A DNA stretch of 64,000 bases from Pseudodesulfovibrio sp. (GTDB lineage Bacteria > Desulfobacterota > Desulfovibrionia > Desulfovibrionales > Desulfovibrionaceae). The stretch spans positions 1-64,000 of the forward strand of contig JAEINO010000011.1 in NCBI GenBank assembly GCA_016342345.1. Direction: 5' to 3'. Made by a program: the position numbers and the translations under genes. Under the pieces are notes generated by a model, which saw nothing but the letters and a program-made list of their open reading frames with translations, ran no database searches and was not told the origin of the DNA. Below, piece after piece: positions 1 to 64,000 of this stretch; within the stretch, counting starts at the first letter, position 1; each line of letters starts with the position of its first letter.

Positions 1-1268
1 GCGCGCTCCTCGCTTTCAGCGGTTTCACCCAGACCTCCGGGGATAAGCATGACCGACTCGGTGCAATCGCATTCAAGGATTTCATCCACCAGACCAGACA
101 CATGAGCCGCACCAATCGCCACCACGAAAAGATCGAGTTTCCGATCAAGGGCGGCCAGACTTTCCACGCACCGGACACCGTCAATCTCGTCTTCTCCGGG
201 CCGGATTATAAACAGATTGTTCCTGTCAAAACCGGCTTCAAGTATATTTTTCAGAATGATGCGCCCGAAGTTCATCCGGGAAGAAGAAACCCCCACAATC
301 CCTATAGTCTCGGGGTGCAGCAAAGAATCAATCTTCTCCACCGGCCTTGCTGCAGGCAACCTGTCTGGCTTTGAAAACCGGCACATTCCATCCAACGGAA
401 CCATAAGATAATCTGCGTAGGCAAACGGATTGATCTCCAGTTCCTCGACGATAAACGAGGCATCCGGGTTGTCCGGCGAATAACGATTGGCCATGTCGAT
501 GAACGAAGAAAAACATTCGATAAGTTGCTCGTCAGTGACGATACGACGCTGTCCACGCGTCAACCCCGCCAACTTCTTGTACGACAAGGTCTTACGGAAA
601 AGTTCGAAAAAAGTTTCGCCATCAGTCAGGGCAGTGGAAGCAGCCACCACAGCCTGCCCTTTCCTAAACCTTTCGGCATACAATTCTGTGTCGGTTCCAC
701 CAAGTCCGGCACCAATAACCATGCCGAATTCGCGAGTTCTACGAATTCCAACAATTAATTCGTTGCCAAAGGCTTGAGAATCGGTGTGCATGAACTCAAC
801 GAGCAGAACGCCGCGCACATCCCGGGAGATTGCGGAGACAAGAGGATCTCCGGAAAAGCCAGCATAGCACTTCGGCGCACAGGAAGGAGAGCGTTCAATA
901 TGGGCGGCGAAATTTTCCGGCACTTCATAGAGCATGCGTCGCCAGGCCGAACGGATTTTATCGGGTGTATTTTCCACCACACACACGCCACCGACCTCGG
1001 TTTTGTGAACAATGGTCGGCGAGACAATCTTGAGGACAACCTTGTCTCCAGGCATCCCGGAAAGCTGCTCATCCGTGGCACGAGAACCACGGGACAGCAG
1101 CACGGATCGCGGCGGCGTCTCGGCACCGGAATCGCGAAGCAGGTTGTATACCTCATATTCAAACAAGGTATCCCGCCCTTCGGCGTGGGCCTGCTCGAAC
1201 TGGCCGGTTATGGCCGCATAATCGATGCAGACTTGAGCAGTACCGAACGCAAAATGATTCCCGGACAT
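1..1268 (-). CDS. Acyl-CoA synthetase (NDP-forming), ATP-grasp then CoA-binding order, partial
   Basis: The reverse strand is open from an ATG at 1268 to the window edge, about 422 residues, so the C-terminus is missing. The N-terminal half resembles the ATP-grasp (beta) domain of ADP-forming acetyl/acyl-CoA synthetases: a VVLKIVSPTIVHKTEVGGV-type segment, then a FGNELIVGIRR region and an EELEINPFAY motif typical of the metal/ATP site. After about residue 300 a Rossmann-like CoA-binding domain starts (TIGIVGVSSSRMNFG). This is the reverse of the usual alpha-beta order, a known permuted arrangement. Such enzymes interconvert acyl-CoA, ADP and Pi with acid, CoA and ATP in the cytoplasm. The substrate is not predictable. 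A purine-rich GAGGGGGAACGTC precedes the start. Family call is firm; exact reaction is inferred. Confidence 0.8.
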   Translation of the reverse strand, partial: MSGNHFAFGTAQVCIDYAAITGQFEQAHAEGRDTLFEYEVYNLLRDSGAETPPRSVLLSRGSRATDEQLSGMPGDKVVLKIVSPTIVHKTEVGGVCVVENTPDKIRSAWRRMLYEVPENFAAHIERSPSCAPKCYAGFSGDPLVSAISRDVRGVLLVEFMHTDSQAFGNELIVGIRRTREFGMVIGAGLGGTDTELYAERFRKGQAVVAASTALTDGETFFELFRKTLSYKKLAGLTRGQRRIVTDEQLIECFSSFIDMANRYSPDNPDASFIVEELEINPFAYADYLMVPLDGMCRFSKPDRLPAARPVEKIDSLLHPETIGIVGVSSSRMNFGRIILKNILEAGFDRNNLFIIRPGEDEIDGVRCVESLAALDRKLDLFVVAIGAAHVSGLVDEILECDCTESVMLIPGGLGETAESEER

Positions 1269-1428
1269 GACGTTCCCCCTCAAAAAGATAGTATGGATTT
1301 GAGTAAGTACGGCACGAGAAGATTCAGGTCAATGGGTTGGCAGGAACAACAGAAGTGACCGAAGGTCTCACAAGGTGCTGACACAATCAATCTGGCAGGT
1401 TGTTGATAAAGCTGACAGGAACCGCTTG

Positions 1429-2223
1429 CTAATCGGGATATTCCACGCCGACATACTTTGCAACAAAGGCATCAATAGCCCCGCGTGCCTTCAAGGTAGC
1501 AAGGCCCTTGTTGAAATCATCTCGAAGCACGGTTGACCCGAAGGCTACATGCCGCGGCGCCTTGGCAAAAATGGGAGCAAAGACGATTTCCTGATGCAGA
1601 TCTATCGACTTGGACATGGAAGATTCAGCCAATTTCTTACGCCAGTAAATAAATATTCGTTTATCCGTCACCACCACATCCACACGCCCGGAATAGAGCA
1701 TACGAACCTGTATGGATTGGTCGTCAACCTCACTATACAGCGCATTCAAGCCGACCATTGCCGCGAACTCCGGTCCCAGATACTTGACCGCATTATTGAA
1801 CCCCAGAACACTCTTGTCTGACAAGTCCACGCTTCTCTGAATATCAAAAGCCCGTTTTTTCAAGGTAATGGCATAATTCCGAAAAACAACCGTCGTGTCT
1901 GAGTAGAACGCTTCACGCCCGGAATCCTTTCGCAAATCATAAAAAGCGTTGGATGCAATGCAATCTACACTGCCTTCCTCAAAGGCCAACGGAAGCCGCA
2001 AATTAGGGAGATAGACAAAATCAACGTCATACCCCCTAAGCTTGAAAACCTCACGAATGACATCCACTTCTATCCCACTGTCCTTTTCCTTGATGACATA
2101 CGGCGCAATGGAATACCCGATTCCCACCCGAACCACCTGGGAAAAAGCAGGGGTTACGGCAAGCAACAGGATGAAAACAATCCCAGCAAGGAGCAGCGAG
2201 GCTACCGATTTCAAACGATTCAT
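1429..2223 (-). CDS. Periplasmic solute-binding protein, SBP_bac_3 type
   Basis: 264 residues. The first 28 form a signal peptide (basic MNRLK start, hydrophobic core, cleavage near TPAFS-Q). The mature part has the family-3 bacterial binding fold: VGIGYSIAPYVIKEKDSGIEVDVIREVFKLRG near the start and a second lobe with DLSDKSVLGF and a YSGRVDVVVTDK hinge. Such proteins bind amino acids or similar small polar solutes in the periplasm, or act as sensors. No permease or ATPase genes adjoin it, so it may be an orphan receptor. A 154-bp hairpin element begins 26 bp upstream of the start codon, so its native promoter may have been displaced. AAGGG lies 8 nt before the ATG. Confidence 0.75.
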   Translation of the reverse strand: MNRLKSVASLLLAGIVFILLLAVTPAFSQVVRVGIGYSIAPYVIKEKDSGIEVDVIREVFKLRGYDVDFVYLPNLRLPLAFEEGSVDCIASNAFYDLRKDSGREAFYSDTTVVFRNYAITLKKRAFDIQRSVDLSDKSVLGFNNAVKYLGPEFAAMVGLNALYSEVDDQSIQVRMLYSGRVDVVVTDKRIFIYWRKKLAESSMSKSIDLHQEIVFAPIFAKAPRHVAFGSTVLRDDFNKGLATLKARGAIDAFVAKYVGVEYPD

Positions 2224-2250
2224 AAAACAACCCTTACATCAAAAAAGTTA

Positions 2251-2404
2251 GGGAAGTACTGATTAATTCAATTTTCAGGAAGTGCTGTAGAATTATTCGC
2301 TGGCAAGGCGCAAGAAAACATCAAGGCCGACGCGTACTTCCTGTACGCTAGGATTTGAGGTTTTTAAAACAACGAAACCAGCGGACAATTATGCAGTGCT
2401 TCCC
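2251..2404 (+). mobile_element. 154-bp TA-flanked hairpin element, copy A1 (MITE-like)
   Basis: Exactly 154 bp between two TA dinucleotides (2249-2250 and 2405-2406). The ends are inverted repeats GGGAAGTACTG / CAGTGCTTCCC. The centre is a perfect hairpin, GCGTAC-TTCCT-GTACGC. There is no ORF. Five more copies of identical length occur at 29285, 34625, 49990, 52061 and 60955. It lies 25 bp upstream of the start codon of the solute-binding protein gene. Confidence 0.85.
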
Positions 2405-2570
2405 TAATACAGCCACGCCAGCCTTGGATATCCAATGACCATCAATCAGACAAATCCTGAAACACATACAGAAATGAAAAGTCAGGAACCAATCAAATGC
2501 CGATCAGCAAGATGAAGCAATTTTATAAATCTACCACACTCCAAACGACTGGTAAAATCAATACGGCACG

Positions 2571-2947
2571 CTCTTCAAAATGGTTCGAGCGCAAAAGGCA
2601 AGAAATGGGCAAGACCGATGCGTACTCCCTGTACGCTAGGGTTTGATCATTTTAAAGCAACGCCGCAATCGGACCATTTTCAACATTCTGCTTCTGGTTG
2701 TTCAAAATGGTTTGAGTGCAAGGCGCAAGAAATGAACAAAACCGACGCGTACTCCCTGTACGCTAGGGTTTGATCATTTTGAAGCAACGCCGCAATCGGA
2801 CCATTTTCAACATTCTGCTTCTGGTTGTTCAAAATGGTTTGAGTGCAAGGCGCAAGAAATGAACAAGACCGACGCATACTCCCTGTACGCTAGGGTTTGA
2901 TCATTTTGAAGCAACGCCGCAATCGGACCATTTTCAACAACCTGCTA
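2571..2947 (+). repeat. Three tandem copies of a 127-bp hairpin repeat (family B)
   Basis: Units start at 2571, 2698 and 2825 with a 127-bp period and differ by few bases. Each begins like TTGTTCAAAATGGTTTGAG and ends with an imperfect inverted copy (CGGACCATTTTCAAC). The centre holds the hairpin GCGTAC-TCCCT-GTACGC; the third copy has GCATAC. The last unit ends CAACAACCTGCTA, and its final CTA is the TAG stop of the nitroreductase gene on the reverse strand. The core (GGCGCAAGAAA, GACGCGTACT, GCTAGGGTTTGA) is shared with the 154-bp elements, so the families are related. Nothing else is seen in 2407-2570. Confidence 0.85.
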
Positions 2948-3763
2948 CAGCCATGTGACTTCGGCCTTTGGTCTCGGTGGAATGGCACTGAATCGCCGCA
3001 CCGGCTTGCCAAGCAGGAGGGCACCACAGACTGTGTTGTCCTCGGGGATTCCCATAATCCTGCGAAGAGGCTCATCTCCCTTAAGCGCCATAAGCACATA
3101 TCCGCACCAGCAGGCACCAAAACCGTTTCCGGTGGCGGCCAGTTCCAGATGAGCCACGGCGATAATGCCGTCCTCCACGGGTGTAATGCCCATTGATGGA
3201 GCATGGGCCACTGCCAGGGCCGAAGCATGACGACATACCATATCGATTCCCTTGTCCCAGCCACGGACGATACCAGCCAGATGCAGGGACTCTGCGCGTT
3301 CAGTCTGGGCCTCAACCTCTGTGCGCATCCAGTTCACTGTGGCCTCGGCTATCCTCTGCACCTTCTCGGGCGTTGCAGCCACTACCCATCGAACAGGGCG
3401 GGCATTGTGTCCACTGGGCGCATATTGCGTGATATCCAAAAGATCTTCCAGCGCCTGACGGCCCAATGGTTCGTTGCGAAAGAAGCGAACCGAACGACGC
3501 GCTTTCATGAACTGCACGGCTTGATCAGGGGAGATATTGAGCGACTTATCCTTGCGAGGAACCGGAACTTCGAATCGTTCCAATTGGATGGCGTCCTTTG
3601 GACAAATCGCCATGCAATGTCCGCATTCAATACAATAGGCGAATTTGTCCTTGTGCGGCACCGGCAAATGTTCCGGTTCAAACACAATACAGCCAACCGG
3701 ACATTCCGCGGCACACAGGCCGTCCCGATTACACTTGTCAGCGTCTATGGTGAAGAGTGGCAT
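2945..3763 (-). CDS. Ferredoxin-nitroreductase fusion protein
   Basis: 272 residues. Residues 1-65 are a 2[4Fe-4S] ferredoxin domain with CNRDGLCAAECPVGC and CIECGHCMAICPKDA. Residues 85-270 are a nitroreductase-fold FMN domain starting at FMKARRSVRFF, with APSGHNARPVRWV as an FMN-contact region. Such fusions pass electrons from an internal clostridial-type ferredoxin to flavin and are common in anaerobes; the physiological acceptor is unknown. The start ATG follows ACGGAGACCAGT. It is divergent from glnS, with a 184-bp shared promoter region. The TAG stop coincides with the end of the adjoining tandem hairpin repeat, so the last codons may have been trimmed by insertion. Confidence 0.88.
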   Translation of the reverse strand: MPLFTIDADKCNRDGLCAAECPVGCIVFEPEHLPVPHKDKFAYCIECGHCMAICPKDAIQLERFEVPVPRKDKSLNISPDQAVQFMKARRSVRFFRNEPLGRQALEDLLDITQYAPSGHNARPVRWVVAATPEKVQRIAEATVNWMRTEVEAQTERAESLHLAGIVRGWDKGIDMVCRHASALAVAHAPSMGITPVEDGIIAVAHLELAATGNGFGACWCGYVLMALKGDEPLRRIMGIPEDNTVCGALLLGKPVRRFSAIPPRPKAEVTWL

Positions 3764-3947
3764 ACTGGTCTCCGTAGTATTTCATTACATTATATTCTGT
3801 CCTTTTCCGGCTGAGATGACAAGGCATGCGTTGACCCTCCACCCGATTTACCGTATCTCCTGAATCCGACGAGATTATCAATTACAATCTGCCGTCTCCA
3901 CGTTACAGGGACCGCATACAGACCAGGATAGACAACAAGGATTTTCC

Positions 3948-5723
3948 ATGAGCAACAAAGTCGACGCACCGGAAAAAGGCAAGGATTTCATCCGCCAGAT
4001 CATCGACAAGGACAACGAAACCGGCAAATATCAAGGCCGTGTGCACACTCGTTTCCCCCCGGAACCCAACGGCTATCTGCACATAGGTCATGCCAAGTCC
4101 ATCTGCCTGAACTTCGGTCTGGCCCGCGACTACAATGGCAAATGCAACCTGCGCTTCGACGACACCAATCCGGTCAAGGAAGACGTCGAGTACGTGGACT
4201 CCATCAGGGAAGACCTCAGGTGGCTCGGGTTCAAGTGGGACGATAATTTCTACGCCTCCGGCTACTTCGACAAGCTCTATTACATCGCCGAACTGTTCAT
4301 CAAAATGGGCAAGGCATATGTGGACCACCAAAGTGCCGACGAAATCCGGGGAAATCGCGGCACACTCAAGGAACCGGGCACCAACTCCCCGTATCGCGAC
4401 AGAACGATCCAAGAAAATCTGGACCTGTTCCGCGCAATGCGGGCAGGCGACCTTGAAGACGGCACATGTATCTTGCGCGGCAAGATAGACATGGCCGCAG
4501 CAAACTTCATGCTCCGCGACCCGGCCCTCTACCGCATCAAGCATGCCGAACATCATCGCACGGGAGACACATGGTGCATCTACCCCATGTACGATTTCAC
4601 CCACGGCCTGTCAGACGCCATGGAAGGAATCACCCATTCCATTTGCACCCTGGAATTTGAAAACAATCGTCCGCTCTACGACTGGTGCGTGAACACGCTC
4701 ATGGAAGGCCTCAGGCAGCCCGAACTCTTTGGCGAGAACGCAACCATATATAATGAATTGGCCGCTCTGCCAGGCTTCAATGAACGCCCCTACCAATACG
4801 AATTTGCCCGCCTGAACATAACAGGCACGGTTTTGAGCAAACGCAAACTCATCCAACTCGTGCAGGAAGGATATGTCTCAGGATGGGACGACCCACGCAT
4901 GCCCACCATCTCCGGTTTTCGCAGGCGTGGCTACACCCCGGAATCCATCCGTGATTTTTGCGAGCGCATCGGCGTTGCCAAATCCAACTCCACAGTTGAA
5001 TTCGCCCTGCTGGAGCATTGCGTGCGCCAGGATTTAAATGAGCGCGCTCCTCGCTACCTCGGCGTTATGGACCCTGTTAAATTGGTCATCGAGAACTACC
5101 CGGAAGACCAGGTGGACGAATTCACCATGCCATTGCATCCAGAGGATGAATCATATGGCGAACGCGCGGTTCCGTTTTCCAGAGAATTGTGGATGGAACG
5201 AGCTGATTTCATGGAAGATCCGCCCAAAAAATTCTTCCGCATGGGCGTAGGACGCGAAGTGCGCCTGCGCTCCGCATACTATGTCACCTGCACGGGATTC
5301 GACAAGGATGCAGACGGCAACATCACTAAAATCCGCGCCACATACGACCCCGAAACCAAGGGCGGTTGGTCCAAGGATGGCAGAAAAATCAAGGGCACGA
5401 TGCACTGGGTTTCTGCAAGACACGGCATCCAGGCCGAGATACGCAACTACAGCAACCTCTTTACCACGGAAAATCCCAATTCCGTGGAAGAAGGCAAGAC
5501 GTTCGTGGATTACGTTGACCCCGACTCTCTCGAAGTCCTGACCAATTGCTGGGTTGAACCGGCCCTGGCCGACATGGAACCGGGTACCAATTTCCAATTC
5601 GAACGCACCGGCTACTTCTGCGCCGACACCAGAGACCACCAACCCGGCAGCAAGCTGGTCTTCAACCGCACCACCACGCTTCGCGACAGCTGGGCCAAGA
5701 TACAAAAACAAATGGGTAAATAA
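3948..5723 (+). CDS. glnS: Glutaminyl-tRNA synthetase
   Basis: 591 residues. A class I synthetase that charges tRNA-Gln with glutamine in the cytoplasm. The HIGH signature is at residues 45-48 in [15 protein letters not shown], and the KMSKS counterpart is VLSKRKL near 294-300, as in other GlnRS. FDDTNP and the catalytic Rossmann fold lie between; the C-terminal third is the anticodon-binding double beta-barrel. Length is slightly above the E. coli enzyme (about 555). Presence of GlnRS implies direct charging rather than only the GatCAB transamidation route. A family B hairpin repeat lies 3' and separates it from the convergent mlaA. Confidence 0.97.
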
Positions 5724-5744
5724 CCAGACTCAAGCACGATCACG

Positions 5745-5863
5745 CAGGGCCGCTCAAAAACGGCTCTCAAAACAACAATTAAAACCCCTGGCGTACTTCA
5801 TGTACGCCAGGGGTTGATCATTGTAAGCAACGCCACAATCGGACGCTTTTCAACAACCTGCTA
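5745..5863. repeat. Family B hairpin repeat, copy B4, between convergent genes
   Basis: A single, more diverged unit of the repeat seen in tandem at 2571-2947. Its central stem is GGCGTAC-TTCAT-GTACGCC, perfectly paired although both arms and loop differ from the other copies. It ends CAACAACCTGCTA, and that CTA is the TAG stop of mlaA on the reverse strand. Between the convergent glnS and mlaA it may act as a bidirectional terminator or RNA-stabilising stem. Confidence 0.75.
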
Positions 5864-6691
5864 TCTTTCGATGTCGAGTTCTCGCCGCTTTGTATAAATG
5901 AAACGGACCATTTCATATTCGTACGGGGAGCCTGTTCCATGATAGCGGAAAGGTTCATTGGATCGTTTGTTGATGGCTCGAATAAGCAACTCGGAGATGG
6001 CCACGGTCCTGGTGTTTTCCACACCAAGAATTTTGTAGGCATATTTCATTTGAAGAAGCACTAGCAGAAGATCTCCACCAAAGCCCACAGTGTCTCGGAC
6101 ATTGGACGGACCGAGTATGGGCATGACGAAATAAGGTCCGTTACCAACCCCCCAGGCACCCAAAGTCTGACCCATATCTTCTTTTTGCAGCTTGAGACTT
6201 TTATTGTTTGAGGCCAGATCCATGAACCCGAAAATGCCAAAAGTGGAATTAATGAAAAATCTCGAAAAAGTCACTGCACCCTTTTTCATCTTGCCCTGAA
6301 GAAAGCAGTTCACAATGGTCGGCACTTCATTGGCGTTCTGGACAAAGTTGGAAACGCCCTTGCGAACAGGATCGGGAAGCACTGTTTCATAGGCCGTGGT
6401 TACAGGAAGAAAAACATAGGAATCAAAACCGGCATTGAAGTCATAAAAGGACCTGTTCATGGGTTCCCATGGATCGTAGACTTTCATAAATTCGATGTCC
6501 CGCATGGTTTCCGGCTTGTCCGGATCAGGCGCATGGGAGACAGGAGCCTGAAAACCCGTGTTTTCCAGGGACAGGGCAGGATCAATTCTGGTTGTGGTGG
6601 CCACGCCGCAGGCTGCAACAATAAAAAGCACCGCAAGCAGGACGCCAACCTTGAATATGCTCAGGCACCGGGTAGAAAAACGATGCATCAT
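5861..6691 (-). CDS. mlaA: MlaA/VacJ-family outer-membrane lipoprotein
   Basis: 276 residues from the ATG at 6691, chosen because it overlaps the upstream stop in an ATGA joint. The first 28 residues form a lipoprotein signal with lipobox VAAC (Cys28). The body carries the MlaA pattern: DPWEPMNRSFYDFNAGFD, then VRKGVSNFVQN and GPYFVMPILGPSNVRDTVG. MlaA sits in the outer membrane with porins and removes phospholipids from the outer leaflet, feeding the MlaC/MlaFEDB retrograde pathway. No other mla genes are in the window. It is translationally coupled to the hydrolase gene upstream, suggesting a shared envelope-lipid role. Its TAG stop lies at the end of a hairpin repeat. Confidence 0.92.
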   Translation of the reverse strand: MMHRFSTRCLSIFKVGVLLAVLFIVAACGVATTTRIDPALSLENTGFQAPVSHAPDPDKPETMRDIEFMKVYDPWEPMNRSFYDFNAGFDSYVFLPVTTAYETVLPDPVRKGVSNFVQNANEVPTIVNCFLQGKMKKGAVTFSRFFINSTFGIFGFMDLASNNKSLKLQKEDMGQTLGAWGVGNGPYFVMPILGPSNVRDTVGFGGDLLLVLLQMKYAYKILGVENTRTVAISELLIRAINKRSNEPFRYHGTGSPYEYEMVRFIYTKRRELDIER

Positions 6692-7956
6692 GGCGACACC
6701 AGTTCCAGCATTTTTTCGACAAAAGGCCCGTACATGATGTTGCCGCAATGACCGCCTGATGGGAAAAGTGTGGCACGGTCGCCAAAGACCTTGCCGATAA
6801 ACGCCAGATCATGCTCATCCAGAATGGGATCGTTCACGTTTCCGACGAGAACAACCTTATCCGTCTTCTTCAGATAATCAGAAATTTCGTACAAACTACA
6901 CTGCTTGATCATGGTCCACCGATCCAGACCGGGATCGAGATACTGCAGGTAGGGCAGCAGATATTCGTCCATGTACGACTTGAAACTGATCTCGAAGGAT
7001 GCTTCTGCATAGGGCATAAGCGGCGTGGTTGAACTCAACGGATAGGCACTGAGCGGAACCAGATACCCGGCTTGCAGACAAACATCCGAAGCAAAAATCA
7101 TGGCCGATGTCGAAACACGAAAATCAACGGCAATAAGTGCCCGCAAGTCCTTATCTTCCAGATCGATATGCGTGATCAGATCATAGAGAAAGTTGTCATC
7201 CAGATCGGTCACTTCCGAGTTCTTGTAATAGTCGGAAAAAAGATCGACAAAATGGTCAATCTCGTCGCGCACACTCTGATCGCCAAGATTCTCCTTGGTC
7301 AGCCAGGAATCGAGCCGACACACCGAATGGTACAGACTCACCGGCGGATTGATCATCAGAGCCTTGCGAAAATTGAAATCTCCCCGTTCCTCATCAAGGT
7401 GGGCGAGGAACGCGGTATGCATCGCGCCCAGGCTGTATCCGGTCACATAATAATCAGTCACAGTGCGCTCTTTTTCAATATCTTCCTTGATCCAGAGCAT
7501 GACTCGATAAAGATCATTCACATCATGAGGCACATACCCCGGCGATGCATGCTGCGACACGCTCACCAGAAAATTCATGTGAGTCGGCGAGGACAGCGCT
7601 GCCACGTGAAAGCCGGCCTGATAAAAGGCCTGGGTAAGGAACTTCATTTTTGCCGAATTATGCTCGGCTCCGGTCCCTGCTATTATGAAAATGAGAGGGG
7701 CGTCATCTTTCTGGAGGGCCGTGGTGTAGAACATTTCCGAGCTGTAAGAAAAGACATTGGGGACCTTGCGATTCTTGATGCGAATGGCCTCAACCACTGG
7801 CTTCACGGGCTTTTCAATAACATACGCCATATCCGGCGGAGTACCGTAAACCGTTGCCTTGTAGGAGTCGGGAAACGGGTACGCTGCTTCCTGCGCCGCA
7901 TGGCCAAAGGCCGGGAGCACAACAAGGATCAGGAGGATCAAAAAAGACAGCCGCAT
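6688..7956 (-). CDS. Secreted alpha/beta-fold serine hydrolase upstream of mlaA
   Basis: 422 residues. A signal peptide (MRLSFLILLILVVLPAFGHA) predicts export. The mature protein shows an alpha/beta-hydrolase fold: a PLIFIIAGTGAEH oxyanion-side strand, a GYSLG nucleophile elbow near residue 173 in DYYVTGYSLGAMHTAF, and C-terminal KVVLVGNVNDPILDEHD and FPSGGHCG segments that could give the Asp and His of the triad. The stop overlaps the mlaA start by 4 bp, so the two are co-translated; a lipid or lipoprotein substrate in the envelope is a reasonable inference but unproven. Upstream, 7957-8206 holds only an intergenic region and the tail of the amphi-Trp gene. Confidence 0.75.
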   Translation of the reverse strand: MRLSFLILLILVVLPAFGHAAQEAAYPFPDSYKATVYGTPPDMAYVIEKPVKPVVEAIRIKNRKVPNVFSYSSEMFYTTALQKDDAPLIFIIAGTGAEHNSAKMKFLTQAFYQAGFHVAALSSPTHMNFLVSVSQHASPGYVPHDVNDLYRVMLWIKEDIEKERTVTDYYVTGYSLGAMHTAFLAHLDEERGDFNFRKALMINPPVSLYHSVCRLDSWLTKENLGDQSVRDEIDHFVDLFSDYYKNSEVTDLDDNFLYDLITHIDLEDKDLRALIAVDFRVSTSAMIFASDVCLQAGYLVPLSAYPLSSTTPLMPYAEASFEISFKSYMDEYLLPYLQYLDPGLDRWTMIKQCSLYEISDYLKKTDKVVLVGNVNDPILDEHDLAFIGKVFGDRATLFPSGGHCGNIMYGPFVEKMLELVSP

Positions 7957-8206
7957 TGTGAGCCTAGGGTAAGTTTCAATAGAGATATGTAATGCCTTAA
8001 TCTATCCGCCAGTTTGTTGCAACACTCTTTATCGGCACGTCATTTGATATTGTTTACCTTTTTACCAAATCTTTGTTAATTGGATGACAGTATCAAGAGA
8101 CATTACATCCCACCCCGACATCAAAAGGACCAAAAAATGATTCTTTTTCGCCATGCCCTCGGAAAAGAACGTTTTCAATGCCCTGCCAACCGTGATCCCA
8201 GCCGGA

Positions 8207-8485
8207 TCAGACTTCCGTTTTTGCTGGCACCCTAGCCTCCTGCCTCTCTGCCGGAACGGCTGCGCCTCTTGGCCAACTCAAACTAAAGGACACCCTGTCC
8301 CTATCCCGCTTGACCTTGCCCTTGAGTTCAACCTCAATCTGATCAGTCACACTGAATTCCATGGAATCATCACCCTCGCCCACAACGACACTACCTGATT
8401 CAAGCCCCTTCAGTATTTCTTTCAGAAACACAATGGTTCCTGTACGCGATAGCGTCTGCTTCACACACACCTTGCTCTTTCCCAT
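8207..8485 (-). CDS. Amphi-Trp domain-containing protein
   Basis: 92 residues from the ATG at 8485, which follows a strong GAGGAGGAATTGAT ribosome-binding site; an open frame further upstream has no such site. The sequence matches the amphi-Trp pattern: a basic KVCVKQTLSRT start, LKEILKGLESGSVVV, then alternating hydrophobic strands IEVELKGKVKRDRDRVSFSLSW ending in the characteristic Ser-Trp, here followed by a PRGAAVPAE tail. The domain is a short beta-rich module of unknown biochemical role, often found beside gas-vesicle, hydrogenase or stress genes. It is divergent from the TetR gene. Confidence 0.75.
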   Translation of the reverse strand: MGKSKVCVKQTLSRTGTIVFLKEILKGLESGSVVVGEGDDSMEFSVTDQIEVELKGKVKRDRDRVSFSLSWPRGAAVPAERQEARVPAKTEV

Positions 8486-8669
8486 ATCAATTCCTCCTCG
8501 TTTCAGCGGTAGCAAATGGCTGCCCCTACAAAAAAAACACGCAAAACGGGAAATCCCTCCGCTCAAGCTAAAGACTACCACGTAACAAATCTCATCCATA
8601 TTATTTGATCTGCAAACGAGGCAACCAACATCATTTGCAAAATCAGAACAGTTGCAAAACACATTTGCC

Positions 8670-8699
8670 TTGACATTGATTGTTCAATCAATCTATTTA
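8670..8699 (+). promoter_or_regulatory. TetR promoter with palindromic operator
   Basis: A TTGACA -35 box (8670-8675) overlaps a perfect 18-bp palindrome ATTGATTGTTCAATCAAT (8675-8692), followed by a weak TATTTA -10 region. Placement of the palindrome between the two promoter boxes suggests autorepression by the downstream TetR protein. Confidence 0.55.
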
Positions 8700-8758
8700 T
8701 TAATCAGCAAGCTGAACATTCATTCAATATGAACGGACAATGGCACAAGGACCCGGCA

Positions 8759-9349
8759 ATGACAAAAAAGGAAATGATACTAAAAGCAGCCCAGGAAGCC
8801 TTCGGGCAACTGGGATTCCACGCCGCCACCGTCAAGGACGTGGCTGGTCGTGCTGACGTATCATTCGGCTTGGTCTCCCACTATTTCGGAAGCAAGCAGG
8901 ACCTCTTCCTTGCAGCAGGTTTCGACATGGCTGACCATCTTGTCGCCAAACTGACCGAAGCAACTGACGGAGACCAGAACGGACTGGAATCCATCAGGCA
9001 ATACATGACCGCATATTTCAAGTTTACTGATGAGCATCGGAACCGGTTTCCGATTCTCCTCAGATGCTCACCCTTCAGCCACATGGAACCCGGCATTGAT
9101 GCCGCCAAAGTGGCTGAAAAATTCAGCGTCTTCATAGACAAGCTGAAAAGCTGCGTATCGCAAGGCATTGAGGACGGTTCGATCCGCGAACTCCCGACAA
9201 ACGAGACCGCGTTGATCATCTACGGCAATATTGTCGGCTCCGTCCGCACCAGTCTCCTGACGCCCTACAAATCCGAGGACATATTCATGGAGACCATCAA
9301 ACACGTGATGCGCAGCCTCAAAAACAGCCCTGACCAGGAAGGCTGTTAA
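8759..9349 (+). CDS. TetR/AcrR-family transcriptional regulator
   Basis: 196 residues from the ATG at 8759, preferred because AAGGA lies 7 nt upstream; an in-frame ATG at 8729 would add 10 residues but has no ribosome-binding site. The N-terminal helix-turn-helix domain is clear: ILKAAQEAFGQLGFHAATVKDVAGRADVSFGLVSHYFGSKQDLF. The all-helical C-terminal ligand domain is diverged and gives no ligand hint. A perfect palindrome lies between its own promoter boxes, so it probably represses itself. Possible targets are the divergent amphi-Trp gene and the 40-residue ORF just downstream. Confidence 0.88.
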   Translation: MTKKEMILKAAQEAFGQLGFHAATVKDVAGRADVSFGLVSHYFGSKQDLFLAAGFDMADHLVAKLTEATDGDQNGLESIRQYMTAYFKFTDEHRNRFPILLRCSPFSHMEPGIDAAKVAEKFSVFIDKLKSCVSQGIEDGSIRELPTNETALIIYGNIVGSVRTSLLTPYKSEDIFMETIKHVMRSLKNSPDQEGC

Positions 9350-9420
9350 CAAAACTCCTGGCTCGACAAAGGCATTGCTTCATCCGCTGTTAGACAATGA
9401 ACATATCATAAGGATATAGC

Positions 9421-9543
9421 ATGTTTACCAATTTGACATTCAAGAGGATCATGGACATCATCATCGGGCGCCAGTGCTGGAATCCGTATATTGAGTCCTG
9501 GAAGTCATGGGCACAGGACTGGACCCAAAACTCTGATTCTTAA
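9421..9543 (+). CDS. Small hypothetical protein, Trp-rich, 40 residues
   Basis: A 40-codon frame starting at ATG 9421, with AAGGA 8 nt upstream, 71 bp after the TetR gene and followed by a good terminator. The product has four Trp (CWNPYIESWKSWAQDW) after an amphipathic start (FTNLTFKRIMDIIIG). Too short for family recognition. Position between a regulator and a terminator favours a real co-transcribed gene. Confidence 0.45.
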   Translation: MFTNLTFKRIMDIIIGRQCWNPYIESWKSWAQDWTQNSDS

Positions 9544-9627
9544 CCAAAAACCCGACTAAAACCTCCAACTGCAAAAAAGGAATGGACCGCAACCCACACC
9601 TGAAAGTCAGTTAGATACGGTTCAGAA

Positions 9628-9677
9628 CCCGGTTTAACCGGGTTTGCAGGGAGTCGCCACGGCGACTCCCTTTTTTT
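9628..9677 (+). terminator. Rho-independent terminator after TetR unit
   Basis: Stem GGGAGTCGC (9649-9657) and GCGACTCCC (9662-9670) with a CACG loop, followed by seven T. A smaller inverted repeat ACCCGGTTTAACCGGGT immediately precedes it. Confidence 0.85.
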
Positions 9678-9699
9678 GGGGAATTACACAAGGTCGAAG

Positions 9700-9757
9700 A
9701 TGTCGCATTGCGACATTCATGATGCACTTGCGACATCAAGAGCTGTCGCATGCGACA
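9700..9757 (+). promoter_or_regulatory. Clustered TGTCGCA/TGCGACA activator sites (UAS)
   Basis: Two palindromes, ATGTCGCA-T-TGCGACAT (9700-9716) and TGTCGCATGCGACA (9744-9757), flank a half-site TTGCGACAT (9728-9736). They lie about 80-137 bp upstream of a sigma-54 promoter, the usual place for enhancer-binding protein sites. Confidence 0.6.
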
Positions 9758-9836
9758 CAAGTGGCACGTGCCTACCTATGTTTAGACATTTTATAACCAT
9801 TAGTATTTCTGGATAATAATCATAATAACCTCCCAT

Positions 9837-9851
9837 TGGCACAGCCGTTGC
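9837..9851 (+). promoter_or_regulatory. Sigma-54 promoter (-24/-12)
   Basis: TGGCAC-N5-TTGC at exact spacing (TGGCACAGCCGTTGC), 61 bp before the start codon of the CII-like regulator. Upstream dyads provide a likely activator-binding region. Confidence 0.75.
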
Positions 9852-9911
9852 TAAGATAGATTCATAATTCTAGCGCACCAGCGTAAATCAAAACTCATTC
9901 GGGAGGGCACA

Positions 9912-10160
9912 ATGTTTGACAGGAACGTAACCAAGGTTGTTCAGGATAGCATTCTCGACAGCGGCATCCAGGCAAAGACAGTAGCCGAAAAGATCAACAA
10001 GCCCTATTCCACGCTGATGCGCGAAATCAACCCCTTTGATGTCAGTGCAAAACTGGGTGCCGAAACCCTGCTCGACATCATGAAAGTCACTCACGATGTT
10101 CGCCCACTCAAATACATGGCCTCGGAAATGGGCTTTTCCCTGGACGGAGCTTCGGCTTAG
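9912..10160 (+). CDS. Phage CII-like regulatory protein, paralogue 1
   Basis: 82 residues with the conserved segment AEKINKPYSTLMREINPFDVSAKLGAETLLDIMKVTHDVRPLKYMASEMGF, a pattern of the phage regulatory CII-like family (helix-turn-helix DNA-binding). GGGAGGGCACA precedes the start. A close paralogue is at 18379-18687, identical over much of KPYSTLLRELNPF and AKLGAET. There are no phage structural genes nearby, so these look like domesticated host regulators. Transcription probably depends on sigma-54 and an enhancer-binding activator. Targets are unknown; the hybrid kinase gene lies 3'. Confidence 0.75.
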   Translation: MFDRNVTKVVQDSILDSGIQAKTVAEKINKPYSTLMREINPFDVSAKLGAETLLDIMKVTHDVRPLKYMASEMGFSLDGASA

Positions 10161-10190
10161 CAGAGAAAAAAGACCCTATCAATCCGTTTT

Positions 10191-10250
10191 TCAAAGACTC
10201 GAACTCCGATGCGTTGCCAATACGCGTAAGAGTTTGAGTCTTTTGATTTT
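10191..10250 (+). terminator. Terminator-like hairpin after CII-like gene
   Basis: Long stem CAAAGACTCGAACTC (10192-10206) pairs with GAGTTTGAGTCTTTTG (10230-10245), followed by a T-rich run. The rest of 10161-10465 is AT-rich with no convincing gene and should hold the kinase promoter. Confidence 0.6.
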
Positions 10251-10465
10251 AAACTACCTTACAGCACACTCATTCAAGAGACAGACAAAGGTCATCCAAT
10301 CAGTTTCCAACCCAAAACGACCTTTGTTATCCGCCTCGCTTCTCCAACACCAACCAACTTCTGCCAAAGCAACCCTTTGTGCGAAAGGACTCCCTTGCGT
10401 ATTTTTATTGAAAGTCATATGGAATAATAAGTAATTATCCTATTTCAAATGAAGACGGACAGCAG

Positions 10466-12772
10466 ATGACGCCCAACAAATTAAACTCGCACACCACGAC
10501 ACACTCCCTCAGCCGCAAGGCTGCACTTGTTCAGATGGTGATAATCTCGGCAATTGTCTTCTGTTTCTCTTTTGCCATAATTTTCTTCAACACCTACAGA
10601 CTCAACACCCAACTCGAAAATCAGATTGACGCAATGGCCAGACTGGCCGAAACCAGCCTGGAAAGTGCCGTCTGGCAAGTCGATCATGCTTCGGCCCGCG
10701 ACTTCATTGACGCAATGCTCCAGGACGAATCCGTGGTTTTTGCCCAGGTCGTCACAGGACGGGAAATCATGGCTTCCAGAACTCGGCCACAATACGCCAG
10801 GCACCCTTTCAACTCCTTCAAAAACAACGGAAGTTTCCTAACCAAAACTGTCGAAATCAGAAAATTTGGAGACTGGATAGGCACGTTCAATCTCGCCATC
10901 ACGACCAAACGCATTGATCAAGAAATCATCATAAACATTGCTGCAACCCTGATTCTGGCACTGGTGCTCATTCTCGCCATTTCCCAGACCACCTTCTATT
11001 ATGCCAGAAAGAATCTCTTCACTCCTCTCAAGAACCTTGAAGACTCTGCCATTGCCATTGCCGATGGAGACTTGGACGCTTTTATCGACACCTCTACTCC
11101 AGGCGAATTCAGCAATCTTGCCAGAGCCTTTGATGACATGCGCGAATCAGTCCGCCATCTGATCAGCGATCTCCAAAAGGCGAATAGCAAAATGCTGGAC
11201 CACCGCAACATCCTTGAAGCCACTGTCAAGGAACGCACCGAAGAACTCAAACGGAAGAACATCTCGCTAAACCATGCCCTCGGGGAAATCCACAAGTCAA
11301 AAAAAGCTGCGGATGTCGCCAATCTGGCCAAAAGCAGGTTTCTCGCGAGCATGAGCCATGAGATCAGAACTCCCATGAACGCAATTCTCGGCATGGCCGA
11401 CATACTGTGGGAAACAGAATTAACGCACGACCAGAAACGATACGTTCAGGTCTTCAGAACTGCAGGCGAAAGTCTCCTTGAAATCCTGAACGACATCCTT
11501 GACCTGTCCAAAATCGAAGCCGGGCACCTCGAACTGGAAGAAACCCGGTTCTACCTCAGCGAAATAGTGGACAAATCCTGCGCAGTCATTGAGCCAAAAA
11601 TAATCCAGAAACAACTTGAATTCTCGTGCAGTGTGGCACAGGACGTACCAGACCAGTTGATTGGTGACCCGACTCGCCTCAGTCAAATTCTCATCAACCT
11701 TCTCGGAAATGCAGTCAAATTCACGGCCAAGGGAAGCATCTCACTGACCGTGGAACGTGCACCAGCCAGCCACAATGAACCAACTCTCCAATTTTCGATT
11801 TCCGACACGGGGCTGGGCATTCCCACCGGCAAACTCGGTTCCATTTTCGATTCCTTTACCCAGGCCGACAGCTCAACTACCAGGGAATACGGCGGCACTG
11901 GCCTGGGACTCGCCATCAGCAAGCAACTGGTCCAGATGATGAGTGGGCGTATATGGGCTGAAAGCTCTCCTGGGAGAGGGAGCACATTCCACTTCACGGC
12001 CCGACTGGACACGCCCCGCAAACTGGAGACCGTTCAATCAGAAGATAAAATATCGAACCAGATCCAGACAGATCTCCCCAAGGCAAACATCCTCATGCTG
12101 GAAGATTCCAAGTACAATGCATTTGTCATTCAAACCTACCTGAAAAACACCCCCTGCCGCCTGACCGTGGTAGAAAATGGAGCAGCCGGATACGAGGAAC
12201 TCAAAAAGGGCGGATGGGACCTTGTCATCATGGACATTCAAATGCCCATCATGGATGGCTACGAGACGACCCGCGCCATACGCAACTGGGAGCACAGCCA
12301 TGACTTGCCCCCGATTCCCATTGTCGCCATGACAGCGTATGCGCTGGTCGGTGATGCAGAAAAATGCTTTGAGGCAGGAGCCGATCGACATTTGCCAAAA
12401 CCTGTTAAAAAAAGCACTCTTTTCGATGTCATTCGCGAACTAATCGATACAGGGAAACCGCAAAAAGAACACAAAGACACCCCGACAACAACTTCGGACA
12501 TTCCGTTGGACAACACTCCTTCAAACACGACTTTCGCCAATGTAAAGGACACCATTCTTGCGGCTCACACCGCCCTCGACAGGAATGACTACAGCTCCAT
12601 CAAAGCCCTGGCTGCAGATATTGCCGACTCGGGCACAGAAATGTCCATGGTGGATATCACGAAATACGGCAACGCTCTGAAAAACGCTGCTGACAATAAA
12701 AAAAATCCGAACCAAATCAAGCAGATCTTGACCATTCTTACTGAATATATTGATCGTTTTGAAACAGTGTAA
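10466..12772 (+). CDS. Hybrid sensor histidine kinase/response regulator
   Basis: 768 residues. Transmembrane helices at about 21-42 and 155-178 bracket a periplasmic sensor of about 110 residues with no recognised fold; a HAMP segment and coiled coil follow. The HisKA box has His298 in SMSHEIRTPMN. The ATPase domain has DPTRLSQILINLLGNAVKFT, DTGLGIP and GGTGLGLAISKQL. A receiver domain (about 543-660) has phospho-acceptor Asp590 in VIMDIQMPIMDG and a PKPV lysine loop. The last 100 residues resemble an Hpt helical bundle, but the expected AHxLKG histidine segment reads AADIADSG, so phosphotransfer there seems lost. The signal is unknown. It likely acts as a membrane-bound phosphorelay hub. 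Confidence 0.92.
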   Translation: MTPNKLNSHTTTHSLSRKAALVQMVIISAIVFCFSFAIIFFNTYRLNTQLENQIDAMARLAETSLESAVWQVDHASARDFIDAMLQDESVVFAQVVTGREIMASRTRPQYARHPFNSFKNNGSFLTKTVEIRKFGDWIGTFNLAITTKRIDQEIIINIAATLILALVLILAISQTTFYYARKNLFTPLKNLEDSAIAIADGDLDAFIDTSTPGEFSNLARAFDDMRESVRHLISDLQKANSKMLDHRNILEATVKERTEELKRKNISLNHALGEIHKSKKAADVANLAKSRFLASMSHEIRTPMNAILGMADILWETELTHDQKRYVQVFRTAGESLLEILNDILDLSKIEAGHLELEETRFYLSEIVDKSCAVIEPKIIQKQLEFSCSVAQDVPDQLIGDPTRLSQILINLLGNAVKFTAKGSISLTVERAPASHNEPTLQFSISDTGLGIPTGKLGSIFDSFTQADSSTTREYGGTGLGLAISKQLVQMMSGRIWAESSPGRGSTFHFTARLDTPRKLETVQSEDKISNQIQTDLPKANILMLEDSKYNAFVIQTYLKNTPCRLTVVENGAAGYEELKKGGWDLVIMDIQMPIMDGYETTRAIRNWEHSHDLPPIPIVAMTAYALVGDAEKCFEAGADRHLPKPVKKSTLFDVIRELIDTGKPQKEHKDTPTTTSDIPLDNTPSNTTFANVKDTILAAHTALDRNDYSSIKALAADIADSGTEMSMVDITKYGNALKNAADNKKNPNQIKQILTILTEYIDRFETV

Positions 12773-12816
12773 TAGAGTGGCCCCAGCAATCGTCTTACAA
12801 TAGTACCGGAGAAAGT

Positions 12817-13344
12817 ATGAACAATGCATGCCTGATTTGGTGCCACGGATCGCAAAGCCAACCATGGGGCAACAAGAGCAAATCTTTGGCAGACACGGCA
12901 TCCGCTGCCGGTCTATCCATGGATGCACTCGATTTTCAGGACATGCCCAACGCTGACGACCGGGTGACACTACTGGTTGACAAGGTGAAAAGCATTGGTC
13001 GCCCTGCCATCCTGGCCGGTTCTAGCATGGGGGGATATGTCGCCTGTGCTGCATCTAAGGATGCTAATATCCTTGGCCTTTTTTTGTTGGCCCCGGCTTT
13101 TTATCTTCCAAATTATGACAGACACGTCTTCTCGGGTCTCCCAAAAAACATCAGCATGGTCCACGGTTGGAATGACAACGTGATCCCGGTGGAAAATTCC
13201 ATCCGATTCTCCAAACTCCACAAGGCGAACCTGCATATTCTCAACGATGATCACCGACTGGAAAACAGCACAGGGATCATCAACCATCTATTCGTACACT
13301 TCCTGAAATCAATCGCATCCCGGGAGACAAAACAGGACTCATGA
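12817..13344 (+). CDS. YqiA/YcfP-type alpha/beta hydrolase
   Basis: 175 residues. A small alpha/beta hydrolase with LIWCHGSQSQPWGNKS at the first strand and the nucleophile elbow GSSMGGYVA near residue 72. The C-terminal part has a MVHGWNDNVIPVENS acid loop and DDHRLEN for the histidine. It resembles the UPF0227/YqiA esterases of proteobacteria. The CCGGAGAAAGT ribosome-binding site is good. The stop overlaps the start of the double rhodanese gene in an ATGA joint, so it is the first gene of, or enters, the rhodanese-SpoIIE operon. Substrate is unknown. Confidence 0.8.
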   Translation: MNNACLIWCHGSQSQPWGNKSKSLADTASAAGLSMDALDFQDMPNADDRVTLLVDKVKSIGRPAILAGSSMGGYVACAASKDANILGLFLLAPAFYLPNYDRHVFSGLPKNISMVHGWNDNVIPVENSIRFSKLHKANLHILNDDHRLENSTGIINHLFVHFLKSIASRETKQDS

Positions 13345-14507
13345 ACATGACACAACTGAAACATATCGGCATAGCTCTCTTGCTTGTCGCCTGTTCCTTT
13401 CTCGGCATGACAGGCACAAGTCATGCCTCGGGAATCTTCCCCCTGCGCCCATATTACCCGGAAGTTCCCTTCATCACGACCGGGGACCTGCTGGATCAAT
13501 ACGACGAAGCCGTTATTGTAGATATACGTTCCAAATTCGAATATGACGTAGCCCGGATCAACAAGGCTCCCCTTCTTCCGCTTACCGATGCGGACTTCGC
13601 CGAAAAACTTGAATTATTGCGGGGGAAAACCATCAAGAACCCCATGGTTTTCTATTGCAACGGGCACTCCTGTGCAAAAAGTTACCAGGCCGCTCAGCTC
13701 GCATTGTCTCTCGGATTCAAACACGTTTACGTTTATGACGGAGGCATCTTTGACTGGATTGACTCGGCGCCTGACAAATCCACTCTCATGGGGGAAACTC
13801 CGGCACGAACCAACCGAATCATTTCAATCGATGAATTCGCACATCGGCAACTAAGCTTTGAGGAACTGGCCCAAGCCTCAACCCAACCGAATACGGTGGT
13901 CATCGACATCCGAGACCCCTTTCAGCGCGACATGGCCCCTCGGATCGAAGGAATACGCAACATACCTCTCGACCCGCTGCTGGACCTTGTTACCTCGCGC
14001 GTATGGACCGAAAAGAAGCTTATCTTCTTCGATGCGGTGGGCAAACAAGTCCGCTGGCTCCAATACTTTCTCGAATCTTACGGCTACTTCGACTACGCTT
14101 TTCTCAAAGGCGGCATGAGAGCTATCGTCAACGACAAAACAAAGGTCAGACCGGTCATCGAAACCGACCGGACCGTTGTCAGCAATCAGGCCATGCTGCT
14201 CAAACTGACCGAGGACCAGCGACTTGATAACAGTGACAGAAAAATCGTCAGCTACCTGCTGGCAAACATCAAATTCAACAACTATGTCGTCATCGATCTG
14301 GAATCGTCAGACAAGATTATCGGTGTCAGTTCCCCGATGCTTCTGAAGTCGGTAAAAAAACTCAGCAAACTCAGGTATGCAACGTACACAGTCATGCCAG
14401 GGACCCTGATCGTTCAGGTTGACCCGAGGCTGGCCTGGAAAGGCAAATGCGACGGCAAACTCTGGGAAACCAAAGTCAAGGAATTCGAAACAGCGGTGAA
14501 GGATTAA
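13341..14507 (+). CDS. Exported tandem rhodanese-domain protein
   Basis: 388 residues. A signal peptide or anchor covers about residues 1-30 and ends in TSHASG. Two rhodanese domains follow. The first has VIVDIRSKFEYD and the active-site region VFYCNGHSCAKSYQAA with a catalytic Cys. The second (about 170-265) has TVVIDIRDPFQRDMA but reads LIFFDAVGKQVRW where the Cys should be, so it is catalytically inactive. The last 110 residues resemble a roadblock- or cache-like alpha/beta module of unknown function. It lies in an operon with a binding protein and a SpoIIE phosphatase, suggesting a role in sensing or presenting a sulfur or redox signal in the periplasm. That role is inferred from context. 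Confidence 0.75.
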   Translation: MNMTQLKHIGIALLLVACSFLGMTGTSHASGIFPLRPYYPEVPFITTGDLLDQYDEAVIVDIRSKFEYDVARINKAPLLPLTDADFAEKLELLRGKTIKNPMVFYCNGHSCAKSYQAAQLALSLGFKHVYVYDGGIFDWIDSAPDKSTLMGETPARTNRIISIDEFAHRQLSFEELAQASTQPNTVVIDIRDPFQRDMAPRIEGIRNIPLDPLLDLVTSRVWTEKKLIFFDAVGKQVRWLQYFLESYGYFDYAFLKGGMRAIVNDKTKVRPVIETDRTVVSNQAMLLKLTEDQRLDNSDRKIVSYLLANIKFNNYVVIDLESSDKIIGVSSPMLLKSVKKLSKLRYATYTVMPGTLIVQVDPRLAWKGKCDGKLWETKVKEFETAVKD

Positions 14508-14512
14508 CGTTC

Positions 14513-15490
14513 ATGCAAAACTCTCATCATCCAATCAAAACCATGATCACAGCCATGGTTCTTGGCCTCCTGCTCCACGCATACCCCGTGGCAGCCATGG
14601 AAAAAGCCACCATCGTCCTTCAATGGCTGCCCCAGGCCCAATTTGCCGGATACTACATGGCCGAAGACAAGGGATTCTACACCGCCGAAGGTGTGGATCT
14701 GACAATCATTCCCGGCGGACCGGACATCCTCGCCAGCGAATGGCTCGAAGCAGGCAAGGCCGACTTTGCAACAATGTTCCTGAGCACAGGTCTTCTCAAA
14801 CGAGAAACGCTCCCGGTCATCAACATAGGCCAATTCGTACAACACTCGGCCCTGATGCTCATCACGAAAAAAGAGGCCGGAATCAATCGACTCAAAGATC
14901 TGGAAGGAAAGAAGGTGGGACTCTGGGCCAATGAATTCCAGATTCAACCACGGATTCTGTTCAAAAGGCTCGGCATTGAGGTCACGGTCATACCGCAATC
15001 ATCATCTCTGGACCTTTTTCTGAGAGACGGAGTTCAGGCCGCATCCGGCATGTGGTTCAATGAATACCACCTGCTGCTTTCCTATGGATTGGACCACAAC
15101 CAGCTCAGGCCGTTTTTCTTCCGCGACACGGACCTCGATTTTCCTGAGGATGGCATCTATACTCTCGAAACTACTGCCAACACGAAACCCGATCTGTGCC
15201 GTGCAGTTGTTTCTGCCACGGCAAATGGATGGGAATACGCCTTTGAACACCCGGAAGAGACTCTGGACGCCGTCATGCAAAGAATGATCAAAAACAGAAT
15301 ACCGGCCAACCGGGCACACCAACGTTGGATGCTGGACCGCATGAAGGACATCATCATGCCTGAAAACGGTCCGCCAATCGGCGTCCTCAGGCAAAAAGAC
15401 TTTGAACGTGTCCGGACCGTACTCATGGAAACAGGATTCATGGACAACGCCCCCATGTTCCCTGAATTTTACAGGGGACCAGTCCGATGA
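14513..15490 (+). CDS. NMT1/THI5-like periplasmic substrate-binding protein
   Basis: 325 residues from ATG 14513; longer in-frame starts lie inside the upstream gene. A signal peptide ends near YPVAAMEK. The mature sequence has the NMT1/SsuA pattern: IVLQWLPQAQFAGYYMAEDKGFY, then VDLTIIPGGPDILASEWLEAGKADFATMFLS and GKKVGLWANEFQIQPRILFK. Members bind thiamine precursors, nitrate, taurine or sulfonates. No permease or ATPase genes accompany it. Instead it overlaps by 4 bp a membrane SpoIIE phosphatase, so it probably acts as the ligand-binding subunit of that sensor. Family is firm; sensing role is inferred. Confidence 0.85.
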   Translation: MQNSHHPIKTMITAMVLGLLLHAYPVAAMEKATIVLQWLPQAQFAGYYMAEDKGFYTAEGVDLTIIPGGPDILASEWLEAGKADFATMFLSTGLLKRETLPVINIGQFVQHSALMLITKKEAGINRLKDLEGKKVGLWANEFQIQPRILFKRLGIEVTVIPQSSSLDLFLRDGVQAASGMWFNEYHLLLSYGLDHNQLRPFFFRDTDLDFPEDGIYTLETTANTKPDLCRAVVSATANGWEYAFEHPEETLDAVMQRMIKNRIPANRAHQRWMLDRMKDIIMPENGPPIGVLRQKDFERVRTVLMETGFMDNAPMFPEFYRGPVR

Positions 15491-17424
15491 ACAAACGACA
15501 CGGCTTGGCCTTCAAACTCGCGGCCCTCATACTCTCCTGCACCTTTGTCATTGTAGCTGCGATTGTCGGCTACAACTACTATTACTCCAGAGACATCATC
15601 CTGCGCCAAGCAGAAGAAAGCTCAAGAAACCTCGCTCAGGACACGGCTGGACGAATCGACTCAGTGCTCATCACTGTACAGAAAGTCGCCGACAACATCG
15701 CCTTTTCTCTCGAAAACGCAACGCTTACCAAGGATGAAATCCTTGAACTGAATAAACGAGTTTTGGCCAACAACCCGGAAATATACGGAATGGCAATCGC
15801 TTTCGAGCCCTACTTTCTGGAAGCGGACAAGCTCTTTTTCGCGCCCTACTACTACAAGTCCGGCGGTCGCATCGCCTTTTCCATGCTCGGCAATCCAGCC
15901 TACAGGTATTTCTACATGGACTGGTACCAGATTCCCAAGGAACTTGAACGCCCGGTTTGGACGGAACCATATCACGACGATGGCGGTGGCGGAGTTCTCA
16001 TGGCCACCTACTCAGTACCGTTTTTCCGTACCATTGGGGGAGAACGGGTCTTTGCCGGCGTTGTCACGGCCGACATCTCCCTTGACTGGCTTGAGGAAAT
16101 GCTGGAACGCATTCGCGTCTACAACACCGGCTTTGCCTTCCTGCTCTCGCGACAAGGCACATTCATTGCCCATCCTGATCCGACTTTGGTCATCAATCAG
16201 ACAGTCTTCACTCTGGCCGAGGAACTGGACTCTCCACGACTTCGATCCATTGGCCAGAAGATGTTGGCAGGAGAAAATTCATTCGTACCCATGGACGGTA
16301 TCTTCAATGATGCCGAACAATACCTATTCTATACCGGACTCAAACACGGAGGCTGGTCGCTCGGCATCCTGTTCCCCAAAAATGAAATGATGGCTGATGT
16401 TCAACGTCTTTCCAACATCATGACCCTCATTGGCATAGCCGGATTCATCATCCTGGCCCTGCTTATCATCTACATTGCACGCAAGATTACCAATCCTCTT
16501 GGGAAACTTTCCGACTCGGCCCTGGAAATCGCATCCGGAAATCTTGACATCATGTTGCCGGAAATCACCAGTTCAGACGAAGTCGGAGACCTGACCAATT
16601 CGTTCCGGGTCATGAAGACCTCGCTCAAGGAATACATCGAGAATCTGACAACCACCACCGCTGCCAAGGAACGCATCGAATCGGAACTCAGAATCGCGCA
16701 CGACATCCAGATGAGCATCCTGCCCAAGCTCTTCCCGGCTTTCCCTGAACGGCCCGAATTCGACGTCTTTGCCTCCATTGAACCAGCCAAGGAAGTCGGC
16801 GGAGATCTCTATGATTTCTTCTTTGTGGACGACACCCATTTCTGTTTCCTGCTGGGCGACGTGTCCGGCAAGGGCGTCCCTGCAGCATTCTTCATGGCAG
16901 TAACCAAAACCCTGCTCAAGGTCGTATGCGAAAAGGGACTCGATCCGGGACAGGTTCTCACAAAGGTCAATTCTGACTTGGCAGCGGAAAATGATTCCTG
17001 CATGTTCGTCACCCTGTTCCTTGCCATCATGGATATCGAAACAGGAGAAACCCAATATGCCAATGCTGGCCATAACCCGCCGATATATCTTCCGTGCGGG
17101 GGGAAACCCGAGTGGATTCCCCCTCTGGGTGAACCCGTGGCAGGCGTCATGGAAGACATGGAGTATTCCACAAAAACAATGACCCTGAATTGCGGCGACA
17201 TCATCTTCATTTATACGGACGGTGTCACTGAAGCCATGAACCCGGAAAAGGAACTCTACTCCGACCAAAGACTCATGGACCTGCTGATCGACACGGATAA
17301 GCCCTTTGCCCCCGAACTGGTCAAGACCATTGATGATTCAATCAAGGTTTTTACCAGAGGGGCCGAGCAATCCGACGACATAACCATGCTTGCCATGCAA
17401 TTTTGCGGCAAATGCGACAAATAA
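15487..17424 (+). CDS. Membrane SpoIIE/PP2C-type phosphatase with Cache and HAMP domains
   Basis: 645 residues. TM1 at about 10-30, a long periplasmic dCache region (about 35-300, with YGMAIAFEPYFLEAD and a FLLSRQGTFIAHPDP segment), TM2 near 310-332 and a HAMP domain. The cytoplasmic PP2C domain has EVGGDLYDFF, LLGDVSGKGVPAAFFMA, NAGHNPPI and FIYTDGVTEAMN motifs that carry the metal-binding Asp residues. It should dephosphorylate the STAS antagonist encoded next, switching on the partner-switch when its periplasmic domain or the neighbouring binding protein detects ligand. Start overlaps the upstream stop (ATGA). All catalytic motifs look intact. Confidence 0.9.
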   Translation: MNKRHGLAFKLAALILSCTFVIVAAIVGYNYYYSRDIILRQAEESSRNLAQDTAGRIDSVLITVQKVADNIAFSLENATLTKDEILELNKRVLANNPEIYGMAIAFEPYFLEADKLFFAPYYYKSGGRIAFSMLGNPAYRYFYMDWYQIPKELERPVWTEPYHDDGGGGVLMATYSVPFFRTIGGERVFAGVVTADISLDWLEEMLERIRVYNTGFAFLLSRQGTFIAHPDPTLVINQTVFTLAEELDSPRLRSIGQKMLAGENSFVPMDGIFNDAEQYLFYTGLKHGGWSLGILFPKNEMMADVQRLSNIMTLIGIAGFIILALLIIYIARKITNPLGKLSDSALEIASGNLDIMLPEITSSDEVGDLTNSFRVMKTSLKEYIENLTTTTAAKERIESELRIAHDIQMSILPKLFPAFPERPEFDVFASIEPAKEVGGDLYDFFFVDDTHFCFLLGDVSGKGVPAAFFMAVTKTLLKVVCEKGLDPGQVLTKVNSDLAAENDSCMFVTLFLAIMDIETGETQYANAGHNPPIYLPCGGKPEWIPPLGEPVAGVMEDMEYSTKTMTLNCGDIIFIYTDGVTEAMNPEKELYSDQRLMDLLIDTDKPFAPELVKTIDDSIKVFTRGAEQSDDITMLAMQFCGKCDK

Positions 17425-17439
17425 TTTAAGGAGAACATA

Positions 17440-17769
17440 ATGGAATTCACCAACACCAAAAACGGCAACGCACTTGTCGTAAAGGTAACAGGCCGGATGG
17501 ATGCCATCACAGCCCCGGAATTCGACGGACAATGCAAGAACTGGATAGAAACAGGCGACACAAAGGTCGTGGTGGACCTTTCAGAACTTGAATACATCAG
17601 TTCAGCCGGCCTTCGCAGCATCCTGGCCGCAGCAAAGAAACTCAAGGGAGCCAAGGGAGAAATGCTCTTCGCCGGCTTGTCAGGCATGGTCGAAGAAGTG
17701 TTCAACGTCTCCGGCTTTGCCGCCATGTTCAGCATATACAAAACCATCGATGAAGCACTGGCCGGGTAG
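17440..17769 (+). CDS. STAS-domain anti-sigma factor antagonist
   Basis: 109 residues, one STAS domain. VVVDLSELEYISSAGLRSILAA contains the conserved Ser phosphorylated by RsbW-type kinases and dephosphorylated by SpoIIE phosphatases. AAGGAG is 7 nt before the ATG. It lies 15 bp after the phosphatase and 4 bp before the kinase gene, completing a three-protein partner-switching module. Its unphosphorylated form would bind the kinase. Confidence 0.92.
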   Translation: MEFTNTKNGNALVVKVTGRMDAITAPEFDGQCKNWIETGDTKVVVDLSELEYISSAGLRSILAAAKKLKGAKGEMLFAGLSGMVEEVFNVSGFAAMFSIYKTIDEALAG

Positions 17770-17773
17770 TTAT

Positions 17774-18193
17774 ATGCCCACCATACGCGCCAAAGCAAAT
17801 CTCGAAAGTCTGCCTGTCATACGCGACTATGTGCTCAATGTAGCACATCAGGCCAAAATAACAGGAGAAGTGCCACCAAAACTTGATCTTGTACTTGAAG
17901 AGGTGCTCGTCAACGTGGCCAGCCACGCGTACGGCCCCGACGGTGGGGATGTCGAAGTAACATGCACCGTAATTGATACCCCTGATTCCGACTCACGCAT
18001 ATTCCGCTTCGAAATGCGGGATTGGGGTTCCCACTTCAACCCACTCAAGACAGACATGCCGGACACAACCGCCGACATTGATGATCGTCAGATCGGAGGG
18101 CTTGGCCTTCTGCTCGTCACCACTCTGGCCGACAAGTGCGAGTATACCCGCCAAGGCGACATGAATGTTCTGACTCTGTTTTTTAACGTTTAA
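17774..18193 (+). CDS. Serine kinase / anti-sigma regulatory factor (RsbW-like ATPase)
   Basis: 139 residues from ATG 17774, four bases after the STAS stop. It is a GHKL ATPase of RsbW/SpoIIAB type: the N-box is LDLVLEEVLVNVASHAYG, followed by EMRDWGSHFNPL and a GGLGLLLVTTLADKCEY G-box/lid. It should phosphorylate the STAS Ser and, when free, bind an output partner. No sigma factor gene is adjacent, so the output may be an alternative sigma encoded elsewhere or a non-sigma partner. A 12-bp hairpin follows. Confidence 0.9.
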   Translation: MPTIRAKANLESLPVIRDYVLNVAHQAKITGEVPPKLDLVLEEVLVNVASHAYGPDGGDVEVTCTVIDTPDSDSRIFRFEMRDWGSHFNPLKTDMPDTTADIDDRQIGGLGLLLVTTLADKCEYTRQGDMNVLTLFFNV

Positions 18194-18195
18194 AC

Positions 18196-18224
18196 ATATA
18201 CCCCGCCGAATAGGCGGGGTATAT
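18196..18224 (+). terminator. Hairpin closing the partner-switching operon
   Basis: Perfect 12-bp stem ATATACCCCGCC / GGCGGGGTATAT with GAATA loop, 3 nt after the kinase stop. The T-run comes only about 15 nt later, so termination may be less efficient or Rho-assisted. Confidence 0.65.
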
Positions 18225-18378
18225 TAAACAACTCGCTGTTTTTTTTGACAAAACACAATACCCCCCTCATTTTCATGCAAAAATAGTTGTCCTGTTTTTC
18301 AGTTTCCGTTGACGCAAATCGAAAAAACAGTGTAACAGATACTACAAGGCGGAAAATATCAACATGTGGGGGATAAAC

Positions 18379-18687
18379 ATGTTTGAGAAAGACCTGACGA
18401 AGAAAATGCAGGACGTGGTTTTGGAAGGGCGCATTCCCGCCAAGGACGTATGCCGCGAAATCAAGAAGCCGTATTCGACACTGCTTCGAGAGCTCAACCC
18501 ATTCGATTCTCACGCAAAGCTGGGTGCGGAAACCATGTTTGAAATCGTGAAGGTAACACATAATGTTGCCATTCTCGAATTCATGGCCCGCGAACTTGGG
18601 TACACGCTCATGCCGGTAGATGGTAACGGAACCCCGAAGCCTCACAAGGCAACCAAGCGCATGCGCCGCCAGGCTGCCACAATGTAG
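18379..18687 (+). CDS. Phage CII-like regulatory protein, paralogue 2
   Basis: 102 residues from ATG 18379, chosen by alignment with paralogue 1 (MFEKDLTKKMQ versus MFDRNVTKVVQ) and a GGGGGATAA ribosome-binding site; an ATG 15 bp upstream is less likely. Shared segments include KKPYSTLLRELNPFDSHAKLGAETMFEIVKVTHN. It carries an extra basic tail (PHKATKRMRRQA), which may aid DNA or RNA binding. Unlike paralogue 1, no sigma-54 promoter is seen; a TTGACG-N18-TAACAG sigma-70 candidate starts at 18309. No phage genes accompany it. A perfect inverted repeat terminates the unit. Confidence 0.72.
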   Translation: MFEKDLTKKMQDVVLEGRIPAKDVCREIKKPYSTLLRELNPFDSHAKLGAETMFEIVKVTHNVAILEFMARELGYTLMPVDGNGTPKPHKATKRMRRQAATM

Positions 18688-18721
18688 GCAACCCGACAGC
18701 TACACTCTCAGCCACACCATC

Positions 18722-18757
18722 ATCTCCCGGAGCATGAATTCGCTTGCTCCGGGAGAT
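18722..18757 (+). terminator. Strong inverted repeat after CII-like paralogue 2
   Basis: Stem ATCTCCCGGAGCA (18722-18734) / TGCTCCGGGAGAT (18745-18757), 13 bp perfect with a 10-nt loop, but no T-run. Either a factor-dependent terminator or a mRNA 3' end stabiliser. Confidence 0.5.
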
Positions 18758-18865
18758 CGGGTCTGCGCGATGAAAATCCGGGTACAACCATGGTTTGCAT
18801 TTTGACTTTTCAGTACAATTCGTTTTAATTGATGGTTGCACACAAACTCTCCAAGGAGGAAGGGC

Positions 18866-20131
18866 ATGTCCCAGGATACATTCAAAAAAGCACTCGCGGT
18901 TGGTCGCCCGCCTAATGTCGTCCAGAATTTTCCAAATTCCCAGGCACTCATCGTCAGTGGCAAGGTCATTGACCGCGCCATGATCGAAAAGGGCCAGGCC
19001 ATGACCATCGCAGCCAATGGCCGAAATATTTTCATCATTGAGGGCGCACTCAAAGCGGCCCAACGTGCCAACGCGGCCATCATCATTGAAATTGCACGCA
19101 GTGAAGCCACCTACTGTCCCACAACCCTGTGGAACATCGCCCGCAGAGTTGATTATCTCTGTAACAAACTCGGTATAACCGTGCCGGTTGCCGTCCACGC
19201 AGATCACTATTTCATGAAGAAATGGGACGATGTGGCCGTAGCCAAGGCCGAAATCCCATCCTTGTTCGATTCCGGCGTCACCTCCATAGCCATTGATGCC
19301 TCGCACATGACCGACGATCTCAACCTGCTCGCCAACCTGGAGGTCTCCTCCAGCATCCCGAGTTGGGCCGGTTACGAGACTGAAATCGGAGAAATCAAGG
19401 GAGCCTTCGGCCTGTCCACTCCGGTTGAAGCAAAATTCCTGTGCCAGGGACTCAATGCCCACGGCATGTGCCCCGACTGGATAGCACTGAACAACGGCAC
19501 CACTCACGGCATAGAGGCCTCTGGAACCGGCATTCAGGTTGGCCTGACTGCTGAAGTGCACGACGCGTTGGCACCATACGGTACATCAGGAGCACAGCAC
19601 GGCACCTCGGGCAACGACTCCGAACGTCTCAAGGAAATCGCTGCACAAACCCAGACCACCAAAGCCAATGTCGCCACGGCCCTCCAGATGATCTCCTGGG
19701 GCGTCAAGGTCAACGAATTCGGAAATGCCATCATGGAAGGCGATCGCTTCGCCAAGGTTCCCGGGGAAGGTCTCGACGACGCCCTTTGGGAAGAGATGGT
19801 CGCTTACGCCGACAAGGCCGGTTTCTCTGGCGGGGATTACAAAAAACTCAACCTGCCCTTTGAACGTCGTTGGCAGGGCCAGAGCCTGGACATTCGCAAC
19901 CGCATGGCAAGGGCTGTCGAAGATTTCGTCCACTACCTGCTCGTGGATGTATTCAACGCAGCAGATACTGCACCCATCGCTTACGACATTATCCTCAAGA
20001 ACAACTCTTATGATCTCGGCCCCAAAGTGGTGCAATTCGAGAATCCGGCAGAATGGACAGAGGACAAAATCAAGGCTAAGGCCGCAGCAATGGACACAGA
20101 TAAGGGCCCCGCAGGCGACTTCGACGACTAG
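18866..20131 (+). CDS. Class II fructose-bisphosphate aldolase family protein
   Basis: 421 residues from the ATG at 18866, which follows AAGGAGGAAGGGC. The class II aldolase zinc site is visible in VPVAVHADHYFMKK, with later SIAIDASH and NNGTTHGIEASG segments that match the phosphate/metal loops. It is longer than the classic E. coli enzyme (359) and belongs to the divergent long subgroup in some Deltaproteobacteria. Likely role is reversible cleavage of fructose-1,6-bisphosphate to DHAP and GAP in glycolysis/gluconeogenesis, though a related ketose-bisphosphate substrate is possible. It is a single gene bounded by hairpins on both sides. Confidence 0.83.
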   Translation: MSQDTFKKALAVGRPPNVVQNFPNSQALIVSGKVIDRAMIEKGQAMTIAANGRNIFIIEGALKAAQRANAAIIIEIARSEATYCPTTLWNIARRVDYLCNKLGITVPVAVHADHYFMKKWDDVAVAKAEIPSLFDSGVTSIAIDASHMTDDLNLLANLEVSSSIPSWAGYETEIGEIKGAFGLSTPVEAKFLCQGLNAHGMCPDWIALNNGTTHGIEASGTGIQVGLTAEVHDALAPYGTSGAQHGTSGNDSERLKEIAAQTQTTKANVATALQMISWGVKVNEFGNAIMEGDRFAKVPGEGLDDALWEEMVAYADKAGFSGGDYKKLNLPFERRWQGQSLDIRNRMARAVEDFVHYLLVDVFNAADTAPIAYDIILKNNSYDLGPKVVQFENPAEWTEDKIKAKAAAMDTDKGPAGDFDD

Positions 20132-20147
20132 ACCCGATTCAACAATA

Positions 20148-20193
20148 CAAAAAAAGGTTCCTGCCAACATCTGTTGGCAGGAACCTTTTTTTT
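20148..20193. terminator. Bidirectional terminator between aldolase and ychF
   Basis: Stem GGTTCCTGCCAAC / GTTGGCAGGAACC with ATCT loop, flanked by seven A and eight T, so it can terminate both convergent genes. Confidence 0.92.
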
Positions 20194-20236
20194 CAAGCGT
20201 CTTGATAAAAACTGATCCAAACTGAAAAAATACCGG

Positions 20237-21334
20237 CTAGACGTTGAACAAAAAGTGAACCACGTCCCCATCCTGCATGACGTACTCCTTGCCTTCAACA
20301 CGCAGAACACCCTCACTCCGACATTTCGCTTCGGAACCGTGCTCCACATATTTATCATAACCAACAATTTCAGCGCGGATGAAACCGCGTTCAAAATCAG
20401 TATGAATGACGCCTGCCGCCTGTGGTGCCTTGTCGCCGACGTTGATTGTCCAGGCACGGACTTCCTTTACGCCTGCCGTAAAATAACTGATAAGCCCCAA
20501 AGACTTGAAACCGGTACGAATAATCTGATGCAAACCAGATTCCTCAATGCCATATGATTCCATGAATTCCTGGTACTCTTCATCTTCGAGCCCAACCAAT
20601 TCCTCTTCCATGCGGGCAGAAATCTTGACAAATTCTGCACCACGTTCCTCGGCAAGAGCGCGCACACTTGCTACGTAGCCGTTATCTTCGGCCACACCTG
20701 CTTCATCCACATTGGCACAATAGATGACATTCTTGGCCGTGATCAGATGCAACTCGGCAATGAGTTCGGTAAAGGACTTGTTCTTTTCAGTAAAAGTACT
20801 GGCGGAATGCCCTTCGTCCATATGGGCAAGCAGCTTTTTTGCGACTTCGATTTTCGGAGCCAGCAGCTTGTCGCCCTTGAGTTGTTTTTCCATTCTCTCA
20901 AGCCGACTTTCCAGAACCTGCATGTCAGCCAGGATCAACTCGGTCTCGATAACGTCGATATCCCGCAACGGATCAACCGAATTGGAAACATGAATGACAT
21001 CGTCATCGTCAAAGCATCGCACAACGTGCAGTATGGCCTGAGTCTCACGGATATTTCCGAGAAACTTGTTTCCGAGGCCCTCACCCTTGCTGGCTCCGGC
21101 CACAAGACCGGCAATATCAACAAAATCCACGGTGGAACTTTGAACCCGCTGCGGCTTTACCAGATCGGACAGAACATCCAGACGGACGTCTGGAACCGGA
21201 ACAACAGCCTTGTTCGGTTCAATAGTGCAAAAGGCGTAGTTGGCACTCTCGGCATTTTGCGCCTTGGTGAGAGCGTTGAACAATGTGGATTTACCGACGT
21301 TGGGTAACCCAACGATACCTATACTAAGTGACAT
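20237..21334 (-). CDS. ychF: Redox-regulated ATPase/GTPase YchF (Obg-related)
   Basis: 365 residues from ATG 21334 (MSLSIGIVGLPNVGKSTLFN), preceded by CAGGAGCATGC; the longer frame lacks support. The P-loop is GLPNVGKST. The NKxD-equivalent region reads VIYCANVDE, as in ATP-preferring YchF/Ola1. A coiled-coil insert and a C-terminal TGS-like domain ending with EGKEYVMQDGDVVHFLFNV complete the family architecture at the usual length. YchF binds ribosomes and affects translation and stress responses. It stands alone between two terminators. Confidence 0.96.
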   Translation of the reverse strand: MSLSIGIVGLPNVGKSTLFNALTKAQNAESANYAFCTIEPNKAVVPVPDVRLDVLSDLVKPQRVQSSTVDFVDIAGLVAGASKGEGLGNKFLGNIRETQAILHVVRCFDDDDVIHVSNSVDPLRDIDVIETELILADMQVLESRLERMEKQLKGDKLLAPKIEVAKKLLAHMDEGHSASTFTEKNKSFTELIAELHLITAKNVIYCANVDEAGVAEDNGYVASVRALAEERGAEFVKISARMEEELVGLEDEEYQEFMESYGIEESGLHQIIRTGFKSLGLISYFTAGVKEVRAWTINVGDKAPQAAGVIHTDFERGFIRAEIVGYDKYVEHGSEAKCRSEGVLRVEGKEYVMQDGDVVHFLFNV

Positions 21335-21417
21335 GCATGCTCCTGAAAAATGAATTGCCAGGAGATTTTCCCGGCACGGGGCCACTCATTACCGCCCTTC
21401 ACGGCGGTATGCAAGCC

Positions 21418-21450
21418 AAAAAAAAAGAGTCCACCTGGGCGGACTCCTTT
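21418..21450 (-). terminator. Terminator of the GH65 fusion gene
   Basis: On the reverse strand GAGTCC-GCCCAGGT-GGACTC is followed by nine T (nine A at 21418-21426). A second small stem ACCGCC-CTTCAC-GGCGGT lies at 21391-21408, closer to ychF. Confidence 0.8.
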
Positions 21451-21464
21451 TTGGATGTTCGAAA

Positions 21465-24400
21465 TCATTTTTTCTTGGGTCGTTTCGCTTCCACCATCAT
21501 TCCGGGCTTGAGCTCGTACAACTTGCCGAATATTTCGACAGGCACAACCTTGTCACCCTTGTGATACGCGGTAACTCTCACTGAGCCTTGGTCCATGGCC
21601 AGATCAAACCATATTTTCTGCCAGATGAAACTGAACTTCATCTCACCCCAGTGGACCGGCAAGTCTGGGTCGAACTTCATAGGCGTGGACGACATGTTCA
21701 GCCCGGCAAAATCCTGCTTGATGACTTCAAGCGTTCCAGCCATGACGCCGGTATGCACACCCTCAATGGTAGTCCCCCCCTGGGTGTCGAAAATATCACT
21801 GTTCATGGCTTCCATGAACCATTCCCAGGAGACTTTGCTGGGATAAATATATTTGGATATGACTGCATGCACCACTTTGGAAAGGGTTGAACCATGGCTA
21901 GTACGCTTCTCGTAGAAATCATAGTTATCCTTGAGCAGCTTCAACGGATCATCAACCTTGTAACCTAGCTGATTCATGATACGGGCGACTTCCTCTGGCT
22001 CCAGTACATACCAGAGCATCAGGGTATCAGCCTGCTTGGCAACCTTGTAATGATCAGGGGAATCATTCTCGGCCTTGAGAATACGATCCATCCTGTGGAT
22101 GGAATAGAACCGCTTGCGATACCCTTCCCAGTCCAGTTCGTCCAAATCCATATAGCCATCAAACTGACTTATGATGCCATCGTCGGTAAGAACCACGTTG
22201 AGCTTGGTGGTCATGTCCTTCCACTTGACAAATTCCTCGTCTGTCACACCGATCTTCTGAATAATCTTGGTTTTGGACTTTGAAGGCAGTTCCTCCAGAA
22301 TTTTCAAAGTACGCTCAAGCAGCCAGACCACCATGATATTGGTATAGGCGTTGTCCTTGACACCCGGTTCCTTGTGACCAGGCAATCTCTCATGAAATTC
22401 ATCTGGTCCCATCACGCCGGAGATATGATATTTGCCCGTTGTCGAATCGAACTCGGCAATACCACCCCAGAAACGGGCGATATCGAGCATCATTTCCATG
22501 CCGTAATCCTTGAGGAAGGTGGTATCGCCGGTCCAGGCCACATACCGCCAGGTGTTGGCAAACACGGCAATGGAGACATGTCGTTGCCTGCGGGAAAGAT
22601 CCTCATCCCATTTCTTGGATTCAGGATTATAATGGACCTCCTGGGTTTCCTCGCTCCCATCATCAGCTGTCTGCCACGGGAACATCGCACCGATATAGCC
22701 GTTTTCCTTGGCATATTCTCGAGCAGCATCCAAACGATTATACCGATACATGAGAAGAGCCTTGGAAATATCCGGGAAATTGGAATCGAAAAATGGCAAT
22801 ATATACAATTCATCCCAAAAAATATGACCGCGATACGCCTCACCATGCAGACCACGCGCAGGCATGCCAGCATCCCGATTCACATTGTGAGGGCTGGCCG
22901 TGACCAACAGATGATAAATATGCAATCGGAGAACGCGTTGCACGAACCGATCTCCAGTGACACGGATGTCAGCCTTCTGCCACAGAGCCTTCCAGGACTT
23001 GGAATGAGGACCGAAAACGCCCTGGAATGTTTTGGCATTCTTTAATCCATCCAGGCACATATCCTTGAGATCTCCAGGTTCCTTGTCCAGAGAAGTTCTG
23101 ACATATACATACTTTTCAAGAGTGTAATTGTTGTTCTCCATGGCCATGACCTGCATTTCCTCAGTGACCTTGGCCTTGTCCTGATGAATTTCCTTGCGCA
23201 CATCCAACGGTTTACCATCCTGTAGCATCACGGACTTTGATGCCATGACAATCTGGTAACGCGAATGCGTCGTTTCCATATGGAGAAAAATGCCATCCCC
23301 GGCCTTGCCACCGGACACTCGGCACAAATGATGAATATTAAGCTTGGAATATCGTGCCACACCGTTGTTTTCGACATTGCCATCAATTGATGAACGGAAG
23401 GTGATTTTTGAAGAATAATTGAGAGGAGTCAGGTCAAACTTGAGGGCACACAAATTCCCATCGGCCATTGATACGACACGGCGGGACGCAATACGGGTAA
23501 TACGCCCGACCTTGTCCTTGACCACCATGTCGCGCTCCATCACACCAGCTCGCATGTTCAACCGGTGTGAATAGCTAAGAATCTCCATGGACAGAGGGCT
23601 GATGAACTCACCGGATCCGATCTTGAATTCAACAGGCAACCAGTTGGGACAATTGACAAAGTCATTATTCCAGATATCACGGCCCTTAATTTTGCTCGGC
23701 GTCTTGTTGAAAATACCCGAAATATACGTACCAGGATAAAAATAATATGAAGAGCACTCACACTCGTAGGCTCCACGTGTGCCAAGATACCCGTTGCCGA
23801 CCGTAGTCAAGGTCTCTCGCAATTTCTCGTCACCGGGATCAAACCCGGAATAGGTCAGGTACCACTCGTCAGTGGCCATGCCAGTCTCAAACCAATCCTG
23901 AAGATCTTCAACGGTTATCTCACCCAAGTCCGAAACAACTCGATCAGCACCAAAACGCATGAGCAATTCGCCCTGCACATTACGAGCGATGCCAAGGGTC
24001 ATTCCGAAATTTCCGGCACGACCTGCCTGGACACCGGAAATTGCATCCTCGACAACCACGCATTCACCGGGCATGAGTCCCATGTTCTTTGCCGCAGTAA
24101 CAAAAATATCCGGCTCCGGCTTGCCCTTGAGATCCATATCTGCGGAAACTACGCCGTCCACCTGGGTTTCAAAGACATTTTCAAGCCCGGCCAATTGCAG
24201 AACCAACTGACAGTTACGGCTTGAAGTGGCAACACCGACATGAATACCCTGCTCTTTCAATTCATTAATGAGGGCAACAGATGTCTTGAAGACTTCCGGT
24301 CCCTCGCGCCTGAGAATCTCCTGATACAGATCATTTTTACGATTTCCAACGCCGCAAATGGAATCCATGCTTGCCGGATCATTCGGATCTCCCGGGGGCA

Positions 24401-24638
24401 GGCGCACGTTACGGGATTTGATAAAACTCAGCACACCCTCGAACCGAGGTTTGCCATCCACGTAGTTGTGATAGTCGTTACTCGGATCAAAAGGCTCGAA
24501 TGGAACATTTTTTTCTTCAGCACGAAGCTTCAAGAATTCATTAAATGCGGTTTCCCAAGCCTGGGCATGCACGGCTGCAGTGCGAGTTATAACTCCATCC
24601 AAATCGAATATGACGCCTTTGAGTGTGATTGCTGACAC
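21465..24638 (-). CDS. Bifunctional beta-phosphoglucomutase / GH65 sugar phosphorylase fusion
   Basis: 1057 residues, GTG start with AAGGAG upstream. Residues 1-250 are a HAD beta-phosphoglucomutase domain: GVIFDLDGVITRTA at the start, VATSSRN in motif II and VVEDAISGVQAG in motif III. Residues 260-1050 are a family 65 glycoside hydrolase: GYLGTRGAYE, RGHIFWDELYILPF, and GVMGPDEFHE with the catalytic acid Glu. GH65 phosphorylases split trehalose, maltose, kojibiose or nigerose with phosphate to glucose and beta-glucose-1-phosphate; the fused mutase would make glucose-6-phosphate directly. The exact disaccharide cannot be assigned. It is 43 bp downstream of a HAD sugar-phosphatase-like gene. 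Confidence 0.88.
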   Translation of the reverse strand: MSAITLKGVIFDLDGVITRTAAVHAQAWETAFNEFLKLRAEEKNVPFEPFDPSNDYHNYVDGKPRFEGVLSFIKSRNVRLPPGDPNDPASMDSICGVGNRKNDLYQEILRREGPEVFKTSVALINELKEQGIHVGVATSSRNCQLVLQLAGLENVFETQVDGVVSADMDLKGKPEPDIFVTAAKNMGLMPGECVVVEDAISGVQAGRAGNFGMTLGIARNVQGELLMRFGADRVVSDLGEITVEDLQDWFETGMATDEWYLTYSGFDPGDEKLRETLTTVGNGYLGTRGAYECECSSYYFYPGTYISGIFNKTPSKIKGRDIWNNDFVNCPNWLPVEFKIGSGEFISPLSMEILSYSHRLNMRAGVMERDMVVKDKVGRITRIASRRVVSMADGNLCALKFDLTPLNYSSKITFRSSIDGNVENNGVARYSKLNIHHLCRVSGGKAGDGIFLHMETTHSRYQIVMASKSVMLQDGKPLDVRKEIHQDKAKVTEEMQVMAMENNNYTLEKYVYVRTSLDKEPGDLKDMCLDGLKNAKTFQGVFGPHSKSWKALWQKADIRVTGDRFVQRVLRLHIYHLLVTASPHNVNRDAGMPARGLHGEAYRGHIFWDELYILPFFDSNFPDISKALLMYRYNRLDAAREYAKENGYIGAMFPWQTADDGSEETQEVHYNPESKKWDEDLSRRQRHVSIAVFANTWRYVAWTGDTTFLKDYGMEMMLDIARFWGGIAEFDSTTGKYHISGVMGPDEFHERLPGHKEPGVKDNAYTNIMVVWLLERTLKILEELPSKSKTKIIQKIGVTDEEFVKWKDMTTKLNVVLTDDGIISQFDGYMDLDELDWEGYRKRFYSIHRMDRILKAENDSPDHYKVAKQADTLMLWYVLEPEEVARIMNQLGYKVDDPLKLLKDNYDFYEKRTSHGSTLSKVVHAVISKYIYPSKVSWEWFMEAMNSDIFDTQGGTTIEGVHTGVMAGTLEVIKQDFAGLNMSSTPMKFDPDLPVHWGEMKFSFIWQKIWFDLAMDQGSVRVTAYHKGDKVVPVEIFGKLYELKPGMMVEAKRPKKK

Positions 24639-24680
24639 GGATCGCTCCTTGATTCTGGAGTTAAACTCTCTGCATTGGGC

Positions 24681-25877
24681 CTATATCGTGCCCAGTATCG
24701 TTACCAGCATGTCGGGCTCAGGCACGATAACCGCGCTGGGGGACAGACCTCGAACCCGCACTGCAAGTTCTTCCTTTTTGGTCACGTAAATAGCCAATGA
24801 TTCCGTGGACATTTCCAATGCGGTTTCGAGCATGGGCACATCGCTTCCGGTGTCGCCGCATATCAGATGCGGCCCTCGGAACATCTCAAATTCCATCTCG
24901 GCATTGAGATATTCAACGCCATCGCCCTTGTCGAAATCCTTGAGTCCATCGTCGGATGTCTCAACGGTCAGAATAATTTCAACGTCCAAACCAGTGTCCT
25001 CAATACGGAAATTCTTCTTGTCCGGGTCCACCTCGGCGACCAGTGCCTCAATGGTTTCCAGAAACGCACTGGACTCCTCATCCGGAATGGAATTGCCTAT
25101 GTCCTGACGGGCAACGGTAGACTGACCGAACTTGAACTGAAGCCCGGAACCGATAAGCGTATATTTTTCGTATTCCGACCTCGACAACAACGTCTGAAGT
25201 CGAGCATTGAGCATTTCGATGGCCGTCTGTTTTTCTGACGGAATGGGCAGCCTGCGAATACGCCCTTCAAGGTCAAGGCATTCCCGCCCCTTGGATGCGG
25301 CATAGTATATTTTCCCTTCCGGATTAACACTGATCCCGATCAATCCATCCAGTGGGGCTGAAGTCAGGATCACTGCCCTTTGTGCCTTGTTCATGGCAAA
25401 GCGGGAAAAAAACACCGCGTTGTATATGGATTGAACCGATGTGAGATACCGGGCGCAATAGTTGTTGATTGTGCCATCCCGATCTGAAATCAGGCAGTTC
25501 AGATCCACACCTGAAAGCAGATCGTGTCCGGCACGAACATGCTCATCAAAATCCTCATGCAAATCAGAGAGAAATTCCAGAAACGTCTCCTCGCCCTCCT
25601 CCAGATAGAAGAGATCCTTTTGCGTCTCATTGATTTCATAATCCATATCAAGCTCTATGATCCGCTCTCCCCCGAGGGACAGCACCCGTTTGCCATCAAG
25701 TTCAGGCACATCCTCCAGAGAAGCCAGGGCATTTTTCAAGGAAAGGATCACATCCCCGGAAACATCACCCCCATCCAGAATAGCCTGCACGGCATTGAAG
25801 CGTACCTGTCTTGTCGCTCCCATGAGTGCATAGAAATCCTTGAGTGTCTTCAATTCCGTCCGCTTGATATTCCGCAT
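24681..25877 (-). CDS. HAD-superfamily sugar-phosphatase-like protein (trehalose-phosphatase-type)
   Basis: 398 residues. The HAD catalytic motif is LISDRDGTINNY (Asp-x-Asp-Gly-Thr) near residue 130, a VILTSAPL motif II follows, and LICGDTGSDVPML near 350 gives the magnesium-binding motif IV. A helical N-terminal region of about 120 residues precedes the core. It resembles OtsB/mannosyl-phosphoglycerate phosphatase-type enzymes, but is longer than OtsB. Together with the GH65 fusion downstream it suggests a unit handling trehalose or a similar glucoside, as compatible solute or reserve. No OtsA-like glucosyltransferase is in the window. Substrate assignment is inference. Confidence 0.65.
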   Translation of the reverse strand: MRNIKRTELKTLKDFYALMGATRQVRFNAVQAILDGGDVSGDVILSLKNALASLEDVPELDGKRVLSLGGERIIELDMDYEINETQKDLFYLEEGEETFLEFLSDLHEDFDEHVRAGHDLLSGVDLNCLISDRDGTINNYCARYLTSVQSIYNAVFFSRFAMNKAQRAVILTSAPLDGLIGISVNPEGKIYYAASKGRECLDLEGRIRRLPIPSEKQTAIEMLNARLQTLLSRSEYEKYTLIGSGLQFKFGQSTVARQDIGNSIPDEESSAFLETIEALVAEVDPDKKNFRIEDTGLDVEIILTVETSDDGLKDFDKGDGVEYLNAEMEFEMFRGPHLICGDTGSDVPMLETALEMSTESLAIYVTKKEELAVRVRGLSPSAVIVPEPDMLVTILGTI

Positions 25878-25888
25878 GACTTTCCCTC

Positions 25889-27298
25889 TCAGTACGTGAC
25901 CTGAACCGTATAATTAACAACCGTTCCCGCGCCATCCTTGGACGGAGGCAAATCAGCAAGATCGAATTCTATGGTTCCAGAATCAATCTGCTTGAATTTC
26001 CGATCTGCCTCAAGTATTTTCCACTGACCATGAAACGACTCACGCAACGTGAGACTCTGGGCAGTCGCCTTGGCATTCGTTGCAGTGATGCTCCACGCGA
26101 CTTCATAGGAATTCTTTCCTGTTTTCTGATAGGACGACTGACTGCGCTCCACAGCGACATCAAAAGACCGACCAAGAGCCAATCGAACCTCGCCACCTGT
26201 TGCTATGTGGGATAATCCCGATTCGCCTGCAAGCAACTGAACCCCGTCCGAAGTGGGCATGAACACGCGCACCAACCCTCCGGGCATGGGACGACCAAGA
26301 TTGTTTTTGGCAACATTCCCAAATTTTAGAGCCGACTCAACATCCTGCTTCAATTCACCGCTTTGCTGACCTCCACCTGTCGTAAAACGACTGACAAGCT
26401 CCTGCTCGACCTTGACATTGGACGCAGAAAACAGGCTTATCTGCCGGGTACCCATAGGAGCAAGCGTAACAGGTCTGGCAACGTCATAGACATGATATTG
26501 AGAAAAAGACTTCTCGACCGACTGCGCAGAACCACCCACCATGTCGGAAGATTCCATCACCATCATGCGCTTTGCCTGATAATTCGTTCTGCCCGATGGA
26601 GCACGCTGAACATCGCCCGCCACCAGATGGACTTCTGCCCCCTGAAAATCGCTGCCAGAGGTGTTGGTCAAGGTTGCCCACGCTTCGAGACTGGCAGTAT
26701 CGCCTTTGGCACCGACAGTCAGGGTATAATCTGCACGCCAGTTAAGGCCATCCATAAGGTATTGCAATGCAACGTCCTTCTTGGTAGCGGCCTTGTTTTT
26801 CGTCGTCAGGGTCAGGACTGGTTCGGCATCAAGTCCCATGGGCAATTCAGGAAGCAGAAGCGCTTCGTAATCACCCACGTACACTTCGTTGCCCACGAGA
26901 AATATAGGCTTGTCAATGTTGGCAACGAGTTTGGCCTTGCGCAAGATGCGTGCATTGGCGTCAGCCGGATCGGGCAAAATGACGGTCAATTCCTTGCCCA
27001 CATATTTGTCGAGCAGATTCTTCGATGTAATGGGATTGTAGCTGTACTGTAGATCATACACGACCATATCTCGCGCCATGACACGGACCGAGGTTGGATC
27101 GAGCGTGGCCGGCACATCCTTGATAACAACGCTGGCCAACCCCTTGGGCAGAGTCACGGAACGGACCTCTTTTACCAAGGCCCTGCCGGAATTGTAAATG
27201 GCAACAAACGAGCCTTTTCCGGTGGCCTGCACTGGGCCAACCATAATCGAGACAAGAAAGACAAGAGCAAACAAAATAGTTAATTTCAGCCGGTTCAT
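25889..27298 (-). CDS. Secreted DUF4139-domain protein
   Basis: 469 residues from ATG 27298, after a GGAGG site; the frame can extend upstream without a better site. A signal peptide runs to about GPVQATGKG. The N-terminal region FVAIYNSGRALVKEVRSVTLPKG and later LNWRADYTLTVGA, FQGAEVHLVAGD and SLTLRESFHGQWKI match DUF4139 (beta-rich, mucoidy-inhibitor-like). It should be periplasmic or surface-exposed; biochemical function is unknown. Stop is 11 bp upstream of the HAD gene start, so it probably heads the three-gene unit with the sugar enzymes. Confidence 0.78.
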   Translation of the reverse strand: MNRLKLTILFALVFLVSIMVGPVQATGKGSFVAIYNSGRALVKEVRSVTLPKGLASVVIKDVPATLDPTSVRVMARDMVVYDLQYSYNPITSKNLLDKYVGKELTVILPDPADANARILRKAKLVANIDKPIFLVGNEVYVGDYEALLLPELPMGLDAEPVLTLTTKNKAATKKDVALQYLMDGLNWRADYTLTVGAKGDTASLEAWATLTNTSGSDFQGAEVHLVAGDVQRAPSGRTNYQAKRMMVMESSDMVGGSAQSVEKSFSQYHVYDVARPVTLAPMGTRQISLFSASNVKVEQELVSRFTTGGGQQSGELKQDVESALKFGNVAKNNLGRPMPGGLVRVFMPTSDGVQLLAGESGLSHIATGGEVRLALGRSFDVAVERSQSSYQKTGKNSYEVAWSITATNAKATAQSLTLRESFHGQWKILEADRKFKQIDSGTIEFDLADLPPSKDGAGTVVNYTVQVTY

Positions 27299-27571
27299 CA
27301 GGCCTCCGAGGTTCCAACATGTGCTCATTCAGACGATAGTACTCAGTAGATAGCACCGACTTTACACAGCCATATTGATTATTGCAAAAAAATAACGAAA
27401 TTTTTCCAGACCACAGTGCCCAAATTCATCATTGGGCATCGCATGGGTCAAACTCATTTCAAAGAAAGAAACAGGAACATTTCTGCATAGTTCATTCAAT
27501 AGGAACTCCTGCAACTTTCTTACAGGTCCCCCTCGTCAAAAGTCTAGATTTTTGCTAAGGAATATTCACTC

Positions 27572-28549
27572 ATGAAAATTCTCATTATAGATAGTTCAAA
27601 GGTTTCTGCCGCTGATCTTCAAGACAAGCTGACCAGTGCCGGATATCCTGACACCACCATCGTCAATACTTTCGAATTGGCCATGAACACCCTGTCCACT
27701 TCCATCGGAATCAATGCAATTGATCTGGTGCTCATTGACCCAGACCTACTCAAAATCGATAGTACAACAGCCATTCTGACCATCAAGTCCCAGCACGACT
27801 TCGAAAATATCCCGATCATAGTCATTACTGGGCACGATGACGAAACGCTTCTCGACCGCGCATTTGCAGCCGGAGCTTCCGACTATATTGTCAAGCCCGT
27901 GAGCAGAATCGAACTCCGGGCAAGGGCAAGATCCATACTGCAACTTCGACTTGAAATGACCAAACGCATGGAACGAGAAAGGGAATTGGAGCAACTAGCA
28001 AGAGAATTAGAACGCATGTCCAACAGAGACGGCTTAACCGGAATCGCCAACCGACGTTGTTTCGATGACATTCTGGTTCAGGAATGGGTCCGCAATGGAA
28101 GAGCTGATACGGAACTGGGGCTTCTTATGATCGATATCGACCATTTCAAGCATTACAACGATGCCCTTGGCCACCTGGATGGTGACACATGTCTGTGTGC
28201 CGTAGCTGAAGCCATAAGCTCTGCAGTGCATCGACCGGGCGATATGGTTGCCCGATACGGCGGTGAGGAATTTGCGGTCATCCTGCCCAACACGGACTAC
28301 AGGGGGGCCAGGACCATAGCCGACACTATCCATACCAACCTGAAAAAAACGTGCATCCGGCACCCCAATTCCTCGGTTGGCTGCACTGTCACAGTCTCAA
28401 TTGGAGTGACATCAGCAATTCCCACATGTCAGACCACCCCCGAAAATCTTATTCATGCCGCTGATTGTGCCCTGTATCAGGCCAAACAGGCCGGTCGCAA
28501 CCGAACTGAAATCATCCGCCTGCCTGACCCGAACGATTTGCGCCAATAA
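27572..28549 (+). CDS. Response regulator diguanylate cyclase (REC-GGDEF)
   Basis: 325 residues. A receiver domain (1-125) has the phospho-acceptor in LVLIDPDLL and the VKPVSR lysine loop, though the usual acidic pair after the first strand is IIDSS, one Asp only. A short coiled linker leads to a GGDEF domain with DGLTGIANRRCFDD, MIDIDHFKHYNDALGH and the active site RYGGEEF. An RPGD segment five residues before the A-site matches the RxxD inhibitory site. It should make cyclic-di-GMP from two GTP, with product feedback. It is a single gene; the partner kinase is not adjacent. Confidence 0.92.
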   Translation: MKILIIDSSKVSAADLQDKLTSAGYPDTTIVNTFELAMNTLSTSIGINAIDLVLIDPDLLKIDSTTAILTIKSQHDFENIPIIVITGHDDETLLDRAFAAGASDYIVKPVSRIELRARARSILQLRLEMTKRMERERELEQLARELERMSNRDGLTGIANRRCFDDILVQEWVRNGRADTELGLLMIDIDHFKHYNDALGHLDGDTCLCAVAEAISSAVHRPGDMVARYGGEEFAVILPNTDYRGARTIADTIHTNLKKTCIRHPNSSVGCTVTVSIGVTSAIPTCQTTPENLIHAADCALYQAKQAGRNRTEIIRLPDPNDLRQ

Positions 28550-28680
28550 TACCTGTCTCAAAAAAGGAACATGGACCGCACGCTCCGGGTAGTGCGTACG
28601 GCCCATGCTCGACAGGGATTGATAGGCAGAGGGAAAGTCCTGTGGGAATCGGACTTCTGCCTATGAAAATTTTTTTCCGA

Positions 28681-28845
28681 TTATCTCAGGAAATGAATAC
28701 TCAGATAACTACCGCAACAGGGACATACCTTGACAGGAGAAACGACACCCCGCCCCTGCACGATGACAGCTTCCCAGGGAATGAAACCATCAAGAGTGTA
28801 CTGGACCATCAGCCTGTGACCGCATTTGCAATAACGTTCCTGCAT
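28681..28845 (-). CDS. Small zinc-ribbon protein, 54 residues
   Basis: 54 residues, ATG at 28845 after GGAGAAGAGAT. Two metal-binding knuckles are visible: YCKCGHR near the N-terminus and VCPCCGSY near residue 41, separated by 33 residues of strand-like sequence (VQYTLDGFIPWEAVIV). This suggests a rubredoxin-like or ribbon zinc/iron fold. Too short for family assignment, but the Cys spacing and ribosome-binding site make it convincing. Confidence 0.65.
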   Translation of the reverse strand: MQERYCKCGHRLMVQYTLDGFIPWEAVIVQGRGVVSPVKVCPCCGSYLSIHFLR

Positions 28846-29284
28846 ATCTCTTCTCCTTGTCCGCGCCGCAACGCGATTGTATTCATCTTCGTATCAACGT
28901 GATCTTTTAATAAACAACACAACAACATTTTGTCAACTATATTTTTACATTTTGTATCAATTTGTTTTACATAAATATTTGATTAAATAATTTCCCACAC
29001 TATTCCAAACGGTTAAAAAAAACTTCACAAGCTTTTGTGAAGGCCAAATGATTTGGCAAACCCTATTTGAAAAAATGGTAAAAAAAATCAGCAGACTGTT
29101 CTGGGTCAAGATAGGAACAAAAAAAACCAAACCCGACACGCACTTGATGTACGTTAAGATTTGATCATTCATGCAGCACGCCTAAGGCGAAAAGCACTTA
29201 TAAATACAAATTCACCAGCCATTAACCAAACACTATAACCGGACTTTTGCAGACTAACCGAGCCTGCATGTAACAATCTTGTTA
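28846..29284. other. AT-rich intergenic region with small inverted repeats
   Basis: No convincing gene. Two adjacent hairpins, CTTCACAA-GCTT-TTGTGAAG (29023-29042) and GCCAAAT-G-ATTTGGC (29043-29057), have no T-run. A decayed copy of the family B hairpin repeat (CACTTGATGTACGTTAAGATTTGATCATT) lies at about 29130-29170. Confidence 0.5.
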
Positions 29285-29438
29285 GGGAAACGCTGATTAA
29301 TTCAATCTTCAGGAAGTGCTGTAGAATTGTTCGCTGGCAAGGCGCGCAAAAAAGTCAAGGCTGACGAGTGCTTCCTGCACGCTAGGGTTTGATTTTTTTG
29401 CAGCAACGAAGCCAGAGGGCAATTATGCAGTGCTTCCT
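29285..29438 (+). mobile_element. 154-bp TA-flanked hairpin element, copy A2
   Basis: 154 bp between TA 29283-29284 and TA 29439-29440. Belongs with A4 to a subtype with GTGC-TTCCT-GCAC in the central stem in place of GTAC-TTCCT-GTAC, a compensated change. Its right edge provides the last base of the TAA stop of the CI/LexA-like gene. Confidence 0.85.
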
Positions 29439-30100
29439 TAGCGATATTCCCTTGATGCCCACAGGACTTGGCCAATAACACGAACATTATCAAGTTCGTC
29501 GCCGGACAAATGAATGGGCGTGTAATCCTTGTTGTCACTCCTGAGCACCAAAGTGCCGGGCAACCGCTCCACACGCTTGACCATGACCGTATCCTCAACA
29601 CCCACTGCGTAGATGCCACCCGAAAGAACATCGGACCGCGACTGATCGATAAGGACCATGTCGCCTTCCTTGATCTCGGGTTCCATGGAGTTACCTATGA
29701 CCTCCATGAGGACCATATTGGCAGAGCTACCACGCGTTTTCAGCCAATCGGACCTGAATGAGTAATACCCCTCCACAAGTCCACCCGTCTCAAAAGACCC
29801 ACCGCCAGCGCAAAGTCTGGCGCGAACCTTTGGTATTTCCTCGTAGGAAGCTCCTTCCTCATGGGCAGCGGAAATAGCCGCTTCCGGTCGTGGAAAACCT
29901 ATGCCTTTCTCCAGCCACAGCGGATTCAGCCCGAACCGGGCTGCCAAATCGAGTATCCATCGGGCAGGCACTGAATCCTTGCGCTTGGCAAGAGAGACTG
30001 CAGCTCGCCCGACATCCAATTCACGAGAGAGTTGCGATTGATTTCTTATTTCCGTTTCCGAACAAAGCCTCGTAAAAAACTCTTCGAATCCGTTGCTCAT
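29438..30100 (-). CDS. CI/LexA-like repressor with S24 peptidase domain
   Basis: 220 residues. The N-terminal lambda-repressor-type helix-turn-helix covers about 20-60 (QSQLSRELDVGRAAVSLAKRK). The C-terminal S24 domain has Ala98-Gly99 as the likely self-cleavage site (RLCAGGG), Ser138 in VIGNSMEPEI and Lys175 in TVMVKRVE, the Ser-Lys dyad. It should be inactivated by RecA-stimulated self-cleavage, as in phage repressors and LexA relatives. No prophage genes adjoin it, so it is a remnant or a domesticated SOS regulator. The stop codon is completed by the edge of a 154-bp hairpin element. Confidence 0.88.
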   Translation of the reverse strand: MSNGFEEFFTRLCSETEIRNQSQLSRELDVGRAAVSLAKRKDSVPARWILDLAARFGLNPLWLEKGIGFPRPEAAISAAHEEGASYEEIPKVRARLCAGGGSFETGGLVEGYYSFRSDWLKTRGSSANMVLMEVIGNSMEPEIKEGDMVLIDQSRSDVLSGGIYAVGVEDTVMVKRVERLPGTLVLRSDNKDYTPIHLSGDELDNVRVIGQVLWASREYR

Positions 30101-30203
30101 TGTTGCGCCTTAGTTAATGAAATGTTGCTCTAGTAAAAAATGTTTACTATTAATATACTATTTCGTCAACCTATAATTGCCTTTTCCAATACTGAACCGG
30201 ATA

Positions 30204-32402
30204 TCAGATGAGATCTTTGTAGTCCCTGGCAGATTCGGTCACGGATTTCAGGGAAAAATTGAGTTCCAGTCGTTCCAGACTGACATCATCAAGAATGACC
30301 TCAACCGCCTGACCAAGCTTGAAAGCCTGACCGGTGCGTTCACCAACCAACATCTCGCGTTGAGGCCAATAGGCATAATAATCATCGTTCATGGTTGACA
30401 GCCTGACCATGCCTTCGGCCATGACTTCGCGCAATTCCACATAAAATCCATAATCCGTAATATGGGAAATAATTCCGCCAAATGTGCCGCCGACCTTGTC
30501 ACGCATGAACAGCACCATGACCCGTTTGAGGATCTCGCGCTCTGCGACCATCGCAGCCCGCTCCTGACCTGAAATGTGCCCCGCGATATTGAAGAGTTTC
30601 TTCCGACCGGGATACTCCATGGTCGGAACCCCCTCGCCATCAAGCGAAATAGCCGCCTTGACCAATCGGTGCACCACCAGATCTGCATAGCGACGAATGG
30701 GCGAGGTAAAATGCGCATATTCCTCGGATGCCAATCCGAAATGGCCTTCATTATCAGGCGAATACTTGGCCTGTTTCATGGACCTGAGCAACATGCGATT
30801 GACCACATATTCCTTGTCAGTACCTTTTTGCGAAGCAATGAGCCGTTGCAGAACCTTGGGAGTCATTGTCTTGGGCATGACAATATTCCTGTCGGTCTGT
30901 GACAACAACCGAAACAGATTCTTGAGCTTTTCCTCGTCCGCCTGCGGATGGATACGAAAGAGGCACGGCAAATCGCGTTCAATGAGGAAATGAGCCACGG
31001 CCTCGTTGGCCGCAATCATGAACTCCTCGATAAGTTGGTGCGCAAAATGGCGTTCCTTGGGCCGGATATCCAAGGTTTCTCCCTGGATATCAAAAAGGAT
31101 CTCCGGCTCCGGCAGATCAAAATCTAGACTTCCGCGAAATTTCCGCAACGCGTTGATCTTCCGGGCCAACTTCTCGGCCAATTCCAGCATGGGAAGGACA
31201 TTGGCGATCTTTTCACGCTCTGATTCGTCCTTGTCGAGAACGGCTCGCTTCACCTGTGAATAGGTCAGCCGGGCGTGACTTGTAATGACCGCAGGGAAAA
31301 GTTTCGTGGACTGGGTTGTTCCGTTCTCATCCATGTCCATGCGAGCGACCATGACCAACCGTTTCACATCAGGGTTCAACGAACACAGACCATTGGAAAG
31401 TCGTTCAGGAAACATGGGTTCCACGGATTGGGGAAAATAGCAGGAGTTTCCGCGCTCCAAAGCTTCCCGGTCAAGCGGAGTCCCCTCGCGCACATAGTGG
31501 GCCACATCGGCAATGGCCACCCAAAGCCGGTATCTTTTGCCCATGCGTTCCACAAGGATGGCATCGTCGAAATCGCGCGCCGTGGCCCCGTCAATAGTCA
31601 CGAACTGCTTATCCGAAAGGTCCTTGCGATTGGCCATATCATTTTCGGAAGGCTCCTGCGGCAAGGCATCGGCCTGGGACATTGCCGCGGACGGGAACCT
31701 GGTCCGAATATTGTGATTGGACTTGACCAACGCTTCCTGCACGCTGATGTCCGCCTCCTGGCCGAGCCATCCAATAATTTCACCTTCCCACATGGTATGA
31801 TCGATCTTTTCACCCGGAACGCACACCGCGATGTCGCCTATCGTCAAATTGATGGCTTCGTCCTTGAGCTTGGCGATAATCCCGAATCCCAGACGCGGGT
31901 CCGAAGGCCGGCAAAGCCAGTCGCCACCAGTCATCTTCTTGAAAATTTTCACAGGCAGAGTTTTGCGCCCACGCTCAAGAATACGGACAATACGCCCCTC
32001 GACGTTCCTTCCGCCCTTGCCCTCTCCGACAACTGCCGCCACGACCTTGTCACCGTGCCACGCCTCGCCAATATCGCGCTGGTTGATGAAAATATCCTTG
32101 CGTCGGGAGTCCTCGGGAATCACGAAACCGAAACCACCGCGCTGAATTTCCAGCCGACCGGTAATGCAACGCATGGATTCGGCCAGCCCATAGCCCCGGC
32201 GGATACGAATCAGCTTGCCCGACTCCACCAGTTCGTGAAGCATGTCCTTGACCACCCGCTTGTCTCTCTTCTTGAGTTTGAGATGACGAACGACTTCAGC
32301 TCTCGACAAGGGTTTTTTCTCTTGCTTGAAAAGAGCGAGAAGAACAGGTGGTGAAAGGGGAGGAGATGAAGGTCTGGGTTGCTTGCGCTTTGTCTTAGCC
32401 AT
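30204..32402 (-). CDS. rnr: Ribonuclease R
   Basis: 732 residues. Order: N-terminal winged helix (about 15-80), OB cold-shock domains (GRLEIQRGGFGFVIPEDSRRKDIFI), RNB catalytic domain with FVTIDGATARDFDDAILVE (metal-binding Asp residues) and SPIRRYADLVVHR, and an S1 domain at 640-720 (VGGTFGGIISHITDYGFYVEL). Processive 3'-5' exoribonuclease that degrades structured RNA, rRNA and works with tmRNA. It lacks the long Lys-rich tail of E. coli RNase R. It overlaps the lpxK stop by 8 bp and is read after it. Confidence 0.95.
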   Translation of the reverse strand: MAKTKRKQPRPSSPPLSPPVLLALFKQEKKPLSRAEVVRHLKLKKRDKRVVKDMLHELVESGKLIRIRRGYGLAESMRCITGRLEIQRGGFGFVIPEDSRRKDIFINQRDIGEAWHGDKVVAAVVGEGKGGRNVEGRIVRILERGRKTLPVKIFKKMTGGDWLCRPSDPRLGFGIIAKLKDEAINLTIGDIAVCVPGEKIDHTMWEGEIIGWLGQEADISVQEALVKSNHNIRTRFPSAAMSQADALPQEPSENDMANRKDLSDKQFVTIDGATARDFDDAILVERMGKRYRLWVAIADVAHYVREGTPLDREALERGNSCYFPQSVEPMFPERLSNGLCSLNPDVKRLVMVARMDMDENGTTQSTKLFPAVITSHARLTYSQVKRAVLDKDESEREKIANVLPMLELAEKLARKINALRKFRGSLDFDLPEPEILFDIQGETLDIRPKERHFAHQLIEEFMIAANEAVAHFLIERDLPCLFRIHPQADEEKLKNLFRLLSQTDRNIVMPKTMTPKVLQRLIASQKGTDKEYVVNRMLLRSMKQAKYSPDNEGHFGLASEEYAHFTSPIRRYADLVVHRLVKAAISLDGEGVPTMEYPGRKKLFNIAGHISGQERAAMVAEREILKRVMVLFMRDKVGGTFGGIISHITDYGFYVELREVMAEGMVRLSTMNDDYYAYWPQREMLVGERTGQAFKLGQAVEVILDDVSLERLELNFSLKSVTESARDYKDLI

Positions 32403-33552
32403 TGCTGTTTTCCTGATCGCCGGACATGGTTGAGTCTTCAGTCACCGAGGCCGCAGCCTGATCGGCCAGATCATCGGTGCGCCTGAGGTTGAAAGCATCA
32501 TAACGCCTATCCCACCAAACATCGAAAGAAGTATTTGGGCCAATGGTGGATGGACCGAAATCCATACGCAAATCAAACTGCCAGAATTCCTCGGTACACA
32601 TGGGACCAAGCTTGACCGCGTCCTTGGGTGTGCACAGAATCGCTTCACAACCGAGCCTTCGGGCAACGGTCTGCATCTCCAGCACATCGCGCTTGGTGTA
32701 GGCGTGATGATCCTTGAACGTCATGTGCCTGATCGGTCCATACCCCAGATAGGCCTTGGCCGTGCGCCGTACCTGCGCAGGGTCTCCCACGCCGGTCACC
32801 AGCAAATACTTGCCGCCATCAAAATCACGCTCGACATTGCCATGCAGTACGTGACGGATACCGGTGGGCAGAACCTGAAAACTGAAAACCGGCTTGTGAA
32901 AACGTTCGAGTCGTTCTGCAATGAATGGCTCCAACTTCTTGAAATTCTTGGGACCGACCTTGATGAGAAAGGCATCAGCACGCTTGAGTGCGGCCATGGG
33001 TTCGCGCCAGGACCCAGCGGGAATCACCCTGTTCCACTGCTCGTCCAGATCATCAGGCCTGAGCAGAACCAGATTCAGATGCCTTTTCACGGCCATGTGC
33101 TGAAAACCATCGTCCAGAACCACCAGCCTGGGCCTGACCTTGTCCACTATCCACCGACCACCCCGAGTGCGGTTGGGGTCCACGACCACGTGTGCCTTGC
33201 GGTACATCTTGGCAAGCATGAGCGGCTCGTCGCCCGCCTCCTCTACAAGGGCACCGGGCGGAACAAGATACGGATACGATACTGGTTTGGCTCGATACCC
33301 ACGAGTGAGCAGAACAGCTGGAAAGCCCTTGCTTTCGGCCCAGCCAAGAAGCCAGCCTGCCACAGGGGTCTTGCCTGAACCACCCCAGCCTATGTTGCCT
33401 ACCGAGACCGTCAGTGCGGGCGGCTCCCAGCCGGGAAACAACCCGCGGGCATAGCACACTTCGCGCACACGCATACCAAATCCATACAGCCATGACAGCG
33501 GTTTCAGAATCGGGGCAAACGAACGTTGCAATGTGGTGATGGTGTTAGCCAT
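32395..33552 (-). CDS. lpxK: Tetraacyldisaccharide 4'-kinase (lipid A biosynthesis)
   Basis: 385 residues. LpxK phosphorylates the 4' position of the lipid A disaccharide precursor at the inner membrane. The family P-loop GNIGWGGSGKTPVAGWL is near residue 52, and an N-terminal hydrophobic, amphipathic segment (ILKPLSWLYGFGMRVRE) would bind the membrane. LVVLDDGFQHM matches the conserved Walker B-like DDGFQH signature, and EAILCTPKDAVKLGP is also typical. A tail of about 40 residues is extra. It overlaps rnr by 8 bp; a BI-1 gene lies upstream with a 39-bp gap. Confidence 0.94.
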   Translation of the reverse strand: MANTITTLQRSFAPILKPLSWLYGFGMRVREVCYARGLFPGWEPPALTVSVGNIGWGGSGKTPVAGWLLGWAESKGFPAVLLTRGYRAKPVSYPYLVPPGALVEEAGDEPLMLAKMYRKAHVVVDPNRTRGGRWIVDKVRPRLVVLDDGFQHMAVKRHLNLVLLRPDDLDEQWNRVIPAGSWREPMAALKRADAFLIKVGPKNFKKLEPFIAERLERFHKPVFSFQVLPTGIRHVLHGNVERDFDGGKYLLVTGVGDPAQVRRTAKAYLGYGPIRHMTFKDHHAYTKRDVLEMQTVARRLGCEAILCTPKDAVKLGPMCTEEFWQFDLRMDFGPSTIGPNTSFDVWWDRRYDAFNLRRTDDLADQAAASVTEDSTMSGDQENSNG

Positions 33553-33591
33553 GGCAAAAAAAGGGAGACCCGAAGGCCTCCCGATTGGGCG

Positions 33592-34326
33592 TTATCTGCG
33601 GTTTCCCATGAGCCTGAGCAGCATGAGGAACAGATTGATGAAGTCGAGATAAAGGGTCAAGGCACCCAGGATGGTGCCGCGCCTGATGGCTGCAGTGTCG
33701 CCACTCGGTACAGCTTCACCCATGGTTTTGAGCTTTTGCGTATCATACGCAGTCAGCCCCAGGAAAATGATGACACCGATGACCGAGATGGCAAAGGCCA
33801 TGGCAGAGCTTTGCAGGAACATGTTCACGACCATGGCAATAATGATGCCGATGAGGCCCATGAACAGCAGACTGCCCCAGCTCGTGAGGTCCTTTTTGGT
33901 CACAAGGCCGTAAATGGACATGGCTCCGAACATTCCGGACGTGATAACAAAAGTTCCGGCCACAGACTCTGCTGTGTAGGCCAGAAGAATCGGGGTCAAG
34001 GTCAACCCGTTCAGGCCGCTATAGAGCAAAAACAGCCCTGTGGCCGTGGCTGGATTCATGGTCGAGATACGGGCACCCAGATAAAAGACTATACCCAGTT
34101 CGGCAAAGAACAGGATAAAGACCAGAGTGGACATGCCGACTGCGCCAGTGGCGGGATCGACTGTGAAAAGAATCTGCAACAGGGACTGATTGTTGGAGAC
34201 GACATACGCTATCAACGCGGTAAGGCCGAGGCCTGCGCTCATCCAGCCGTATACGCCACGCATGAATGCATTAACGACCTCAGATTTTGAAATCTGACCG
34301 GTCCGCATGCTGGGATACTCTGCCAT
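33592..34326 (-). CDS. Bax inhibitor-1/YccA family membrane protein
   Basis: 244 residues from ATG 34326 following GGAGGAATATCA. Seven hydrophobic segments cover most of the sequence from about residue 25 onward. GAISTMNPATATGLFLLYSGLNGLTL and the C-terminal YLDFINLFLMLLRLMGNRR tail are characteristic of the UPF0005/YbhL-YccA branch. Members are inner-membrane calcium-leak channels or FtsH modulators; the function here is not known. Probably co-transcribed with lpxK and rnr, as the gap is only 39 bp. Confidence 0.92.
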   Translation of the reverse strand: MAEYPSMRTGQISKSEVVNAFMRGVYGWMSAGLGLTALIAYVVSNNQSLLQILFTVDPATGAVGMSTLVFILFFAELGIVFYLGARISTMNPATATGLFLLYSGLNGLTLTPILLAYTAESVAGTFVITSGMFGAMSIYGLVTKKDLTSWGSLLFMGLIGIIIAMVVNMFLQSSAMAFAISVIGVIIFLGLTAYDTQKLKTMGEAVPSGDTAAIRRGTILGALTLYLDFINLFLMLLRLMGNRR

Positions 34327-34624
34327 TGATATTCCTCCAAAATGGTTGGCAGCCTGTCGTGAAAAGCTCGATTGCACCAATGCTACAAGGAACTTATACC
34401 CTGTCGTATTGAAGATACGTAACAGGCTTGCTCTCTTTTACACTGTGCTCTCGAATCATTTCGTCCAGTCCGCAAAAAAACATTCTTTCAACGTTCTGTT
34501 CAACTCGTGACGAGATCGGGATTGAATCCCCGTGTTTAATTCTATTTAAGCAGCTTTTGGTGAGCTGGCAAGGAAAAGCGGACAAAATTCATGAACCTGT
34601 GCCGCGTCTCTCGGCAAACAGCTA
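34327..34624. other. Promoter region upstream of BI-1 gene; no convincing gene
   Basis: The short open frames here on both strands lack ribosome-binding sites and family signals. The region probably holds the promoter of the BI-1/lpxK/rnr unit, bounded by hairpin element A3. Confidence 0.4.
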
Positions 34625-34778
34625 GAGAAGCACTGCATAATTGTCCGCTGGCTTCGTTGCTTTAAAAACCTCAAATCCTAACGTACAGGAAGTACGCGTC
34701 GGCCTTGATGTTTTCTTGCGCCTTGCCAACGAATAATTCTACAGCACTTCCTAAAAATTGAATTAATCAGTACTTCCC
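34625..34778 (-). mobile_element. 154-bp TA-flanked hairpin element, copy A3
   Basis: 154 bp in the opposite orientation to A1, between TA 34623-34624 and TA 34779-34780. The right terminal CTA plus the following G forms the CTAG target of the adjoining IS element. Left end has GAGAAG rather than GGGAAG. Confidence 0.85.
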
Positions 34779-34781
34779 TAG

Positions 34782-35635
34782 GTGGTGTAGTCACGAGATT
34801 GTCTAAATTTTTATTTTGTGCCATAGTTCGTCAAGAAACCTACCCCAATGGAGGCTATTTTGACGATTCCAGCACATCGACGACACGACATCTCGGACCA
34901 CGCTTGGGAAAATCTTGAACCTCATCTACCTGGCAGAAAGGGGAGTTGGGGTGGCGTTGCGTGTGACAATCGCCAGTTTATCAATGCGGTGTTTTGGATC
35001 ATGCGCACTGGGGCGCCATGGCGAGATCTTCCTCCTGATTATGGAGGATGGAGTAACACTCACCGTCGCTTTATCCGTTGGCGTGACAAGGGAGTGTGGG
35101 AAAAGCTGCTGGAGGTTTTGATTGATGAGCCTGACTATGAGTGGCTGATGATTGATGCCAGCCACTGCAAAGTCCATCCGCATGCGGCAGGAGCAAGAGG
35201 CGGCAATCAAGACATGAGCCTCACAAAAGGGGGCTCAACACAAAACTACATCTGGCCGTGGACTCGCATGGTATGCCGCTCAGGGCTATTGTTACACAAG
35301 GTACAACAGCAGATTGCACTCAGGCAGTTGCGCTGATTGATGGATTTACTGCCCAGCACCTTTTGGCAGATCGAGGATACGACACTGACATTATTATCGT
35401 ACAGGCCGAGCTGCGAAGTATGAAGCCTGTCATCCCGCCGAAAAAGAATCGAAAAGAGCCTCGCAGCTACGACGAACATCTCTATAAAGCTAGGCACTTG
35501 GTGGAGAATGCATTTCTCCACTTGAAACGCTGGCGCGGCATAGCAACTCGGTATGCAAAAAACACATTATCATTTCTTGCTGCTGTTCACATCAGGTGTA
35601 TTTCATTATGGGCGGCTGTCTCGTGACTACACCAC
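34782..35635 (+). mobile_element. IS5-family (IS427-like) insertion sequence, complete
   Basis: 854 bp with perfect 16-bp terminal inverted repeats, GTGGTGTAGTCACGAG / CTCGTGACTACACCAC, and a 4-bp CTAG duplication on both sides (34778-34781 and 35636-35639). One transposase in two overlapping frames occupies the interior. It inserted at the junction of hairpin element A3 and the yccF-like stop codon. Intact ends suggest recent movement. Confidence 0.93.
34848..35626 (+). CDS. IS5/IS427-type transposase, two frames joined by -1 frameshift
   Basis: Frame 1 (34848-35336) starts with MEAILTIPAHRRHDISDHAWENLEPHLPG and contains WIMRTGAPWRDLPPDYGGWSNTHRRF and LMIDASHCKVHPHA, the first DDE aspartate region. 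At 35226-35234 the sequence AAAAGGGGG can shift ribosomes -1, continuing as KGGLNTKLHLAVDSHGMPLR in the second frame (to 35626), which holds LLADRGYDTD and a VENAFLHLKRWRGIATRYAK motif with the catalytic Glu region. Such programmed frameshifting is typical of IS427-group elements, so this is probably functional, not a pseudogene. The stop lies inside the right terminal repeat. Confidence 0.88.
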
Positions 35636-36067
35636 CTAGTTCCTGATCCCGTACAGCTTTTCCGCCTCATCAACAGTCACGGCAGTCAGCCCGATGGGTG
35701 CCAGGGTAATGGCGGCGAGTTTGAGATGCTGCCAGCCCCACGGGATACCTATTATGGTGATAAAGCATCCCAACGCGGCCATAATGTGCCCGATACAAAG
35801 CAACCAGCCCGCAAACAGGAACCACAACACATTGCCCACGAAGCCCCAACCGGAAGTTCCGACATCTTTCTGACCGGTCAGGACATCTCGCCGGACAAGC
35901 GTGCGTCCAAAGGGAAACAACGCGAACTCGGCAATGACAAAAGCGGACCGCGCCCACGGCAGGCCCACAATGGAAAGGGCCATGATGCACCCGGCCAGAA
36001 ACCAGCCAAGGGCCAAAAGTACTCCGCCCATCAGGAACCAGATTACATTGCCAAGGAATGAGAACAT
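35636..36067 (-). CDS. YccF-domain inner-membrane protein
   Basis: 143 residues with two YccF repeats: NVIWFLMGGVLLALGWFLAGCIMALSIVGLPWARSAF and NVLWFLFAGWLLCIGHIMAALGCFITIIGIPWGWQHLKL. Each is a hydrophobic hairpin followed by a GLPW/GIPW turn, with FPFGRTLV between. Members are small inner-membrane proteins of unknown function. The TAG stop lies in the CTAG target duplication of the IS element and, before that insertion, at the edge of hairpin element A3. It is next to the exchanger gene (25-bp gap). Confidence 0.9.
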   Translation of the reverse strand: MFSFLGNVIWFLMGGVLLALGWFLAGCIMALSIVGLPWARSAFVIAEFALFPFGRTLVRRDVLTGQKDVGTSGWGFVGNVLWFLFAGWLLCIGHIMAALGCFITIIGIPWGWQHLKLAAITLAPIGLTAVTVDEAEKLYGIRN

Positions 36068-36092
36068 GACTCCTCCGTCAGGGTAGTCGGTT

Positions 36093-37022
36093 TTAGGCCA
36101 TGAAATCGCGTGCCCAACGCAGGAGGTTGATCCCGATCAACAACGCACCTTCCAGTCGGGACACCCGCCAGCCGGTACGCAGCATAATCAACACAAGCCC
36201 GACCATGCCGACAAGCACGATGAGCCCGGAGGATGCCTCAGGCGAGACAGTCAGAGGCTTGAGCATGCAGGTCAGGCCAAGCACTCCGGCAAAATTGAAA
36301 AAATCAGAACCGATCAGGTTGCCCAGCAACATCTCGTTCTTGCCTTTGACTGAAGCGGCAAGGCAGGTGACCAATTCAGGCAAGCTTGTTCCTGCGGCCA
36401 CGATGGTCACGCCTATGACCCACGAAGAAACACCCAATGTCGTGGCAATACTGGTAGCTGCCGTGACCATGAGGTGCCCGCCTGCGGCAATGGATATAAA
36501 CCCTAAAATCAGAAACATGCCATCACGCCAGGATGCCTTCTTGCCCTCGATCTCCTCCAACTCACCCTCACCCGGAGACTCGCGTTTAATGCCGAGATAG
36601 ATGAGATAGCCCACAAGGAGTGCCATCAAGCCGCCACCGAACAGGCGACCCAATTCGCCAGTAAAGGAGACCAGCAGGATGCCTGCCGTGGTCAGAAAGA
36701 GCAGCACCCCATCGCGGTAGACTATGGTCCGGTTGGAAACCAGCGGTTTGATCATGGCCATAAGACCGAGAATGAAGCCGAGGTTGAAAATATTGGAACC
36801 AACCACGTTGGACAATGAAATGTCATTGTGCCCACGCAGAGCCGCATTGACTGTCACCAGGAATTCAGGCGCGGACGTGCCAAGTGCAACAATTGTCAGA
36901 CCGATAACCAACTCGGAAACATTGAATTTCCGAGCGATAAGTGCGGCAGACGTCACAATCCTGGTAGCTCCGAACCAGAGCAGGACGGCAGACGCGCAAA
37001 AAATAAAAATATTGAGAGACAT
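36093..37022 (-). CDS. Calcium/sodium antiporter, CaCA family (YrbG-like)
   Basis: 309 residues, about ten membrane helices. Two inverted alpha repeats carry the ion-binding motifs: GLTIVALGTSAPEFLVTVNAALRGHNDISLSNVVGSNIFN near residue 45 and GVTIVAAGTSLPELVTCLAASVKGKNEMLLGNLIGSDFFN near 205. Both Glu residues needed for cation binding are present. It exchanges Ca2+ (or K+) against Na+ or H+ at the inner membrane. A small Glu-rich cytosolic loop separates the halves. Confidence 0.93.
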   Translation of the reverse strand: MSLNIFIFCASAVLLWFGATRIVTSAALIARKFNVSELVIGLTIVALGTSAPEFLVTVNAALRGHNDISLSNVVGSNIFNLGFILGLMAMIKPLVSNRTIVYRDGVLLFLTTAGILLVSFTGELGRLFGGGLMALLVGYLIYLGIKRESPGEGELEEIEGKKASWRDGMFLILGFISIAAGGHLMVTAATSIATTLGVSSWVIGVTIVAAGTSLPELVTCLAASVKGKNEMLLGNLIGSDFFNFAGVLGLTCMLKPLTVSPEASSGLIVLVGMVGLVLIMLRTGWRVSRLEGALLIGINLLRWARDFMA

Positions 37023-37094
37023 TATTAAGTCCTTAAATCAGGGGAAGAAATGAAGCAAGGTAACGGACCATTGGAAATTATCGTTTGCAACCGG

Positions 37095-38159
37095 CTACTT
37101 CTCAATCCCGGCCTGTTCCTTCTTCCATTCCTTGACGACCTCGGGATTCGGTTCGATCCAGTGCATATCGGTCTCGCGGGCAGGCGTAACCTTGACTTCC
37201 TCCACAACTTCACCGCGCCGGACAGAAACCCTGACCTGCTCACCAGAGGTTTCAGCATGTTTACGGGCCTTGGTGGCATAGGAAGCAACAAAAGCCGCAG
37301 CATCCTTCACCATATCCATTGCCCAGTCACCCGCCAAGGGACGCCCTATGGCAAGGGGGCCAGGAAAATCCTCCAGTCTGAACACGTAATCCGTTGACTC
37401 TATGCAACTTTCAATCTGATCATTATCTGCTGCCGTACGACCGAATGTCAACCAGTGCGCCCCAGTCCAATACTGTCGCCCGGCCCGGACCAGACTGAAA
37501 TCATTAAGCGTTGGACGAATACGATTCCGAAGCAATTGAACGAATCGGGCAGAACCATCCGACTCTGTCAGGCAACAGCCGCCTGCGGGAGTGGGAATTT
37601 CGGTAAAGCCATACTGTTCGGCCATGGCATACTGAGGTTTGCGGCCTCTGCCCCGCCAGTCATGCAGTCTTTCACGATCCACCAACCCGGACTCTTCCAT
37701 GGGAGTAGGCGGAAGATTCAGGGCGCACAGGGGACGAAGCAGGACATCACGAACATATGCCCGTTTGGTGATCAGGTTCAAGGCATCGGCACGTTGGCTC
37801 ATGGGTCGCTGCCCCACCACCTCGCCGGAAATGAGAAATTTGGCACCGTATTCCGGCAAGAGCTTCACTGCATGGGAAAGCATGATGATCTTGCAGTCGA
37901 TACACGGATTGAGCCATTTGCCAAACCCCTGGGACGGGCCATCCAGAATCATGTCCACGTATTCCTGCCGGATATCCACACCCACTACATCTAAATTATA
38001 GTGATCTTTCCAGAACGGGATCAATTCGGGCTTGCCGAAAAAAGGCGTGATGAAATGCAGACCAAGGACGGTCAAGCCCTGATCCATTATGGTCCGCATG
38101 GCCAGGATCGAATCCAGACCACCGGACAAGAGCGCAAGGGAATCATATTTCTGTGTCAT
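37095..38159 (-). CDS. PP-loop ATPase, tRNA 2-thiolation-like (MnmA/ThiI-related)
   Basis: 354 residues. The ATP-pyrophosphatase loop is LLSGGLDSILAM at residues 11-22. A NPCIDCKIIM motif (about 83) matches the Cys pair used by tRNA-thiolating enzymes, and a second cluster GGCCLTE is near 200. The C-terminal 100 residues are a separate module of uncertain function. Close relatives in Desulfovibrio are annotated as 2-thiouridine tRNA enzymes. Shorter and more divergent than MnmA, so it may modify a different position or act in another sulfur-transfer reaction. Reaction is inference; the PP-loop fold is clear. Confidence 0.7.
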   Translation of the reverse strand: MTQKYDSLALLSGGLDSILAMRTIMDQGLTVLGLHFITPFFGKPELIPFWKDHYNLDVVGVDIRQEYVDMILDGPSQGFGKWLNPCIDCKIIMLSHAVKLLPEYGAKFLISGEVVGQRPMSQRADALNLITKRAYVRDVLLRPLCALNLPPTPMEESGLVDRERLHDWRGRGRKPQYAMAEQYGFTEIPTPAGGCCLTESDGSARFVQLLRNRIRPTLNDFSLVRAGRQYWTGAHWLTFGRTAADNDQIESCIESTDYVFRLEDFPGPLAIGRPLAGDWAMDMVKDAAAFVASYATKARKHAETSGEQVRVSVRRGEVVEEVKVTPARETDMHWIEPNPEVVKEWKKEQAGIEK

Positions 38160-38315
38160 GGGTGCGACCCTTATTTGAGAATTGAACGAAGGGCAAGCCC
38201 CAGATGACCGCCATGCAGACTGATGGAGAATAATGCAAAAAATCTCGGAGACGATGGATTAACCGTGTGCAGTGTGGTATGTGTTTCCTTATAAAAAGGA
38301 CAAGGAACCGGACAC

Positions 38316-38729
38316 ATGAAAAAAATACCGTGGAATCAGGATCTGCACATGGGCATCACATTCATTGATGATCATCACAGAAAATTGATTCACATTGCCA
38401 ATGAGTTCATCGATGCCGCAAACAGGGGACACAGACCCAGAACCCTGACACATCTCATGAAACAACTCCGGGAACACACCGTCTCCCATTTAGAGACCGA
38501 AGAAACCATCATGACTTCTGTACGATATGACAAAAGATCAATTCATGTATTGAAAAATGAACGGCTCAAGGTTGTCATGAAAGGATTCCACAAGCGTCTC
38601 TGTAAAGCCGAAGAGGTGACCGTCAAGGACATACAATTCTTGAAAAAGTCACTCCTTCATCACATCAAGGATTCAAACCATGCAATGAACAAAAGCATGG
38701 AACTGCTCGACACGAAAAAAATACGATAA
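38316..38729 (+). CDS. Hemerythrin-like protein with two iron ligands replaced
   Basis: 137 residues of the bacteriohemerythrin fold: WNQDLHMGITFIDDHHRKLIH, LREHTVSHLETEETIM and SLLHHIKDSNHAM. Compared with the neighbouring paralogue and canonical proteins, the HxxxH pair reads IHVLKNERL, so the second His is Asn, and the bridging Asp five residues after the last His is also Asn. The His and Glu of helix B and the first His are retained. Binding of a normal diiron-oxo centre and O2 is therefore doubtful; it may bind one iron, another metal, or act as a regulator. It is 25 bp upstream of the canonical paralogue. Confidence 0.85.
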   Translation: MKKIPWNQDLHMGITFIDDHHRKLIHIANEFIDAANRGHRPRTLTHLMKQLREHTVSHLETEETIMTSVRYDKRSIHVLKNERLKVVMKGFHKRLCKAEEVTVKDIQFLKKSLLHHIKDSNHAMNKSMELLDTKKIR

Positions 38730-38754
38730 ACCTGCTGGATATGAGAGGCTACCC

Positions 38755-39201
38755 ATGGCCAAGATTAAATGGAATGAAGAACTCAACGTTGGTGTCGAAC
38801 AGGTCGACAACCAGCACAAGGAACTAATTCGCATTATCAATGGACTCATCAATGCCGTTGACCTCGGACGCGACAAGAAAACTCTTGAAAACGTACTCCA
38901 GAAACTCCGTGAATATACCGTCTTTCACTTCAACTCCGAAGAGGCGTTGATGGAAGAAGTCCGCTACAACAAACGCGGCGAACACATCAACGAACACGCA
39001 CGGCTCAAGAGAAGCATCAAGGATTTTCAACGGAACTTATATAAACATGAGACCCTGACCTCGGACATGGTACTCGAATTCATGAAAGAGTGGCTTCTGC
39101 ACCACATCCTGTCTTTCGACCGGGAACTTGCCCGGTTCATCCATGAACAGAAAGCAAAGGAAAACAAACCAAAACCGAAACAGGAAACAGCTTCCGAATA
39201 G
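38755..39201 (+). CDS. Bacteriohemerythrin
   Basis: 148 residues with all ligands: His in VEQVDNQHKEL, His and Glu in YTVFHFNSEEALM, the HxxxH pair in EHINEHARL, and His-x4-Asp in LLHHILSFDREL. This gives the seven-ligand diiron site that reversibly binds O2. In anaerobic sulfate reducers such proteins store, scavenge or sense oxygen. The C-terminus is extended by a lysine- and proline-rich tail (KENKPKPKQE). Likely co-transcribed with the degenerate paralogue. Confidence 0.95.
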   Translation: MAKIKWNEELNVGVEQVDNQHKELIRIINGLINAVDLGRDKKTLENVLQKLREYTVFHFNSEEALMEEVRYNKRGEHINEHARLKRSIKDFQRNLYKHETLTSDMVLEFMKEWLLHHILSFDRELARFIHEQKAKENKPKPKQETASE

Positions 39202-39410
39202 CCGGATTTAATGATCACATTCTCCTGCATTCCAGAATTTTTTATCATTTTCACATTAATCTCCTTGCGAAAGCCACAGCCCAACCATGCAAGCCACTGG
39301 AAAACCGGAACCTTTAACCTATATACATCACTGTTGCCCGCACAGCGCGTATCTGGTATCCAAGCGTGTTGCTCAATTGTTGCGGCCTGTAACTCCCGGA
39401 GGATGTATTC

Positions 39411-40478
39411 ATGGCACGAAAAGCCGTTGATCCAGATATTTTACGAAAAGAAGCACTCGGCACTGCCCTGACCAGCATTGAACGCAAGTTCGGCAAGGGT
39501 TCCATCATGCGATTGGATGGAGAAGCATCTCATACCATCCCGGCCATTCCCACAGGCTCCATTGGCCTTGACATGGCTATCGGTATTGGCGGCGTTCCAC
39601 GTGGTCGCGTCATCGAAATTTACGGCCCGGAGTCCTCCGGCAAGACAACCCTGGCCCTGCACATCATCGCCGAAGCACAGAAAGCTGGCGGCGATGCCGC
39701 ATTCATCGATGCAGAGCACGCTCTGGACCCGTCCTACGCAAAACGTCTCGGAGTCAAAACCGATGACCTGCTCATATCCCAGCCCGATTACGGCGAGCAG
39801 GCACTTGAAATAGCAGATCTTCTCGTTCGATCCGGCGCAGTTGACGTTGTGGTCATCGACTCCGTTGCCGCGCTCATCCCCCAGGCCGAACTGGAAGGCC
39901 AGATGGGCGAAACCCAGGTGGGCGGACAGGCACGCCTCATGTCACACGCGCTCAGAAAGCTGACCGGAACAATCCACAAGTCCAATTGTGTGGTCATCTT
40001 CATCAACCAGATTCGCATGAAGATCGGCATGACCGGCTACGGCAACCCGGAAACGACATCCGGTGGCAACGCACTGAAATTCTACGCCTCCATACGCCTT
40101 GATATCCGCCGCATCCAGACCCTGAAGGACAAGGAGGAATCCTACGGTATCCGCGCCCGCATAAAGGTCGTCAAAAACAAGGTAGCCCCGCCGTTCCGGC
40201 AGGCACTTGTGGACATCATCTACGGTCAGGGCGTCAGCCGCATGGGCGAACTCATCGACATGGGCGAAGAACACGGCATCATAGAAAAATCCGGTTCCTG
40301 GTATGCTTACGGCTCGGAAAAACTCGGCCAGGGCAAGGAAAATGTCCGCCAATTGTTGCAGGACAACCCAGACATTGCCGCGGCCATAGAAGAAAAACTC
40401 ATGATCCATCTCGGTTTCCGCGATGCTCCGGTGGAAGATGCCATAAACGCCGGAATAGCCAAGGACATCGACGAATAG
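39411..40478 (+). CDS. recA: Recombinase RecA
   Basis: 355 residues. Walker A is [13 protein letters not shown] near residue 69, Walker [15 protein letters not shown], followed by the DNA-binding L1/L2 loops ([10 protein letters not shown] and [30 protein letters not shown]). ATP-dependent strand exchange and co-protease for LexA/CI-type repressors, such as the S24 protein at 29438-30100. CCCGGAGGATG precedes the ATG. No obvious SOS box could be assigned by eye upstream. Ends in a GC-rich hairpin before alaS. Confidence 0.98.
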
Positions 40479-40497
40479 AACGTTTTTATTACCCAAA

Positions 40498-40530
40498 TGA
40501 AACGCCTCGGCCCCATACCGGGGCGTTTCA
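40498..40530 (+). terminator. Hairpin between recA and alaS
   Basis: TGAAACGCCTCGG (40498-40510) / CCGGGGCGTTTCA (40518-40530), 13 bp with one T-G pair and a 7-nt loop, without a clear T-run. Could be a weak terminator or attenuator before alaS. Confidence 0.55.
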
Positions 40531-40566
40531 TCGTCTTATGTACATTTTTCTGGAGAAAACCGAACG

Positions 40567-43209
40567 ATGAAAGCCGCTGAAATCCGCAGAAGATTCCTTG
40601 AATTCTTCGAAAAAAACAACCACGCCATTGTGGAGTCTTCGCCCCTGACCCCCAAGGACGACCCATCCCTGCTCTTCACCAACGCAGGGATGGTCCAGTT
40701 CAAGAAACTCTTTCTGGGACAGGAAAGACGCGACTACAACCGCGCCACCACCTCGCAGAAATGTTTGCGCGTGGGCGGCAAACACAATGATCTGGAGAAT
40801 GTTGGTCGTACCGCACGGCACCACACATTCTTCGAGATGCTCGGAAACTTCTCGTTCGGCGACTACTTCAAGGAAGACGCCATCAAGTTCTGCTGGGAAT
40901 TCCTGACCGAAGAACTGAAGCTCGAAAAAGACCGCCTCTATATTACTATTTATAAAGACGACGACGAAGCGGGCGAATTGTGGCAAAAAATCACGGGAAT
41001 TTCTGAGGATCGCATCTATCGCCTCGGCGACAAGGACAACTTCTGGTCCATGGGTGACACCGGCCCATGTGGCCCCTGCTCCGAGATTCACTACGATCAG
41101 GGCGAACACGTTGGTTGCGGCCCGAATTGCGGCATCGGCAAATGTGACTGCGACCGCTACCTTGAAATCTGGAACCTCGTGTTCATGCAGTATGACCAGG
41201 CCGAGGACGGGACCCGTACGAACCTGCCTCGCCCCTCCATCGACACAGGCATGGGACTGGAACGTATCGCTGCCGTGGTTCAGGGCGTCAGCTCCAACTA
41301 CGAGACCGACCTATTCCAGTCCATCATCAAGTATACAGCTGATCTCGCGGGCGTGAAATACCGCGACAACGAGGAAATCGATACCGCGCTCCAGGTCATA
41401 GCCGACCACAGTCGCGCCATTGCCTTCCTGATTCCAGACCAGGTCCTTCCCTCCAACGAGGGTCGGGGCTACATCCTGCGCCGCCTCATCCGCCGGGCCT
41501 ATCGCTTCGGAAAACTCATGGGGCTGACCGATTCCTTTCTTTGGAAAACGGCAAGCAAGGTTGTGGACGACATGGGCGACCATTACGCCGAACTGAAAGA
41601 GTCCAGGGACTTCATGATTGAAGTTGTTCAGGGAGAGGAAGAAGGCTTTGCCAAGACTCTGGACAAGGGCCTTGAAATGCTCGAAGGCGAACTGGCCGAA
41701 CTCAAGAAGATCGGAGTTTCCAACGTTCCCGGAGACACCACCTTCAAACTCTACGACACATACGGATTTCCCATCGACATCGTCCGTGACGTAGCCGAAA
41801 AACATGGCATGGGCGTTGACGAACAGGAATTCGACAAGCTCATGCTGGAACAGAAGACACGTTCCAAGGCCGCCTGGAAAGGGTCCGGCGACAAGGACGT
41901 GGCATCAATTTTCCAGACCCTGCTAGAGCAGGACATCACCTCCGAATTCACCGGCTACGAAATGATGGCCGACCAGTCCGAAATCGCCTATCTGCTGGAA
42001 CTTGACGGCACAGTGATTGAAACCCTCCCCGAAGGTGCAACCGGCTGGCTGGTTTCCAAGTCCACCGCCTTCTACGGAGAATCCGGCGGACAGCTTGGCG
42101 ATACCGGTGAGATAGCCTCATCTGCGGGCAAGGCAGTTGTCACGGACACGGTCAAGCCATCCCAGAATCTCACCGCGCACAAAGTCATGATCGCCGAAGG
42201 CGAAATGAAAACCGGCGACTCCGTATTCCTGAACGTGGACCGGGGGCAACGACTGGCCACAATGCGCAACCATACCGTCACCCACCTGATGCATGCCGCA
42301 TTGCAAAAGGTCTTGGGCGATCATGCCAAACAGGCTGGTTCCCTGGTAGGCCCGAACCGCTTGCGCTTCGACTTCACGCATATCAAGAGATTATCCGCTG
42401 ATGAAATCGCGCAGGTCGAAGTTCTGGTAAATCAGAGCATACTCGACGCCATCCCGGTCACCCGCGAAGTCATGACCATCGAACAGGCCAAAGGCAAAGG
42501 CGCAACCGCACTGTTCGGCGAGAAATATGGCAACACTGTTTCGATCATCGAAGTCCCGGGCGTATCCATGGAATTTTGTGGAGGAACGCACTTGGACAAC
42601 ACCGGAATCGCAGGTTCCTTTATCATTACCAGCGAAGCTGGCGTGGCTGCTGGTATCCGCCGCATCGAAGCTGCCACCGGTGGCAACGCCACTCAATATC
42701 TCAATGAACGCCGCTTGGCTGTGACCGAAGCCGGCGCCATGCTCAAGGCCCAACCCGCTGAACTGCCCGTCAAGATCAAGGCGTTGCAGCAGCAGGTCAA
42801 GGACATGACCAGGGAAATGAAATCCCTTCAGGCCAAACTCGCGTCCGGCGCAGGCCGTGACATGATGAGCGACATGGAAGAAATCAACGGCGTAAAAGTA
42901 CTGGCCGTTGAACTTGAAGCACCAAACATGGATGTCATGCTCGAACAAATGGACGCACTGCGTTCCAAGATCGAATCGGGCATCATCTGTCTGGTGGCAG
43001 GACACGAGGATGGCAAGGTGTCAGTAGCCCTGTCAGTGACCAAGGACCTGCATGGCCGCTACAAGGCAGGCGATCTGATCAAACCCGTTGCCGGAGAAGT
43101 CGGCGGCGGAGGTGGTGGACGCCCGGACATGGCCCGCGCTGGCGGAACAAACGCTTCCGGCATCCCCAATGCCCTTGCAAAGCTCAAGGAACTTGTCAAA
43201 ACAGCTTAG
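40567..43209 (+). CDS. alaS: Alanyl-tRNA synthetase
   Basis: 880 residues, full length. Class II catalytic core at the N-terminus ([14 protein letters not shown], then [21 protein letters not shown] with the motif 1/2 region and DTGMGLERI motif 3). The editing domain contains the [11 protein letters not shown] zinc-binding HxxxH and [11 protein letters not shown] coiled C-terminal C-Ala domain has a glycine-rich [17 protein letters not shown] segment. Charges tRNA-Ala and clears misacylated Ser/Gly. Two extra Cys-rich inserts ([15 protein letters not shown] at about 195) are known in many bacterial AlaRS. Confidence 0.97.
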
Positions 43210-43251
43210 CCACGCTGTTACAGTGTAAAACAGTATACGAATGCAAGGCAT
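43210..43251. other. Short spacer after alaS
   Basis: Contains TTACAG and TATACG-like boxes with poor spacing; could carry the promoter of the RNA candidate just downstream. No gene. Confidence 0.3.
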
Positions 43252-43435
43252 GAGATAAAGACAAGACCGGAGCGCAGTCCCATTCGTGAGGGGGTGACTT
43301 TATCGAAGCCGCCCCAACGACCGTGCATTTACCGACACTGTAAGAAAAGAGCTTGTGGCCGGATGATTTTTTGTGTATCAACGGTCTCCCGGTTGCGGCC
43401 ACCGACATTTCAAGAGCGCCCCGTTACAGCGTCTC
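43252..43435 (+). ncRNA. Candidate structured RNA, 6S-like dimensions
   Basis: 184 nt of GC-rich sequence with no ORF between alaS and rplM. Ends pair: GAGA (43252) with TCTC (43432), and GGAGCGC (43269-43275) with GCGCCCC (43416-43422, one mismatch). Inside, GTGGCCG (43355-43361) pairs perfectly with CGGCCAC (43396-43402), and GGGG / CCCC arms flank TGACTTTATCGAAGCC. A long rod closed end-to-end at about 184 nt is the shape of 6S RNA, but I cannot match its conserved bubble by eye; an L13-S9 leader or other RNA is possible. Confidence 0.35.
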
Positions 43436-43488
43436 TGAGAATCTAGGCGGTCTGATCGCGTGAATATTAATAATACGACGCATGAGGG

Positions 43489-43517
43489 TTGACAGACGGA
43501 CTCAAAGTCCGTAAAAG
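43489..43517 (+). promoter_or_regulatory. Candidate rplM-rpsI promoter with internal palindrome
   Basis: TTGACA (43489-43494), a 17-bp spacer and TAAAAG (43512-43517). The spacer holds the palindrome ACGGACT-CAA-AGTCCGT (43496-43512), a possible operator or RNA hairpin controlling the ribosomal protein pair. Confidence 0.45.
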
Positions 43518-43550
43518 TCCCCTTCTCAGTTTGCGCAAGGAGCATTTATC

Positions 43551-43979
43551 ATGAAGACATATAGCCCGAAGCCGGAAGACGCGAACCGCGAATGGTTCAT
43601 CGTCGATGCCACAGACAAGATCCTTGGCCGTTTGGCCACAGAGATCACTGTTCGTCTGCGTGGCAAACACAAGCCTGAATTCGCCCCTCACATGGACATG
43701 GGTGACTTTATCGTCGTTATCAACGCCGAAAAGATCAAGGTAACCGGCCAGAAGCTCGACAAAAAGATTTACTACAAGCACACCAACCATCCCGGCGGTC
43801 TGAAACAAAAGACTCTGCGCGAAATGTTGGAAAGAAAGCCTGAAAACGTCATTACTGCCGCAGTCAAAGGCATGCTGCCCAAGAACCGCCTGTCCGCACA
43901 GCTTCTCAAAAAGGTGAAGGTATATGCCGGTTCCGAGCACCCGCACGCAGCCCAGGCTCCCAAAACTCTGGATATTTAA
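43551..43979 (+). CDS. rplM: 50S ribosomal protein L13
   Basis: 142 residues, standard length. The L13 pattern is clear: [29 protein letters not shown], then [16 protein letters not shown] and [18 protein letters not shown]. Early-assembly large-subunit protein that binds 23S rRNA. GCAAGGAGCATTTATC precedes the ATG. Followed 12 bp later by rpsI in the usual operon. Confidence 0.98.
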
Positions 43980-43991
43980 TCGGGGATTATC

Positions 43992-44381
43992 ATGAGCGAT
44001 TTTACTTACAGCACTGGTAAAAGAAAGAACGCCATCTCCCGTACCCGCCTTTACGCTGGTACCGGGCAGATCACCGTTAACGGTCGTCCCTTTGAGGACT
44101 ACTTCCCCCGCAAGACCCTGCAAATGGTCGTGCAGCAGCCCCTGAAGCTGGTCAAGATGCTCGACAAGTACGACATCAAGGCCACCTGTACAGGCGGCGG
44201 CGTATCAGGTCAGGCCGAGGCACTGCGCCACGGCATTTCCCGCGCCCTCTGCGAAATCTATCCTGACCTTCGCGCCATTCTCAAGCCCGCCGGTCTCCTG
44301 ACCCGCGATGCTCGTAAGAAAGAGCGTAAAAAGTACGGTCTCCGCGGCGCACGCGCCAGCTTCCAGTTCTCCAAGCGTTAA
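43992..44381 (+). CDS. rpsI: 30S ribosomal protein S9
   Basis: 129 residues with the characteristic GKRKNAISRTRLYAGTG start and C-terminal KYGLRGARASFQFSKR tail, whose last Arg contacts the P-site tRNA. Small-subunit head protein. Directly after rplM and closed by a strong terminator. Confidence 0.98.
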   Translation: MSDFTYSTGKRKNAISRTRLYAGTGQITVNGRPFEDYFPRKTLQMVVQQPLKLVKMLDKYDIKATCTGGGVSGQAEALRHGISRALCEIYPDLRAILKPAGLLTRDARKKERKKYGLRGARASFQFSKR

Positions 44382-44410
44382 GCCGAGACCCTGGAACAGA
44401 CAGACTCTAC

Positions 44411-44440
44411 AGGTCGGTACCGAAAGGTGCCGACCTTTTT
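44411..44440 (+). terminator. Terminator of rplM-rpsI
   Basis: AGGTCGGTACC-GAAA-GGTGCCGACCT with a GAAA tetraloop and five T. The rest of 44441-44658 shows no gene. Confidence 0.92.
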
Positions 44441-44658
44441 CCGTTCATTTTTCATTGCTACCCGGCATGCGGCAATTCGAAACAAATGTAGTACGACAAT
44501 TATGATTTTGTATCCCACGCTGGATTCCTGCGTAGAACTCGTACAGGAATGATTGTGATCTCAAACAGCACTCCCCTAAGAAGATTCATTCCTTCCTGAG
44601 ATTATAAAAGTAGAATCCCCTCTTGCCCTTAGCCCATCTATTCCGCTATATCCTCCCT

Positions 44659-45921
44659 ATGTCGTCAAAAAAGAAACCCCAGCCACGAATGCTTTTCGCT
44701 TCAAAAGATGGCGAAATCTACGATCACCCCGATTTACTACTCATGTGCCGCAGAGGAGATGAATTCGGACTCCCCCGGCCGGATGAAATCACGCCACTTC
44801 CTCCCGAATCCGAGTTTTTCCTGTTACCGGGCCGACATGCCATGGGCTACAGTCAGGAAACAGGCCAGGCTGAAGTCATGGAAGATCTGGCTGTGGCAGC
44901 ATTTGCAAGTCCAGGCCATACGCTCACAGGCATTGCAGCCTACGAGACCGACGATGATGCCCCGACTCTGCCGCTGCTCTCCTACGGAGCCATTGGGTAT
45001 GCCAATGGAAGATTCTGGGTCTGCGCCAAGAAGGTGGATGAGGATAAGCGACAGATATTCAAACATATTCCACAAGAACGCATCGAAGCTGGCGCACACC
45101 AGCTCATCAATGAAATGCCGGAGAACCGACTCATCAATCATCTGGCTGGTTGTGCCCTGGCAAGCGGTTGCCCGGCAGCCAAAAATCTCGCGCTGGGCCG
45201 TTTCGAGTGTCCGCTTCCCACAGCCCAAGCATGTAACGCAGCCTGTGTTGGCTGCATTTCATATCAGCCCGAGGACTCCGGCTTTCCATCCCCGCAATGC
45301 AGGATAACCTTCACCCCCACTATCAAGGAAATCGTGGAGGTCATGCGTCGCCACGAATCCCGCGAACGCCGCCCCATATTTTCCTTCGGACAAGGGTGCG
45401 AAGGCGAGCCTCTGCTCGAAGCGGAGCTCATATGCGATGCCATCAAGGAATATAGGGCAGATGGAGGTACCGGCACAGTCAATATCAACACCAACGGCTC
45501 CAGACACCAAGTCATGCCAGCCATCAAGGTTGCAGGGGTCAACTCCATTCGGGTCAGCCTCAATTCTGCCCGCCCCGGACCGTATGAAGCATACTACCGC
45601 CCCAAAAGCTTTACCTTTGACGATGTGCGTGAAACCATTTCCAAAGCACACGATGTCGGGCTGCACGTCAGCCTCAATCTGCTTTACTTTCCCGGCATAA
45701 CCGACACCGAAGAAGAACTGGAAGCACTCATAGAACTCGGCGAGACCTGCAAATATGATTTTGTTCAGCTACGCAATCTCAACCTCGACCCGGAACTCTA
45801 TCTCAACCTCATGAGGCCCTTTGGTCACTCCCCCAGCATGGGATTCTTAAATTTCAAGAAACGCCTCAAAACAGCGCTGTCCTGGATTGAATACGGATAT
45901 TTCAATCCATACCTCGGATAA
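44659..45921 (+). CDS. Radical SAM protein
   Basis: 420 residues from ATG 44659; an in-frame TTG at 44623 would add 12. The 4Fe-4S motif is CNAACVGC (CxxxCxxC) near residue 195, followed by FSFGQGCEGEPLLEAE and VNINTNGS, characteristic of the AdoMet barrel. The first 190 residues form an unrecognised N-terminal domain (DHPDLLLMCRRGDEFGLP) ending in a small Cys cluster region. It is not MoaA, PqqE or a known maturase by these signs. The reaction is unknown. It stands alone, convergent with the rhodanese gene. Confidence 0.85.
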   Translation: MSSKKKPQPRMLFASKDGEIYDHPDLLLMCRRGDEFGLPRPDEITPLPPESEFFLLPGRHAMGYSQETGQAEVMEDLAVAAFASPGHTLTGIAAYETDDDAPTLPLLSYGAIGYANGRFWVCAKKVDEDKRQIFKHIPQERIEAGAHQLINEMPENRLINHLAGCALASGCPAAKNLALGRFECPLPTAQACNAACVGCISYQPEDSGFPSPQCRITFTPTIKEIVEVMRRHESRERRPIFSFGQGCEGEPLLEAELICDAIKEYRADGGTGTVNINTNGSRHQVMPAIKVAGVNSIRVSLNSARPGPYEAYYRPKSFTFDDVRETISKAHDVGLHVSLNLLYFPGITDTEEELEALIELGETCKYDFVQLRNLNLDPELYLNLMRPFGHSPSMGFLNFKKRLKTALSWIEYGYFNPYLG

Positions 45922-45951
45922 AACGCACACATTTTCCACACACCAAACAAA

Positions 45952-45980
45952 AAAAGACCATCAATAACTGGTGGTCTTTT
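45952..45980. terminator. Bidirectional terminator between radical SAM and rhodanese genes
   Basis: AAAAGACCA (45952-45960) / TGGTCTTTT (45972-45980), with flanking A and T tracts that suit both convergent genes. Confidence 0.85.
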
Positions 45981-45997
45981 CTTGTTTGGCCATAAAA

Positions 45998-46435
45998 CTA
46001 TTTCTCTTGCATCGGGTATCCACGTTCCACCCACTCGTCCCATCCGCCCTTGAGCGCGTAAACATCTGTCAATCCGGCCTTACCAAGCTGCAGTGCCACA
46101 CGGGCACTGGTATACTCATTGGGTCAGGCACAATACAGTACAAACGTCTTGTCTTCTGGAAGTTCTCCCACCCACGAGTCAACATCATTGTAGGCTTTAC
46201 GAACCGCATTCCTGATCATGATCTCGCTGCCCGTCCAGTCAGCACTGCGGCGCACATCGATTATCATGATATCCGGGGAATCAATCCTAGAAAGCAACTC
46301 ACTGGCTTCCATGCGCGGGACCTTGTCCCCAATGAATGCGGCTCCAGCCAGCGCCGATGTCACGACTTCCAGACAGCACGAGAACAGGATCAGGAACACA
46401 ATGGCTCCGCCGATAACACGCGTTTTACTTTTCAT
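45998..46435 (-). CDS. Membrane-anchored rhodanese, probable selenoprotein (in-frame UGA at codon 104)
   Basis: 145 residues if the TGA at 46124-46126 is read through. Before it: a membrane anchor (residues 7-30), MIIDVRRSADWTGSEI and VLYCA. After it, in the same frame: PNEYTSARVALQLGKAG, DVYALKGGWDEW and a normal TAG. Related rhodaneses have CxCPNE with Cys where the TGA sits, so UGA replaces a conserved Cys. Fifteen nt past the UGA a perfect hairpin AGTGCC-CGTGT-GGCACT (46108-46092) has a GU-containing loop, like a bacterial SECIS. AAGGAGAAGACTC precedes the ATG. A nonsense mutation is the alternative, but the intact downstream frame argues against it. No selA, selB or selC lies in the window. 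Confidence 0.78.
46092..46126 (-). promoter_or_regulatory. Candidate SECIS element
   Basis: UGA codon (46126-46124), 15-nt spacer, then stem AGTGCC / GGCACT closed by CGTGT. Apical loop 22-26 nt from the UGA and containing G-U fits bacterial SelB-binding hairpins. Confidence 0.6.
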
Positions 46436-46525
46436 GAGTCTTCTCCTTGAAATCTTCCTGAAAGATACTCTCAGATAACATCAAAAAGACTTGAAGCACT
46501 GTTATAATCCACTGGGACTCCCCAT

Positions 46526-46555
46526 AAAAAAACCCCGACTGCAATGCAATCGGGG
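46526..46555 (-). terminator. purM terminator
   Basis: On the reverse strand CCCCGA...TCGGGG with an inner TG/CA pair, followed by seven T. Confidence 0.85.
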
Positions 46556-46579
46556 CCTGAAGAATACGTTCGCAATTTC

Positions 46580-47641
46580 TTACGGAAACAGCACTTCCAC
46601 CTGCTCGGAAGCTGGCTTGCGCTTGACAATCTCACCTATGCGGTAAGCGTCGATATCATCCATGGAATCAAGCATTTCCAAGGCCTTGTCGGCTGTGTCC
46701 GCATCACAAATGAGAATGTACCCGATCCCGCAGTTGAAAATCTGAAGCATTTCGGGCCAGGAAAGCTCACCCTGCGCCTTGAGCCAATCAAAGATTGGAA
46801 GCATGGGCCAAGAGCCGAACTCGATCTTGGCGGAAGTCTCTTCAGGCAGAACACGCGGCACGTTGTCGTAAAAACCACCGCCAGTGACATGGACCATGCC
46901 CTTGATCTCAAGGGATTTCAGCAACTCGACCACCGGCCTCACATAGAGTTTGGTCGGCTGGATAAGCACCTCTGCCACGGTCCTGTCGGAACCAGGAAAG
47001 GACTCGTCGGCCTTGAGACCGGATTCGCCGAAAAGCTTGCGAATGAGTGAATACCCGTTGGAATGGGCACCGGATGAACCAAGGCCGATAAGCACATCGC
47101 CGGGAGTCACGGACTTGCCGGACACAACCTTGGGCGTATCAACCATACCAACTGCAAAACCGGACAGATCGTACTCGCCGTCAGGATAAAAACCGGGCAT
47201 CTCGGCGGTTTCTCCGCCCAGAAGTGCGCAATCAGAATCGCGACAGCCTTGGCATACACCGGAAACAACTTGCTCGGCCACGCCGGATTCGAGCTTGCCG
47301 GTGGCAAAATAATCGAGGAAGAAAAGTGGGGTCGCCCCTTGAACAAGCACATCATTCACGGACATGGCAACCAAATCGATACCCACGGTATCGTGTTTGT
47401 CGAACATGAAGGCAAGCTTGAGCTTGGTACCCACGCCATCGGCTCCGGCCACGAGCATGGGAGCCTCCATACCGGTCACGTTGGGCTTGAACAACCCTCC
47501 GAAACCTCCAATATCTGTTGCCACGCCGGGCGTGAAGGTGGATTTCACCATGTCTTTTATGCGGCTGACAAAAAGATTGCCCGCCTCGATGTTAACACCG
47601 GCTGCGGTATATGCTTGGGAACGTTTGGCACTGTCGCTCAT
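46580..47641 (-). CDS. purM: Phosphoribosylformylglycinamidine cyclo-ligase (AIR synthetase)
   Basis: 353 residues from ATG 47641 (MSDSAKRSQAYTAAGVNIEAG), after AGGAGCCAGAT; the longer frame is unsupported. The ATP/magnesium-binding loop is VAGADGVGTKLKLAF, with GIDLVAMSVNDVLVQGA and LLGGETAEMPGFY, all family signatures. Converts FGAM to aminoimidazole ribonucleotide in purine synthesis. No other pur gene is adjacent. Confidence 0.97.
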   Translation of the reverse strand: MSDSAKRSQAYTAAGVNIEAGNLFVSRIKDMVKSTFTPGVATDIGGFGGLFKPNVTGMEAPMLVAGADGVGTKLKLAFMFDKHDTVGIDLVAMSVNDVLVQGATPLFFLDYFATGKLESGVAEQVVSGVCQGCRDSDCALLGGETAEMPGFYPDGEYDLSGFAVGMVDTPKVVSGKSVTPGDVLIGLGSSGAHSNGYSLIRKLFGESGLKADESFPGSDRTVAEVLIQPTKLYVRPVVELLKSLEIKGMVHVTGGGFYDNVPRVLPEETSAKIEFGSWPMLPIFDWLKAQGELSWPEMLQIFNCGIGYILICDADTADKALEMLDSMDDIDAYRIGEIVKRKPASEQVEVLFP

Positions 47642-47799
47642 ATCTGGCTCCTGAAATGTGTTCGAGATGCAAGGGTTATAGATTGTTGCCCGCTCAAGTT
47701 CAAGTGGAGACTTTACCGGCTCGCGATTTGCATTGCTTTTCCATATCCTGATATCTAGTATTGGTATACATGGAAAAAGCACAGTGCATAGGAGGAACA

Positions 47800-48081
47800 A
47801 TGCGCCGTTTCAATAAAATTGCCATTTTCATCGTGACCGTTGTTCTTTTGACAGCCGCACTGGCTCTGGCCGGAACAAAATTCAAAAATGAAGACACAGC
47901 GGTCAATCGCCAAAACAACACCTTTGGCACCGACTCAGGCGAAAACACGAGCACAACGACATTCGCCACGAACAATACTGACGACACCACCATCAAGACC
48001 AAGGCCCGTCACAAGAAGGAACCGGTTGACTGGTATGACAAAATCATCATCACGGTAGACCCGGATACAACCTGGCCCTAA
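47800..48081 (+). CDS. Small secreted hypothetical protein
   Basis: 93 residues from ATG 47800 after AGGAGGAACA. A signal peptide (RRFNKIAIFIVTVVLLTAALALAG) leads to a short mature chain rich in Thr, Asn and Asp (NTFGTDSGENTSTTTFATNN), then a basic stretch KARHKKE and a hydrophobic DWYDKIIITVDPDTTWP end. No family recognised. Probably periplasmic. Confidence 0.6.
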   Translation: MRRFNKIAIFIVTVVLLTAALALAGTKFKNEDTAVNRQNNTFGTDSGENTSTTTFATNNTDDTTIKTKARHKKEPVDWYDKIIITVDPDTTWP

Positions 48082-48201
48082 TAAAAAACATCGATCAGCG
48101 CAACCATACAAACTGACAAAAAATCATACGCATTTTTCAACAGCTCAACCGATGACGTAGGCCGTTCCATCTGGCATACTACTTTGACGGGAGAAGTTAT
48201 C

Positions 48202-49221
48202 ATGCATGAAGCCAGACTTTGGAAACAGCTCAAGGATGGTGCAGTCCAATGCCGTCTCTGCAATCATTATTGCGCCATCAAGCCAGGATCACGCGGCAAG
48301 TGCGGCGTCCGTAAAAACACGGATGGCGTATTGTACTCGCTCAATTACGGGAAAATTGCGGCCCTGAACCTCGACCCGGTCGAAAAAAAGCCACTCTATC
48401 ATTTCCAGCCAGGAACGCGCACCTATTCCTTTGCCACAATGGGCTGCAACTTTACATGCGCCTTCTGCCAAAACTGGTCACTGTCCCAAGCTCCACATGA
48501 ACATGACCGCATCGAAGGCAGAGCCATGACACCTGAAGCTCTGGTTGACGAAGCCCTCAATCTCAAGGCCGCAAGCATCTCATATACCTACTCCGAACCG
48601 ACCATCTTTTTCGAAACAATGCAGGATACAGCCCGGCTGGCAAAGGAAAAGGGGTTGAAAAACATCATGGTCTCCAACGGCTTCATGAGCCGGGAGTGCC
48701 TGGATGAACTTGCCCCGTTCATCAATGCCATCAACGTGGATCTCAAGGCCTTTACCGAAGGCTTCTACGAAAGCATTACAGGCGCGCGCCTCAAGCCGGT
48801 ACTTGAGAATCTCAAATACATCAAACACACCCTCAAGTGGTGGCTTGAAGTGACCACTCTGCTCATCCCCGGCAAGAACGATTCGCCGGACGAACTCGAT
48901 CAGCTCACGGATTTTCTGGTCAAGGAACTTGGTACGGACACGCCATGGCACATCTCCCGCTTTCACCCGAACTACAAGATGAATGACGCGGATGTGACCC
49001 AGCGCAACAGTTTGGAGGCAGCCTATGAATTAGGCAAGTCCAAAGGCCTCAAATACGTATACATAGGCAACATGCCCAGCGCACAGCATCAATACACGAA
49101 CTGTCCAGGTTGCGGAGAACTGCTCATCGACCGATCCGGATTTTCCTCCACACCCCCGGCCATACGCAATGGGAAATGCATAAAATGCGGTGAACCCATC
49201 TCCGGCGTAAATATGGGGTGA
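48202..49221 (+). CDS. amrS: AmmeMemoRadiSam-system radical SAM enzyme
   Basis: 339 residues from ATG 48202 (GGGAGAAGTTATC site). The N-terminal CRLCNHYCAIKPGSRGKCGVR and the radical SAM motif MGCNFTCAFCQNW are the AmrS/PflA-like hallmarks. A C-terminal zinc ribbon (CPGCGELL ... CIKCGEPI) is typical. The cognate AmrA and AmrB are not in this window. The physiological substrate remains unclear. The 120 bp upstream show no other gene. Confidence 0.9.
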   Translation: MHEARLWKQLKDGAVQCRLCNHYCAIKPGSRGKCGVRKNTDGVLYSLNYGKIAALNLDPVEKKPLYHFQPGTRTYSFATMGCNFTCAFCQNWSLSQAPHEHDRIEGRAMTPEALVDEALNLKAASISYTYSEPTIFFETMQDTARLAKEKGLKNIMVSNGFMSRECLDELAPFINAINVDLKAFTEGFYESITGARLKPVLENLKYIKHTLKWWLEVTTLLIPGKNDSPDELDQLTDFLVKELGTDTPWHISRFHPNYKMNDADVTQRNSLEAAYELGKSKGLKYVYIGNMPSAQHQYTNCPGCGELLIDRSGFSSTPPAIRNGKCIKCGEPISGVNMG

Positions 49222-49414
49222 GAGAGCTTGCCAACACTGTTTTTTTCCAGTAGAGATCAATCCCTCCGGCGCAGTTGTCGCACCAAGGCCCTTGTCAGAT
49301 AGTTGAGGATATCCTCTGACAAGGCGCAAGTTTTTTCAGGAACACAGTGTATTCCGATACGCACATGCCTGAAAGACGCAGCAACCCAGCCAGCAAGAAT
49401 CTTCAACAATCTGA

Positions 49415-49491
49415 CGGGGCGTGGCGCAGTCTGGTAGCGCGCCTGCTTTGGGAGCAGGATGCCGGGAGTTCAAATCTCTTCGCCCCGACCA
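49415..49491 (+). tRNA. tRNA-Pro (UGG)
   Basis: 77 nt including encoded CCA. Acceptor stem CGGGGCG pairs with CGCCCCG; anticodon loop TTTGGGA gives UGG; T-loop TTCAAAT; 3' end ACCA. The last 23 bases are repeated at 51803-51825, so this tRNA served as an integration site. Confidence 0.95.
49468..49490 (+). repeat. attL-like site (tRNA-Pro 3' end)
   Basis: 23-bp GTTCAAATCTCTTCGCCCCGACC at the tRNA 3' end, matched at 22 of 23 positions by 51803-51825. Bounds a 2.3-kb island. Confidence 0.7.
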
Positions 49492-49500
49492 GTAAAGAAC

Positions 49501-49535
49501 AGCGATTTCAAGCACTTGCTTGGAATCGCTTTTTT
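49501..49535 (+). terminator. tRNA-Pro terminator
   Basis: AGCGATT...AATCGCT with inner CAAGC / GCTTG stem and a T5 tail. Confidence 0.8.
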
Positions 49536-49989
49536 GTTTTTGCATTTCGTACAAGGAGAGTACAAGACTTAAAAAAACCAACTCCACACCATTAAGGTGC
49601 TCCCAATCTCCCCCCTCTGGCTTGGAACCAAAAGGCAGCGTAACCTGTAAACTTGTCCACCTTAAATTCGCCGCTCAATAGTCCGAAGAATCGAGGCCAT
49701 ATATGGATGGATCAGAGAGTAAAGCCGGATTGATTTGGCTCAGATAGGAGAAAGAAGGCCATGGGGGAAGTCGTCCCATGAACAATATGTACAAGAGGTC
49801 ACAGAAAATCTTTTCAGATTAATTTCAGCTGAAGCTACTCGTTGGAACCCCTCTGTTGTCACTCTCTCACTATTACTGAGAGGTACAAGCCCAGACCTGT
49901 TCTGGGGTCATTTCCGTAGCAGGCATCCTTGATACCGGACTTCACAGCCGCCACTTAACCATACACTTTTACCCGTCTCGCTTGCTCTA
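49536..49989. other. Non-coding or decayed DNA inside the tRNA-Pro island
   Basis: No convincing gene. A 65-codon frame with a TTG start at 49735 has no family signal. No integrase is recognisable, so the enzyme that made the island has been lost or acted in trans. Confidence 0.4.
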
Positions 49990-50143
49990 GGGAAACGCTG
50001 ATTAATTCAATCTTCAGGAAGTGCTGTAAAATTATTCGCGGGCAAGGCGCGCAAAAAAGTCAAGGCTGACGCGTGCTTCCTGCACGCTAGGGTTTGATTT
50101 TTTTGCAGCAACGAAGCCAGAGGGCAATTATGCAGTACTTCCC
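49990..50143 (+). mobile_element. 154-bp TA-flanked hairpin element, copy A4
   Basis: Between TA 49988-49989 and 50144-50145. Same subtype as A2 with perfect GCGTGC-TTCCT-GCACGC. Its right edge makes the TAG stop of the RTX gene. Confidence 0.85.
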
Positions 50144-51591
50144 TAGTGGTCTTCGTTCAACCAAGCGGGGTCGAATTCGGTAGAGCCATCCACCTGGCTG
50201 GATGACAGCTCATTTCCCGCACTAACCCAGACTTCGTTGGCGGTCATTTCTACGCCTTGAAGAGTGAGCGTTGTTTCACCATATGAAATAACGGTATTGC
50301 CGCCATCTGAGGACACATTAAGCTGATCAGGCGACGTCAACCCCTGAAACTGGAGTGTGTCTTCTGCTGGATTGAAATCAGTAATAGTATCTGAACCATC
50401 ATTAGCTCCATACACGAAGATATCGTTTCCCGCTCCGCCCGTGAGGATGTCGTTGCCAGTGCCACCATCCATTGTGTCGTTGCCATCACCACCATACATT
50501 AAGTCATGACCATCGCCGCCACTCAGAATGTCATCGCCAGCGTCGCCTCCTATTGTATCGTTGCCAGAGCCGCCATCGACGACATCGCTTCCTTCTCCGC
50601 CCACAAGAAAATCGTTGCCTTTTTCGCCATACAGAGTGTCATCACCAGCACCACCATTCATCGTGTCGTCGGCATCGTTGTCCCAGCCCGTGTAGGATTC
50701 GTCGTGCGCCATGCCGCCCTTCATAACATCGTTACCAGCACCGCCATTCATAGTATCGTTGCCACGACCACCATTCATCGTGTCGTTGCCATCGCCGCCA
50801 GTCATCTCGTCATCTCCAGAGCCGCCATTCATGTTATCGTTACCAACGCCGCCATGCATTGTGTCAGCGTGAGCACCGCCATCCATGTAGTCGTTCCCAG
50901 AACCACCATGCATATAGTCATCGCTAGTGCCGCCAAACATAGAGTCGTGGCCAGCCCCGCCATCGAGGGAATCGTCCCAACGACCGCCATCCATAAAGTC
51001 ATTGCCAGAACCGCCATCCATTGTATCATCGTGATCGCCGCCAAGCATGGAGTCGTTTCCAGTGCCTCCTTTCATCATGTCCATACCTGAACCACCACGC
51101 ATTGTGTCATCGCCAGAACCGCCATCCATATAATCGCTGGAAGTATTGCTTTCACCAGAAGACTCACCCCAGAAATCGCCCTCCATTTTGTCATTGCCGC
51201 TGCCGCCATACAGCTTGTCATGCCCCTCCCCGCCTCTTATCCAGTCGTCGCCAGACAGACCATACAGCGTGTCATGCCCGTCTCCGCCATCCAAGCAGTT
51301 GCTGGGTGCAAGTAAACTATCAATCGTAATATCGTTTTCACTAAAAGCAGAAAGTTTATGCGTCTTACCACCGACCACCTGCTCTAATTCCTGATCAGAT
51401 AACTCACCCTCTGGAGGCGTCAAAGCCTGACGAATTTCCTCAATACTTACAGGTATATCACGCGCCTCAGCATATTTTTGAACTTCAGCAATGAGGGCTT
51501 CTGGCGAGGAACTTCCTGCTAGCTTCGAACGGAAGTCAGGGTCATTTGCTATTTGTGTGTACAGTGCGCGGGCGTTGTTCGGTGGGGTCAT
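50143..51591 (-). CDS. RTX calcium-binding protein with Nif11-like double-glycine leader
   Basis: 482 residues from ATG 51591 (AAGGA 10 nt upstream). Residues 1-75 look like a Nif11-type leader: NARALYTQIANDPDFRSKL, ALIAEVQKYAEARDIPVS and SDQELEQVVGGK, with the cleavage Gly-Gly at 74-75. Residues 100-385 are about thirty RTX nonapeptides (GGxGxDxxx, many GGSGND, MDGG and MHGG variants) that bind calcium in a beta-roll. The tail (GSDTITDFNPAEDTLQFQG ... TLTLQGVEMTANEVWVSAG) is a type I secretion-like end. Presumably exported through a peptidase-containing ABC transporter, but none is adjacent. The repeats are unusually uniform, suggesting recent expansion. TAG stop is at hairpin element A4. 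Confidence 0.85.
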   Translation of the reverse strand: MTPPNNARALYTQIANDPDFRSKLAGSSSPEALIAEVQKYAEARDIPVSIEEIRQALTPPEGELSDQELEQVVGGKTHKLSAFSENDITIDSLLAPSNCLDGGDGHDTLYGLSGDDWIRGGEGHDKLYGGSGNDKMEGDFWGESSGESNTSSDYMDGGSGDDTMRGGSGMDMMKGGTGNDSMLGGDHDDTMDGGSGNDFMDGGRWDDSLDGGAGHDSMFGGTSDDYMHGGSGNDYMDGGAHADTMHGGVGNDNMNGGSGDDEMTGGDGNDTMNGGRGNDTMNGGAGNDVMKGGMAHDESYTGWDNDADDTMNGGAGDDTLYGEKGNDFLVGGEGSDVVDGGSGNDTIGGDAGDDILSGGDGHDLMYGGDGNDTMDGGTGNDILTGGAGNDIFVYGANDGSDTITDFNPAEDTLQFQGLTSPDQLNVSSDGGNTVISYGETTLTLQGVEMTANEVWVSAGNELSSSQVDGSTEFDPAWLNEDH

Positions 51592-51802
51592 GGGCAAGAG
51601 TTCCTTATAGAGTGTGCATTGACCAAGAGGAATTGAGTTTCATTAAGTAGTAGATGCTGTATCAGATAGAATAGTTTCATTAAAGTTAAAATCACTGAAC
51701 ATTAAGCGTAGGCTGCTTGAAACTGGTACAGAACAGTGGTACATTCAACACACCAAGAGACAAGGGTAACATGTTGAGATGATAGCGATTAATATTTAAC
51801 TC

Positions 51803-51825
51803 GTTCAAATTTCTTCGCCCCGACC
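51803..51825 (+). repeat. attR-like site (tRNA-Pro 3' end duplicate)
   Basis: Copy of the tRNA-Pro 3' end (22 of 23 identical with 49468-49490), followed by its own terminator-like hairpin. Marks the far end of the island. Confidence 0.7.
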
Positions 51826-51837
51826 CGTAAACAATTA

Positions 51838-51870
51838 AGCAGACCAAACACTTGGCTTGGTCTGCTTTTT
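51838..51870 (+). terminator. Former tRNA-Pro terminator
   Basis: AGCAGACCAA (51838-51847) / TTGGTCTGCT (51857-51866), with a T5 tail. Probably the original terminator of the tRNA, displaced by island insertion. Confidence 0.75.
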
Positions 51871-52060
51871 CTTTTCAGAGACTCACCCCACTCCACTTCT
51901 TCCATACCTTATGAAGTGAAATCACGACGAATTCATCGTTTGAGGATTTGTCTAAGCAACATTTTACAACAGAGTCCCTTTCCATTCTCTGCTTTGTGCT
52001 TGAGAAGAAATGGGGACGGACTTTCCCGAAACAAAAAATTAAAGAGACAAGCCTCTTCTA
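51871..52060. other. Intergenic, nothing recognised
   Basis: Between the island end and hairpin element A5. No supported ORF or RNA. Confidence 0.35.
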
Positions 52061-52214
52061 GGGAAGTACTGATTAATTCAATTTTCAGGAAGTGCTGTAG
52101 AATTATTCGCTGGCAAGGCGCAAGAAAACATCAAGGCCGACGCGTACTTCCTGTACGCTAGGATTTGAGGTTTTTAAAGCAACGAAGCCAGCGGACAATT
52201 ATGCAGTGCTTCCC
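52061..52214 (+). mobile_element. 154-bp TA-flanked hairpin element, copy A5
   Basis: Near-identical to A1. Between TA 52059-52060 and TA 52215-52216. Right edge makes the TAG stop of the DAACS symporter gene. Confidence 0.85.
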
Positions 52215-53533
52215 TAGGAAAAGGACTCCGCTTTGTCTCTAACGAGATTCTTGCCCTTTGTAGGCGAGAGCATGGCGGCGACTGTATAGTTTGGATAGGT
52301 CGAAACAAGGGTAATGATTGGATCAGTGATGGGGTCAACCGTGAGCAGGATGATGATTATGGCCTCGGACGGAACGCCCAAAGGAGCGAGGACCAAAGAA
52401 ATCATGGTGCGTGAAATGATGCTCGGCGCGCCTGATGCCGCCATTCCTGCCAAAATGGAAAGGACAAAGACACTCGCCAGATTCATGAAGCTGAGCGGAA
52501 TATTATACAGATAGAAGGAATATATTGAGCCAATACAAAAGACCATGCTTTTCCCGTACTTGCAGAGGGAATGGCCCAGAGAAACTGTCAGGTTGCTGCT
52601 CCCTTTGTCGAGTCCGAGTTCTTCCAGGGCTGCCAGTGCCGTTGGCAATGTGGGGAAACTGCTTCGGGTCGAAAGCGCGATAAAAATAGGTGCTTTCAAC
52701 AGGGCAGCCTGTTTGAGTGGTCCAAGGCCGGTTGCTGTCCAGAAAAAAAAGACTGAAACCGCAAGAACAACCAGCGATGAAACCCAGATCATCAACACGA
52801 AACTGCCCAGAGCCAAGAGGAATTCCGTATTGACACTCTTGAACTGGTTGGCAAGCAAAGCCCACAGACCCAATGGTAAAAACCAGATAATGACGTCTAT
52901 GAGTTTTTGCATCACTTCAAAAATTGCATCGGAAACAGAAATGATTAAATGTCGACTTTTTTCTTCGACAAACTTGAGCATTATGGAAAAGAGCAGGAAA
53001 AATGTTAAGATTTGCAACAAGCTCTTTGTGGAAAGTGCCTCAAAAATATTTTCAGCGACAAGCTGTTTTACAAAAAGCTCTATGCCTGAATCTTCTTCAG
53101 CCACCGGAGAGTCCGTGGAGCTTATGTCGTAAATTACCGACTGAAAACCGAGACCACCGGGGGTATTGCCTTGTGCATCATTGCTGACCATCAATGAGCC
53201 GACAGTGGTGCTCAGATCTTCGCCGATATTGAAGGCCTTGAACATACCCAAGGAACAAATGAGCCCCGTAAGGCAGGCCATTGCTATGAAACCCAAAAAG
53301 AGGGAGAGCATCTTCTTGATGTTACCGCCATCACTTGTGTTGCTGAAAAGTGACCCCACACTGCTGATGATGGCGCAGATAATTATGGGCATGACACACA
53401 TGTTCAGCAATGCCAGGAATATATCGCCTACGGGTTTGATCGTGTCCGTAAGATCGGGAGCGTATAAACCTGTAAGAAGACCAGCTACGCAGGCAGCAAG
53501 TATCATTAATGGATGGGTCAGTATTTTTCTCAT
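52214..53533 (-). CDS. Dicarboxylate/amino acid:cation symporter (DAACS)
   Basis: 439 residues from ATG 53533 (MRKILTHPLMILAACVAGLLTG); a TTG-initiated frame from 53587 overlaps the upstream gene and is unlikely. Eight to ten membrane segments and two re-entrant hairpins, with SSFPTLPTALAALEELGLDKG and the ISRTMISLVLAPLGVPSEAIIIILLTVDPITDP region of the glutamate/dicarboxylate fold. It would take up a dicarboxylate or amino acid with Na+ or H+ at the inner membrane. It is 22 bp after a periplasmic binding protein and in the same unit as a SpoIIE phosphatase. The TAG stop is at the edge of hairpin element A5. Confidence 0.88.
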   Translation of the reverse strand: MRKILTHPLMILAACVAGLLTGLYAPDLTDTIKPVGDIFLALLNMCVMPIIICAIISSVGSLFSNTSDGGNIKKMLSLFLGFIAMACLTGLICSLGMFKAFNIGEDLSTTVGSLMVSNDAQGNTPGGLGFQSVIYDISSTDSPVAEEDSGIELFVKQLVAENIFEALSTKSLLQILTFFLLFSIMLKFVEEKSRHLIISVSDAIFEVMQKLIDVIIWFLPLGLWALLANQFKSVNTEFLLALGSFVLMIWVSSLVVLAVSVFFFWTATGLGPLKQAALLKAPIFIALSTRSSFPTLPTALAALEELGLDKGSSNLTVSLGHSLCKYGKSMVFCIGSIYSFYLYNIPLSFMNLASVFVLSILAGMAASGAPSIISRTMISLVLAPLGVPSEAIIIILLTVDPITDPIITLVSTYPNYTVAAMLSPTKGKNLVRDKAESFS

Positions 53534-53555
53534 GATAAATCGTGTGGGTTGGTGG

Positions 53556-54443
53556 TTATTTTTGCCAAAGTTCCGGGTACTTGGCAATCAAGGCATCAGA
53601 GGTCAATGGTTCCTGATGATTGGCAGCGATATACAAGTCCAGCCAATACTGCAGCATCGAATCCCCCTGTGGTGTTGCTATGGCAATGGGGTCCGTCCTG
53701 TCCTTGATACGGTAGACATTCAGATGAAGTGCTATATCAGGTCTCTCTCGTATGAGACTCATGAGCGTGAATTCGTCACGCATGAGTCCATCTATTTCAC
53801 CCTTGAGAAGCATTTCCACCAGATCATCCCAGCCGCCTTCAATTATTTCAGCTTTCGGGAATAGATTTCGAGCATACTCAACGTACGACGTTGAAATGCG
53901 TGCTCCCACTTTGAATTTCATGCCCTTCAGATCGGCAATGGGAGATTCCTTCCTGATTTTATTTGTCGTAATGAACTTTTTATTGAGCGCAAGTCCCTGA
54001 TGAAAAACAAGGTATGGTTTGGTAAAACGCACCTTGGTCGCCCTTTTCATGGTGGAACTCATTTTGCAAATGACAACATCAAAGTCCTTTCCTGTGGAGA
54101 CCCGGCTGATCAACTCGGAATAACTTTTCGAGGTGCGATCAAAAGAGACGCTCGTGCCCAATTGTTGCGCGATGTTATTTGCGAGCTCTATATCAAGTCC
54201 GTAAAGGGAACCATCCTTTCGTGTCATGACAAATGGGGGTTTGTCTTTATAATAAAGACCGACTCGCAAGGTTCCGCGTTGTATTATTTCCGAGAGATTT
54301 TGGACAGGTTTCTCCGGCGTCCCCGCCAAAAGCTGGGGAGGGGATACAAGCATCAAGAAAAAATAACACGCTGCCACGAGAAATCCCTTCATGATGGATT
54401 TGGCAGATACTGTTTCGCGCATGGGTATAACCTTCGGATTCAT
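53556..54443 (-). CDS. Periplasmic solute-binding protein, SBP_bac_3 type
   Basis: 295 residues; the first Met could also be at residue 8 or 18. A signal segment (MKGFLVAACYFFLMLVSPPQLLAG) is followed by RGTLRVGLYYKDKPPFVMTRKDGSLYGLDIELANNIAQQLG, the family-3 amino acid-binding pattern, and VVICKMSSTMKRATKVRFTKPYLVFHQG. Lies between a SpoIIE-type membrane phosphatase and a symporter, with gaps of 26 and 22 bp, so it may sense the transported ligand for the phosphatase. No ABC permease genes are present. Confidence 0.85.
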   Translation of the reverse strand: MNPKVIPMRETVSAKSIMKGFLVAACYFFLMLVSPPQLLAGTPEKPVQNLSEIIQRGTLRVGLYYKDKPPFVMTRKDGSLYGLDIELANNIAQQLGTSVSFDRTSKSYSELISRVSTGKDFDVVICKMSSTMKRATKVRFTKPYLVFHQGLALNKKFITTNKIRKESPIADLKGMKFKVGARISTSYVEYARNLFPKAEIIEGGWDDLVEMLLKGEIDGLMRDEFTLMSLIRERPDIALHLNVYRIKDRTDPIAIATPQGDSMLQYWLDLYIAANHQEPLTSDALIAKYPELWQK

Positions 54444-54469
54444 ATTTCAGTTTGTTATGCCTTATCCTG

Positions 54470-56578
54470 CTACTTATCGCCCTTGTACTCAAAGAAGAGC
54501 ATGGTGATATCATCAGATTGTTCTGCACCTTCCGCAAAGTGATGTATGCTTTCCGTGACACTCCCAACGGTTTCTTCAATAGGCTGGGCAATGCATTGCT
54601 TGAGAACTGTCAGGAGCCGTTCATCGCCATACAGTTTTTGTTGCCTATTGAAAGCCTCGGTTACGCCGTCTGTATAGAGGAAGAGCTTATCGCCCTGTTC
54701 GAGATGAAGCGAACCAGACTTGTACTCCATATCCTCCATGACACCGCACACCGGGAAAACCGGCTTGGCAGGAACATATTCCACAGACTCGCCCCTGATA
54801 TGCACTGGCGGGTTGTGTCCACCATTGACATATTCACAGTGACCGGTCTTGAGATCAACGACTGCACAAAAGACCGTCACAAACAACATCTGGTCATTGT
54901 CCTTGCAGAGGTCTGCATTCATTCTGGTAATGGCCTCACCAAGATTGTCCGATTGGTTGCGAACGCAGTTCTGCAACAACGTCTTTGAAATGACCATGAA
55001 CAGGGCTGCAGGCACTCCCTTGCCCGAAACATCTGCAATGACGATACAGACTTTATCTTCACCAAGAAGGAAGAAATCATAGAAATCGCCGCCCACTTCC
55101 TTGGCCGGGGTCATGGAAGCGAAGATGTCAACACTCTCCAAGTCCGGGAAAGCCGGGAAGATTCGAGGCAGCATGGATGCCTGGATATCCGTGGCAATTG
55201 TCAACTCGCTCTGGATACGTTCTTTTTCCGCTGTGGTTTTTTCCAGATTCTTCATATAGGCGAGAAGCGCGTCGCCCATGGTGTTGAAATTTTCGGCGAG
55301 AGCCTGAAGTTCATCACCTGTTCGAATGTCGAGTTTTGTTTCGAAATTACCCTCACCGATAACCTTTGTCCCATCCGCAAGTGCCCGAATAGGATGAATG
55401 ATTGCACGTGAGATCCGTATTGCGATGACCAAAAAAACCACCAAGATCAGAGCAAGAACAATCAGGGAATTATCTCGGGTCACGGCAAATTGCTGCGTCA
55501 ATTCGGAGCTGGTGGAGTCTTTTGCCCTGAGTATCTTTTCACCAATTTCAACAGCAATGCGATTGACACTCTCCACTGGTACAAGAAGGCAGAGAGCCCA
55601 ATCGGTCTGGGCAATGGGGGTATAAATGATAAAGGTGTCAGCCCCATCCAGTTTTGTTTGGATTAAGCCTTCCTGTCCTATGGAAATATTTTTAAAGACC
55701 TCTCGTATGCCGGGCAAATTTTTCCCGGCCTTAAACTTGGCGGCAAGGGCATCACCTTGCTCGGAATGGGCCACAACATTACCATTGCGGTCCAGTAAAA
55801 CACCAACCCCGCCTTCATATGAGGTTTGCAGCAGGGTTTCGTTGAGGGTACCAAGGGAGACATCGATACCTATGGCACCGACAACTTTTCCACCTGCACC
55901 GTAAACGGGCGCAGAGCAAGTGATCATGAGCACACCTTCGGAAGCACTGGTATAAAGATCGGTCCAACCAGTCTGTCCATTCTTGACAGCTTCGGTATAC
56001 CAAACACGTTTTCTGGGGTCGTACCCCTTCTTGTGGGCCGAGACCCATGGCATCCTGAACTGCAAGCCGGCTTCTGTGCCTATGTATATTGATTTTATGA
56101 TCGAATTTTTAATTTTGGCATCCCTGAAAAAGGGATTGAGATGCGCTGCCAAGGATACATCTTTATTGATCGCAGCCGTGTTGCTGCCAGGCGCAACTCG
56201 AATCACGGACTCTTGTCCGGGAGCCGCAGGTTGCTCTGTGCGCAAATACCCTTTTTCATTGGTGTTAACGACTTTCCCTTTCCAGACAGTCGAAGCTTCA
56301 AGGGCCAATAATGACGCCAAATCGCTGATTCTGGCCAAAGCCTGATGGCAGAACAAAGCTCTATTTCTTGATTCAAATACTATGAGGCGTTTTCCATGCT
56401 CTTCCAGTGCAGCGCGGCTTTCAAAGGCAGCATCATTGCTCAAAGTTGTCGCCTTATGCACTCCGGACAAAGAAAGTTCTTTCGTCTCTGTAAGCATATA
56501 TCCTGCAAAAAAAATCAAGGCGAAAATGGGCAAAATGAGCCCCAGTAAAAATATTTTCGGCTTTATTCCTATTTTCAT
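54470..56578 (-). CDS. Membrane SpoIIE/PP2C-type phosphatase with dCache and HAMP
   Basis: 702 residues from ATG 56578 after GGAGGGCGGTC. TM1 near 10-30; a dCache-like periplasmic domain to about 355 (RVWYTEAVKNGQTGWTDLYTSASEGVLMITCSAPVYG); TM2 near 375-395; HAMP; then PP2C with EVGGDFYDFFLLGEDKVCIVIADVSGKGVPAALFM, NGGHNPPVH and FLYTDGVTEAFN, all metal ligands present. It resembles the phosphatase at 15487-17424 but the STAS and kinase genes are not beside it. It leads an operon with a binding protein and a symporter, suggesting a carbon- or amino-acid-sensing partner switch acting on a distant target. Confidence 0.9.
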   Translation of the reverse strand: MKIGIKPKIFLLGLILPIFALIFFAGYMLTETKELSLSGVHKATTLSNDAAFESRAALEEHGKRLIVFESRNRALFCHQALARISDLASLLALEASTVWKGKVVNTNEKGYLRTEQPAAPGQESVIRVAPGSNTAAINKDVSLAAHLNPFFRDAKIKNSIIKSIYIGTEAGLQFRMPWVSAHKKGYDPRKRVWYTEAVKNGQTGWTDLYTSASEGVLMITCSAPVYGAGGKVVGAIGIDVSLGTLNETLLQTSYEGGVGVLLDRNGNVVAHSEQGDALAAKFKAGKNLPGIREVFKNISIGQEGLIQTKLDGADTFIIYTPIAQTDWALCLLVPVESVNRIAVEIGEKILRAKDSTSSELTQQFAVTRDNSLIVLALILVVFLVIAIRISRAIIHPIRALADGTKVIGEGNFETKLDIRTGDELQALAENFNTMGDALLAYMKNLEKTTAEKERIQSELTIATDIQASMLPRIFPAFPDLESVDIFASMTPAKEVGGDFYDFFLLGEDKVCIVIADVSGKGVPAALFMVISKTLLQNCVRNQSDNLGEAITRMNADLCKDNDQMLFVTVFCAVVDLKTGHCEYVNGGHNPPVHIRGESVEYVPAKPVFPVCGVMEDMEYKSGSLHLEQGDKLFLYTDGVTEAFNRQQKLYGDERLLTVLKQCIAQPIEETVGSVTESIHHFAEGAEQSDDITMLFFEYKGDK

Positions 56579-56629
56579 GACCGCCCTCCGGCTTCGTACT
56601 AGTATTCTTAACAGCTTCTGGTGAATCAA

Positions 56630-56842
56630 AATTCGCTTGGATTTAACTATTCGATTTTCATTAAAAAATCATTGTTTCTTTTGATAAAAATAACGACATG
56701 CGAGATTGGTTATTTTGATAAAGGCTTCGAACTATCAACATTAATTTTGTATAATCAGGCGGTTATGACCACATTCCTTTCTCTCTGAAAAATATCTGAT
56801 CGTCGTCGCATACAGAAGGATGCAGCTTGCCCAAAAGAGGCC
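56630..56842. other. Intergenic between SpoIIE and CDF genes
   Basis: AT-rich, no ORF; probably holds the promoter of the SpoIIE operon and the end of the HlyD-CDF unit. Confidence 0.35.
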
Positions 56843-57748
56843 TCACCGCTCATCCATGATTTCTGGCTCAATAGTAATTGTTGAGCCGGGCAGTTCGGCT
56901 TCAAAGGCATGTCGGAGAGGCCTTAGGCGGGTATCAATTTGTTCCAGCGTAAGCTCGGGGAGAAAACCCAATTTCAAGAGTATGAACAGATCCTTGCCTG
57001 ATCTGCGGGCCTTGTACCCGGAAAATCCGTCATATTGTTCAAAATGCTCGGTAAGTATTCTCAATATCTGAAAATGTTCTGGCTCAGGTATGGTGCGATC
57101 GAGAATTTCGGGAAGACTCTCCTTAACCAACCCGTAGGCAATGACAATCATGTACCCTACGAGAAATATTGAACCAAAAAGATCGACAATTCGAGCTGAC
57201 CTGGGATCAGGCAGCCACAATGCAAGCACCAAAACGCCAAAGACGACAACGGATGCTACCGTTTTAGCAATTCTTGCAGCGATTTGAGAAGAGATGATCA
57301 CAGAACTGTCTCTACGATTGGAATGAATAAGTGCTACGGAAAAATAATAATTAATAATGAGATTGAAATTGGCTCCAATCATTGTGAGCATCAGGCTGTT
57401 TGTGGAAAGCGGAGCACTGTCCTCCAAAGAAATAATCTTTGAGAATATATACAGACTGCTTAATACAAGGCCAAAAGCAACCAGCAGGTTTGTGATTCGT
57501 TCTATTTTTCCGGTTCCGTATTCATATTCATTGAACTCTCCCCTGTGAGCGCGCCGCAACACCATATAAGAAACATATTCAATAACCAACAAAAGTACGT
57601 ATCTAATGATCTCGGAAAGAGCAGTCATGGAACCGGAAAGCAACCCGACAGTCCCGAGAAAAAGCAAAAGCACCGTATCCAGAATAATCGCCAGTAGTAC
57701 AGCTCTCTCTTTTTCCAGATTCTGCGGAGAGAGTCCTGAACGGCTCAT
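56843..57748 (-). CDS. CDF-family transporter with degenerate metal site
   Basis: 301 residues. Six membrane segments and a C-terminal alpha/beta domain (GLVKESLPEILDRTIPEPEHFQILRILTEH) match the cation diffusion facilitator fold. The expected D/H metal ligands are absent: helix 2 reads ALSEIIRYVLLLVIEYVSY in place of ADSLHSLSD, and helix 5 SQIAARIAKTVASVV where the His and Asp should be. It overlaps the upstream HlyD-like gene by 4 bp (ATGA), so the two are co-translated. Either the substrate differs from Zn/Fe/Mn or transport is lost and it scaffolds the HlyD-like partner. Confidence 0.75.
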   Translation of the reverse strand: MSRSGLSPQNLEKERAVLLAIILDTVLLLFLGTVGLLSGSMTALSEIIRYVLLLVIEYVSYMVLRRAHRGEFNEYEYGTGKIERITNLLVAFGLVLSSLYIFSKIISLEDSAPLSTNSLMLTMIGANFNLIINYYFSVALIHSNRRDSSVIISSQIAARIAKTVASVVVFGVLVLALWLPDPRSARIVDLFGSIFLVGYMIVIAYGLVKESLPEILDRTIPEPEHFQILRILTEHFEQYDGFSGYKARRSGKDLFILLKLGFLPELTLEQIDTRLRPLRHAFEAELPGSTITIEPEIMDER

Positions 57749-58923
57749 CGCAAGAATACTCCAAAATATTGTTCCAGAAGACCAATTCCTTCAAACTCCG
57801 CATAGACTGCCCGTCCGACACCGCAGAATTTTTCTACTTCATCATAGAGTTGATCATCCTCAATCCGCACAAGAACCCGACCATCCCGAAATGATTTTTT
57901 CATGATTGCGGCGGCAAAATGATTGGAATGCCAGATCCCAGCTGACCCCATTACTCGACTGACTTTCCCGTCAATAAAGCCTTTTCTGCCGAACAAACGA
58001 ATTCGAACAGGGTGATCATGTGATATCAATTCGAGGGTTGCATCATCGACAGCAACCATGACCATAAGCTGACTTCGATCAATGTAGGATAAAAGCCGAT
58101 CACCCTTGGCAACTTCCATACCGTCCTGCACATCAACTTCCCATACAACGGAAGTCTCTGGCAGTAGCACCGTTGCCTTGGAAGACCTGTTGTTCATGCC
58201 CCCTTCGGGAAGAGGCGACGGTGTTGCCTGGACGCTAAAACCAGTTTCAGCTTCGCTCATTCGCCTTTTGCATGCAAAAATATCCAATTGCAACGTGTTG
58301 ATCCGTTCCTGAACCTGTATGACGCTATCTGACAAATCACTGGGAAACATTCCCTGAGCCAACATGCGGATACGGTGTTTGAGTTGTTTGATTTCAAGAC
58401 TGGTGGTCTGCACCTGAGCTTCGTCCTGCCGGTATCCGGTCTCAACTCGATCAGCATCCTCTTCCGTTGCCACGGTTGCCTCCACCAGTTGCAACGTTCG
58501 TTTGCGACGTTGTCCTGATTCCTTCAGGGCGGCCCTTTCTCCGATGTGACGAGCTTCCAGAATAGCGACACTTTGTTCCAGATCGCGTATGATCCTATCA
58601 AGATACTCTGCGAGACTGCTTTGACTTTGGCTCAGACTTTCTTCAAGTGAAACAAGTTCTTTTTCGAGCGTAGTATACCGGCCCATATTACGTTTGTTAC
58701 TCAGCCTCAAAGCCGGCTTCTCCCCGGGAATTGTACCGGGCTCAGCGGTGAGATTCCCAACCACTCCATCTATAGGGGCTTTGACGTCATAGCGAAATGC
58801 AGTCACGACACCGTTACGAACAACAAAACGTTGCATATAGTTGAAGATGGTCGGCAGTGGAAGTAAAGCAATGAGCAGTACCACTATCCACGTGGTTTGT
58901 TTCTTGAGGAAAAAGGCCTTCAT
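57745..58923 (-). CDS. HlyD-like periplasmic adaptor
   Basis: 392 residues. One N-terminal membrane anchor (WIVVLLIALLPLPTIFNYM), then a lipoyl/barrel-sandwich half (VKAPIDGVVGNLTAEPGTIPGEKPALRLSN), a long coiled-coil hairpin of about 150 residues (LEKELVSLEESLSQSQ ... IKQLKHRIRMLAQG), and the return half (VVWEVDVQDGMEVAKGDRLLSYIDRSQLMVMVAVDD). This is the membrane-fusion-protein architecture. It usually partners with ABC or RND exporters, yet here the only partner is a CDF-fold protein, coupled by an ATGA overlap. A role in exopolysaccharide or peptide export is possible (compare Alg44), but the cargo is unknown. Confidence 0.78.
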   Translation of the reverse strand: MKAFFLKKQTTWIVVLLIALLPLPTIFNYMQRFVVRNGVVTAFRYDVKAPIDGVVGNLTAEPGTIPGEKPALRLSNKRNMGRYTTLEKELVSLEESLSQSQSSLAEYLDRIIRDLEQSVAILEARHIGERAALKESGQRRKRTLQLVEATVATEEDADRVETGYRQDEAQVQTTSLEIKQLKHRIRMLAQGMFPSDLSDSVIQVQERINTLQLDIFACKRRMSEAETGFSVQATPSPLPEGGMNNRSSKATVLLPETSVVWEVDVQDGMEVAKGDRLLSYIDRSQLMVMVAVDDATLELISHDHPVRIRLFGRKGFIDGKVSRVMGSAGIWHSNHFAAAIMKKSFRDGRVLVRIEDDQLYDEVEKFCGVGRAVYAEFEGIGLLEQYFGVFLR

Positions 58924-59188
58924 TTATATTGGCTCCATTCAAATTGGTGACTTAATTACGTTTTGGCTCTGCTAACTTAAGACAATACATACTATTTTTA
59001 TTGAATATTTGCACTTAAAATTTGGATACAAGGATAACGACCTCGAATTCCCGATCCACTGAACCAAACATTTACAGAAAGGAAATAAAGCCGTGCTTGA
59101 TAAGACACTTTTGGTTTTCACCAAAGGCAATCCATCTGCCTCATTTGTATAACGGGGTGTGTATTAAATCATAAGGAAGTAAATGGCA
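58924..59188. other. Intergenic, promoter of HlyD-like unit
   Basis: AT-rich (TAAGACAATACATACTATTTTTATTG), no convincing gene. The next 300 bp on the reverse strand hold only small ORFs. Confidence 0.35.
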
Positions 59189-59383
59189 TCAACTCTCAAT
59201 CGGACTGGTTATGGCCCAGAAACCATGGGCAGGTTCACTCACAACGGCACCTGCAAACCAGAGCCTGAAACAGATAATCATACTGCCATGAAAGATGGTG
59301 GAACAAAAAAAGACCGCAAGGATAGGACGTAGAAAACTCACAGCCATGTTATTTCGAAAAAGGAGGGCTGCACCACAGAGCAT
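59189..59383 (-). CDS. Possible small membrane protein downstream of feoA
   Basis: 64 residues with two hydrophobic segments (FLRPILAVFFCSTIFHGSMIICFRLWFAGAVV). No good ribosome-binding site. Open frame continues upstream of the ATG without a better start. It may be a real member of the iron unit or a chance ORF. Confidence 0.3.
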   Translation of the reverse strand: MLCGAALLFRNNMAVSFLRPILAVFFCSTIFHGSMIICFRLWFAGAVVSEPAHGFWAITSPIES

Positions 59384-59419
59384 GCTGGTCAGCAGGACGA
59401 CCGGAATATCATTCGCGCT

Positions 59420-59503
59420 TCATGTTCCGCATCCGCCGGATCGACCAACGGCACACTGCGGACAATCTCCATCCAAGAGAGGTCCCCAAGCAGTGACATT
59501 CAT
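59420..59503 (-). CDS. Very small Cys-rich ORF downstream of feoA
   Basis: 27 residues ending DCPQCAVGRSGGCGT with a CxxC and a GGCG tail. A TTG in the same frame upstream would make it 35. Close to feoA under the same Fur box, so it could be an Fe-S or iron-handling peptide; the C-rich motif is the only support. Confidence 0.35.
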   Translation of the reverse strand: MNVTAWGPLLDGDCPQCAVGRSGGCGT

Positions 59504-59579
59504 CACGCACAGCGACCCCAGTTTCAATGTATCACAAATTATGTATGCCCATCTCTTCCCTGAAATGGGTACTCGCGAA

Positions 59580-59804
59580 TCAGGCCACCAACACCTTCTG
59601 CGCAATGCCGCACTCAACCATAACGCGCCCCTCACCAACCGAAACGATCATGGGGCCGTTACCGTTGTTCAGAACATCCACCTTGATACCCGGGAATATC
59701 CCCATGGACTCTAGCCGATATCTGGCCCGCCTCCCTGCAGCCACACCAATGATAAAAGCGGTCTCCCCGGAAGAAACTGATTTGAGCGTTTTATGTACAG
59801 ACAT
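59580..59804 (-). CDS. feoA: FeoA-domain iron transport protein
   Basis: 74 residues from ATG 59804 (GGAGAACTTC site). SH3-like FeoA fold: VSSGETAFIIGVAAGRRARYRLESMGIFPGIKVDVL ... GPMIVSVGEGRVMVECGIAQKVLV. FeoA assists the FeoB ferrous iron permease. No feoB is in the window; its absence is unusual. A Fur box in the upstream region predicts iron repression. Confidence 0.88.
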   Translation of the reverse strand: MSVHKTLKSVSSGETAFIIGVAAGRRARYRLESMGIFPGIKVDVLNNGNGPMIVSVGEGRVMVECGIAQKVLVA

Positions 59805-59841
59805 GAAGTTCTCCATTTATGTTTCATTTTGCGTTGCAATT

Positions 59842-59860
59842 GATAATGAATTTCGTTATC
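59842..59860. promoter_or_regulatory. Fur box between feoA and fur-like gene
   Basis: GATAATGAATTTCGTTATC, a 19-bp near-palindrome matching the GATAATGATAATCATTATC consensus at most positions. Placed to control feoA and perhaps the divergent fur-like gene. Confidence 0.7.
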
Positions 59861-60009
59861 GACTATGGAGACGGAGGCACAACAAGTCAACAAAAAAATC
59901 CTGTTGAGACTCTGTGTCATCCAAGTCTGAACAGGTGCGAAAATGAAACCCACACTTGAAATTAAATGTCAAACCAATGCGGGAAATACCGTCAGCAGGC
60001 TACACAACA

Positions 60010-60477
60010 ATGAAAAATGCCCTCAAATTATTCAAAGAGTACCTTAGCACCAACAACCTCAAACTGACTCAGCAGAGGCTTTTGATTTTCAAGGTATTCA
60101 TGAGTGATGGTGGGAAAGTAAACCCTGAACAATTACTGAACGCGGTGCAGGAAGTCGACAAGGCAGTTAGCCGGTCAACCGTCTACCGAACCGTCAAGCA
60201 TCTTCACCATGCGGGTATCGCCAGATGCATCCACCATAGTGACGGCTCGACTCATTACGAATCCATGGGCGATCATTACACTCAGATGATCTGTGAACGG
60301 TGCGGTAAAAGCATCCCCATCAAAAATCCCTACATAGACTGCCTCCAACAGGAAACGGCACGTCAACAGGGTTTTACCTTGTTCCGCTTCCAGACGGTCC
60401 TGTACGGCATATGCTGCGAATGCAGCAAAAATCCATGCCAGAAAACCGTGGACACAGCCTGCTCACCGAACAACTAA
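60010..60477 (+). CDS. Fur-family transcriptional regulator
   Basis: 155 residues from ATG 60010 (MKNALKLFKEYLS); an upstream in-frame ATG at 59956 is less likely. Winged helix (LKLTQQRLLIFKVFMSDGGKVNPEQLL, VSRSTVYRTVKHLHHAGI) then the metal-binding dimerisation domain with DGSTHYE, MGDHYTQMICERCGK and CCECSKNPC, including structural zinc Cys pairs. Could be Fur itself or PerR/Zur; location beside feoA and a Fur box favours iron. A 49-residue ORF follows 13 bp later. Confidence 0.9.
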   Translation: MKNALKLFKEYLSTNNLKLTQQRLLIFKVFMSDGGKVNPEQLLNAVQEVDKAVSRSTVYRTVKHLHHAGIARCIHHSDGSTHYESMGDHYTQMICERCGKSIPIKNPYIDCLQQETARQQGFTLFRFQTVLYGICCECSKNPCQKTVDTACSPNN

Positions 60478-60490
60478 CAAGGAGAAATAC

Positions 60491-60640
60491 ATGACTTTTC
60501 GTACTTCTATCAACAGCAAAGAAAATCCCCGTGACTTGCTAAAGCGGGGATTCAAGTCCATGTTCCCCAGCTATGAAGAAGAAGTGGCTGTTCCGCCAGC
60601 CAATGTTGAACAAAAGCGAAAAAAACAACCGTCCGAATAG
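60491..60640 (+). CDS. Small protein co-transcribed with fur-like gene
   Basis: 49 residues, ATG after AAGGAGAAATAC, 13 bp beyond the fur-like stop. Charged, soluble: NPRDLLKRGFKSMFPSYEEEVAVPP with a basic KRKKQ tail. No family recognised, but the strong ribosome-binding site and position support it. Confidence 0.6.
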   Translation: MTFRTSINSKENPRDLLKRGFKSMFPSYEEEVAVPPANVEQKRKKQPSE

Positions 60641-60847
60641 GAGTCTGACTTTTTCCCCAACTGCGACAATGAATCCCAGTCCACGTTCAGACACCTTCTG
60701 GCACCTGAAGTCGTCAAAACCGACTCCTCGTAATGCAGTTACCATTTCCTCCTGCTCAATAAAGTGGGAGGAATAAACGCACAGGCGGGCTATCAACTCA
60801 AGAAAAGCCTTGGACATCTCAGAACCCGGATTGGTGCACCCGGACAC
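60641..60847 (-). pseudogene. Possible fragment of a SAM methyltransferase
   Basis: Reverse frame with QEEMVTALRGVGFDDFRCQKVSERGLGFIVAVGEK resembles the end of class I methyltransferases. No N-terminal methyltransferase motifs are present, and its 3' end would overlap the 49-residue gene on the other strand. Likely a remnant; a chance ORF cannot be excluded. Confidence 0.3.
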
Positions 60848-60954
60848 AGTGGCGTAACACGAACCATCCGCATGACTTCAATGGCGAGACGATACGACCC
60901 AAGGTCTCACCCAGACTGCAAATCACCTCTCACTAAATGCCTTCCAATCCACTA

Positions 60955-61108
60955 GGGAAGCACTGCATAATTGTCCGCTGGCTTCGTTGCTTTAAAAACC
61001 TCAAATCCTAGCGTACAGGAAGTACGCGTCGGCCTTGATGTTTTCTTGCGCCTTGCCAGCGAATAATTCTACAGCACTTCCTAAAAATTAAATTAATCAG
61101 TACTTCCC
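60955..61108 (-). mobile_element. 154-bp TA-flanked hairpin element, copy A6
   Basis: Between TA 60953-60954 and TA 61109-61110. Same orientation as A3 and nearly identical to it. Lies 45 bp downstream of the histidine kinase stop and abuts no clear gene end. Confidence 0.85.
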
Positions 61109-61152
61109 TAGGACATTAACAGGTCAAAATCATTGGAACTCCATGCGTTTTG

Positions 61153-62934
61153 TCACGATGGCAACACCGGCCCATCAGGGCACCCTTCAGGATGAGACAA
61201 CCCGCTCTCATTCACATCACCCTTAAAGAGATCGTCAGGAACGAGTCGCCCTCTTAGCTGATGCCTGGATACTGCAACATCAAAAATCAACTTGATCCGT
61301 ACACCGGAATCACTGGACAAAGACAACTCGGCGTCAAGCTGATTGGCCAGAAGGTGAATGAGGTTCATCCCCATGCTCCCGTCATCCGCCCGGGGTTGGC
61401 CGCAAAAACCGACTCCATCATCCGTAACTATAATCATGACCCTGTCACCATAAAGACGAGTCAACTTCACACGCACCTGCCCAGGGCTGTCATCGGGAAA
61501 GGCATGCTTGAAAATATTGGTAAACAATTCATTCATGATCATTCCGCAAGGCAAAGCCCGGTCCATGTGAAGGGTCACATTCTCCAAATCAAAGTTCGCA
61601 GTAATCTTTCTTTTTCCAAAAAGAGTATCAGCAGAAGCAAAAACATCCTTCACCATGTCATCCAGATTGAGCATATCCCCGGAGGAGGCCCGTGAAAGCA
61701 GGGAATGCATTGCTGCCATGCAACTCACATACCCCTGAATTTCTCGACAGACAGTCGCAGCTTCCAATGATTTAACCCTACCCCGACTGAGGGATATGAG
61801 ACTCAATATAATCTGAATATTGTTCTTGACCCTGTGCTGCAATTCCCGCAAAAGCAAATCCTTGGTCTCAAGAGTGTGCTTAAGCTCTGCATCCGCCAAT
61901 TTGTTTCGTGTAATGTCCCGTACCCTTCCGCTGGTCCCGAGAAACTTCAAACTGTTTGATGAATCTATTTCATACACACCCTCGGCTTCCAGCAGCATGA
62001 TCGGTGGAGGGTTCCCGTAATCTGCAGGTTCCTTGCAAGCCAGTTTGAACTCAACCCCTTCTGTTCTGCGTTCGCCAGTACGCCGTTCAACAATATTCCT
62101 GTAACACCGTTCACGATCATCGGGATGCACAAGGTCCAGAATGGATCTGCCAAGCAACTCTTCCTCGGAAAAACCATACCGGGTCACGGCTGGGTTGATA
62201 AACAGGATGCGGCCCTCCGGGTCCAGACGATAAACAATATCACGCATCCACACCAACATTTGCCGGAGCATGCGTTCTGATGAGACCTGGGCCTCTTCGA
62301 CACGCTTGCGGTCGGTCACATTCACGGCAAAACCTTCAAGATGATGCACTCCACCACAGGTATCCGGCACGATACGCAGACTGATGGCGAGCCAGAGGAC
62401 CTCACCATCAAGACGCCTGAAACGCAGTTCCACATTCTTCACTATTCCTTCCACCACTATTCTACGATAAAAGTCGGCCCGCTCAGATGGATTGACATAA
62501 AGTTGACTGCCTATGTCCTTCACCTGATCCATGAGATCCTTGGACGAAGCATACCCAAAGAGTTTTGCCATCTTGGCGTTGGCGTACAAAAACGATCCTT
62601 CGGGGTTGGTATGGAATATTCCTACCGGCGCATTGTCACAAAACGAGTGATAATATTCTTCCAACCGGCGCAAGGCTTCGATATTAACTTCCTGTCGAGA
62701 TTGTGTTTTCGGAATTCCATACTTAAATTTCCAGAAAAACCAGGAAAGCATCGCGATGAACAGAGACAGAATCGTCAAACTCAATGCACCCCAGGACACG
62801 ACCGAACCAGCCGTTATTCCTTTGGAACCTGCCCAGACCGAATCTATCGCAAATCCAGTCTGTACCAGGATCAAGATAACGGCCGGACCGATACGCCCTT
62901 TCTTTCTGATTCGTTGTATCAGCATACCCTGCAT
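61153..62934 (-). CDS. PAS-domain sensor histidine kinase (HisKA_2 type)
   Basis: 593 residues. Two N-terminal membrane segments (about 12-30 and 45-68) then PAS1 (YYHSFCDNAPVGIFHTNPEGSFLYAN) and PAS2 (MRDIVYRLDPEGRILFINPAVTRYG). The dimerisation box is LLRELQHRVKNNIQIILSLISL, with His in ELQHR, a HisKA_2/HWE-like type, followed by an ATPase domain (MIMNELFTNIFKHAFPDDSPG, VTDDGVGFCGQPRADDGSMGMNLI). The adjacent receiver protein is its likely partner (5-bp gap). Signal unknown; PAS domains may hold a redox or ligand cofactor. Confidence 0.9.
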   Translation of the reverse strand: MQGMLIQRIRKKGRIGPAVILILVQTGFAIDSVWAGSKGITAGSVVSWGALSLTILSLFIAMLSWFFWKFKYGIPKTQSRQEVNIEALRRLEEYYHSFCDNAPVGIFHTNPEGSFLYANAKMAKLFGYASSKDLMDQVKDIGSQLYVNPSERADFYRRIVVEGIVKNVELRFRRLDGEVLWLAISLRIVPDTCGGVHHLEGFAVNVTDRKRVEEAQVSSERMLRQMLVWMRDIVYRLDPEGRILFINPAVTRYGFSEEELLGRSILDLVHPDDRERCYRNIVERRTGERRTEGVEFKLACKEPADYGNPPPIMLLEAEGVYEIDSSNSLKFLGTSGRVRDITRNKLADAELKHTLETKDLLLRELQHRVKNNIQIILSLISLSRGRVKSLEAATVCREIQGYVSCMAAMHSLLSRASSGDMLNLDDMVKDVFASADTLFGKRKITANFDLENVTLHMDRALPCGMIMNELFTNIFKHAFPDDSPGQVRVKLTRLYGDRVMIIVTDDGVGFCGQPRADDGSMGMNLIHLLANQLDAELSLSSDSGVRIKLIFDVAVSRHQLRGRLVPDDLFKGDVNESGLSHPEGCPDGPVLPS

Positions 62935-62939
62935 CCTGT

Positions 62940-63311
62940 TTAATTATTGCCAACCCCGGATAACAAATTCTCCAACACATTCCAGTTCATGGGCTTTTCA
63001 ACAAACCCCAAGGGACTGACCTCCTTGGCACGAACCTGCATCTCCTTGGAAAAGGCAGAGCAGAATATCACTGGCAAATTCAGAAGATAACGAATTTCCC
63101 GAGCAGCCTCGATACCATCCATCTCGCCATCAAGCATAATATCCATGAGCACCAAGCTTGGCAGACACTCCAAAGCCAAGCGCACCGCATCCTCACCGGT
63201 AGCCGCAGTAGCACAAACATCATGCCCCAGTCGTTTGAGACGCGACATCAATTCCCAGGCCACTATACGTTCATTTTCTACCACGAGAATCTTGAGTTTG
63301 TTTTCATTCAT
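62940..63311 (-). CDS. Single-domain response regulator
   Basis: 123 residues, receiver domain only: ILVVENERIVAWEL at the start, phospho-acceptor in LPSLVLMDIMLDGEMDG, and a FVEKPMN lysine loop. Lacks an output domain, so it probably passes the phosphate on or interacts with another protein, as in phosphorelays. It is transcribed first, 5 bp before the kinase gene. Confidence 0.92.
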   Translation of the reverse strand: MNENKLKILVVENERIVAWELMSRLKRLGHDVCATAATGEDAVRLALECLPSLVLMDIMLDGEMDGIEAAREIRYLLNLPVIFCSAFSKEMQVRAKEVSPLGFVEKPMNWNVLENLLSGVGNN

Positions 63312-64000
63312 GAATACACCTTTAGTCTTTTATGGACTCGATTTATCAATGCAGAAATCTGTAAGAATCCGCGAAAATAAAACGAGTATCATGTCCATAT
63401 GACCACCCCTAAAACTGCTCGAACTCCTGACCAACGCTCTTTTCTGTCATATTCGAAATCTTGACCGGTTAAAGCAATACCAGAAGAAACAATAATCAGG
63501 ATGATGCGATGCAAAAGTCTCATTCCCGGCGTTCTCTGGTAAATCCAGCCAGCCGGAATCGACAGGTGGCACACATTCACAAGCAGATATAATTCAGTCA
63601 GATTCCTATCCTTTGGCAATTCAACTTGAACCACGTTTCAAATAAACGTCTGCAAATGTTACTCTTTTGCATCAGCACTTGTACCATTTTTAAAACGAAC
63701 TTCTCATTTTAAACCTTAATCACGTTTACGGACCAATCTCCATAGGGCTAATTACCCAAAGTACATACAAAAACTACGAATTCTCCCATGACACTTACTT
63801 CAGAACGGAAAAAACTCCCTTACTGAATGAACGTGCCAAAACAACTCAAATGGTTGCCGGGCGATTGGACAAACAACAAAATCACATAATTCCCCTACGC
63901 CGGGGAATTACATATTCAACGTCACTGCAATTTGTATCTTCAGGAGATTCAGAAGAAACGAAGCTAGAATTCAAGACTGGTAAGGCCCGACCTGATCGCA
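63312..64000. other. Right-edge region without a recognised gene
   Basis: No convincing ORF on either strand. It probably holds the promoter of the response regulator/kinase pair. An 8-bp inverted repeat AATTCCCC...GGGGAATT lies at 63888-63909. Confidence 0.4.

What the first reader, a model, noticed from the sequence alone, without database searches (positions are those of the whole stretch)
45998..46435. Membrane-anchored rhodanese with in-frame UGA replacing a conserved Cys and a SECIS-like hairpin: probable selenoprotein
The rhodanese frame continues for 41 codons past a single TGA with full family similarity and a normal stop. The TGA lies in YCA-U-PNE, where related proteins have CxCPNE. 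A perfect 6-bp hairpin with a GU-containing loop starts 15 nt downstream, as in bacterial SECIS elements. Desulfovibrio-type organisms are known Sec users. Automatic annotation would truncate or call it a pseudogene.
Basis: partly seen in the sequence, partly recalled or inferred. Interest (0 to 1): 0.85.

Follow-up and report, generated by a model that had tools for sequence, protein, structure and literature searches.

The report
Selenium-containing rhodanese, known family member
A small exported sulfur-handling protein in a sulfate-reducing bacterium uses a 'stop' codon to insert the rare amino acid selenocysteine next to its active-site cysteine; the gene is real and intact, but its family is already catalogued.

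Summary
On the minus strand (46435-45998) a 145-residue rhodanese is interrupted once, by UGA at codon 104 (YCA-U-PNEYTS), and runs 41 codons further to TAA. The genome has selA, selB, selD and tRNA-Sec. UGA sits in the same column in 73 of 82 related loci, including all 11 genus copies over the family cut-off, and in 77 of 80 named genome loci. By energy alone the hairpin 15 nt downstream is ordinary (z 0.16). Across relatives its five core pairs hold in 359 of 360 cases, against about 223 expected from synonymous codon choice, with compensatory changes. Of 9 relatives without Sec, 8 lack the full stem. It meets the loop, stem and spacing rules of the published bacterial SECIS model.

It is not new in kind: NCBIfam NF041203 and two reviews list this CxU family. 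Function is untested; my best guess is an exported persulfide reductase using a Cys102/Sec104 pair.

The least expected result lies outside the window: 12 of 134 distinct Sec relatives carry UGA at both positions (UxU), a form I did not find in print in a few searches.

The parts
45998..46435 (-). selenoprotein gene, NF041203 rhodanese_LYCAU family, 145 residues + TAA, Sec at codon 104
46124..46126 (-). UGA codon 104, read as selenocysteine
   Evidence: same column is TGA in 73 of 82 loci and 77 of 80 named loci
46091..46109 (-). SECIS hairpin inside the coding sequence: 7 bp, loop CGUGU, loop starts 21 nt after the UGA
   Evidence: model constraints
46349..46426 (-). N-terminal helix (residues 4-29), signal peptide or membrane anchor
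   Evidence: model; no signal-peptide program was run
46530..46558 (-). terminator-like hairpin after purM, upstream of the gene
   Evidence: 2 such sites found in the region, shuffles 0.8 on average
45952..45980 (.). terminator-like hairpin in the convergent gap downstream; the scan listed it on the + strand

Best explanation
A bacterial selenoprotein gene of the NF041203 (rhodanese_LYCAU) family. SHOWN by comparison (about 0.97): the UGA is a conserved Sec codon, served by the genome's own SelA/SelB/SelD/tRNA-Sec and by a SECIS hairpin within the coding sequence, and the 41 codons after it are coding. LIKELY (about 0.85): the protein is exported and works in the periplasm. INFERRED (about 0.4): Cys102 takes up sulfane sulfur as a persulfide, Sec104 two residues on attacks it and releases sulfide, and the Cys-Sec bond is then reduced by a periplasmic electron donor, so it acts as a persulfide (or perselenide) reductase rather than a plain sulfurtransferase. 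The confidence given is for the selenoprotein part.
For: Sec machinery complete. NF041203 155.1 bits, cut-off 115. TGA in the same column in 73 of 82 loci and 77 of 80 named loci. Core stem: 359 of 360 pairs in 72 distinct Sec sequences against a mean of 222.6 (sd 7.4, maximum 250) in 2000 synonymous draws; 71 of 72 Sec but 1 of 9 non-Sec have all five pairs. Second set: 75 of 77 Sec loci have all five pairs, two have four; the Cys member L194 has one. Stem kept through changes that alter the protein in L085, L095, L074. pN/pS after the UGA 0.37, off-frame 1.19 and 1.25. Rhodanese fold. For the redox reading: positions 102 and 104 invariant with U read as C; two members fused to multihaem cytochrome c (L027, L088).
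Against: Hairpin energy is at the shuffle mean. No protein-level data exist here. One alignment to a solved rhodanese (6mxv) sets its Cys opposite Sec104, not Cys102. 25 of 36 genus genomes have no match over the cut-off, so the gene is not essential to the genus. Six of 9 non-Sec relatives have Ser and one Ala instead of Cys, so the second chalcogen is not needed in every member. No electron donor is encoded beside the gene in the window.
Confidence: 0.93

Rival explanations
1. Selenoprotein, but with a different job: a sulfur or selenium carrier (perselenide delivery), or a metal- or oxyanion-binding CxU protein, rather than a persulfide reductase.
For: A rhodanese that carries a perselenide is known from the reference list seen in PMC5877670 (title of a cited work only). 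A permease-like gene sits directly upstream in 31 of 78 named loci, which could point to uptake of a sulfur or selenium compound.
Against: An invariant two-chalcogen pair and cytochrome fusions fit redox work better. The window genome has no match to the permease query.
Confidence: 0.35
2. A decaying or truncated gene: the TGA is a true stop and the rest is residue.
For: The part before the TGA alone just reaches the Pfam cut-off (22.6 against 22.2 bits). A few relatives do carry other stops: L106 and L055 contain TAA.
Against: One TGA at one column in relatives from many families, protein-level selection after it, and a stem conserved beyond synonymous chance.
Confidence: 0.02
3. UGA is read by another route (suppression, or another amino acid such as Trp), not as Sec.
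For: None specific was found.
Against: A complete Sec set, a hairpin that goes with Sec status (71 of 72 Sec, 1 of 9 non-Sec), and Cys as the residue in L076, L096 and L194; no Trp was seen at the column.
Confidence: 0.01

Closest known systems
NCBIfam NF041203 rhodanese_LYCAU; 'Rhodanese-like domain-containing protein form 3' (CxU, TKB26178.1) in PMC13188914; [quoted passage not shown]
   Same: 155.1 bits against a cut-off of 115; CxU motif, one Sec, rhodanese domain.
   Different: No difference in kind found. The gene in the window is one more member; some relatives outside the window have UxU instead of CxU.
Canonical single-domain rhodaneses (GlpE/PspE type)
   Same: Fold and the YC at the end of the active-site strand.
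   Different: Loop two residues longer, no GxR, Sec at Cys+2; GlpE model NF001195 scores only 16.2 bits, cut-off 102.
TsoB, rhodanese/DsbD fusion-like selenoprotein (NF045694)
   Same: Sec in a rhodanese active-site loop.
   Different: UxxxxU and a DsbD-like fusion; the window protein scores 20.6 bits, cut-off 805.

Membership tests
NF041203 rhodanese_LYCAU | Score over the curated cut-off | tested here: met
   155.1 bits, cut-off 115, positions 6-126 of 126
NF041203 rhodanese_LYCAU | LYCAU-type motif (CxU) | tested here: met
   VLYCAUPNEYTS; family listed as CxU
Bacterial selenoprotein | In-frame UGA conserved in relatives and aligned with Cys in some | tested here: met
   73 of 82 and 77 of 80 loci with TGA; 3 with Cys
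Bacterial selenoprotein | SECIS: loop 3-9 nt, stem 4-16 bp, G in the first two loop positions, 16-37 nt from UGA to loop (PMC13188914, passage) | tested here: met
   5 nt, 7 bp, G at position 2, 21 nt. The model's energy rule was cut off in the passage seen and was not tested.
Bacterial selenoprotein | selA, selB, selD and tRNA-Sec in the genome | tested here: met
Bacterial selenoprotein | Selenium present in the product | not testable with these tools
   needs 75Se labelling or mass spectrometry
Rhodanese fold | Rhodanese domain by sequence and structure | tested here: met
   Pfam 49.6 bits; model pLDDT 90.7; best PDB matches are rhodanese-like proteins
Rhodanese sulfurtransferase | Canonical active-site loop C-x-x-G-x-R | tested here: not met
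   loop is CAUPNEYTS, two residues longer
Rhodanese sulfurtransferase | Thiosulfate or mercaptopyruvate sulfurtransferase activity | not testable with these tools
   needs an assay

The most novel reading that the evidence does not exclude
The family toggles between Cys and Sec at the canonical rhodanese nucleophile itself. 12 of 134 distinct Sec rows read UGA-N-UGA (UxU), which would make a di-selenium rhodanese active site decoded with one visible SECIS; the label changes at least 5 times on well-supported branches. Together with cytochrome fusions and the permease pairing, the family may be a periplasmic persulfide or perselenide reductase wired to cytochromes, of which the window gene is the CxU form.
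Probability: 0.35. Interest if true: 0.55.

Novelty: new member of a known kind. Interest (0 to 1): 0.3.

Why it matters
It establishes one more selenoprotein in a Pseudodesulfovibrio-type genome and shows how conservation across relatives can settle a SECIS element that folding energy cannot. The plain bacterial code ends this frame at the UGA, so an annotation that does not look for Sec would cut the protein short. In the passages read the function of this family is not stated beyond a likely redox role; the CxU/UxU pair, the cytochrome fusions and the permease pairing give testable leads.

Tried and rejected
Pseudogene or true stop: rejected. Hairpin by energy: no support (z 0.16), so I turned to conservation and synonymous resampling. 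Rfam scan of the window at gathering scores: one tRNA, nothing at the gene. Viral relatives: 5 stretches matched a pattern, none encoded a relative. A permease partner in the window genome: none (one query protein; 4 of 41 genomes matched weakly). Promoter scan of 45850-46650: 0 found. purM beside 10 of 11 genus copies I read as position, not function.

Dropped or doubtful rows: L106 (frame ends at TAA before the motif; left out of the 82). L055 has a TAA after the TGA but was kept. L156 (script one residue off, visibly C-S-U) and L178 (wrong hit) were not counted as Sec. L017 was left out of pN/pS as a near-copy of L016. Of 83 phylum matches over the cut-off besides the window's own I took 69, plus one below it (L115); the 14 not taken are each listed with 1 or 2 TGA. 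The two locus sets overlap: L116 and L118 lie on contigs of the same length as those of L018 and L017.

Full report
OBSERVATION. The gene lies on the minus strand, 46435 to 45998. Read with TGA=U it gives 145 residues and TAA; the only TGA is codon 104, with 41 codons after it. Pfam Rhodanese scores 49.6 bits on the whole product and 22.6 bits, just over the cut-off of 22.2, on the part before the TGA. The hairpin described is present.

MACHINERY. The window's genome (4.15 Mb, 149 contigs, completeness listed as 100) has one match over the cut-off to each of SelA (608 bits), SelB (391), SelD (333, its frame also holding one TGA) and tRNA-Sec (76 bits). ARAGORN names the last tRNA-SeC, anticodon tca. 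Two genomes of the window's genus (G019, G035) have contigs of the same lengths as named Pseudodesulfovibrio MAG records (MC-06, OB3), so the host is most likely of that genus; no tool names the window's genome itself.

RELATIVES. In the genus, 11 of 36 genomes hold a match over the NF041203 cut-off, each with exactly one internal stop, a TGA; 25 have none over it. In a draw of 395 genomes of the phylum, 61 have a match over the cut-off. I examined 83 loci; 82 showed the motif. In 73 the codon at the Sec column is TGA; in 9 it is not (2 Cys, 6 Ser, 1 Ala). A second set, the 80 best named loci of genome contigs (289 candidates encoded a relative, 80 were kept), gave 77 TGA, one Cys (L194) and two rows that my script mis-registered (L156, visibly C-S-U, and L178). 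The two sets overlap, so they are not independent; on 144 distinct rows of both together, 134 are Sec.

SECIS. By energy the window stretch is ordinary (z 0.16). Conservation decides. Among 72 distinct Sec sequences all five core pairs form in 71, and 359 of 360 pairs are standard. Drawing synonymous codons from the pooled genes gives 222.6 pairs on average (sd 7.4, maximum 250 in 2000 draws). All 72 loops have G at position 2 followed by G or U. Of 9 non-Sec relatives one (L097, TCA) keeps all five pairs. In L085, L095 and L074 the stem is kept although the residues it encodes changed, which protein conservation cannot explain. In the second set 75 of 77 Sec loci have all five pairs and two have four; the Cys member L194 has one. 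The hairpin meets the loop, stem, G and spacing rules of the bacterial model in PMC13188914 (passage of its SECIS section); the energy rule was cut off in the passage and not tested. bSECISearch was not run.

SELECTION. Over 39 codons after the UGA, 10 genus copies give pN/pS 0.37, and 0.36 without the hairpin codons; the other two frames give 1.19 and 1.25. The 30 codons before the UGA give 0.53, but that comparison was anchored at the UGA without gaps and two to three copies have a one-codon deletion there, which inflates it. Synonymous differences are large (about 0.7), so the ratios are rough.

STRUCTURE AND ACTIVE SITE. AlphaFold2 with 38 sequences gives mean pLDDT 90.7 and an N-terminal helix 4-29. 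The best PDB matches are rhodanese-like proteins. Positions 102 and 104 are invariant, with U read as C, in 16 and in 38 sequences. Against canonical rhodaneses in related genomes (such as LLYCAAGYRS), VLYCAUPNEYTS keeps the Cys at the end of the strand and has a loop two residues longer, so Sec104 looks like an added second chalcogen. Against this, the alignment to 6mxv sets its Cys opposite residue 104. Of the 9 non-Sec members, 8 keep Cys102 while 104 is Ser, Ala or Cys, which fits Cys102 as the base nucleophile.

SURROUNDINGS. purM lies upstream on the same strand in 10 of 11 genus loci, and the radical SAM gene was matched in 7 of 11, one as a fragment (flanks of 1500 bases). A terminator-like hairpin follows purM and another lies in the downstream convergent gap; no consensus promoter was found. 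The gene is therefore probably transcribed alone. Elsewhere it follows a permease-like gene in 31 of 78 named loci, ending within 112 bases of the start in 30 of them. Two such proteins match Pfam AA_permease_2 (29.1 and 65.9 bits, cut-off 27); a third gave no Pfam match at 0.001. The window genome has no match to the one permease query tried. Two members continue into multihaem cytochrome c (L027, L088), which supports export and a link to electron transfer.

MECHANISM. Shown by comparison: Sec at codon 104. Likely: export, from the N-terminal helix and the cytochrome fusions. Inferred: Cys102 persulfide resolved by Sec104, then reduced by a periplasmic donor; I give this about 0.4. Carrier or delivery roles remain open.

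NOVELTY. NCBIfam NF041203 scores 155.1 bits, cut-off 115. The table of PMC13188914 lists 'Rhodanese-like domain-containing protein form 3, NF041203, CxU, 1, TKB26178.1' (passage), and PMC9312934 lists the same accession as COG0607 form 2, CxU (passage). NF041203 occurs in one paper of the library. So this is a new member of a known kind.

BY-PRODUCT. UGA also stands at the Cys102 position in L027, L054, L060, L064, L075, L084, L093, L094, L103 (9 of 73) and L141, L153, L173 (3 of 77). On a tree of 144 rows with the motif masked, the UxU label needs 10 changes (shuffled labels 11.7 on average, so it is only weakly clustered), at least 5 of them forced by starred branches; 60 of 141 inner branches are open. 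A search for UxU with selenoprotein found one paper, on SELENOP metal binding; UxU does not occur in the main texts of PMC13188914 and PMC9312934. That is the extent of my search, and NCBI's own records were not open to me.

Noticed in passing
L027, L054, L060, L064, L075, L084, L093, L094, L103, L141, L153, L173: Family members with UGA at both positions of the motif (UxU), so the canonical rhodanese Cys would also be Sec; spread over several lineages.
   Followed up: partly
L196-L200, L202 (6 loci): Another rhodanese with one in-frame TGA in YCRSFRU; in the five L196-L200 loci the frame goes on into a thioredoxin-like (ResA-like) part. NF045694 TsoB model 110.5 bits for L196, far below its cut-off of 805; the predicted hairpins differ between loci.
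   Followed up: partly
L201, L203: Rhodanese/DsbD-like frames with YUxxxxU, as described for TsoB (motif). Not scanned against the model.
   Followed up: no
L039: Two-rhodanese frame with TGA in FYCMGVRUPYS (CxxxxU) followed by a 7-bp hairpin; NF041203 66.8 bits, below cut-off.
   Followed up: partly
31 of 78 named loci, for example L125, L128: A permease-like gene of about 430 residues directly upstream of the Sec rhodanese on the same strand.
   Followed up: partly
L010: SelD of the window's genome has one in-frame TGA and is probably itself a selenoprotein.
   Followed up: no
window 50143-51597 (-): 484-residue RTX-repeat protein (13 HemolysinCabind stretches) with a weak, sub-cut-off Nif11-like leader ending in VVGG.
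   Followed up: no
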